Assembly: GCA_910575155.1 (NCBI GenBank)
Contig: CAJTDX010000034.1
Location: 1-33,499, forward strand
Direction of reading: 5' to 3'
DNA length: 33,499 nt
Source: Lachnospiraceae bacterium
GTDB lineage: Bacteria; Bacillota; Clostridia; Lachnospirales; Lachnospiraceae
Within the stretch, counting starts at the first letter, position 1. Every line of letters begins with the position of its first letter. The translations under genes and the position numbers were made by a program. Of this stretch, positions 1 to 33,499 are shown piece by piece. Under the pieces are notes generated by a model, which made no database searches, had not been told where the DNA came from, and worked only from the letters and a program-made list of their open reading frames with translations.

Positions 1-2
1 AT

Positions 3-83
3 TTTTTGACTGGTTTGTCAGGTGTTTTTGAGAAAAAAGTGGGTGATTTTTTGAGACAGAGGTCTGAAAGCCCCATGAAATAA
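3..83 (+). CDS. Possible C-terminal tail of an upstream gene cut by the window edge
   Basis: One reading frame is open from the first bases to a TAA at 81-83 and would encode about 26 residues ending in ESPMK. The other two forward frames close within about 30 bases. The tail lies about 50 bases before rsfS, a spacing that would fit the last gene of the same operon. There is no recognisable domain in so short a piece, and the open frame may be chance. I cannot name the protein. Confidence 0.25.
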   Translation, partial: FLTGLSGVFEKKVGDFLRQRSESPMK

Positions 84-131
84 GGGCTGAAGATTCCGAG
101 AAGTTATTGAATTAAAAAGGAGGAAACAGCG

Positions 132-482
132 ATGGAGCTTTCACGGGAAATGGCAAAAACTGCCTGCCATGCTTTACAGGAGAAAAAAGCAGAAGAAGTA
201 AGGGTAATTGAAATCAGCGAGATTTCCCCTTTGGCAGATTATTTTATTATAGCAACCGGAGGCAGTAGCAATCAGATTCAGGCCATGGTAGATGCAGTAG
301 ATGAAGAACTGGCAAAAAAAGGATATACGGCCAGACAAATAGAAGGAAACCGCAATTCTACCTGGATTCTTATGGATTACAAAGATATTATTGTTCATAT
401 TTTTTCAAAAGAAGACCGTCTGTTTTATGACCTGGAAAAAATCTGGACAGATGGGAAAAAAATAGCAGTAGAAGAATTATAA
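132..482 (+). CDS. rsfS: Ribosomal silencing factor RsfS (Iojap/YbeB family)
   Basis: A 116-residue protein of the usual RsfS length. The family binds ribosomal protein uL14 on the large subunit and blocks joining with the small subunit, lowering translation in starvation or stationary phase. The central stretch LADYFIIATGGSSNQIQAMV and the later WILMDYKDIIVHIF are the conserved Iojap-family core. The ATG at 132 follows a strong AAGGAGG site with 8-9 bases spacing. In Clostridia this gene usually ends a nadD-yqeK cluster; here its upstream neighbours lie outside the window. A perfect hairpin follows directly, so it is probably the last gene of its transcript. Identification is confident from sequence pattern. 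Confidence 0.95.
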   Translation: MELSREMAKTACHALQEKKAEEVRVIEISEISPLADYFIIATGGSSNQIQAMVDAVDEELAKKGYTARQIEGNRNSTWILMDYKDIIVHIFSKEDRLFYDLEKIWTDGKKIAVEEL

Positions 483-503
483 AAGTATAAAATATCAATT
501 TTT

Positions 504-540
504 AAGGCCCCAGGCAATAATTGCCTGGGGCTAATATTAT
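504..540 (+). terminator. Terminator after rsfS
   Basis: Perfect 11-bp inverted repeat, 507-517 against 521-531, with a three-base loop. The stem holds the run GCCCCAGG. The tract after it is only T/A rich (TAATATTATATTG), so termination may be leaky. Confidence 0.7.
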
Positions 541-580
541 ATTGTTTCCTGGCGTCGTATCGTCTGTCGAAGAACTATGT

Positions 581-623
581 ACATGAAAAAAAACTTTTAC
601 TGTTTTTATACATGTGATAGAAT
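581..623 (+). promoter_or_regulatory. Promoter with overlapping imperfect inverted repeat upstream of the chemotaxis receptor
   Basis: A candidate vegetative promoter reads TTTTAC at 595-600, 17 bases, TAGAAT at 618-623. An inverted repeat with 14-base arms matching at 12 of 14 positions (581-594 and 602-615) has the -35 box in its centre, which would suit a repressor or activator site. Seen directly; function is inferred. Confidence 0.45.
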
Positions 624-712
624 TTAAACATTAAAAGTACATAGAAGAAGTAATGAAAGAAGGGGAGGGCTATGATCTTCTTCTGCGTTACCAAAGAAAG
701 GGTGAAGAATTA

Positions 713-2506
713 ATGTTTGCAAATCTTAAGGTACGTACAAGACTGATTATTTTGACGGCAGTCGCAGCAATCTCCATGTGTATTCTCGGATTTATCAATA
801 TGGCGGGGATGGAAAAGGCTTATCAGCAGTCAATTACCACCATGAAAGAAGTTCTTTATGATGATTATGACGCACAGATTCAGGGACAGGTAGAAAATGT
901 TATGACTCTGCTGGAACGGATCTACGCGGAATATCAAGACGGGGCATATACAGAGGATGCGGCCCAAAAGCTGGCGGCAGATCTTGTGAGGGAACTTCGC
1001 TACGGTGAGAGCGGCTATTTTTGGATCGACACTTATGAGGGAGACAATGTAGTTCTTTTAGGGCAGGAGACGGAAGGCACAAACCGCCTGGAAGCGGAGG
1101 ACAGCCATGGATATCAGATGATAAAGGATATCATCAAAAACGGCCGCCAGCAAAACGGTGGTTTCACAGAGTATTATTATCCCAAGGAAGACAGTACCGA
1201 ACCTTATCCCAAACGCGCTTACAGCAAAGCCTTCGAACCCTGGCAATGGGTGGTAGGAACCGGAAATTACGTGGATGAACTGGAACTTCTGGCAGTGGAC
1301 AACAGCGCGCCTGTCAAAAAAATTTTCCAGGCGATCCGCGTTATTTCCATGGGATCTATCGCAACGGCGATATTGATTTTGATAGTAATCGCGCTGTTTA
1401 TTGTAAGCGATATTACAAAATCCTTAAGCGCGGCGGCTCAGCAGATGAACTGTATGGCAAAAGGTGATTATGCCAAAGATTTTATGAAGAAATTTACAGC
1501 GCGCAAGGACGATTTCGGCCATCTGTCCAGATGTATTGAAGATATGAAGTCTTCCATGGTAAAATTAATCAGCCAGGTACAAAAAGAATCCGAGACAATC
1601 AGTACTGCGGCAGGTTCCGTCAATGAATGTGTGGCAAAACTGAATGATGATATTGCCAGCGTATCTGCCGCTACACAGCAGTTGTCGGCAGGGATGCAGG
1701 AGACGTCAGCCACAACAACCATGGCGGATGAAGCGGCAGGAGAAATCCATACGGCGGTACTGCATATTACAAACCGTTCCCAGGATGGCGCCCGGGGAGC
1801 GGCTGAAATTAAAGGCAGAGCGGAACAGACGAATATAAGAATTAAAAGCGCGCAGGAAAAAGCGGCAGCATTGAAGAAGGAAATACAGCAGGATTTAGAG
1901 ACAGCGCTGGAAAATGCAAAAGTGATAGACCAGATTTATGAATTGTCAAGCGTTATTATGAATGTGGTTTCCCAGACAAACCTTTTATCACTTAATGCCT
2001 CCATTGAAGCGGCCAGAGCTGGTGAAGCGGGCAAAGGCTTTGCAGTGGTCGCCGGAGAGATCGGGGATCTTGCGGAACAGTCCAGACAGACAGTCATGAA
2101 GATACAGGAAGTAACGCAGGAAGTGACGCAGGCGGTGGAAAATCTTTCTTCCAATGCAAGGAAACTGCTGGATTTTGTTGTCACAGACGTAACATCAGAT
2201 TATGAAGGATTCTTAACGATTGGAGAGCAATATAATCAGGATGGCGCTTCTGTAGATGAATTGATGCGTGAGTTCAGCGCCATTGCGCAGGAATTGTTTA
2301 ACAATATGGAAGGTATTAAGAATTCCATGAGTGATATTTCCAAAGCGGCAGAAGAAGGAGCGGAAGGAACCACAGAAATTGCACAGCGGGCGTCTGTCAT
2401 TGCATGTGAATCGGCAGAAGTGTTAGAGCAGGTGATGAAAACCAAACAGAGCGCGGAGACGCTGCGCGCAGAAATCGGCAGATTTCATGTAAGCGATGAA
2501 GCATAA
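713..2506 (+). CDS. Methyl-accepting chemotaxis protein with single Cache sensor
   Basis: About 597 residues. In order: short cytoplasmic start, membrane segment about 11-30, extracytoplasmic single-Cache domain about 35-190 ([10 protein letters not shown] and [13 protein letters not shown] are typical), second membrane segment about 211-233, HAMP about 234-285, then a long helical signalling domain with the conserved tip [18 protein letters not shown]. The receptor would sense a small ligand outside and control the CheA kinase. I prefer ATG 713, preceded by AAGGGTGA, over the in-frame ATG at 653, which has a weaker site and would add 20 residues not expected before the first membrane segment. 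No che or flagellar gene lies nearby, so this is an orphan receptor. Its ligand cannot be read from sequence. Confidence 0.9.
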
Positions 2507-2545
2507 GCGTTTTCTTTAACGGCTCAGGTCATAACGTTCATACAG

Positions 2546-2583
2546 AACTCTCAGTTTTTATTTGCGAAAAACTGAGAGTTTTT
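2546..2583 (+). terminator. Terminator after the chemotaxis receptor
   Basis: Perfect 14-bp inverted repeat, 2546-2559 and 2567-2580, with a 7-base loop and a T-run of five. It ends the receptor transcript cleanly. Confidence 0.85.
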
Positions 2584-2643
2584 GATCTTATAGAACGTAC
2601 ATGCTCTGATGATTCAGATAATTTTCTGCAAGTGCTGATTGTA

Positions 2644-2672
2644 TTGGAAAGTGGAAAATGTTATATTATAAA
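2644..2672 (+). promoter_or_regulatory. Candidate promoter for pssA-psd
   Basis: TTGGAA at 2644-2649, 17 bases, TATAAA at 2667-2672. It sits in the 336-base gap between the receptor and pssA. The gap otherwise holds the receptor terminator and a leader of roughly 160 bases in which I see no riboswitch or open frame. Confidence 0.45.
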
Positions 2673-2842
2673 CGTAAATCAATGAAATAGCCAATGTGTC
2701 AGAGGATGAGGGCTGTTCTTTTGATTGCCCGCGCTTACATAGATGGAAAACGATAAATCGTATGGCTCATTTTAAGGAAAGTTACGGTGTATTCTGGCAT
2801 ATAGTATGGCGTTTGAATTAATAAGATTAAGGGAGAAATGAG

Positions 2843-3484
2843 ATGAAGAAAATATTACTTGGATATTATGATTACACAGTAATACTTACTTATTGCGGAA
2901 TGCTGTTTGCTTTTTACGGGATCCTGCAGGTAACAGACGAAAATTATTTGCCTGCGGTATGCTGCCTGATGGCTGCGGGAATCTGCGATATGTTCGACGG
3001 GACAGTAGCTGCAACCAAAAGCCGTACAGACAGAGAACGGAAATTTGGCGTTCAAATAGATTCCCTGAGCGATCTGATCAGTTTTGGCGTACTGCCGGGA
3101 ATGTTTGTGTATATGATCTCCGGCAGAAATACATTCTCTGCTTCTGTGGCTTCTGTATTTATCCTTTGCGCCCTGATCCGTCTGGCGTATTTTAATGTTC
3201 TGGAAGAAGAGCGGCAGCAGCAGACGGACGAAAAAAGAAAAAGTTATTTAGGCGTACCGGTAACTACAATCGCTGTATTGCTGCCGGCGGTCTATCTTTT
3301 ATATGATTTTCAACTGTTGAGAAATATTATTTGTTTTCCGGTACTTCTGCTATGCATGGGAACGGGCTGTCTCTTACCGGTTGAGATCAAAAAGCCGGGA
3401 GCATTGGGAAAAACAGGCATTCTTCTTCTGGGATTTGTTGAAGTGCTGGGACTGTTGTATTTTATGGAAGGGAACAGACTATGA
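2843..3484 (+). CDS. pssA: CDP-diacylglycerol-serine O-phosphatidyltransferase
   Basis: A 213-residue multi-pass membrane enzyme that joins CDP-diacylglycerol and serine to give phosphatidylserine. The CDP-alcohol phosphotransferase motif is visible: D49, D52-G53, A56, G69, D73 and D77 (CDMFDGTVA then FGVQIDSLSD). The later RLAYFNV and YLGVPVTT are typical of the PssA branch. The residue after A56, normally Arg in this motif, is Ala here, and the following loop looks about one residue short. The ATG follows AAGGGAGAA. Its stop overlaps the start of psd by four bases (ATGA), so the two are translationally coupled and form the two steps to phosphatidylethanolamine. Confidence 0.9.
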   Translation: MKKILLGYYDYTVILTYCGMLFAFYGILQVTDENYLPAVCCLMAAGICDMFDGTVAATKSRTDRERKFGVQIDSLSDLISFGVLPGMFVYMISGRNTFSASVASVFILCALIRLAYFNVLEEERQQQTDEKRKSYLGVPVTTIAVLLPAVYLLYDFQLLRNIICFPVLLLCMGTGCLLPVEIKKPGALGKTGILLLGFVEVLGLLYFMEGNRL

Positions 3485-4314
3485 GAGAATCATTATCACT
3501 GCGTTTTTTATATAAAACCGCGCCGGGAAGAATCGTTTTAAAAGCGCTGGTTTGTCCGTACATATCTGTAATTGCCGGAAGGTACCTTTCCTCTGGCATG
3601 TCAAAATGGCTGGTGCCGTATTACATACGAAAACATAAAATCAGTTTGAACGGCATACAGATTCCGCGAAACGGATTTTCCTCTTTTAATGAATTTTTTA
3701 CCAGGAAGAACATGCAGGAGCTGCGTCTTACAGCGCATGAACATCTGATCAGTCCCTGCGATGGGTTTCTGACCTGTATAAATATAAAGAAAAATCTGAT
3801 GTTCAGCGTAAAGCACAGCCAATTTTCTCTCGAAGATTTGCTGAAAGACAGACGGCTGGCATCAAAATTTTACAATGGAACCGCGCTTATATTCCGCCTG
3901 ACGCCTGCAAACTATCACAGATATTGTCACGCGGCGGACGGCCGTGTGCTTCATTCCAGGAATATTCCAGGAAAACTGCACTGCGTGCGCCCGATTGCGT
4001 TAAGAGAACGTCCGGTATTTGTGCAAAACAGCCGGGAATACCAGATTGTCCGTACAGACCAATTTGGAGCAATGGTTCAGATGGAAGTAGGCGCTTTACT
4101 GGTCGGAAAAATTCATAATCACCTGCAAGAATCAGAAACCAGTCAGGTACGGGCTGGCAGTGAAAAAGGGTATTTTGAATTTGGAGGCTCTACCATTATT
4201 CTGTTGTTTACGAAAGACGCCGTATGTATGCGTAAGGACCTGTTTCAAAATAAAAACAGCGACGGGGAAGCAGCGGTTCAAATCGGGCAAGTATTAACGC
4301 AGCGCTTAACATAA
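3481..4314 (+). CDS. psd: Phosphatidylserine decarboxylase proenzyme
   Basis: A 277-residue membrane-associated enzyme that converts phosphatidylserine to phosphatidylethanolamine. It cleaves itself to create a pyruvoyl group; the cleavage site is GGST at 235-238, with S237 the expected pyruvoyl precursor, in the run GYFEFGGSTIILLF. Other expected residues are D94 (SPCDG) and the histidines in NYHRYCH (146 and 150), so the autocatalytic triad is intact. Length is close to the usual 280-300. The ATG overlaps the pssA stop. Psd and the minus-strand MATE gene converge with 86 bases between their ends; a nested imperfect inverted repeat lies there but it has no T-run. Confidence 0.95.
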   Translation: MRESLSLRFLYKTAPGRIVLKALVCPYISVIAGRYLSSGMSKWLVPYYIRKHKISLNGIQIPRNGFSSFNEFFTRKNMQELRLTAHEHLISPCDGFLTCINIKKNLMFSVKHSQFSLEDLLKDRRLASKFYNGTALIFRLTPANYHRYCHAADGRVLHSRNIPGKLHCVRPIALRERPVFVQNSREYQIVRTDQFGAMVQMEVGALLVGKIHNHLQESETSQVRAGSEKGYFEFGGSTIILLFTKDAVCMRKDLFQNKNSDGEAAVQIGQVLTQRLT

Positions 4315-4400
4315 CGCAGAGTTTTCTGTACTGCGCCGCGTCAATAACGATACAGAATGCCGCCCTCTGTGCGTCAGCAGACGCCATTGCGGGGCAGGGA

Positions 4401-5726
4401 TTAATGCATTTCTTTGCGGTAAATAAGCGCGGCAAAACCTGCTGTTATAAATTCAGTGACGCAGAAAGCGCACCAGATCCCGTTTGCACCCCAGAATCTG
4501 CTGAATATGTATGCTGCCGGTATAATGACAGCAACGTACCTTAAAAATGAGAGGAACAGGGACTGGACGCCTTTCCCCAATCCTTCCAGCGCTCCGCAGC
4601 AGGTGATGGAAACGGCAGATATTATAAATCCCAGACTGATAAAGTGCAGTGCAGATACTCCGATTTCTATGGTCTGTGCATTATTTGTAAATAATCCGAT
4701 TAAATGTTCTGGTATGATCCAGGATACGATCATTCCCATCATCATAATTCCCATATTGATCGTCAGCGATGTTCTGTAAATTTTTTTCACGCGTTCATAT
4801 TCCCCGGCTCCGAAATTATATCCCATCAAAGGTCTGATTCCCTGGATAATTCCATTTGCCGTCAGGTATATAAAAGTCTGAAGTTTATAATAGACCCCGA
4901 GCACAAGCACATATTTTTCAGAAAATTCTGCCAGCATTCTGTTTAATACAGAAATCAGTAGTGAGGGCAGCGCCAGATTCAGTGTGGCTGAGACGCCGAT
5001 CGCATAAATCTTTTTAATGACTATCGTGTCAAAACACAGATGCTTTTTGCTTATTTTTACTGAATTAGGACGGCAAAAGTAAAAAAGCAGATATACCAGC
5101 AGCGTGAGACACTGTCCGATGCCTGTGGCGTAAGCCGCTCCTGCAATGCCCATGGCAGGAAGAACGCCAATTCCAAAAATCATGAGAGGGTCCAAAATAA
5201 TATTGGCAACACAGCCGCAGATCATGCTGAACATGGAAATTTTCATTTTTCCCGTGGACTGAAATATTTTTTCAAAAGCCAATCCCAGATTGATGACAGG
5301 AGAAAATAAAAATGCCCGAAAAGCGTAGGTCAGCGCCAAATCGGTAATCTGCGGATCGGAAGAAAAATTCTTCAAAAACAAGGGCATTCCAATCATGCAG
5401 ATTACCGCCAGCAGGATTCCATGTACCACACTCAGCAAAGTTCCGATAGTAGCGGCTTTATCTGCCTGATTCTGCTCCCTGGCCCCCAGATAGAATGCAA
5501 TTACCGCGTTCAGTCCAACGCCAAAACCTATGGCAATGGCATTGATCAGATTCTGTACGGGATAAACAAGTGCAAGCGCAGTCATGGCGTCCTCACTTAC
5601 TTTGGCTATAAAATAGCTGTCGATAATGTTATACAGTGCGTTTACCGCCATGGAAATTACCATGGGAAGCGACATGGCCAATACCAGCGGCAGGATTTTT
5701 TTCTCCTTCATAAAGGTTTGTTCCAT
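4401..5726 (-). CDS. MATE-family multidrug/Na+ antiporter
   Basis: A 441-residue, about 12-helix membrane transporter of the MATE family (two MatE repeats). The first repeat begins PMVISMAVNALYNIIDSYFI and the second includes GVSATLNLALPSLLISVLNR and GIIQGIRPLMGYNFGA, both typical. It would export drugs or toxic metabolites using a Na+ or H+ gradient. The start at 5726 is fixed by AAGGAGG eight bases upstream; the frame stays open for another 24 codons but that part overlaps a leader hairpin. It has its own promoter and a hairpin with T-run in the leader. The substrate cannot be told. It is divergent from the Septu-type pair. Confidence 0.92.
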   Translation of the reverse strand: MEQTFMKEKKILPLVLAMSLPMVISMAVNALYNIIDSYFIAKVSEDAMTALALVYPVQNLINAIAIGFGVGLNAVIAFYLGAREQNQADKAATIGTLLSVVHGILLAVICMIGMPLFLKNFSSDPQITDLALTYAFRAFLFSPVINLGLAFEKIFQSTGKMKISMFSMICGCVANIILDPLMIFGIGVLPAMGIAGAAYATGIGQCLTLLVYLLFYFCRPNSVKISKKHLCFDTIVIKKIYAIGVSATLNLALPSLLISVLNRMLAEFSEKYVLVLGVYYKLQTFIYLTANGIIQGIRPLMGYNFGAGEYERVKKIYRTSLTINMGIMMMGMIVSWIIPEHLIGLFTNNAQTIEIGVSALHFISLGFIISAVSITCCGALEGLGKGVQSLFLSFLRYVAVIIPAAYIFSRFWGANGIWCAFCVTEFITAGFAALIYRKEMH

Positions 5727-5781
5727 AAAGAGTTCCTCCTTAACTTTATTGAGCGGATCCTGTGCATATTGACGACAAAAA

Positions 5782-5814
5782 CGCCACATAATTACCAAAG
5801 GTAATTATGTGGCG
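5782..5814 (-). terminator. Perfect palindrome with T-run in the MATE leader: attenuator or operator
   Basis: Arms of 15 bases (5782-5796 and 5800-5814) match perfectly around a 3-base loop. Read on the minus strand, the direction of the MATE gene, the hairpin is followed at once by TTTTT, giving a complete intrinsic terminator about 45 bases after the predicted transcription start and 55 bases before the MATE start codon. On the plus strand it is followed by A's, so it is not a terminator there. The core ATAATTACC-AAA-GGTAATTAT could also be a dimeric repressor site. Confidence 0.7.
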
Positions 5815-5864
5815 AAAAAAGAATCCTCTTGAAAAATCCACTCCTGAACAGGTTTTATGCAATA

Positions 5865-5893
5865 TTTATATCATACTTTTTTTATAAAATCAA
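5865..5893 (-). promoter_or_regulatory. Promoter of the MATE gene
   Basis: On the minus strand TTGATT (5893-5888), 17 bases, TATAAA (5870-5865). This predicts a start near 5858 and a leader of about 130 bases that contains the palindrome at 5782-5814. Confidence 0.6.
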
Positions 5894-5936
5894 CATAATA
5901 TTGCAAAAAGAACTTATGTGATTCTTAAATCGCTTA

Positions 5937-5945
5937 TGTTATAAT
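5937..5945 (+). promoter_or_regulatory. Extended -10 promoter of the ptuA-ptuB pair
   Basis: A perfect TATAAT (5940-5945) preceded by TGT gives an extended -10 element; no good -35 box is seen at 17-18 bases. Two copies of CTTATGT (5913-5919 and 5933-5939), 20 bases apart, lie just upstream and over the -10 edge. Confidence 0.55.
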
Positions 5946-5982
5946 GTCGTATAACAAAGAGACGCTAAATTGGAGGTTAAAA

Positions 5983-7239
5983 ATGGAACAATTATTTATA
6001 ACAAACTTAACAATCAATAAAGTCCGGCATTTAAAAGATCTTACCATTCCCTTATCTGAAAAAAAGATGAAGGCTTTAATTCTGACAGGAAAAAATGGGA
6101 GTGGAAAAACAAGCGTGACAGACGCTCTGGCAAGTTATTTAGAACATGTATTTACCGATAAAAATTTTGAGTTTTGGAAAAAAAATCTTCATAACATAAA
6201 AAAAAAGAGAGAAGAAGCTGTTCAAAAAGGAGCGGACGAGACACAGCTTTTGCAATTGGATATGGATTTATCGAAATGTGAAATGAGGTTTCATGAGAGC
6301 AGAAACGGAATGGAACTGCAGTTTAACATAGAAACTGACAGTATTTTTTTGCAAAATGAAAAACACCATTATATATTAGCGTACTACAGAGCGGACAGAA
6401 CATTTCAGGCAGCTTTGCCTCAACATGTAGAAAAGGTGCCGTTCAAAGACAGCTATGGCATAAAAGAATTTCCCAGGTATGAATTTGTAAAATATTTACT
6501 GGATTTAAAAATGACAGAAGCGTTGGCAAGGAACAATCGGAAAACAGAAAAAGCGGATGAAATTCAGGAGTGGTTTGAACGCCTTGAACAGCTTTTACAA
6601 CAAATCTTTGACGATGAATCTGTTCAACTTGAATTTGATGAGGAAACCTTTAATTTCTATATATTGCAAAAGGGAAAAGAAATTTTTGATTTTAATACAT
6701 TGTCCAGCGGCTATCAGGCTGTATTAGATATCGTATTAGATTTAATTATGCGTATGCAGAAACAAACGCAGCGCAAATTTGATTTTAAAGTTCCGGGCAT
6801 TGTGCTGATTGATGAGATTGAGACACACCTTCATTTGCAACTGCAGAAGAATATAATGCCATTGCTGACAACCGTGTTTCCTAATATACAGTTTATCGTG
6901 ACTTCTCATTCCCCGTTTATTTTGAATAGTTTAGAAAATGCAGTCATATATGACTTGGAACATAAGACTCTGGTTGAAAATGGTTTGCATAATGTGCCGT
7001 ATGAGGGTATCGTAGAAGGATACTTCCGCGTGGACAAAATGTCTGATATTTTAAAAAGAAAATTTGAGAAATACGAAAGTCTTGTAAAAAAGAAATATCT
7101 GTCAGATGATGAAATAAGTGAAATTGCAAAATTGGAGCTGTATTTGGATGAAATTCCAGATTATCTTGCAATTGGAACTACAGCAGCATATCAGAAGCTG
7201 AAACTGGAATTTTTAAATCGGGAGGATATAGATGGTTAA
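5983..7239 (+). CDS. ptuA: Septu-type defence ATPase (PtuA-like, AAA/ABC-type)
   Basis: A 418-residue soluble ATPase. Walker A is GKNGSGKT at 36-43, an ABC-like signature LSSGYQ at 240-245, Walker B IVLIDEIE at 273-280, and the switch TSHSPF at 307-312. The insert between Walker A and signature is long and helical. In known Septu systems PtuA binds the HNH nuclease PtuB and nucleotide state controls nuclease activity against phage. The ATG at 5983 has GGAGG six bases upstream; an in-frame ATG at 5944 overlaps the -10 box and is rejected. The coding sequence is visibly richer in A runs than the flanking genes, suggesting horizontal gain. It could be another OLD/AAA ATPase, but the adjacent HNH gene supports Septu. 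Confidence 0.8.
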   Translation: MEQLFITNLTINKVRHLKDLTIPLSEKKMKALILTGKNGSGKTSVTDALASYLEHVFTDKNFEFWKKNLHNIKKKREEAVQKGADETQLLQLDMDLSKCEMRFHESRNGMELQFNIETDSIFLQNEKHHYILAYYRADRTFQAALPQHVEKVPFKDSYGIKEFPRYEFVKYLLDLKMTEALARNNRKTEKADEIQEWFERLEQLLQQIFDDESVQLEFDEETFNFYILQKGKEIFDFNTLSSGYQAVLDIVLDLIMRMQKQTQRKFDFKVPGIVLIDEIETHLHLQLQKNIMPLLTTVFPNIQFIVTSHSPFILNSLENAVIYDLEHKTLVENGLHNVPYEGIVEGYFRVDKMSDILKRKFEKYESLVKKKYLSDDEISEIAKLELYLDEIPDYLAIGTTAAYQKLKLEFLNREDIDG

Positions 7240-7915
7240 AATAAAACGATCTTTTCCAGCGCCGGAATCATTAAAAGAAGAAGCCAAAAAAGCAAATGGG
7301 AAATATGATAAGCAAGACGTGATATTGCGGTTAAAAGAAGATTTTCATAACAAATGTTATATTTGTGAGATGACGGAACTGCAGGATCCAAATGTGGAAC
7401 ATTTATATCCACATAAAAATGGAAAGTATATGGAGAGAAAATTCGATTGGGAAAATCTTTTTTGGTCATGCGGGCATTGTAATCGTATTAAGAATAATAG
7501 TAAATATGATGAGGGAATTTTAGACTGCTGTAAGCAGGATCCAGAAGAATGCTTACGATTTGATCTTAACGATGACAGCGTCATAATAAAAGTAGCAGAT
7601 AACAATGATTTGATACAAAAAAGGACGGCAGAACTTATAATAGAAGCCTTTACTCTGAATAATACAGGCATGAGAACTTATACCAGTGCGCAGCGTTGGA
7701 AATTGCTGCAAGAGGAAATGAATGTGTTATACAAACAACTTGAAAAAATACATAATAATCCGGATTCACGTATGGCGCTACGAACCATACGCAGTTTATT
7801 AAGACGAGAGTCGGCATTTGCAGCATTTAAAAGATCTTATGTACGTGAACATGCAGCAGAATATCCACAATTGCAGAAATATGTGAAGTTGGACACATCT
7901 GTTTCCAATATTTAA
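7232..7915 (+). CDS. ptuB: HNH endonuclease (PtuB-like)
   Basis: A 227-residue protein with an HNH nuclease core in its first hundred residues: C42-x2-C45, E56-H57 (VEHLYPH), N75 (DWENL), C80-x2-C83, then N84-x2-K87. The four cysteines probably hold a structural zinc and H57 is the expected general base. The C-terminal half is helical and may contact the ATPase. The ATG overlaps the end of ptuA by eight bases and has GGGAGG upstream, so the two are co-translated. This arrangement, ATPase then HNH with overlap, is that of Septu; retron-linked versions also carry a reverse transcriptase, which is absent here. Confidence 0.8.
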   Translation: MVKIKRSFPAPESLKEEAKKANGKYDKQDVILRLKEDFHNKCYICEMTELQDPNVEHLYPHKNGKYMERKFDWENLFWSCGHCNRIKNNSKYDEGILDCCKQDPEECLRFDLNDDSVIIKVADNNDLIQKRTAELIIEAFTLNNTGMRTYTSAQRWKLLQEEMNVLYKQLEKIHNNPDSRMALRTIRSLLRRESAFAAFKRSYVREHAAEYPQLQKYVKLDTSVSNI

Positions 7916-7964
7916 TAAATAACAGCTCAGACGATCTTTCTGGTGGTCCGAGTTGTTATTTATT
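7914..7964 (+). terminator. Hairpin at the end of ptuB
   Basis: A 15-bp inverted repeat with one G-T pair, 7914-7928 and 7950-7964, begins inside the ptuB stop codon. The outer part of the stem is A/T only and the following tract has few T's. It probably insulates the defence pair from the next operon. Confidence 0.5.
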
Positions 7965-8016
7965 CTGCGTGAAAGCATCAGGATCTTATGATTCGCTGCA
8001 CGGGAAAACACAATTT

Positions 8017-8050
8017 TTTTGTGGAACAACGGCATATTTTGTGGTAAAAT
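8017..8050 (+). promoter_or_regulatory. Candidate promoter region of the paaK-ior operon
   Basis: An extended -10 element TGGTAAAAT lies at 8042-8050. The eight bases TTTTGTGG occur twice, at 8017-8024 and 8037-8044, 20 bases apart, and CACAA (8009-8013) mirrors TTGTG (8019-8023). No consensus -35 is present, which suggests activator control. Inference only. Confidence 0.4.
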
Positions 8051-8106
8051 GGTATTGTTTGTGCAGAAACTTAATCATGAAACGATAAATTGAAGGAGAA
8101 AACAGA

Positions 8107-9408
8107 ATGATTTGGGCAAAAGAAGAAACAATGTCAAGGGATGAAATAGAAGCCCTCCAGCTAGAGCGGCTCAAAGAAACTGTGACGCGGGTTTATAAGA
8201 ACGTAGCGCCGTATCGCAGAAAAATGGAGGAAGCCGGCGTAAAGCCGGATGATATCCGGACGCTGAAGGATCTTAGCATACTTCCTTTCGTCACCAAGCA
8301 GGATATGAGAGACAACTATCCCTTTGGGCTGTTTGCAGTGCCTAAGGATGACCTGGTGCGCATCCATGCATCCTCTGGAACGACAGGAAAGCCGACGGTG
8401 GTGGGGTATACGAAAAAGGATTTGGATGTCTGGACCGAGTGCGTATCAAGGATTGCGGCTATGGGTGGAGCCACCTCGAAAGATGTGGCGCAGATTTGTT
8501 TTGGCTATGGAATGTTTACAGGGGCGTTGGGACTTCATTTTGGCCTTGAGAACATGGGAGCGGCACTGGTTCCTTCTTCCACCGGAAATACAGAAAAACA
8601 GATTATGTATATGAAAGATTTCGGAACCACTCTTTTGGTTGCAACGCCTTCTTACGCATTGCGGATCGGTGAAGTTGCCAATCAGATGGGCATTGATCCC
8701 GCAAAAGATTTGAAAGTTAAGATTGGACTGGTGGGAAGCGAACTGCTTACAGAAGCAATGCGCACAGAAATGCATAAACTGTGGGGAGAAGACATGCTTG
8801 TCACCTCCAACTATGGCATGAGCGAGCTGATGGGACCCGGAGTGTCCGGCGAATGTGAACATCTCTGCGGCATGCATGTGAATGAGGATTTCTTTATTCC
8901 GGAAATTATTAATCCCAAAACCGGGGAAGTGCTTCCGCCGGGAGAAAAAGGAGAACTGGTAATTACCTGTATCTATAAAGAAGCATTGCCTCTGATCCGC
9001 TACCGCACCAAAGACGTTACCAGATTGATTTATGAACCGTGCAAATGCGGCAGAACCACCGTACGTATGGAAAATCTCGACGGCAGAACGGATGATATGT
9101 TAAAAATTCGCGGCGTCAATGTATTCCCCAGCCAGATTGAAGAAGTGCTTCTTGGCATTGATGAGATTGGGCCGCATTATGAGATTATTGTCACAAGAAA
9201 GAATCATTCTGATATCCTGGAAATCCGGGTAGAGCTTGCACAGGCAGTGGACGCCTACCGCAAACTGGAAGCCCTGGAGAAAAAGATCAAACAGAAACTG
9301 CGGGTTGTTCTGGGTCTGGACGCCAAAATCCGCCTGGAATCTCCCAATACCCTGCAGCGGTTTGAGGGCAAGGCACAGAGAGTGAAAGACTTGAGAAAGG
9401 AAGTGTAG
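8107..9408 (+). CDS. paaK: Phenylacetate-CoA ligase family (aryl-acetate-CoA ligase, AMP-forming)
   Basis: A 433-residue cytoplasmic ligase of normal PaaK length. Family marks: the nucleotide loop SSGTTGKP at 89-96, NYGMSELMGPG near the middle, YRTKDVTRL, and KIRGVNVFPSQIEEV at the start of the C-terminal lid. PaaK activates phenylacetate to phenylacetyl-CoA with ATP. Beside iorAB in anaerobes it is expected to interconvert arylacetates and the arylacetyl-CoA that IOR makes or uses. ATG 8107 follows GAAGGAGA. It is the first gene of a six-gene run; iorA starts three bases after its stop. True aryl substrate (phenyl, hydroxyphenyl or indole) is not readable. Confidence 0.9.
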   Translation: MIWAKEETMSRDEIEALQLERLKETVTRVYKNVAPYRRKMEEAGVKPDDIRTLKDLSILPFVTKQDMRDNYPFGLFAVPKDDLVRIHASSGTTGKPTVVGYTKKDLDVWTECVSRIAAMGGATSKDVAQICFGYGMFTGALGLHFGLENMGAALVPSSTGNTEKQIMYMKDFGTTLLVATPSYALRIGEVANQMGIDPAKDLKVKIGLVGSELLTEAMRTEMHKLWGEDMLVTSNYGMSELMGPGVSGECEHLCGMHVNEDFFIPEIINPKTGEVLPPGEKGELVITCIYKEALPLIRYRTKDVTRLIYEPCKCGRTTVRMENLDGRTDDMLKIRGVNVFPSQIEEVLLGIDEIGPHYEIIVTRKNHSDILEIRVELAQAVDAYRKLEALEKKIKQKLRVVLGLDAKIRLESPNTLQRFEGKAQRVKDLRKEV

Positions 9409-9411
9409 TCA

Positions 9412-11148
9412 GTGGATAAAAAAATAATGTTGGGAAATGAGGCGATTGCCAGAGGCGCCTATGAGGCAGGAGTAAAGGTTTCAGCGGCATATCCTGGCAC
9501 TCCCAGTACCGAAATCAGTGAAAATATTGTAAAGTATGACGAAATTTATGCAGAATGGTCCCCGAATGAGAAAGTAGCCACAGAAGTGGCAATCGGCGCT
9601 TCCATCAGCGGCGTGAGAGCCATGGCTTCTATGAAACATGTGGGAGTCAACGTGGCAAGCGACCCTTTGTATACGATTTCCTATGGCGGAGTCAACGGCG
9701 GACTGGTGCTGGTAGCCGCGGACGATCCGGGACTTTACAGTTCTCAGAACGAACAGGATACCAGATGCGTGGCAAGAGCGGCAATGGTGCCTGTCCTGGA
9801 GCCGTCCGACAGTCAGGAGGCAAAAGATTTCGTTAAATTTGCCTATGAAATCAGTGAAAAATACGATACCCCGGTGATTGTAAGGACTACTACCCGCCTG
9901 GCGCATTCTCAGGGCACGGTAACTTTGAAAGAGCGTGTGGAACCAAAAGACCAGCCTTACGAGAGAAATCCTGCGAAATTTGTGATGATGCCTGCCAACG
10001 CCATCGGACGCCATGTCTATGTAGAACAGAGAATGAAGGTAATGGCGGAAGACAGCGGCAGTTTTGCAATAAACCGCGCAGAATATCAGGATACCTCTAT
10101 TGGGTTTATCACCAGCGGGATTCCGTATCAGTATGTAAAAGAAGCCTGCCCCAATGCATCTGTTTTAAAGCTTGGCATGGTACATCCGCTTCCCCGCAAG
10201 CTGATTGAAGAGTTTGCCTCTAAGGTGGAAAAGCTTTACATATTTGAAGAGTTGGAGCCTGTGATTGAGGAACAGGTAAAATCCTGGGGCATTGAAGCTG
10301 TGGGCAAAGAGATTTTTACCGTACAGGGAGAGTATTCTGCAAATATGCTCCGTGAAAAAGTATTAAATGAAAAAGTTCAGGTAAAAGACCCGGCAAAAGT
10401 TCCGGCCAGACCTCCGATTCTATGTCCGGGCTGCCCCCACAGAAGCGTATATTCTGTGTTAAATAAATTGAAAATCCATGCAGCAGGAGATATCGGATGC
10501 TATACGCTGGGAGCAGTGCCGCCATTGAATGTGATTGATACCACAGTTTGTATGGGCGCCAGTATTTCAACGCTTCATGGTATGGAAAAGGCAAAAGGCA
10601 AAGCATATATCAAGAACTGGGTGGCAGTGATCGGAGATTCCACCTTTTTGCACACTGGCGTAAATTCCCTGATGAATATGGTTTATAACCAGGGAACAGG
10701 AACCGTGATCATTCTCGATAATTCCACCACTGGAATGACTGGGCATCAGGACCACGCCGCTACTGGAAAGACCTTAAAAGGTGAAACGGTTCCGGCTATT
10801 AATATTTACGAGCTTTGCAGGGCTATGGGCATCAAGCATGTGACGGAAGTGGATGCATTCGATACCGAAAAACTGGAACGGATTGTCAGGGAAGAAACAG
10901 CCCGGGATGAAGTTTCTGTCATCATCACAAAAGCCCCCTGCGTTCTGTTGAAAGGAAATGTTTTTCCGTATAAATGCAGACCTGTTACGGAGCAGTGTAA
11001 AAAATGCGGCGCCTGCTTAAGGCCCGGCTGTCCGGCGCTGACAAAAAATGCAGACGGCACCATTGCCATTGACGATACCATGTGCAACGGCTGCGGGCTC
11101 TGTGAGCAGTTGTGTAAATTTAACGCCATAGAGCGGGCAGAAGCATAG
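9412..11148 (+). CDS. iorA: Indolepyruvate:ferredoxin oxidoreductase, alpha subunit
   Basis: A 578-residue subunit with the fused pyrimidine-binding and thiamine-diphosphate-binding domains and a C-terminal bacterial ferredoxin domain. Marks: SAAYPGTPSTEI near the start, CPGCPHRS then DIGCYTLG in the middle, GDSTFLHTG for thiamine diphosphate, and two [4Fe-4S] cysteine sets at 529/532/535/540 and 558/561/564/568. It oxidatively decarboxylates aryl-pyruvates from aromatic amino acid transamination to aryl-acetyl-CoA, reducing ferredoxin, and can run in reverse. The start is GTG at 9412 with AAAGGA upstream. The complex is oxygen sensitive, implying an anaerobe. Coupled to paaK and iorB. Confidence 0.95.
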   Translation: MDKKIMLGNEAIARGAYEAGVKVSAAYPGTPSTEISENIVKYDEIYAEWSPNEKVATEVAIGASISGVRAMASMKHVGVNVASDPLYTISYGGVNGGLVLVAADDPGLYSSQNEQDTRCVARAAMVPVLEPSDSQEAKDFVKFAYEISEKYDTPVIVRTTTRLAHSQGTVTLKERVEPKDQPYERNPAKFVMMPANAIGRHVYVEQRMKVMAEDSGSFAINRAEYQDTSIGFITSGIPYQYVKEACPNASVLKLGMVHPLPRKLIEEFASKVEKLYIFEELEPVIEEQVKSWGIEAVGKEIFTVQGEYSANMLREKVLNEKVQVKDPAKVPARPPILCPGCPHRSVYSVLNKLKIHAAGDIGCYTLGAVPPLNVIDTTVCMGASISTLHGMEKAKGKAYIKNWVAVIGDSTFLHTGVNSLMNMVYNQGTGTVIILDNSTTGMTGHQDHAATGKTLKGETVPAINIYELCRAMGIKHVTEVDAFDTEKLERIVREETARDEVSVIITKAPCVLLKGNVFPYKCRPVTEQCKKCGACLRPGCPALTKNADGTIAIDDTMCNGCGLCEQLCKFNAIERAEA

Positions 11149-11163
11149 GAGGGAGGCAGACAC

Positions 11164-11730
11164 ATGACAAAGAATATAATGATCGTAGGCGTTGGCGGAC
11201 AGGGAACCCTTCTTACCAGCCGTATTCTGGGAGGAATTACCTTAGACGCCGGATATGACGTGAAATTGTCAGAAGTGCACGGAATGGCTCAGCGGGGCGG
11301 AAGCGTCGTTACTTTTGTGCGTTATGGAGAAAAAGTGGCGGAGCCAATCGTAGAAGAAGGCCAGGCAGATGTGCTGATTGCTTTTGAAAAACTGGAAGCG
11401 CTGCGCTATGCGCATTTTCTCAAAAAAGACGGCGTTCTGGTGGTAAATGAACAGCGGATTGAGCCGATTACCGTTGTGACAGGCGCGGCAAGCTATCCGG
11501 AACACATTGTGGAAGGGCTGGAACAGGAACACACCGTTTATAAAATTGACGCTATGGCAGAGGCCAAGAAATTGGGAAATTCCAAAGTTTTCAATATTAT
11601 TGTTTTAGGCATGGCGGCAAAACACATGGATTTTTCCAAAGAAGCATGGCTTGAAATTATAGAAAAAACCGTTCCGCCTAAAACCGTGGATATAAACAAA
11701 AAAGCATTTTTAAAAGGATATGAGGGATAG
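11164..11730 (+). CDS. iorB: Indolepyruvate:ferredoxin oxidoreductase, beta subunit
   Basis: A 188-residue subunit of the pyruvate/ketoacid oxidoreductase gamma-domain type, the partner of IorA that helps bind CoA. It opens with the expected GVGGQGTLLTSRILG, followed by EVHGMAQRGGSVVTFVR, both family hallmarks. Length is normal. The ATG follows GGAGGGAGG with a 15-base gap from iorA. Together IorA and IorB form the complete enzyme; no further subunit is needed. Confidence 0.95.
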   Translation: MTKNIMIVGVGGQGTLLTSRILGGITLDAGYDVKLSEVHGMAQRGGSVVTFVRYGEKVAEPIVEEGQADVLIAFEKLEALRYAHFLKKDGVLVVNEQRIEPITVVTGAASYPEHIVEGLEQEHTVYKIDAMAEAKKLGNSKVFNIIVLGMAAKHMDFSKEAWLEIIEKTVPPKTVDINKKAFLKGYEG

Positions 11731-11751
11731 CAGCAAACGGGAGGAACGAAA

Positions 11752-12186
11752 ATGTTTATCAAACAATTGTCAGTATTTATTGAAAACAAAGAAGGACGTC
11801 TGCAGGATGTATTGGACGTTTTAAAACAGGAAAAAGTCAGCATTATTTCCCTGAGCCTGGCTGATACCAGCGAATACGGCCTGCTGCGGCTTATTACCTC
11901 AGACCCGCAGGCGGGGCAGAAGGCATTAAAGGAACAGGGATTTTCCGCCATGCTGACCGATGTGCTTGCGGTAAAGCTCGCCCACCAGGTAGGAAAACTT
12001 CAGGAAATTTTGAGCTATGTCTGTAAAGCAGGGCTGAATGTGGAATATATGTATGCCTTATCAAATAAGGATAACGAAGCCTCTATTATCTGTAAAATCT
12101 CCAATGGGGACCAGGCTGCAGAGCTTTTAAAGAGTAATGAGGTGGAATTGTACAGCCAGGATGATATCATGACGATATTCGCTTAA
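11752..12186 (+). CDS. Tandem ACT-domain protein
   Basis: A 144-residue protein made of two ACT repeats and nothing else: residues about 4-66 (FIKQLSVFIENKEGRLQDV is a classic ACT start) and about 70-142 (VGKLQEILSYVCKAGLNVEY). ACT domains bind amino acids or similar small ligands and regulate enzymes or transporters. Such stand-alone proteins often accompany iorAB and paaK in anaerobes, so sensing of an aromatic amino acid or aryl acid is a reasonable inference. It starts 21 bases after iorB with GGGAGG before the ATG and is followed 11 bases later by the amidohydrolase. No DNA-binding part is present, so any regulation is by protein contact. Confidence 0.88.
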   Translation: MFIKQLSVFIENKEGRLQDVLDVLKQEKVSIISLSLADTSEYGLLRLITSDPQAGQKALKEQGFSAMLTDVLAVKLAHQVGKLQEILSYVCKAGLNVEYMYALSNKDNEASIICKISNGDQAAELLKSNEVELYSQDDIMTIFA

Positions 12187-12197
12187 AGAGGTGCAGC

Positions 12198-13013
12198 ATG
12201 ATTATTGATTTTCACACCCATATTTTCCCGGATAAGATCGCGGCGGCAACGATTGAAAAGCTGGAACATATTGCCAACGTTAAGGCGTATACAGACGGCA
12301 GAGAATGCAGCCTGATTTCTTCCATGGAGCAGGCTGGCGTGGATTTGTCCGTAGTTCTTCCGGTAGTTACAAGACCGGAGCAATTTGATACGGTCAACAG
12401 CTTTGCAGCAAGGCTGAATGAGAAAGACCAGGAACAGCCAAGACGCCTTCTGTCTTTTGGCGGCATCCATCCCCATACGCCGGATTACAAAAGTAAGCTG
12501 CGCGTAATTAAAGATCTGGGACTTTCAGGTATTAAACTTCATCCGGATTACCAGAACACGTTTATAGATGATCTGAGTTATATGCGGATTTTGGATTATG
12601 CCTCTGAACTGGGGCTGATCAGTGTTATTCATGCCGGGGTTGACATCGGATTTCCGGATCATGTGCGGTGTACGCCAAAACGCATCCGCAGAGTCATAGA
12701 TGAAGTAGCCCCGGAACGAATGGTGCTTGCCCATTACGGCAGCTTCGGTTTATGGGAGGAGGCCGAAGAACTTCTTGCCGGCGAACAGGTATATCTGGAT
12801 ACCGCATATACGTTTGGTTTTATTGAAGATGAGAGATTTCTGAGCATTCTCAGGAAACATGGTGCAGAAAAGATATTGTTTGCCACAGACAGCCCCTGGA
12901 GCGGACAACAGGAATCTCTGGATTATTTAAAGGGGCTTGCCATAGATCCGAAGGACAAAGCGCAGATCATGGGAAAAAATGCTCAAAATCTGTTAAAACT
13001 GTCTATGGCTTAA
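12198..13013 (+). CDS. Metal-dependent amidohydrolase (amidohydrolase-2/ACMSD-like TIM barrel)
   Basis: A 271-residue barrel enzyme. Metal-site residues are in place: H6-x-H8 (DFHTH), K113 region GIKLHPDYQ, H145 (VIHAG), H179 (LAHYG) and D231 (FATDSPW). This pattern fits the amidohydrolase-2 group, which contains hydrolases and non-oxidative decarboxylases. The exact reaction is unknown. Its place between the ACT protein and the symporter in a tight operon suggests it acts on an aryl acid, an aryl-acetyl conjugate or a lactone taken up by the symporter. The ATG follows AAAGAGGTG, 11 bases after the ACT gene. Its stop overlaps the AAGGAGG of the next gene, indicating coupling. Confidence 0.85.
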   Translation: MIIDFHTHIFPDKIAAATIEKLEHIANVKAYTDGRECSLISSMEQAGVDLSVVLPVVTRPEQFDTVNSFAARLNEKDQEQPRRLLSFGGIHPHTPDYKSKLRVIKDLGLSGIKLHPDYQNTFIDDLSYMRILDYASELGLISVIHAGVDIGFPDHVRCTPKRIRRVIDEVAPERMVLAHYGSFGLWEEAEELLAGEQVYLDTAYTFGFIEDERFLSILRKHGAEKILFATDSPWSGQQESLDYLKGLAIDPKDKAQIMGKNAQNLLKLSMA

Positions 13014-13023
13014 GGAGGAAAAC

Positions 13024-14577
13024 GTGTTCATTAAAATTATATTTTTAATTGTATTTTTTGCAGTAATGATTGGCGTTGGTTTGTATTCCAGGAAACATGC
13101 CACCAACGTCAATGATTTTGTACTGGGAGGCAGAAGCGTGGGGCCGTGGCTGACGGCATTTGCTTATGGAACTTCTTATTTTTCAGCCGTGGTTTTTGTG
13201 GGATATGCGGGACAGTTTGGTTATAAATACGGTCTTGCCTCTACCTGGATCGGCATTGGAAATGCATTGATTGGATCGCTGCTTGCCTGGGTAATTCTGG
13301 GACGGCGTACCCGTATCATGAGCAACCATCTGACCGCGGCGACCATGCCGGATTATTTTGGAAAACGTTATAACAGCAAAGCGCTCCGCATAGCGGCTTC
13401 TGCGATCGCTTTTGTGTTTTTGATTCCCTATACGGCTTCTGTATATAATGGTTTGTCACGGCTCTTTGGAATGGCGTTTGATATTCCCTATGAGCTTTGC
13501 GTAATTGTCATGGCAGTGCTTACCTGTGCTTATGTGATTCTGGGCGGCTATATGGCAACTGCCATCAATGATTTCATCCAGGGAATTGTGATGCTGGCAG
13601 GAATTGTTGCTGTGATCGCGGCAGTTTTAAGCGGGCACGGCGGATTTATACAGGCAGTGCGCTCCCTGGCAGAACTGGAAAGTGATGTTGCAGTAACTAT
13701 GGGACAGAAAGGCGCTTTTACCTCATTCTTTGGACCGGATCCTCTGAATCTTCTGGGAGTTATCATTTTAACGTCTCTTGGAACCTGGGGACTGCCTCAG
13801 ATGATACATAAATTTTATGCCATCAAAGATGAAAAATCCATTCAGTCCGGAACGATCATTTCCACTCTTTTTGCAGTAATTGTTTCAGGAGGCTGTTATT
13901 TTCTGGGCGGATTTGGAAGATTGTTTGACTCGGCGGCGATTCACAAAGAAGATGGAAGCGTGATCTACGATGCCATTATTCCGGAAATGCTGTCTACCTT
14001 GCCGGATCTTTTGGTAGGCGTGGTGATTGTGCTGGTATTATCCGCTTCCATGTCCACGTTGTCTTCTTTGGTGCTGACTTCAAGCTCCACATTGACTCTG
14101 GATTTTCTCAAGGATAATTTTATCAAAAAAATGAGCGATAAAAAACAGCTTCTCTGTATGAGAATCCTGCTGGTATTTTTTATCGTATGTTCTGTAGCGC
14201 TCGCGCTGTTCCCGCCAAAATCCATGGCGCAGTTTATCGCGCAGCTTATGGGCATTTCCTGGGGCGCGCTTGCCGGAGCTTTTCTCGCTCCGTTCCTCTA
14301 TGGTTTGTACTGGAAGGGCGTTACCCGCGCGGCAGTCTGGGCAAGCTTTGTCTGCGGCATCGGTCTTACAGTGTCCAATATGTTTTTATCCTATATTGCT
14401 TCCCCGATTAATGCCGGAGCCATTGCCATGATTCTGGGAATGGTTGTAGTACCTCTCGTCAGCCTGGTAACGCCTAAAATGGAGCGGCGGGAAGTGGAAG
14501 ATATTTTCAGTTGTCTGGACGAACAGGTTGTAGTAGATAAGAAAATTGCATTGCCGAAAAGCAACGGCAGAAAATAG
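13024..14577 (+). CDS. Sodium:solute symporter (SSS family)
   Basis: A 517-residue, about 13-helix membrane protein. Family marks include DFVLGGRSVGPWLTAFAYG after the first helix, the SYFSAVVFVGYAGQFG stretch, GGYMATAINDFIQGIVM in the middle, and SASMSTLSSLVLTSSS, the region that forms the sodium site in SSS transporters. It resembles the PutP/proline-pantothenate branch, but in this operon an aromatic amino acid, arylacetate or related acid is a better guess. Start is GTG at 13024 because AAGGAGG ends six bases upstream. It is the last of six genes and is followed by a strong terminator. Confidence 0.92.
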   Translation: MFIKIIFLIVFFAVMIGVGLYSRKHATNVNDFVLGGRSVGPWLTAFAYGTSYFSAVVFVGYAGQFGYKYGLASTWIGIGNALIGSLLAWVILGRRTRIMSNHLTAATMPDYFGKRYNSKALRIAASAIAFVFLIPYTASVYNGLSRLFGMAFDIPYELCVIVMAVLTCAYVILGGYMATAINDFIQGIVMLAGIVAVIAAVLSGHGGFIQAVRSLAELESDVAVTMGQKGAFTSFFGPDPLNLLGVIILTSLGTWGLPQMIHKFYAIKDEKSIQSGTIISTLFAVIVSGGCYFLGGFGRLFDSAAIHKEDGSVIYDAIIPEMLSTLPDLLVGVVIVLVLSASMSTLSSLVLTSSSTLTLDFLKDNFIKKMSDKKQLLCMRILLVFFIVCSVALALFPPKSMAQFIAQLMGISWGALAGAFLAPFLYGLYWKGVTRAAVWASFVCGIGLTVSNMFLSYIASPINAGAIAMILGMVVVPLVSLVTPKMERREVEDIFSCLDEQVVVDKKIALPKSNGRK

Positions 14578-14582
14578 TTTAT

Positions 14583-14617
14583 AAAACACTCTGGTGAGCG
14601 GTTCATCAGAGTGTTTT
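14583..14617 (+). terminator. Terminator of the paaK-ior operon
   Basis: Stem of about 15 bp with one G-T pair, from 14583 to 14617, five-base loop, with the right arm ending in TTTT and followed by CTTGT. Confidence 0.85.
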
Positions 14618-14673
14618 CTTGTAGAATCAAAACAGGTATGCGTACAAGAAGTATCATATTGCTATAATTGCTC

Positions 14674-14703
14674 TTGACACCATACCCTGCTATGGTATAT
14701 AAT
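14674..14703 (+). promoter_or_regulatory. csoR-copA promoter with CsoR-like operator in the spacer
   Basis: TTGACA at 14674-14679, 18 bases, TATAAT at 14698-14703, both perfect consensus. Inside the spacer the pseudo-palindrome ATACC-N7-GGTAT occupies 14682-14698. This resembles the ATACCC..GGGTAT sites of copper-sensing CsoR proteins, placed where a bound repressor would block RNA polymerase. Confidence 0.8.
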
Positions 14704-14742
14704 ACCGATAGTGAATAGTAATTGTGCGAAGGAGGAAGGACT

Positions 14743-15051
14743 ATGATGCAGGAAGAAACAGAAAATTGCTGTCATAAAACGAAAGAACGCTCTGAAAAAG
14801 AATATAAAGATTTGATTCACCGGCTGAACCGGATTGAAGGACAGGTCCGGGGAATCAAAGGAATGGTTGAAAGAGATGTGTACTGTACAGATATTCTCGT
14901 TCAGGTAGCGGCCGTAAACGCCGCCTTAAACAGCTTTAACAGAGTTCTTTTATCAAACCATATTAAGAATTGTGTCACACAGGATCTTCTGGAAGGACGG
15001 GAAGATACCGTGGACGAACTGGTGGAAACTCTTCGGAAACTGATGAAATAG
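14743..15051 (+). CDS. csoR: CsoR-family copper-sensing repressor
   Basis: A 102-residue all-helical repressor. The Cu(I) ligands C48 (VYCTD), H73 and C77 (SNHIKNC) are all present, and HRLNRIEGQVRGIKGM is the family signature that forms the DNA-binding surface. Apo-CsoR holds the operator; copper binding releases it. The ATG at 14743 has GGAGG seven bases upstream; a TTG 21 bases earlier in frame is rejected. An extra CC-H cluster (C9, C10, H11) sits in the N-terminal tail. It is followed 20 bases later by copA and is almost surely autoregulated with it. Confidence 0.93.
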   Translation: MMQEETENCCHKTKERSEKEYKDLIHRLNRIEGQVRGIKGMVERDVYCTDILVQVAAVNAALNSFNRVLLSNHIKNCVTQDLLEGREDTVDELVETLRKLMK

Positions 15052-15071
15052 CAAAAAAGGAGTCGATACAG

Positions 15072-17633
15072 ATGGAACAATATACAGTAACAGGCATGAG
15101 CTGCGCGGCATGCAGCGCCAGGGTGGAACAGGCGGTTTCAAAAGTTTCCGGCGTCACATCCTGCTCTGTCAGCCTGCTCACCAATTCTATGGGTGTGGAA
15201 GGAACGGCAGGAGCGGAATCGGTAATCCGCGCGGTGGAAGAGGCCGGCTATGGCGCTTCCAAAAAGGGGGCGGATGTATCGCGGGTTTCCAGAGCAACGG
15301 ACGCGGAGTCTGCTTTGATAGACAGGGAAACGCCCTTGCTGAAACACAGATTGTGCTATTCTCTGGGATTTCTTCTGATACTGATGTATCTTTCTATGGG
15401 GCATATGATGTGGAACTGGCCTCTCCCGCGGATCCTTGCAGATAATCATATCGCAATGGGTCTGATACAGCTTCTTCTGACAATTATCATTATGATAATC
15501 AATCAGAAATTTTTTGTCAACGGATTTAAAAGTTTTCTTCATGGCGCCCCCAATATGGATACTCTGGTAGCTCTCGGTTCCGGAGCGGCATTTGTTTACA
15601 GCACCTATGCCCTGTTTGCCATGACAGACGCCCAGGTTCAGGGAAATCTGAGCGGGGTTATGGAATATATGCACGAATTTTACTTTGAGTCTGCTGCTAT
15701 GATACTGACGTTGATTACGGTAGGCAAAATGCTGGAAGCCAAATCAAAGGGCAGGACTACGGATGCCTTGAAAGGTCTGATGAAACTGGCGCCTAAGACC
15801 GCCGTAATCCTAAGAGATGGACAGGAGACGGAGGTTTCTGTTGAGCTGGTAAAAAAAGGAGATATTTTTGTGGTACGCCCCGGTGAGAATATTCCGGTGG
15901 ACGGCGTCGTCCTCGAAGGCGCAAGCGCCGTAAACGAGGCGGCTCTGACAGGGGAAAGCATCCCTGCGGATAAAGCGCCGGGAGATCTGGTATCAGCGGC
16001 AACCGTGAATCAGTCCGGTTTCTTAAAATGTCAGGCGTCCAGAGTAGGAGAAGATACCACCTTGTCTCAAATTATACAAATGGTAAGCGACGCGGCGGCG
16101 ACCAAAGCCCCGATTGCTAAAGTCGCCGACAAAGTATCCGGTGTTTTTGTTCCGGCAGTCATTGCCGTTTCACTGGTAACTATGGCGGTCTGGCTTCTTG
16201 CAGGAGCAGGAATTGGTTTCGCTCTGGCAAGAGGAATTTCCGTATTAGTCATTAGCTGCCCCTGCGCCCTGGGACTTGCCACGCCGGTAGCAATTATGGT
16301 CGGCAACGGAATAGGCGCCAAAAACGGCATTTTGTTCAAAACGGCGGTATCTCTGGAAGAAACCGGAAAGATAGATATTGTGGCGCTGGATAAGACAGGG
16401 ACGATTACCAGAGGGGAACCAAAGGTTACAGACGTCATACCGATGCAGGGTATTTCAGAGGAAACACTCATTTTTTATGCTTCTTCCCTGGAACAGAAAA
16501 GTGAACATCCACTGGCAAAAGCTGTGCTTGCGTATGCGAAAGAACAGAACATTACTCCGGGAGAAGTGGCAGAATTTACCGCGCTTCCCGGAAACGGATT
16601 GTCCGGGAACACAGATCAGGCATTATTGTGCGGAGGAAATGCTGAATTTATCCAGACACATGCCAAGATTCCGGACGAACTTAAAGATCAGGCGCAAGGT
16701 CTGGCAATGCAGGGAAAAACGCCTCTGTTTTTTTCCAGGGACGGCGCTCTGCTTGGAGTCGTAGCAGTCGCGGATGTAATAAAAGAAGACAGTCCGAGAG
16801 CAGTCCGCGAATTGAAAAAACTGGGCATTCATGTGGTAATGCTTACCGGGGACAATCAGCGCACCGCAGACGCTATCGGCAAGGAGGCGGGCGTTGACGA
16901 GGTAATCGCCGGAGTTCTTCCTGATGGAAAAGAATCGGTAATCCGTTCTTTACAGGAAAAAGGTAAAGTGGCAATGGTGGGAGACGGCATTAATGACGCC
17001 CCTGCGCTTACCAGAGCAGATATGGGCATAGCCATTGGAGCAGGAACAGATGTGGCAATCGACGCGGCGGACATTGTGCTGATGAAAAACCGTCTCAGTG
17101 ATGTTCCGGCAGCAATCCGTTTAAGCCGCGCCACTTTGAAAAACATTCATGAAAATCTTTTTTGGGCATTCATATATAATATTATCGGCATTCCTTTGGC
17201 AGCCGGAATCTGGATCCCGGTGTTTGGCTGGCAGCTCAATCCTATGTTTGGCGCGGCAGCCATGAGTTTGTCAAGCTTTTGCGTCGTAACCAACGCATTG
17301 CGGCTGAATATGCAGAATATTTACAATGACAAAAAAGACCGGCCACAAAAAAAGAAACAGAAAATGAATGCGGAACATTCCGCTGTCAAGTGGTCAAATA
17401 CAGAAATAAAGGAGGAAAACAGTATGAAGAAAACAATGAAAATCGAGGGTATGATGTGTACGCACTGTGAGGCAAGCGTAAAAAAATGCCTGGAAGCGCT
17501 TTCACAGGTGGAAAGCGCAATGGTCAGCCATGAAGAAGGCAGCGCCGTGGTAACGCTGAACGAGGAACTGTCAGACGATATTTTGAAAAAAGCAGTGGAA
17601 GATCAGGATTATAAAGTGTTATCCATCCAGTAA
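15072..17633 (+). CDS. copA: Cu(I)-exporting P1B-type ATPase with C-terminal CopZ-like domain
   Basis: An 853-residue membrane pump. Order: N-terminal metal-binding domain GMSCAAC (C11, C14), membrane helices from about 93, TGES actuator motif at 293-296, the copper-channel CPC at 396-398, the phosphorylated D440 in DKTGT, SEHP at 477-480, GDGIND at 637-642, last helices with Y702-N703 and MSLSS (731-735), the Cu(I) type. After a charged linker (about 752-784) a second metal-binding domain follows, with C796 and C799 in MMCTHC. Start is ATG 15072 with AAAGGAG upstream; the frame is open 34 codons further but overlaps csoR. It is the effector gene of the csoR unit. The fused tail has its own ribosome site. 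Confidence 0.95.
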   Translation: MEQYTVTGMSCAACSARVEQAVSKVSGVTSCSVSLLTNSMGVEGTAGAESVIRAVEEAGYGASKKGADVSRVSRATDAESALIDRETPLLKHRLCYSLGFLLILMYLSMGHMMWNWPLPRILADNHIAMGLIQLLLTIIIMIINQKFFVNGFKSFLHGAPNMDTLVALGSGAAFVYSTYALFAMTDAQVQGNLSGVMEYMHEFYFESAAMILTLITVGKMLEAKSKGRTTDALKGLMKLAPKTAVILRDGQETEVSVELVKKGDIFVVRPGENIPVDGVVLEGASAVNEAALTGESIPADKAPGDLVSAATVNQSGFLKCQASRVGEDTTLSQIIQMVSDAAATKAPIAKVADKVSGVFVPAVIAVSLVTMAVWLLAGAGIGFALARGISVLVISCPCALGLATPVAIMVGNGIGAKNGILFKTAVSLEETGKIDIVALDKTGTITRGEPKVTDVIPMQGISEETLIFYASSLEQKSEHPLAKAVLAYAKEQNITPGEVAEFTALPGNGLSGNTDQALLCGGNAEFIQTHAKIPDELKDQAQGLAMQGKTPLFFSRDGALLGVVAVADVIKEDSPRAVRELKKLGIHVVMLTGDNQRTADAIGKEAGVDEVIAGVLPDGKESVIRSLQEKGKVAMVGDGINDAPALTRADMGIAIGAGTDVAIDAADIVLMKNRLSDVPAAIRLSRATLKNIHENLFWAFIYNIIGIPLAAGIWIPVFGWQLNPMFGAAAMSLSSFCVVTNALRLNMQNIYNDKKDRPQKKKQKMNAEHSAVKWSNTEIKEENSMKKTMKIEGMMCTHCEASVKKCLEALSQVESAMVSHEEGSAVVTLNEELSDDILKKAVEDQDYKVLSIQ
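17424..17633 (+). CDS. Possible separately translated CopZ-like copper chaperone inside copA
   Basis: From the in-frame ATG at 17424 (M785 of CopA) the last 69 codons would give a complete heavy-metal-associated domain: MKIEGMMCTHCEASVKKCLE at its start, beta-alpha-beta-beta-alpha-beta pattern, and the usual CopZ length. AAAGGAGG lies at 17408-17415, eight bases before the ATG, as good as any start in the window. A free CopZ would carry Cu(I) to the pump. Whether this start is used alongside the fusion, or is a relic of a formerly separate gene, cannot be decided from sequence. Confidence 0.5.
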   Translation: MKKTMKIEGMMCTHCEASVKKCLEALSQVESAMVSHEEGSAVVTLNEELSDDILKKAVEDQDYKVLSIQ

Positions 17634-17647
17634 CCAGATTTGTCCAA

Positions 17648-17693
17648 ACCAGGACTGACAGATTATCGTTTGATCTGTCAGTCCTGGTCGTTT
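17648..17693 (+). terminator. Terminator after copA
   Basis: Perfect 16-bp inverted repeat, 17648-17663 and 17673-17688, with a nine-base loop, followed by CGTTT and more T's. Confidence 0.85.
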
Positions 17694-17852
17694 AAATTTT
17701 AATTGCGAAAAATAAGCAGGCAAATTAGTAAAAAATTTCTTTTATTATCTGATTTGATATGCTATAATATGGAACAGACAGAAAAATAAGCGAAAAATCC
17801 CAAAAAATAGTACATGTTTTTTTTATATTTTTAATGCTTTTTGAAAAAAATG

Positions 17853-17861
17853 TGATACAAT
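17853..17861 (+). promoter_or_regulatory. Extended -10 promoter upstream of the deacetylase gene
   Basis: TGA followed by TACAAT (17856-17861) makes an extended -10 element 40 bases before the ATG at 17901. The region before it is very A/T rich and has no clear -35 box. Confidence 0.4.
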
Positions 17862-17900
17862 AATAACAGTAATGTTCGAAAGACCCGGGAGGTCGTATAC

Positions 17901-18872
17901 ATGGAAGAGAAAACAAATGGATTACGAGATCAACAGATGAGACGCCGGCGGATCAACAAGATGAAAATGTATATTCTTACATTTGGAGTAATCTGGGTTC
18001 TTATATTAAGTATATCAATTGTCGTTTTGCTGGTGAAAGTGATTTTTCTTGAAAAGAGATTGAACAAAGTTTCGGAATCGGTTATCTCTGTAGAACAATT
18101 TGTAGAGAATCAGAATCAGAACAACGCAGGTTCTCCGGAAGAAAAAATCCCGGATACCGTACAGGACAGCACATCTGATTATGAAGAGGACGCACAGACA
18201 GCAGTTCCTGTAACAGAAGAAGGGGCAGAAGAAGGAGAACACCGGAAGGTGTACCTTACATTTGACGACGGACCAAGTGAGAATACGTCTAAAATTTTGG
18301 ATATTTTAAAAGAACGGAATATTAAAGCCACATTTTTTGTGATAGGAAATGAAGAGGAAGAAGCGAAAGCTCTTTACCAGCGCATTGTAAACGAAGGTCA
18401 TACCATTGGGATGCACTCTTTCACCCATAAATACGATGTGATCTACCAGTCTCTGGAATCTTATGTGGAAGACATGAGGCACCTGCAGTCTTATCTGGAA
18501 GAAATTACAGGAGTGACTACGAATCTGATCCGTTTTCCAGGGGGCAGCAGTAATCATGTGAGCAATGTGGACATGCGGGAACTGATCCGTTATTTAAATG
18601 AAGAGGGATTCACTTACTTTGACTGGAACGTGGCAAGCGGCGACGCCACCAGCCAGGTTTATACGCCGGACGAGCTGGTGCAGAACGTAATAAACGATGT
18701 CGTAAAATATGACACGTCCGTAGTGCTGATGCACGATTCCTCTCCAAAATCAACAACCGTAGAGGCGCTGGTTCCTATGATTGACCAGCTTGAACAGATG
18801 GGAGCGGAACTTTTACCCATTGATGAAAATACGCAGCCAGTACAGCATATAACAGCAGAAAATGTGGAATAA
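17901..18872 (+). CDS. Membrane-anchored polysaccharide deacetylase (NodB/PgdA type)
   Basis: A 323-residue protein with a basic N-terminus, one membrane anchor (about 25-50), an acidic low-complexity spacer (about 65-113) and an extracellular NodB domain (about 115-305). Catalytic motifs are complete: TFDDG at 120-124 (D122, D123), metal ligands H172 and H176 in MHSFTH, RFPGGS at 211-216, D241-W242 and H278 in LMHDS. The family removes acetyl groups from N-acetylglucosamine or related residues in cell-wall glycans, often conferring lysozyme resistance. ATG 17901 follows GGGAGG. It is 50 bases upstream of the bactofilin gene, and a shared transcript is plausible. Exact glycan target is unproven. 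Confidence 0.9.
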   Translation: MEEKTNGLRDQQMRRRRINKMKMYILTFGVIWVLILSISIVVLLVKVIFLEKRLNKVSESVISVEQFVENQNQNNAGSPEEKIPDTVQDSTSDYEEDAQTAVPVTEEGAEEGEHRKVYLTFDDGPSENTSKILDILKERNIKATFFVIGNEEEEAKALYQRIVNEGHTIGMHSFTHKYDVIYQSLESYVEDMRHLQSYLEEITGVTTNLIRFPGGSSNHVSNVDMRELIRYLNEEGFTYFDWNVASGDATSQVYTPDELVQNVINDVVKYDTSVVLMHDSSPKSTTVEALVPMIDQLEQMGAELLPIDENTQPVQHITAENVE

Positions 18873-18922
18873 TATTTTGCATGATATGCTTTTACATGAA
18901 AATAATTTATGGAGGTACATAT

Positions 18923-19765
18923 ATGAGCTTTTTTAAAGATTTCAAGGAAGACTTATCTCAGGCGGTAAACGAGCTGCTTCCAGGAGAAGAATTACAGCGC
19001 AGTACAGCGACTAAACAGCCGGATCTGGTTGTAAATACACTGGAAAAGGAAGTAGATGTAGAATCTGAGTTGAAAAAGCTGGAAGGGCTTTTTGAAAAGG
19101 TCGAAGAACCTGTTCAGTCAGTAAAGCCTGTGGTTTTGACGCCAGAGCAGCCTGAACAGCCTGAACTTCCGGAAATCAAGCTGGAAGATGCAATCCAGGA
19201 GAGCAAAAATGTAAAAAAAGTTGAACCAGAAGAAACCAATCAGAAGGAGGAAACAATTGTGAGTACAGAAAATGAAGTAAAGGTAGAGAAGGAAACCAGC
19301 TTATCCCAGGAGATATCTGATGAAGTAACTGTGATTACAGAGGGAACTTCTTTGAAGGGTGATATGGAATCTACTGGTTCATTTGAGATGAGAGGAAAAA
19401 TTGAAGGAAATGTAACCTGTAACGGCAAGATGACAGTAACAGGAACCATTATTGGAAATGCAAAGTCTTCGGAGTTCTTTGCAGACGCAGCAAAGATTGA
19501 AGGAGAGATTTCTACTTCAGGCACGGTAAAAGTCGGTCTTGGTTCTGTGGTAATCGGCAATATTTCCGCTTCCAGCGCAGTGATTGCAGGAGCGATTAAG
19601 GGTGACATCGACGTACAGGGGCCTGTGGTAGTAGATACCTCAGCTGTTGTGATGGGCAACATCAAGTCCAGATCTGTTCAGATCAATAACGGCGCTGTAA
19701 TTGAAGGCTTCTGTTCTCAGTGCTATGCAGAAGTTGATATGGACAGTCTGTTTGGAGAAGAGTAA
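18923..19765 (+). CDS. Bactofilin-family polymer-forming cytoskeletal protein
   Basis: About 280 residues. The C-terminal half (about 130-265) is a bactofilin (DUF583) beta-helix: repeats such as GSFEMRGKIEGNVTCNGKMT and AVIAGAIKGDIDVQGPVVVD with regular small and hydrophobic positions. The N-terminal half is acidic, Glu/Val/Pro rich and probably disordered. Bactofilins self-assemble into filaments and often localise wall enzymes. The ATG at 18923 has GGAGG seven bases upstream; an earlier in-frame ATG at 18881 has none. It lies just after a wall-glycan deacetylase and 12 bases before pyrH, so a wall role and co-expression with pyrH are both possible. Confidence 0.88.
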   Translation: MSFFKDFKEDLSQAVNELLPGEELQRSTATKQPDLVVNTLEKEVDVESELKKLEGLFEKVEEPVQSVKPVVLTPEQPEQPELPEIKLEDAIQESKNVKKVEPEETNQKEETIVSTENEVKVEKETSLSQEISDEVTVITEGTSLKGDMESTGSFEMRGKIEGNVTCNGKMTVTGTIIGNAKSSEFFADAAKIEGEISTSGTVKVGLGSVVIGNISASSAVIAGAIKGDIDVQGPVVVDTSAVVMGNIKSRSVQINNGAVIEGFCSQCYAEVDMDSLFGEE

Positions 19766-19777
19766 GAAAGGCTGAAT

Positions 19778-20473
19778 ATGAAAAGAATATTATTAAAATT
19801 GAGTGGAGAAGCGCTGGCAGGAGAAAAACATACGGGTTTTGATGAAGCAACTGTCACAGTAGTTGCCAGACAGGTAAAGCAGCTCGCAGACGCAGGAACA
19901 GAGGTGGGAATCGTCATTGGCGGGGGCAATTTCTGGCGGGGAAGAACCAGTGAGACCATTGACCGTACCAAGGCGGATCAGATTGGAATGCTTGCTACGG
20001 TGATGAATTGTATATATGTCTCTGAGATTTTTCGTTCCGTTGGTATGATGACGCAGATTTTGACGCCTTTTGAATGCGGCGCCTTTACTAAACTGTTTTC
20101 CAAAGACCGCGCCAATAAATATTTTGCAAAAGGGATTGTATGTTTTTTTGCAGGCGGAACCGGACATCCTTATTTTTCCACGGATACGGCTACTGTTCTG
20201 CGCGCCGTTGAGATTGAAGCGGACGGTATTTTGCTGGCAAAAGCGATCGATGGGGTTTATGACAGTGATCCAAAGACAAATCCTGAAGCTGTAAAATATG
20301 AACAGGTATCCATCCAGGAGGTCATTGACAAGAAGCTTGCCGTGGTGGATTTGACAGCATCTATTATGTGTATGGAAAACCGTATGCCTATGTATGTATT
20401 TGGTTTAAATGAAAAAGACAGTATTGTAAAAGCAATAAGCGGAGAGTTTTCGGGGACAAAAGTAACCGTGTAA
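19778..20473 (+). CDS. pyrH: UMP kinase
   Basis: A 231-residue cytoplasmic hexameric kinase of the amino-acid-kinase fold; it phosphorylates UMP to UDP. LKLSGEALAGE at the start, GGGNFWRGR, and DGVYDSDPKTNP near 160-170 are the family marks. The ATG follows AAAGGCTGA. It is followed 18 bases later by frr, the universal partner. Upstream one would expect rpsB and tsf, but here a bactofilin gene takes that place. Confidence 0.95.
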   Translation: MKRILLKLSGEALAGEKHTGFDEATVTVVARQVKQLADAGTEVGIVIGGGNFWRGRTSETIDRTKADQIGMLATVMNCIYVSEIFRSVGMMTQILTPFECGAFTKLFSKDRANKYFAKGIVCFFAGGTGHPYFSTDTATVLRAVEIEADGILLAKAIDGVYDSDPKTNPEAVKYEQVSIQEVIDKKLAVVDLTASIMCMENRMPMYVFGLNEKDSIVKAISGEFSGTKVTV

Positions 20474-20491
20474 TAGTGGGAGGGTTTCTTT

Positions 20492-21046
20492 ATGGATGAG
20501 AGATTGCAGCAATATAATAATAAAATGCAGAAAACACATGATAATCTGTTGGGAGAATTTGGTTCAATCCGCGCAGGACGCGCCAATCCCCATGTACTGG
20601 ACAGACTGAAAGTCGATTATTATGGTACGCCCACCGGGCTTCAGCAGGTGGCAAATGTTTCTGTTCCAGAGCCTCGTATGATTTTAATTCAGCCTTGGGA
20701 AGCAAGTATGGTGAGGGAAATTGAAAAGGCGATTATGACTTCCGATCTGGGAATTAACCCTACCAACGATGGAAAAGTCATCCGTCTGGTATTTCCGGAA
20801 CTGACAGAAGAACGCAGAAAAGAGCTGGCGAAGGATGTTAAGAAAAAAGGCGAGCAGGCAAAGGTGGCCATTCGCAATATTCGCAGAGACGCCAATGACA
20901 ATCTGAAGAAATTGGGTAAGTCCAGCGATATTTCGGAAGATGAAATCAAGCAGTTAGAAGATGAAGTGCAAAAATTAACAGATAAATTTATTGCTGTTGT
21001 GGACAAGGCAGTAGATGAAAAAACGAGAGAAATTCTTACAGTATAA
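20492..21046 (+). CDS. frr: Ribosome recycling factor
   Basis: A 184-residue factor of the standard length that, with EF-G, splits ribosomes after termination. GSIRAGRANPHVLDRLKVDY and the later GEQAKVAIRNIRRDAND are diagnostic. GGGAGGG lies before the ATG. A terminator follows about 45 bases after the stop, which separates pyrH-frr from the uppS operon. Confidence 0.97.
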   Translation: MDERLQQYNNKMQKTHDNLLGEFGSIRAGRANPHVLDRLKVDYYGTPTGLQQVANVSVPEPRMILIQPWEASMVREIEKAIMTSDLGINPTNDGKVIRLVFPELTEERRKELAKDVKKKGEQAKVAIRNIRRDANDNLKKLGKSSDISEDEIKQLEDEVQKLTDKFIAVVDKAVDEKTREILTV

Positions 21047-21090
21047 GACATCATATATTTTACAGAAGCAGATAGCTATATTGTATTTGT

Positions 21091-21119
21091 AAGGGGCTGG
21101 CGTATGCCTGTCCCTTTTT
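21091..21119 (+). terminator. Terminator after frr
   Basis: Stem 21091-21101 against 21106-21116 with one G-T pair and one mismatch, four-base loop and a run of five T's ending at 21119. It divides the frr and uppS transcripts; the remaining 100 bases before uppS must hold the uppS promoter, which I cannot place with confidence. Confidence 0.7.
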
Positions 21120-21217
21120 CTTCTATCCTGTTATGATGAAAATCTTAGAAAAGATGCGGATTTATCCTCTTTCCAAAAAATTTATTCGCAGACACAGGTT
21201 CGCGTAAGGAGGTAAAT

Positions 21218-21925
21218 ATGGTAATTCCACAGCATGTAGCAATTATTTTAGATGGAAATGGCAGATGGGCCAAAAAGCATGGGATGCCAAGAAATTATGG
21301 ACATACCCAGGGCGCCAAGAACGTAGAAACAATCTGCCGGGAAGCATGGAATCTGGGCATTAAATATCTGACGGTCTATGCATTTTCTACCGAGAACTGG
21401 AACCGTCCGGAGGATGAAGTCCGCGCATTAATGAAACTGCTTCGCAATTATATGAAAAATTGTATTAAAACGGCAGAAAAAAATCACATGCGCGTTCGTG
21501 TAATTGGCAATATTTCCCAGTTGGATTCGGACATTCAGGAGAGTATACATAAGCTGGAAGAATCTTCCAAAGGCCAGGACGGACTCAATTTCCAGATAGC
21601 AATTAATTATGGCAGCAGAGATGAAATGCTCAGGGGAATGAAAAGGATGCTGGAAGACTATAAAGATGAAAAATTTTTGCTGGAAGATCTGAATGAGACA
21701 AAATTTGAAAGTTATCTCGATACCAGAGACATTCCTGCACCGGATCTTTTAATACGAACCAGCGGCGAACTGCGGCTTTCCAATTATCTGCTGTGGCAGC
21801 TTGCCTACAGTGAACTTTATTTTACAGAAGTTCCATGGCCGGATTTCACAAAAAAGGAATTAGTAAAAGCTATTGAAGACTATAATAGAAGAGATCGGCG
21901 TTATGGCGGGATAAAGGAGGAATAA
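21218..21925 (+). CDS. uppS: Undecaprenyl diphosphate synthase (cis-isoprenyl transferase)
   Basis: A 235-residue enzyme that extends farnesyl diphosphate with isopentenyl units to the C55 carrier lipid of wall synthesis. Catalytic D12 sits in AIILDGNGRWAKKHG, and LIRTSGELRLSNYLLWQLAY is the conserved diphosphate-binding region. The usual SGEQ reads SGEL here. AAGGAGG precedes the ATG. It begins a run of six tightly spaced genes through polC and ends two bases before cdsA. Confidence 0.96.
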   Translation: MVIPQHVAIILDGNGRWAKKHGMPRNYGHTQGAKNVETICREAWNLGIKYLTVYAFSTENWNRPEDEVRALMKLLRNYMKNCIKTAEKNHMRVRVIGNISQLDSDIQESIHKLEESSKGQDGLNFQIAINYGSRDEMLRGMKRMLEDYKDEKFLLEDLNETKFESYLDTRDIPAPDLLIRTSGELRLSNYLLWQLAYSELYFTEVPWPDFTKKELVKAIEDYNRRDRRYGGIKEE

Positions 21926-21927
21926 GG

Positions 21928-22731
21928 GTGTTCCGGACAAGATTGATAAGCGGTATCGTATTAATTGCAGCAGCGCTTGCACTGATTATAACAGGAGGAA
22001 CTGTATTGCTGGCAGGACTTTTCGCAGTGTCGCTGATGGGACTGTATGAGTTGTACCGTGTATTTCACATAGAAAAATCTGTACTGGGCATGACCGGATA
22101 TCTGACCGCGACCGTCTATTATATTAATCTGGGCATTCCCTTTATTCCAGACAAGGAAATGTTTATTTTGGGATTCCTGATTTTAATTATGGCGGTTTAT
22201 GTCATGGAATTTCCCAAATACAGGGCGGATCAGATCTTTGCCGGGTTTACCGGAATATTTTATGTGGCCGTTATGCTGTCCTGCATCTATCAGACCAGGA
22301 TCCTGCCAGGAGGCGCTTACATTGTCTGGCTGATTTTCCTGTGTTCCTGGGGAAGCGATACCTGCGCATATTGTGTCGGTGTATTAATCGGGAAGCATAA
22401 AATGGCTCCTAAGTTAAGTCCGAAGAAATCTGTGGAGGGAGCTGTCGGGGGGATACTGGGAGCGGCCCTGCTGACTCTGCTGTATGGATGGATCTTTCAA
22501 ACGCAGATGAATCTTACGCTGCAATATATTTTTGCTTTTGCGGGCGTCAGCGCTGCCGGGGCTCTTGTTTCCATGATTGGGGATCTTGCGGCGTCTGCCA
22601 TAAAGCGGAATTATGAAATTAAGGATTACGGAAATCTGATACCGGGTCATGGCGGTATTCTGGATCGGTTTGACAGTGTTATTTTTACCGCGCCTTTGAT
22701 TTATTATCTGGCGCAGTCACTGATTAGATAG
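21928..22731 (+). CDS. cdsA: Phosphatidate cytidylyltransferase
   Basis: A 267-residue, multi-helix membrane enzyme that makes CDP-diacylglycerol, the precursor used by pssA elsewhere in this window. The C-terminal signature SAIKRNYEIKDYGNLIPGHG, continuing with GILDRFDS, is complete. Start is GTG at 21928, set by AAAGGAGG at 21913-21920; that site lies within the end of uppS, so the two are translationally coupled. Confidence 0.95.
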   Translation: MFRTRLISGIVLIAAALALIITGGTVLLAGLFAVSLMGLYELYRVFHIEKSVLGMTGYLTATVYYINLGIPFIPDKEMFILGFLILIMAVYVMEFPKYRADQIFAGFTGIFYVAVMLSCIYQTRILPGGAYIVWLIFLCSWGSDTCAYCVGVLIGKHKMAPKLSPKKSVEGAVGGILGAALLTLLYGWIFQTQMNLTLQYIFAFAGVSAAGALVSMIGDLAASAIKRNYEIKDYGNLIPGHGGILDRFDSVIFTAPLIYYLAQSLIR

Positions 22732-22740
22732 GAGAACGAT

Positions 22741-23883
22741 ATGAAAAAAATCGCATTATTGGGTTCTACCGGCTCTATCGGGACTCAGACTCTTGAAATT
22801 GTCCGAAGGCAGGAAGATCTTCAGGTGACAGCATTGGCGGCGGGAAGCAATGCTGCGCTCCTGGAACAGCAGATTCGGGAGTTTTTGCCTGAATTTGCCG
22901 TTTTATGGGATGAAAAAGCGGCTTCGGATCTACGCGTACGGGTACAGGATCTGAATGTAACGGTATTGTCTGGAATGGAAGGACTTTTAACCATTGCCGC
23001 GGCGCCGGGATCAGAAATACTGGTAACTGCCATTGTGGGTATGCTGGGGATTCGCCCTACCATCGCGGCAATTGAAGCAGGTAAGGCAATTGCGCTTGCC
23101 AACAAAGAAACACTGGTAACTGCGGGACATATTATTATGCCCCTTGCGAGAGCAAAAAATGTCCCCATTCTGCCCGTAGACAGTGAACACAGCGCGATTT
23201 TTCAGTCCTTGAACGGAGAAACGGAAAATAAGATCCATAAAATTTTTCTCACGGCGTCCGGCGGTCCGTTCCGTGGAAAAAAGAAAGAAGATTTACAGCA
23301 CATCCAGGTGGAAGACGCGTTAAAGCATCCCAACTGGTCTATGGGAAAGAAAATTACCATTGATTCGGCAACCATGGTAAATAAGGGCCTGGAGGTTATG
23401 GAGGCAAAATGGCTTTTTGATGTAACATTAGGCCAGATCCAGGTGGTGGTGCATCCCCAGAGTGTCATACACTCTATGGTAGAATATGAGGACGGCGCCG
23501 TAATGGCGCAGCTTGGAACTCCCGATATGCGGCTCCCTATCCAATATGCCCTCTATTATCCTAAACGCCGCTGCCTGCCCGGAAAACGTCTGGATTTCTT
23601 TGAACTGGCAAACCTTACTTTTGAAAAACCGGATCTTGATACATTCCATGGTTTAAAACTTGCTTTTACGGCAATGGAGAAGGGAGGAAATCTTCCCACG
23701 GCATATAACGCGGCAAATGAAAAGGCCGTCTCCCTGTTTTTGCAAAAGAAGATTTCTTTTTTACAGATTCCGGAATTAATCCAGGCGTGTATGGAACGGT
23801 GTAAATTTACGAAACAACCTGATGTGGAAGAAATTCTTGAGACAGAAGCAGATGTGTATGCCTATATAGAAAGCAGGTGGTAA
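22741..23883 (+). CDS. dxr: 1-deoxy-D-xylulose 5-phosphate reductoisomerase
   Basis: A 380-residue cytoplasmic enzyme of the methylerythritol phosphate pathway; it uses NADPH to form MEP. The dinucleotide loop GSTGSIGTQTL is at residues 8-18, NKETLVTAG and PVDSEHSAIFQSL carry metal and substrate residues, and SMVEYEDGAVMAQLGTPDMR is the late conserved block. AGGAG precedes the ATG. It lies nine bases after cdsA and abuts rseP. With ispG in the same operon it supplies precursors for UppS. Confidence 0.97.
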   Translation: MKKIALLGSTGSIGTQTLEIVRRQEDLQVTALAAGSNAALLEQQIREFLPEFAVLWDEKAASDLRVRVQDLNVTVLSGMEGLLTIAAAPGSEILVTAIVGMLGIRPTIAAIEAGKAIALANKETLVTAGHIIMPLARAKNVPILPVDSEHSAIFQSLNGETENKIHKIFLTASGGPFRGKKKEDLQHIQVEDALKHPNWSMGKKITIDSATMVNKGLEVMEAKWLFDVTLGQIQVVVHPQSVIHSMVEYEDGAVMAQLGTPDMRLPIQYALYYPKRRCLPGKRLDFFELANLTFEKPDLDTFHGLKLAFTAMEKGGNLPTAYNAANEKAVSLFLQKKISFLQIPELIQACMERCKFTKQPDVEEILETEADVYAYIESRW

Positions 23884-23885
23884 AC

Positions 23886-24920
23886 TTGAATATTATAATC
23901 GCACTTATTATTTTCAGTATTATTATTTTATTTCATGAACTGGGACATTTTCTCTTTGCCAAAATAAATGGAATCAGAGTTAATGAGTTTTGCCTGGGTC
24001 TTGGCCCTACCCTGATCGGTTTTACCAAAGGAGAGACAAAGTATTCCCTGAAATTGCTTCCTTTCGGCGGGGCCTGTATCATGGAAGGGGAAGACGGAGA
24101 AAGCCAGGAAGAAGACTCCTTTAACAGTAAGTCTGTCTGGGCAAGAATGAGCGTGGTTGCGGCAGGGCCTATATTTAATTTTATTATGGCATGGGTGTTC
24201 GCATTGATCATCATGTTAAGCGTCGGATATGACAGACCTGCGCTCACCAGCGTAAGGGAAGGATTTCCGGCAGAAGAGGCAGGGCTTCAAAAAGGAGATG
24301 AAATCATCTCCATGAACGGTTCCCGCATCCATTTTTTCCGGGAAATCAGTCAGTATTCCATGTTTCATCCGGGGGAAGAAGTGGAAGTGGTATATGAACG
24401 GGAAGGAACACGTCATACAGTTTCTCTGAATCCCAAAATGGATGAAGAAACAGGACGGCCGATGCTGGGAATGAACGGAAGCCCTTATCGGGAAAGAGGA
24501 AGCTTTCTGCAATCTGTTTCACATAGTTTTTACGAGGTCAAATATCTGATCTGCACCACAGTGGAGAGCCTTCGTATGCTGATAACCGGAAAAGTGGCTC
24601 TGAACGATTTATCCGGTCCCGTGGGAATTGTAAAAGCCATGGGAGATACTTATGACACCAGCCAGTCTGCCGGTGGAACAGGTCTTGCGATCTTAAGTAT
24701 GGTAAATTTTTCCATCTTTCTCTCGGCAAACCTGGGAATCATGAATCTGCTGCCAATTCCGGCGCTGGACGGCGGTCGTCTGCTGTTTCTGATTATTGAA
24801 GCAATCCGCAGAAAGAAAATCTCTCCTGAAAAAGAAGGGATGGTTCATTTTGTAGGACTGGTGGCGCTGATGGCATTGATGGTATTTGTGATGTTTAATG
24901 ATATCCGCAATATCATATAG
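23886..24920 (+). CDS. rseP: Site-2 intramembrane zinc protease (RseP/RasP family)
   Basis: A 344-residue membrane protease. Zinc-binding HELGH at 17-21 lies in the first helix; a PDZ domain follows the second (SVREGFPAEEAGLQKGDEII); the third zinc ligand is in NLLPIPALDGGR near the end. It cuts membrane-anchored regulators such as anti-sigma factors. I prefer the TTG at 23886, with AGGTGG six bases upstream in the end of dxr, over the GTG at 23877 in the same frame, which lacks a good site. The family gene name in Bacillus is rasP. No anti-sigma gene lies in the window to hint at the substrate. Confidence 0.92.
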   Translation: MNIIIALIIFSIIILFHELGHFLFAKINGIRVNEFCLGLGPTLIGFTKGETKYSLKLLPFGGACIMEGEDGESQEEDSFNSKSVWARMSVVAAGPIFNFIMAWVFALIIMLSVGYDRPALTSVREGFPAEEAGLQKGDEIISMNGSRIHFFREISQYSMFHPGEEVEVVYEREGTRHTVSLNPKMDEETGRPMLGMNGSPYRERGSFLQSVSHSFYEVKYLICTTVESLRMLITGKVALNDLSGPVGIVKAMGDTYDTSQSAGGTGLAILSMVNFSIFLSANLGIMNLLPIPALDGGRLLFLIIEAIRRKKISPEKEGMVHFVGLVALMALMVFVMFNDIRNII

Positions 24921-24932
24921 GAGAAATTTTCG

Positions 24933-26000
24933 ATGGATCATACAATTGTAAGAAAAGATACAAAAGAAATACAGATTGGCAACCGGGTCATTGGCAATGG
25001 ACATCCGATTCTGATTCAGTCCATGACAAATACGCAGACAGAAGACATAAAAGGCACGATTGAACAGATACAGCGTCTTACCGCGGCAGGCTGTGAGATT
25101 ATTCGCTGCGCAGTACCGACTATGGAAGCCGCGCAGGCAATCGAAGAAATCAAAAAGGGCATTACGATTCCTCTGGTAGCAGATATTCATTTTGATTATC
25201 GCCTTGCGATTGCAGCTATGGAGCATGGGGCGGATAAAATCCGTATCAATCCCGGCAATATCGGATCGAAGGAACGCATCCGGGCTGTCATTGAAGCGGC
25301 AAAAGACCGCGGCATCCCGATACGTGTAGGAGTCAACAGCGGCTCCCTTGAACAGGATCTGATAGAAAAATATCATGGCGTCACGGCAGAAGGAATTGTG
25401 GAAAGCGCCCTGGACAAGGTGCGTATCATTGAAGAACTCGGATACGATAATCTTGTCATCAGTATTAAATCTTCCGATGTACTGATGTGCGTTAGGGCGC
25501 ACGAACTGATTGCGAAACAGACCGTTTATCCGCTTCATGTGGGAATTACAGAATCCGGTACGATTACCAGTGGAAATATTAAGTCTGCTATAGGACTTGG
25601 CATGATTTTAAGCCAGGGAATCGGAGACACCATAAGGGTATCTCTGACCGGAGATCCCCTGGAAGAGATTAAATCGGCAAAGATTATCCTGCGTACCCTG
25701 GGACTTCGCAAGGGAGGGATTGAGGTCGTGTCCTGTCCAACCTGCGGCAGAACCCAGATTGATTTGATCAGCCTGGCAAATCAGGTGGAAGATCTGGTCA
25801 GCGATATTCCCCTGAATTTGAAAGTAGCGGTTATGGGCTGCGTTGTGAACGGTCCCGGAGAAGCGAAAGAGGCTGATATCGGCATTGCCGGCGGCATCGG
25901 CGAAGGCTTACTGATAAAACATGGAGAAATTTATAAAAAAGTAAAAGAAGAGGAGCTGTTACCCGCCCTCCGTTATGAACTACTGCATTGGAGTGAATAA
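24933..26000 (+). CDS. ispG: 4-hydroxy-3-methylbut-2-en-1-yl diphosphate synthase
   Basis: A 355-residue [4Fe-4S] enzyme of the MEP isoprenoid pathway that converts MEcPP to HMBPP with reducing power from ferredoxin or flavodoxin. Cluster ligands are C268, C271 (SCPTCGRTQ), C303 and E310 (GCVVNGPGEAKEADIG). The N-terminal barrel has VADIHFDYRLA and KIRINPGNIG. ATG 24933 follows TAGGAGAA. It ends four bases before polC. Confidence 0.97.
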   Translation: MDHTIVRKDTKEIQIGNRVIGNGHPILIQSMTNTQTEDIKGTIEQIQRLTAAGCEIIRCAVPTMEAAQAIEEIKKGITIPLVADIHFDYRLAIAAMEHGADKIRINPGNIGSKERIRAVIEAAKDRGIPIRVGVNSGSLEQDLIEKYHGVTAEGIVESALDKVRIIEELGYDNLVISIKSSDVLMCVRAHELIAKQTVYPLHVGITESGTITSGNIKSAIGLGMILSQGIGDTIRVSLTGDPLEEIKSAKIILRTLGLRKGGIEVVSCPTCGRTQIDLISLANQVEDLVSDIPLNLKVAVMGCVVNGPGEAKEADIGIAGGIGEGLLIKHGEIYKKVKEEELLPALRYELLHWSE

Positions 26001-26004
26001 GGAT

Positions 26005-29000
26005 ATGAGCAAGCTGTTTTTTGATGTATTCCCGGATCTGAAAGTTCCCTCAGAAATGGAACGGCTTTTGTCAGAAGTTGAGGTGACAAAAGTTTCTTCT
26101 AACCGTCAGCGTAATCATCTGCGGGTATATTTATTAAGTTCCAGACTGATTGAGAAAAATCATATTTTCCGACTGGAAAAAGATATCAAAAAGCAGCTTT
26201 TTCCCAATCATCCGCTTTCCATCAAAATCATTGAAAAGTTTCAGCTCTCCGGCCAGTTCAACCCTCAAAAGCTGATGCTGGTCTATAAAGACAGTGTGTT
26301 AGAAGAGTTCCGTACATACAGCGTTCTGGAATACAGCGTTCTGAAAACCGCGCGGATGGAATTTCCGGAAGACAGAAAACTCATGCTGATTCTTGAAGAT
26401 TCCGTAGTAGCCAGAGAGAAATCGGAAGAGATGGTGCAGCTCCTGGAAAAAATAATCTGCGAGCGGTGCGGTCTTGACGCAGATATCCAGATCCAATATA
26501 TAAAGCCAACAGAAAAGAAACATAAAAAGAACAGCGACCTGCTGATTCAAAACCAGGTTCATACCATTATTTCCCAGTCTTCCCTTGGAAACAGGGAAAC
26601 AGAAGCATCATTGGCTGAAGCAGAAGAACCGCTTGTTTCTGGTGAATCCGGACAGGCTGCGCAGGCAGCTTCTCTCACGCCGGACGCCGTACTGTCTGCC
26701 GATGGCGCTAAGACAGACAAAGAGCCACAGAAACAGCCAGCCAATTCCGGCGGCAAAAGTTTTTCCGGAAACAGAGGACGCGGAAACTATTCAGGATCTG
26801 GATTTAGGCGTTCTGACAATCCGGATGTCATATACGGACGTGATTTCGAAGAAGAATCCGTTCCCATTGAGCAGATTGCCGGAGAAATGGGAGAAGTGGT
26901 AATCCGTGGAAAAGTACTAAATCTGGAAACCAGGGAAATCCGAAATGAAAAAACCATTATCATGTTTGCCATTACAGATTTTACAGATACGATCATGGTA
27001 AAGATGTTTTCCAAAAATGAATTTGTTCCCAGTATCACGGCCGAGGTGAAAAAGGGCGCGTTTTTAAAAATAAAAGGCGTCACTACCATTGACAGATTTG
27101 ATGGAGAACTTACCATCGGCTCCATTGTGGGGATGAAAAAAATTCAGGATTTTACCAGCAGCAGAATGGATACCAGTCCCCAAAAACGGGTGGAACTGCA
27201 CTGCCATACGAAAATGAGCGATATGGACGGCGTCTCTGAGGTGAAGGACATGATCAAGCGCGCTCAGGCATGGGGACACCCTGCGATTGCAGTGACAGAC
27301 CATGGCGACGTGCAGGCGTTTCCCGATGCCAACCATGCAGTTTCTCCCGGAGATGACTTTAAAATCCTTTATGGTGTGGAAGCCTATCTGGTGGATGATC
27401 TGAAAAATATTATTGAAAACCCCAAAGGGCAAAGCCTGGATGATACGTATGTGGTTTTTGATCTGGAAACCACAGGGTTTTCACCGCTTAACAATAAAAT
27501 TATAGAAATTGGCGCTGTGAAAGTAACAGCAGGGAAAATTACGGACCGTTTTTCCACCTTTGTCAATCCGGAAGTTCCGATTCCCTTTAAAATTGAAGAA
27601 CTTACCGGAATCCGGGATGACATGGTACTCGATGCTCCCAGAATTGAAGAGATTTTGCCTGAATTTGCAGCATTTTGTCAGGGAGCCATTATGGTTGCGC
27701 ACAATGCCGGATTTGATATGAGCTTTATCAGTAAAAATTGTGAGCGACAGAAAATTGCCTGTGAATATACTGTAATTGATACGGTAGCTCTTGCCAGGGT
27801 TTTAATGCCTCAGCTTAACCGTTTTAAATTGGATACCGTAGCCAAAGCGTTAAGGATTTCCCTGGAAAATCATCATCGCGCCGTGGACGACGCGGCCTGT
27901 ACAGCAGAAATTTTCCTCAAATTTATGGAAATGCTAAAAAGCAGGGAGATTGATACTTTAGACCAGGTGAATCAGATGGGAAATGCTTCCATTGATAATA
28001 TCAAAAAGCTGCCCAGCCATCACGCCATTATTCTTGCCACCAATGATACCGGGCGCATCAATCTGTACCGGCTGATCTCCAAGGCGCACCTGACATATTT
28101 TCACAGACAGCCCCGAATACCAAAAAGTGAGTTTATCAAGTATCGGGAAGGGCTGCTGATTGGTTCGGCATGTGAAGCAGGAGAATTGTATCAGGCAATT
28201 TTGCGCGGAAGTTCGGAGGAAGAAATTGCACGTCTGGTGCGCTTTTATGATTATCTGGAAATCCAGCCTCTTGGAAATAATGCTTTTATGTTAAAAGGGG
28301 ACAGCCCCACAGTGGCGTCAGAGGAAGAATTAAAGGACATAAACCGCCGGATTGTCAAATTGGGAGAAGATTTTCATAAGCTGGTGGTGGCAACCTGCGA
28401 CGTGCATTTTCTGGATCCTGAGGACGAAGTATACCGCCGGATTATTATGGCCGGGAAAGGCTTCAAAGATGCCGATGAGCAGCCGCCTCTGTTTTTGCGC
28501 ACGACAGAGGAGATGTTAAAGGAATTTGACTATCTGGGCAGCGATAAGGCGGAAGAGGTAGTGATTACCAATACCAACAAGATTGCGGATATGTGTGAGA
28601 AAATTTCCCCGGTACGCCCGGACAAATGTCCTCCGGTTATTGAAAACTCAGACCAGATGCTGCGGGATATCTGTTATAACAAAGCGCATGAGATTTATGG
28701 AGAGAATCTGCCGGAAATTGTACGCGAACGGCTGGAACGCGAGCTTAATTCCATAATTTCCAATGGTTATGCGGTGATGTATATTATTGCGCAAAAACTG
28801 GTGTGGAAGTCCAATGAGGACGGCTATCTGGTAGGGTCGCGGGGTTCTGTGGGTTCTTCTTTTGTCGCGACGATGTCTGGTATTACAGAGGTAAATCCTC
28901 TGGCTCCCCATTATTACTGCAAGAGCTGCCATTACAGCGATTTTGATTCTCAGGAAGTCCGGGCCTATGCCGGACGCGCCGGCTGCGACATGCCGGATAA

Positions 29001-30525
29001 AAACTGCCCGGTATGCGGTGAGCCTCTGGTAAAAGAAGGTTTTGACATTCCATTTGAAACATTCCTGGGATTTAAGGGAAACAAGGAACCGGATATTGAC
29101 CTGAATTTTTCCGGAGAATACCAGAGCAAGGCACATGCCTACTGCGAAGTAATCTTTGGCTATGGACAGACCTACCGTGCCGGTACGATCGGCACGCTGG
29201 CGGATAAGACTGCATTTGGATATATCAAGAATTATTACGAAGAACGGGGAATACGCAAACGTAATTGTGAAATTGACCGGATCGTCCAGGGATGCGTGGG
29301 CGTCCGCCGCACTACCGGCCAGCATCCAGGAGGCATCATCGTGCTTCCTCTGGGAGAGGAGATACACTCTTTTACCCCCATTCAGCATCCGGCCAATGAT
29401 ATGAATACCGATATTGTGACCACTCATTTTGATTATCACTCCATTGATCATAACCTGCTGAAGCTTGATATTCTGGGACACGACGATCCTACCATGATAA
29501 GAATGCTGGAAGACCTGACAGGAATTGACGCTCAAAAGATCCCGCTGGATGATCCGCATGTCATGTCCCTGTTTCAGAGCACCAAAGCGCTGGGGATTGA
29601 ACCGGAGGATATTGGCGGCTGCCAGCTTGGTTCTCTGGGGATTCCGGAATTTGGTACAGATTTTGTCATTCAGATGCTGATTGATACCAATCCCCAGTCT
29701 TTTTCGGATCTTGTGCGTATTTCCGGTCTTTCTCATGGGACAGATGTGTGGCTGGGCAATGCCCAGACGCTGATTCAGGAAAAGAAAGCCACCATTTCCA
29801 CAGCTATTTGTACCCGTGACGATATCATGACGTATTTAATCGGCATGGGGATAGAAAGCGAACTGAGTTTTACCATAATGGAGAGTGTCCGTAAAGGGAA
29901 AGGCTTAAAACCTGAGTGGGAGCAGGTTATGACAGAACATGACGTGCCGGACTGGTATATCTGGTCCTGCAAAAAAATCAAATACATGTTCCCCAAAGCC
30001 CACGCAGCGGCTTATGTAATGATGGCATGGCGCATCGCATATTGCAAAGTATTTCATCCGCTTGCCTACTATGCAGCGTTCTTCAGCATCCGTGCCACAT
30101 CTTTTAGCTATGAACTGATGTGCCAGGGAAAAGAGAAACTGAATTATTTTCTTGCGGATTATGAACGCCGAAAAGATACTCTTACCAAAAAAGAGCAGGA
30201 CACAATAAAAGATATGAAAATTGTACAGGAAATGTACGCCAGAGGTTTTGAATTTATGCCTATGGATATTTTCACGGCACAGGCTCACGCTTTTCAGATT
30301 ATGGAGGGAAAACTTATGCCTTCCTTGGACAGTATTGAAGGTCTGGGAGATAAGGCGGCGGAGGCGGTGGTGGAAGCAGCAAAAGACGGCCCGTTTCTTT
30401 CTAAGGACGATTTCCGCCAGCGTACCAAAGTTTCAAAAACAGTGATAGATTTTATGAGTGATCTGGGCATTCTGGGAAATCTGCCGGAATCTAACCAGTT
30501 GTCGTTGTTTGATTTTCAGGGGTAA
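26005..30525 (+). CDS. polC: DNA polymerase III PolC-type, catalytic subunit
   Basis: A 1506-residue replicative polymerase of low-GC Gram-positives. Order: N-terminal domains (about 1-190), a low-complexity Gly/Ser/Ala/Arg linker (about 195-275, containing RGRGNYSGSG), OB fold (about 295-380), PHP domain with H399 and H401, DEDDh proofreading exonuclease inserted from about 480 (D486 and E488 in FDLETTG), polymerase core with D1030 and D1032 (PDIDLNFSGEY), a zinc-binding cysteine set at 972, 975, 994, 1001 and 1004, helix-hairpin-helix near the end, and a C-terminal QLSLFDF that matches the beta-clamp motif. ATG 26005 is chosen over an ATG ten codons upstream inside ispG. Last gene of the uppS operon. 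Confidence 0.97.
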   Translation: MSKLFFDVFPDLKVPSEMERLLSEVEVTKVSSNRQRNHLRVYLLSSRLIEKNHIFRLEKDIKKQLFPNHPLSIKIIEKFQLSGQFNPQKLMLVYKDSVLEEFRTYSVLEYSVLKTARMEFPEDRKLMLILEDSVVAREKSEEMVQLLEKIICERCGLDADIQIQYIKPTEKKHKKNSDLLIQNQVHTIISQSSLGNRETEASLAEAEEPLVSGESGQAAQAASLTPDAVLSADGAKTDKEPQKQPANSGGKSFSGNRGRGNYSGSGFRRSDNPDVIYGRDFEEESVPIEQIAGEMGEVVIRGKVLNLETREIRNEKTIIMFAITDFTDTIMVKMFSKNEFVPSITAEVKKGAFLKIKGVTTIDRFDGELTIGSIVGMKKIQDFTSSRMDTSPQKRVELHCHTKMSDMDGVSEVKDMIKRAQAWGHPAIAVTDHGDVQAFPDANHAVSPGDDFKILYGVEAYLVDDLKNIIENPKGQSLDDTYVVFDLETTGFSPLNNKIIEIGAVKVTAGKITDRFSTFVNPEVPIPFKIEELTGIRDDMVLDAPRIEEILPEFAAFCQGAIMVAHNAGFDMSFISKNCERQKIACEYTVIDTVALARVLMPQLNRFKLDTVAKALRISLENHHRAVDDAACTAEIFLKFMEMLKSREIDTLDQVNQMGNASIDNIKKLPSHHAIILATNDTGRINLYRLISKAHLTYFHRQPRIPKSEFIKYREGLLIGSACEAGELYQAILRGSSEEEIARLVRFYDYLEIQPLGNNAFMLKGDSPTVASEEELKDINRRIVKLGEDFHKLVVATCDVHFLDPEDEVYRRIIMAGKGFKDADEQPPLFLRTTEEMLKEFDYLGSDKAEEVVITNTNKIADMCEKISPVRPDKCPPVIENSDQMLRDICYNKAHEIYGENLPEIVRERLERELNSIISNGYAVMYIIAQKLVWKSNEDGYLVGSRGSVGSSFVATMSGITEVNPLAPHYYCKSCHYSDFDSQEVRAYAGRAGCDMPDKNCPVCGEPLVKEGFDIPFETFLGFKGNKEPDIDLNFSGEYQSKAHAYCEVIFGYGQTYRAGTIGTLADKTAFGYIKNYYEERGIRKRNCEIDRIVQGCVGVRRTTGQHPGGIIVLPLGEEIHSFTPIQHPANDMNTDIVTTHFDYHSIDHNLLKLDILGHDDPTMIRMLEDLTGIDAQKIPLDDPHVMSLFQSTKALGIEPEDIGGCQLGSLGIPEFGTDFVIQMLIDTNPQSFSDLVRISGLSHGTDVWLGNAQTLIQEKKATISTAICTRDDIMTYLIGMGIESELSFTIMESVRKGKGLKPEWEQVMTEHDVPDWYIWSCKKIKYMFPKAHAAAYVMMAWRIAYCKVFHPLAYYAAFFSIRATSFSYELMCQGKEKLNYFLADYERRKDTLTKKEQDTIKDMKIVQEMYARGFEFMPMDIFTAQAHAFQIMEGKLMPSLDSIEGLGDKAAEAVVEAAKDGPFLSKDDFRQRTKVSKTVIDFMSDLGILGNLPESNQLSLFDFQG

Positions 30526-30605
30526 TTCCCGAAGATCCATTAAGAGAACATGACGGCTCTGTTTCTTAAGACGGAGTTGTTAACATTTAAAAGGAGGAAT
30601 ACATT

Positions 30606-30935
30606 ATGACGTATGAAGAATTTTTTCAGGAAGTAAGAGAAACCTTAATCAATGCAGATGTCAGCGATATTGAGGAACATCTGGCATACCAGTTTAACAT
30701 TACCGGCGAAGAAGCTGGAAGTTTCTATCTGGAAGTAAAAGACGGCAGTCTTTATGTGGAACCTTATGAATATCATGACAGAGACGTTATCTTTACCTGC
30801 TCTGCAAAGACTTTACGCAAAATCGCCAAAGGAAAATTAGACCCTGTTGTGGCGGTGACATTACAAAAACTGAAAGTAGACGGAAATATTGACAAAGCGT
30901 TAAAGCTGAAAAAAATGATTAGTAAAAAAGATTAA
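30606..30935 (+). CDS. SCP2 sterol-binding-domain protein
   Basis: A 109-residue single-domain protein. The pattern GSFYLEVKDGSLYVEPYEYH, followed by ADVIFTCSAKTLRKIAKGKL-like spacing (here RDVIFTCSAKTLRKIA), then LKVDGNIDKALKLKKM, is that of the SCP2 lipid-transfer fold. Bacterial members probably bind fatty acyl or other hydrophobic ligands; sterols are not expected here. AAAAGGAGG precedes the ATG. It stands 80 bases after polC with a bulged hairpin (30540-30569) but no T-run between, so read-through from the polC operon is possible. Specific role unknown. Confidence 0.85.
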   Translation: MTYEEFFQEVRETLINADVSDIEEHLAYQFNITGEEAGSFYLEVKDGSLYVEPYEYHDRDVIFTCSAKTLRKIAKGKLDPVVAVTLQKLKVDGNIDKALKLKKMISKKD

Positions 30936-30950
30936 TAAGATCGTAAATTT

Positions 30951-30990
30951 AACCGCCGTTCTTTATATGATTCAGGAGAACGGCGGTTTT
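30951..30990. terminator. Terminator between SCP2 gene and xpt
   Basis: Perfect 12-bp inverted repeat, 30951-30962 and 30977-30988, GC-rich core CCGCCG, 14-base loop, TTTT at 30987-30990. It sits only seven bases past the end of xpt and can serve both converging genes, though the minus-strand side has only a short T tract. Confidence 0.85.
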
Positions 30991-30997
30991 GTTGCGG

Positions 30998-31570
30998 CTA
31001 TTCTTTGAACTTGATATAATTTTCTGACATTTCTTCGATTTGTGCCAATGCGTAAACTTCAATTCCCTGAGCAGCCAGCTTTGCATGTCCGGGCTGAAAT
31101 GATTTCTCTATAAGAACGGCAAGTCCCGCAATGGTGGCATGAGACATGCGCAGCAGTCGAAGCGCAGCCGTGGCGGCTTCTCCGTTGGCAAGAAAATCAT
31201 CTACAATCAGAACATGATCCTGGGCATTGATATATTTTTTGGAAAGCGTCAGTTCATAATTGGTTTCTTTGGTAAAGGATGTAACCACAGTCTGGTACAG
31301 ATCCTGATTCAGAATTTTAGAAGGCTGTTTTTTCAGGATAATCAGGGGAACGCCTAAGGCTGAAGCCGTCATAAGCGCAGGAGCAATACCGGAGCTTTCA
31401 ATGGTTGCAACCTTTGTGATATTCTGGTTTTTAAAATGAGTGGCAATATCTTCGCCAATTTTCTGCATGAGTTCTGGATCGATCTGGTGATTAATAAAAC
31501 TGTCAACTTTTAAAATATGTTCATTTACTGCGATACCGTCCTGTTTGATTTTATCTTTTAATAATTCCAT
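30998..31570 (-). CDS. xpt: Xanthine phosphoribosyltransferase
   Basis: A 190-residue cytoplasmic salvage enzyme that makes XMP from xanthine and PRPP. The PRPP loop VLIVDDFLANGEA lies near 120-132, and the family start MELLKDKIKQDGIAVNEHIL and ESSGIAPALMTA are clear. AGAGGTGAAGG precedes the ATG on the minus strand. Firmicute xpt genes are often preceded by a purine riboswitch; the roughly 110-base leader here does not show one. Confidence 0.95.
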   Translation of the reverse strand: MELLKDKIKQDGIAVNEHILKVDSFINHQIDPELMQKIGEDIATHFKNQNITKVATIESSGIAPALMTASALGVPLIILKKQPSKILNQDLYQTVVTSFTKETNYELTLSKKYINAQDHVLIVDDFLANGEAATAALRLLRMSHATIAGLAVLIEKSFQPGHAKLAAQGIEVYALAQIEEMSENYIKFKE

Positions 31571-31626
31571 ATTCCTTCACCTCTGAAAATGTAATTGTGT
31601 ATATATTTTGGCAAGTACGATGCTGC

Positions 31627-31651
31627 GATATTCCACCGCCGGAGTAATATC
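31627..31651 (-). other. Hairpin in the xpt leader
   Basis: GATATT (31627-31632) pairs with AATATC (31646-31651), with CC/GG pairs inside. No T-run follows. It is the only clear structure in the leader and does not match the conserved purine riboswitch core. Confidence 0.35.
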
Positions 31652-31682
31652 TGAAATTAATGTTACCTGCTGGTTCTGTCGA

Positions 31683-31691
31683 TGTTATTAT
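31683..31691 (+). promoter_or_regulatory. Candidate extended -10 promoter of rlmH, overlapping the xpt promoter
   Basis: TGTTATTAT at 31683-31691 has a TG before a near-consensus -10, with TTACCT 17 bases upstream. It overlaps the -10 of the divergent xpt promoter, so the two may compete for RNA polymerase. Confidence 0.35.
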
Positions 31692-31718
31692 TATAAATGA
31701 AATTGGCAAATATTACAA
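31690..31718 (-). promoter_or_regulatory. Promoter of xpt
   Basis: On the minus strand TTGTAA (31718-31713), 17 bases, TATAAT (31695-31690). Predicts a leader of about 110 bases. Confidence 0.65.
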
Positions 31719-31741
31719 CATAGAAGGAGCGTTAATTTATA

Positions 31742-32221
31742 ATGAAAATATCCGTCCTGACAGTGGGAAAAATAAAAGAAAGCTTTTATAAACAGGCGAT
31801 AGAAGAATTTCAAAAACGTCTGGGCCGTTACTGTAAATTAGAGATCATTGAAGTGGCAGATGAAAAAACGCCTGATTGTGCCAGTGCGGCTGAAGAAATG
31901 CAGATTAAGGAACGGGAGGGGCAGAGATTGCTGAAATATATCCGGGAAGACGCCTGGGTCTGCGCGCTTGCAATTAGCGGAAACATGATGGATTCTGAGG
32001 AATTGTCTGAAAAGATTGAAAAACTGGGAATTCAGGGGATCAGCCACATCCAGTTTGTGATTGGAGGCTCGCTTGGATTGTGTGATTCTGTTTTAAAACA
32101 TGCTGATTTTAAATTGAGTTTTTCTAAAATGACTTTTCCGCATCAGTTGATGCGGGTAATTTTGCTGGAACAAATTTATCGAAGTTACCGGATTATGCGC
32201 AAAGAGCCATATCACAAGTAA
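31742..32221 (+). CDS. rlmH: 23S rRNA (pseudouridine-1915-N3)-methyltransferase RlmH
   Basis: A 159-residue SPOUT-fold methyltransferase (known as OrfX in staphylococci) that methylates pseudouridine 1915 in helix 69 of 23S rRNA. The SAM-binding knot reads FVIGGSLGLCD, and the end FPHQLMRVILLEQIYRSYRI with final PYHK is the universal C-terminus. AAGGAG lies 12 bases before the ATG, slightly long spacing. The 3' end of this gene is the classic integration site of SCC elements, and here a diverged second copy of that end lies 1.1 kb downstream. Confidence 0.96.
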   Translation: MKISVLTVGKIKESFYKQAIEEFQKRLGRYCKLEIIEVADEKTPDCASAAEEMQIKEREGQRLLKYIREDAWVCALAISGNMMDSEELSEKIEKLGIQGISHIQFVIGGSLGLCDSVLKHADFKLSFSKMTFPHQLMRVILLEQIYRSYRIMRKEPYHK

Positions 32222-32231
32222 GGGCGAAAGG
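32205..32231 (+). repeat. Direct repeat copy 1: 3' end of rlmH (att-like)
   Basis: The 27 bases spanning the last codons of rlmH (PYHK, TAA) plus AGGGCGAAAGG match the segment at 33313-33339 at 23 of 27 positions. All four differences are transitions, three at third codon positions and one changing the stop TAA to TGA. See copy 2. Confidence 0.8.
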
Positions 32232-32295
32232 ATCACTGATTGAGAGAAATGTTTTTTCTTCTCATATTTCAGCTAAGTGAATTTTTATATTGCCA

Positions 32296-32329
32296 TAACC
32301 ATCTGAACTGACAGAAAGCTGGTTATTTT
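32296..32329 (+). terminator. Weak terminator-like hairpin after rlmH
   Basis: TAACCA (32296-32301) pairs with TGGTTA (32320-32325), with TCTG/CAGA inside and TTTT just after. It would end rlmH transcription before the next gene. Confidence 0.4.
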
Positions 32330-32355
32330 GAAAGAATAAAAACCATAAAAGCAAA

Positions 32356-33186
32356 TTGCTGAATGATTGTAATTTAGCAGGGGACTGTGTATACAGACAA
32401 ACAAGCTGGGAAGAATTAAGCATATCCAATGATTTCCTGTTTGGGAAGGTCATGCAGAACCCAGAACTCTGTAAAGAATTGATACAGAGAATATTGCCGG
32501 ATTTAAAGATAGACCGCGTAGAATACCCAGAACTACAAAAAAGTATCAAACAGGATATGGACGCAAAAAGTGTCAGGTTGGATGTATATGTAAAAGATGG
32601 GAAGGAAGTTGTTTACGACATAGAAATGCAGGTAAGCGATACAAAAGAACTGCCAAAGAGAAGCAGATATTACCAGAGCATGATAGACTTGCAGCTTATT
32701 GATAAAGGACAGTATTATGATGAATTAAACAGAAGCTATGTTATCTTTATCTGTCCGTTTGATGCATTTGGAAAAGGCAGGCATATCTATACCTTTGAAA
32801 ATATCTGTAACGAAGATGACAGCATTTCTATGGGAGATGAAACAGTAAAGATATTTCTGAACGCAAAAGGAATCATGGATGATGTCAGTAAAGAATTAAA
32901 GGCATTTCTTGATTACATAGCTGGTAAAAAACCAGCAGATTCCTATGTGGAGAAATTGGAAGAAGCGGTGAAAGAAGCAAAGAAAAACAGGGAATGGAGG
33001 CATGAATATATGACGTTGTTAATGCGTGACCAGGAGAATCAAAAAATTGGAGAAAAACATGGAGAAGATAAATTGGCTAAACTGATAATATTATTAAATG
33101 AAGATGGACGGTTATCTGATATTCTCAGAGTATCGCAGGATGAAGTATATCGTCAGGAACTTTATGAGGAATATCATATTATTTAA
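32356..33186 (+). CDS. Rpn-family PD-(D/E)XK nuclease-like protein
   Basis: Up to 276 residues. The N-terminal part SWEELSISNDFLFGKVMQNP and the nuclease core D76 (VRLDVYV) with E90-x-Q92 (YDIEMQ) fit the Rpn/PDDEXK family, formerly called transposase_31; members promote RecA-independent recombination or act in phage defence. The C-terminus (GRLSDILRVSQDEVYRQELYEEY) is the usual family end, so the 3' side is complete. The start is doubtful: no ATG occurs before the conserved core and the TTG at 32356 has no ribosome site. The frame stays open back to a TGA at 32329-32331, with lysine/asparagine-rich codons that look like a normal N-terminus whose start codon has been lost. Confidence 0.75.
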   Translation: MLNDCNLAGDCVYRQTSWEELSISNDFLFGKVMQNPELCKELIQRILPDLKIDRVEYPELQKSIKQDMDAKSVRLDVYVKDGKEVVYDIEMQVSDTKELPKRSRYYQSMIDLQLIDKGQYYDELNRSYVIFICPFDAFGKGRHIYTFENICNEDDSISMGDETVKIFLNAKGIMDDVSKELKAFLDYIAGKKPADSYVEKLEEAVKEAKKNREWRHEYMTLLMRDQENQKIGEKHGEDKLAKLIILLNEDGRLSDILRVSQDEVYRQELYEEYHII

Positions 33187-33200
33187 GTGAGAAAGTAACA

Positions 33201-33230
33201 GGCAGAGCATACCAAAATGTTCTGCCTTAT
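33201..33230 (+). terminator. Terminator after the Rpn-like gene
   Basis: A 10-bp stem with one G-T pair, 33201-33210 and 33217-33226, six-base loop, followed by TTATT. Confidence 0.55.
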
Positions 33231-33312
33231 TGCATTTCAAATTTATGCGAGATGATAACATTTCAAAAAGATTTATTTTTAAGCAATTTAAGCACTTAGG
33301 CATGTTATGGAC

Positions 33313-33339
33313 AGCCGTACCATAAGTGAGGGCGAAAGG
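33313..33339 (+). repeat. Direct repeat copy 2: second rlmH 3'-end sequence
   Basis: Read in the same frame as the end of rlmH this copy encodes QPYHK and a TGA stop, followed by the identical AGGGCGAAAGG. No rlmH body precedes it. Together with copy 1 it brackets about 1.1 kb carrying only the Rpn-like gene. Confidence 0.8.
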
Positions 33340-33499
33340 GAACAGAGGTTCAGGCAGAAGAAAGGGAATATGGAATGCATTATAACTTCTCGGAATCTCA
33401 ATGAATGAGATTCCAACCGAAGATTGACAACTGAATATCGTGCAGGAAAAGAAATTTGAGAAAAATGGACATAAACATTGGACATAGCGGGTACTATGC
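33340..33499. other. Non-coding end of window with a perfect short inverted repeat
   Basis: No convincing gene is seen between the Rpn-like gene and the window edge (33187-33499). Apart from the terminator and rlmH-end copy 2, it holds a perfect 9-bp inverted repeat, 33392-33400 and 33406-33414 (GGAATCTCA and its complement), with a five-base loop and no T-run. A 33-codon frame from 33307 is not supported. Confidence 0.4.

Follow-up and report, generated by a model that had tools for sequence, protein, structure and literature searches.

Cassette chromosomes are known chiefly in staphylococci and enterococci, and the staphylococcal cassettes that insert in rlmH spread methicillin resistance. 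In this work we have analysed a stretch of 33,499 nucleotides from a Lachnospiraceae bacterium, called here the window, which is an entire contig (C34) of a 4.19-Mb assembly (its own genome in what follows), and in which the end of rlmH is found twice. Does the second end mark an SCC-like insertion targeted to rlmH, as a first reading of the sequence alone had proposed, and which of the options offered by that reading fits the 1.1-kb segment between the two ends: a remnant, a cassette that is mobilised passively, or a member of a longer tandem array? Our analysis makes it highly probable that a composite cassette-chromosome array lies at the 3΄ end of rlmH and that the unit in the window is its proximal one, shortened by internal deletion. 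The features concerned are collected in Table 1 (C, G and L numbers designate contigs, genomes and loci).

Table 1. Positions of the features discussed in the window, with the 142-bp unit of other loci
Feature	Position	Strand	Basis
rlmH, with the putative upstream attachment site at its 3΄ end	31742..32221	+	ORF; Pfam SPOUT_MTase, 196.9 bits
Putative attachment site in the rlmH end	32204..32231	+	sequence; dyad centre from 59 distal sites
SymE-like gene, 3΄ remnant (KLVILKE-stop)	32316..32339	+	alignment with C47, L094, L096, G007, G015
ORF of an Rpn-family nuclease, lacking the native start but otherwise intact	32356..33186	+	TIGR01784, PDDEXK_2
Deletion junction	32393..32394	.	DNA alignment, five relatives; protein alignment, three
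GGAGG and in-frame ATG	32996-33000, 33010-33012	+	sequence only
Putative distal dyad attachment site	33281..33342	+	alignment with 59 distal sites
Inferred left end of the following unit	33340..33381	+	similar sequence 3΄ of rlmH in several congeners
Insertion sequence, left end	33382..33499	-	matches on C3, C12
142-bp unit between two sites	L090:13368-13510, L093:1920-2062, L098:832-974, L110:937-1079, L113:13368-13510		

The repeated end of rlmH and its dyad

The two copies, AGCCATATCACAAGTAAGGGCGAAAGG (32205-32231) and AGCCGTACCATAAGTGAGGGCGAAAGG (33313-33339), are identical at 23 of 27 bases; the four mismatches are transitions only, and both copies encode PYHK followed by a stop. The repeat exceeds chance. 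When the downstream 1268 bases were dinucleotide-shuffled 300 times, the 27-mer never matched at more than 19 of its 27 positions; shuffling the entire window 12 times gave a top match of 18, and a 25-base degenerate pattern derived from the window pair, with up to three mismatches, matched the own genome at those two places only, where the backward-control pattern gave no match. The repeat, its transitions and its shared PYHK-stop are thus as the sequence-only reading had described them.

The repeat looks like the attachment site of a recombinase. With a consensus pattern at up to eight mismatches we gathered 59 distinct distal sites, which were aligned without gaps. Complementarity between the two halves of these sites peaked at 0.573 at one centre, against 20–35% at 12 others (best 0.351), a peak that is partly built in, since the collecting pattern contains part of the dyad. 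The peak stays at this centre when only pairs with the right base outside the pattern are counted (0.484, the next reaching 0.381); of 708 pairs of this kind 343 are complementary, where site-permuted sets average 301, and none of 2000 permutations reached 343, relatedness of the sites being ignored. The dyad centre falls at the codon that precedes the final PYHK of rlmH and AGGGCGAAAGG forms the right arm of the dyad, so that the bases shared beyond the stop codon, already pointed out in the first reading, can be described more precisely as an arm of the putative recombinase site. In the distal site of the window the left arm, GCACTTAGGCATGTTATGG, lies at 33292-33310 and is followed by the presumed crossover CA (33312-33313), the core CCGTACCATAAGTGA and the right arm GGGCGAAAGG. 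As GGGCGAAAG is also found 3΄ of rlmH in an island-free genome (G001), this arm may in part be native to the host.

In rlmH the codon that precedes PYHK specifies Glu, Gln or Ala, and its first two bases are the centre of the dyad. The central dinucleotide of the 59 distal sites is GA in 44 and CA in 11; in the rlmH site of the window the presumed crossover is GA (32204-32205), the first two bases of a Glu codon. Serine integrases are described as exchanging strands efficiently only with parallel alignment at the central dinucleotide (PMC3783163, in part). The presumed crossover bases of rlmH and of the first distal site agree at 14 of 20 loci (expected 9.8, P 0.026, relatedness ignored), which is weak evidence for exchange at the dyad centre, and disagree in the window and at five more of the 20. 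The 59 aligned sites provide a sharp, testable prediction of the position of strand exchange.

Could the second repeat belong to a conserved RNA? Distal-type repeats are found beside many different neighbours in other genomes, and window positions 32100-33499 gave no Rfam match at E ≤ 1; therefore the repeat is not part of a known RNA, an alternative that the first reading had itself suggested checking.

A probable deletion derivative and the proposed array around it

No recombinase ORF was seen in the bracketed 1.1-kb segment, which carries an Rpn-like gene; this earlier description stands with the refinement that the Rpn ORF lacks its native start. The ORF scores 119.5 bits with TIGR01784 (cut-off 52.1) and also matches Pfam PDDEXK_2, and PADLOC returned nothing for it. 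The earliest start codon of the ORF, TTG, lies 5΄ of the deletion junction, at which the upstream region, the ribosome site, the ATG and the first codons present in C47, L094, L096, G007 and G015 are missing. The 24 bases of the remnant between the end of rlmH and Rpn are the final codons of the SymE-like gene of complete relatives, and because this remnant is kept, the unit looks like a deletion derivative of an island, made of two sites, a SymE-like end and a start-less Rpn, whose start was removed by a second deletion. The SymE-like end and the lost Rpn start speak for a remnant: the unit in the window is degraded and not autonomous. Internal starts have been reported in rpn genes (PMC10327210, in part), and the GGAGG and ATG inside the window Rpn could be a candidate internal start for a short RpnS-like product.

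The sites of the window mismatch at the presumed crossover (GA in rlmH, CA in the distal site), and direct excision of this first unit is therefore unexpected if the crossover assignment holds; unit 1 may be locked in place. A second unit, flanked by CA and CA, could in principle excise. It is found on contig C47, where an Rpn unit with a doubled 3΄ part is followed by the same arm, a third core and then carB; the doubled end reads as if C-terminal ends had been swapped between tandem copies.

How is C47 placed with respect to the window? The last bases of the window are the left end of an insertion sequence, and window positions 1-107 are the right end of another copy, so that contig C34 is bounded by insertion-sequence ends; since the window stops inside this sequence, the missing continuation is an assembly break. 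A Pfam search at E ≤ 0.01 gave no match for its transposase or for five other proteins. Left ends with flanks are found on C3, on C12 and at the end of C34, and right ends with flanks at the start of C34, on C47 and on C90, with another at the end of C3. Among the presumed 4-bp duplications, TGAA pairs C3 with the start of C34, and CATT, the presumed target duplication at 33378-33381, pairs the end of C34 with C47, which reads ...TTAT|CATT; the leftover pair, C12 and C90, shares no duplication. Of the 28 stretches searched, many of which end early, three have carB 3΄ of rlmH, at spacings of 0.06 kb or, if its start is as in relatives, about 150 bases in G001, 2.5 kb in G004 and 12.2 kb in G014. 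The 4-bp duplication and the rlmH-carB gene order suggest that C47 follows C34, in the order rlmH, unit 1, site, insertion sequence, unit 2, site, carB. The longer tandem array past the window that the sequence-only reading had envisaged is consistent with the second Rpn unit and the third repeat on this contig. That reading had also advised looking downstream for a recombinase as well as a third rlmH-end copy: the copy is on C47, taken as the next contig, and a recombinase of the island type was not found in the own genome at E ≤ 1e-60. Positions 331-1361 of the C47 locus (L067) hold an Rpn copy and then a different 3΄ third of an Rpn gene.

The sequence between the second copy and the insertion sequence is mostly the left end of an element, an assignment that is partial, a short part of it being also present in the island-free G001. 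That the second copy and positions 33340-33381 are the ancestral rlmH flank was considered and rejected, as similar sequence lies 3΄ of distal sites in other genomes and of complete islands.

Complete islands and small units in relatives

In our sample of the genus, 28 of 29 genomes have rlmH, and up to 20 kb downstream of it was taken in 27 of them and in the window, 21 of the 28 stretches reaching at least 2 kb. The distal core with the conserved left arm is present in 7 of the 28, window included, and in none of them on the opposite strand; an eighth congener, G018, has a weaker arm, and its unit holds a different gene. Complete islands lie between rlmH and the distal copy in G014 (9.2 kb) and G025 (15 kb). 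Both have the same gene order: DUF1643, two nameless ORFs, a PrimPol/helicase-like protein of 831–834 aa, a large serine recombinase of 560–565 aa, a SymE-like protein, Rpn and the distal site. At its C-terminus the SymE-like protein matches SymE weakly (E 0.00082 for that of G025, below the cut-off; 5e-10 for the relative on C54). For the 831-aa protein, its profile and the profile of a 508-aa helicase-like protein, a sequence search of the PDB at E ≤ 0.01 gave no match; the fold matches of the 831-aa model, whose confidence is low, include viral D5-type helicases and SaPI primase-helicases. The first reading had asked for related strains with an empty site; in G001, which belongs to another species of the genus, carB comes directly after rlmH with no island.

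The recombinase of G014 scores best with the NCBIfam model for CcrB (388 bits), followed by CcrC (367 bits), both models having cut-offs of 900 bits, and two further island recombinases score 398 and 375 bits with CcrB. By comparison, two other serine recombinases of the genus score 236 and 237, and two from the own genome 101 and 110. The island recombinase is best described as Ccr-like and as no named Ccr, because its CcrB and CcrC scores are far below the curated cut-offs. Among plasmids, the recombinases nearest to that of G014 are those of Staphylococcus, with 37% identity (12 records in all). Complete relatives, in the same genus and beyond it, thus have a Ccr-like recombinase between like repeats, and the proposal of an SCC-like insertion at rlmH is upheld by them.

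How widespread are these islands? A scan of named genomes, relying on two short peptide patterns of the recombinase, gave 31 loci, with record titles naming Lachnospiraceae, Clostridiaceae, Clostridium, Proteiniclasticum and others; rlmH lies inside the retrieved DNA for 12 of them. A distal site was found 3΄ of the recombinase in 24 of the 31 loci (anywhere in 27, on the other strand in none), at a spacing of 1.3–1.8 kb in 18 of the 24, and of the seven loci with no site after the recombinase five end within 1.4 kb and two (L091 and L111) do not. The arm-plus-core pattern is present in 16 of 397 genomes of the family, whereas the backward control matched in 1 of the 397. Across genera the site type is sparse: among the 42 further genera (of 114) whose rlmH is most similar, one (G041) has a site 3΄ of the gene, none of the 40 sampled genera other than those of G041 and G135 has one (35 of these 40 stretches reach at least 2 kb), and the 13 pattern-matched genomes having rlmH carry the site 3΄ of that gene in four cases (G041, G323, G084 and G300), with G208 a fifth by position. 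The cargo of the island of Clostridiaceae bacterium 14S0207 (L101:1337-3211) includes a restriction enzyme of type II together with a methyltransferase. Positions 301-10794 of L071, on contig C54 of the own genome, hold a distant second module with a helicase-like protein, a large serine recombinase, DUF1643 and a SymE-like protein.

Units far smaller than these islands are recurrent. Distances between neighbouring sites, paired by script, range from 51 bp to 15 kb; units of 1.1–2.1 kb lie between sites in the window and in G007, G016, G041, G084, G300 and G323, and a unit of constant length, 142 bp, exists in five distinct versions that are 76–99% identical, in G135, in G310 (at least two genera) and in named genomes. 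The 142-bp unit is either a minimal cassette or a regulatory scar. Is the window unit, then, a true passively mobilised mini-cassette of two sites and one defence gene and not a decaying remnant? The recurrence of small units and the exact length of the 142-bp unit in five versions speak in its favour, but the start of the window Rpn is lost, its flanking sites have unlike presumed crossover bases, and the own genome has no cognate recombinase at E ≤ 1e-60, and we consider this reading rather unlikely.

Origin of the repeat and relation to known cassettes

Copying of the rlmH tail by homologous recombination or segmental duplication, independently of any site-specific recombinase, is very improbable: the window lacks a recombinase, and the enterococcal cassette chromosome (ECC) is described as able to move also by homologous recombination between insertion sequences (PMC6222049), but the distal copies are preceded by a conserved arm that is not rlmH and they end islands with a Ccr-like recombinase gene. 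Slightly less probable still is that the second repeat is no attachment site but conserved sequence 3΄ of the genes of a dispersed Rpn family, as C47 shows the same flank behind another Rpn copy, but this flank alone is contradicted by islands that end in the same dyad with no Rpn detected there (L089, L092 and L101), as well as by an Rpn copy on C19 of the own genome that has no such flank and by the different gene of the G018 unit.

We propose for the preferred reading, a deleted unit of a cassette-chromosome array, that a Ccr-like recombinase would exchange strands at the dyad centre, at two bases of the codon before PYHK, and so insert a circular element at rlmH. By the SCC scheme, the element would give rlmH a new PYHK-stop tail and the displaced old tail would become the distal site. 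The first reading had taken the second copy either for the rlmH end of another species or for a kept attachment site. The dyad supports an attachment site, and by the SCC scheme the delivered tail would be the one within the gene. Repeated insertion beside an existing site would build arrays, and deletions between related Rpn copies would also build them and shrink units to the end gene and the sites; a unit with no recombinase would need the cognate enzyme to act in trans. A tentative extension, to which we give limited credence, is a clostridial integron-like system at rlmH, in which Ccr-type islands might act in trans, minimal cassettes (a single defence gene or the 142-bp unit, between compatible sites) might be gained, lost and stacked, and the codon before PYHK might set compatibility.

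The family is a clostridial branch of the rlmH cassette chromosomes, a new variant. Two features of cassette chromosomes are found in the window unit, insertion at the 3΄ end of rlmH and direct repeats with a dyad in the distal site; a ccr gene is absent from it, and a Ccr-like gene is present in its relatives. In the SCC elements as partly described by Rice 2023 (PMC10061031), the insertion at the end of rlmH, the large serine recombinase, the composite arrays and the flanks with degenerate inverted repeats including the last rlmH codons are all similar, and DUF1643 is listed among the conserved genes of SCCmec (PMC6222049, in part). Differently from SCC, the hosts are clostridial and there is a single CcrB/C-like gene, with 375–398 bits to CcrB where the cut-off is 900; in contrast to SCCmec with its PolA-SSB primase, the islands have an 831-aa PrimPol/helicase-like protein, and Rpn is often distal. 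The ECC, according to part of its description (PMC6222049), shares the site in rlmH, sites of about 50 bp, inverted repeats in the distal site, the conserved TATCATAA and several distal sites (in 16 of 32 ECC), whereas it has ccrAB and spans 21–78 kb, and the clostridial units have one recombinase or none and span 0.1–15 kb. The other rlmH islands of Bacillota in Rice 2023 were, in the part of the source that concerns them, detected via PolA-SSB primases, and its C. difficile and C. perfringens examples sit in ssrA. A search of open-licence PMC papers, judged by title and abstract, gave no elements from Lachnospiraceae, the nearest being those of Rice 2023 and of the ECC paper. The presence of a family using the rlmH site in gut Lachnospiraceae and Clostridium points to a larger reservoir of recombinases that target rlmH and of their attachment sites.

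The Rpn genes-within-genes toxin-antitoxin systems, as far as their partial description goes (PMC10327210), resemble the window gene in the Rpn family, in the candidate internal start and in a variable C-terminal part, as in Rpn defence genes, here with GEKx-type repeats. They differ in that the genes studied here lie at cassette ends and the window copy has lost the start of the long form. Rpn genes are described in part of the same source as not autonomously mobile, and cassette ends may be a recurrent vehicle for them. In some other genera (L152, L144, L183 and L191), an inverted copy of the rlmH end adjoins rlmH as a hairpin-like repeat.
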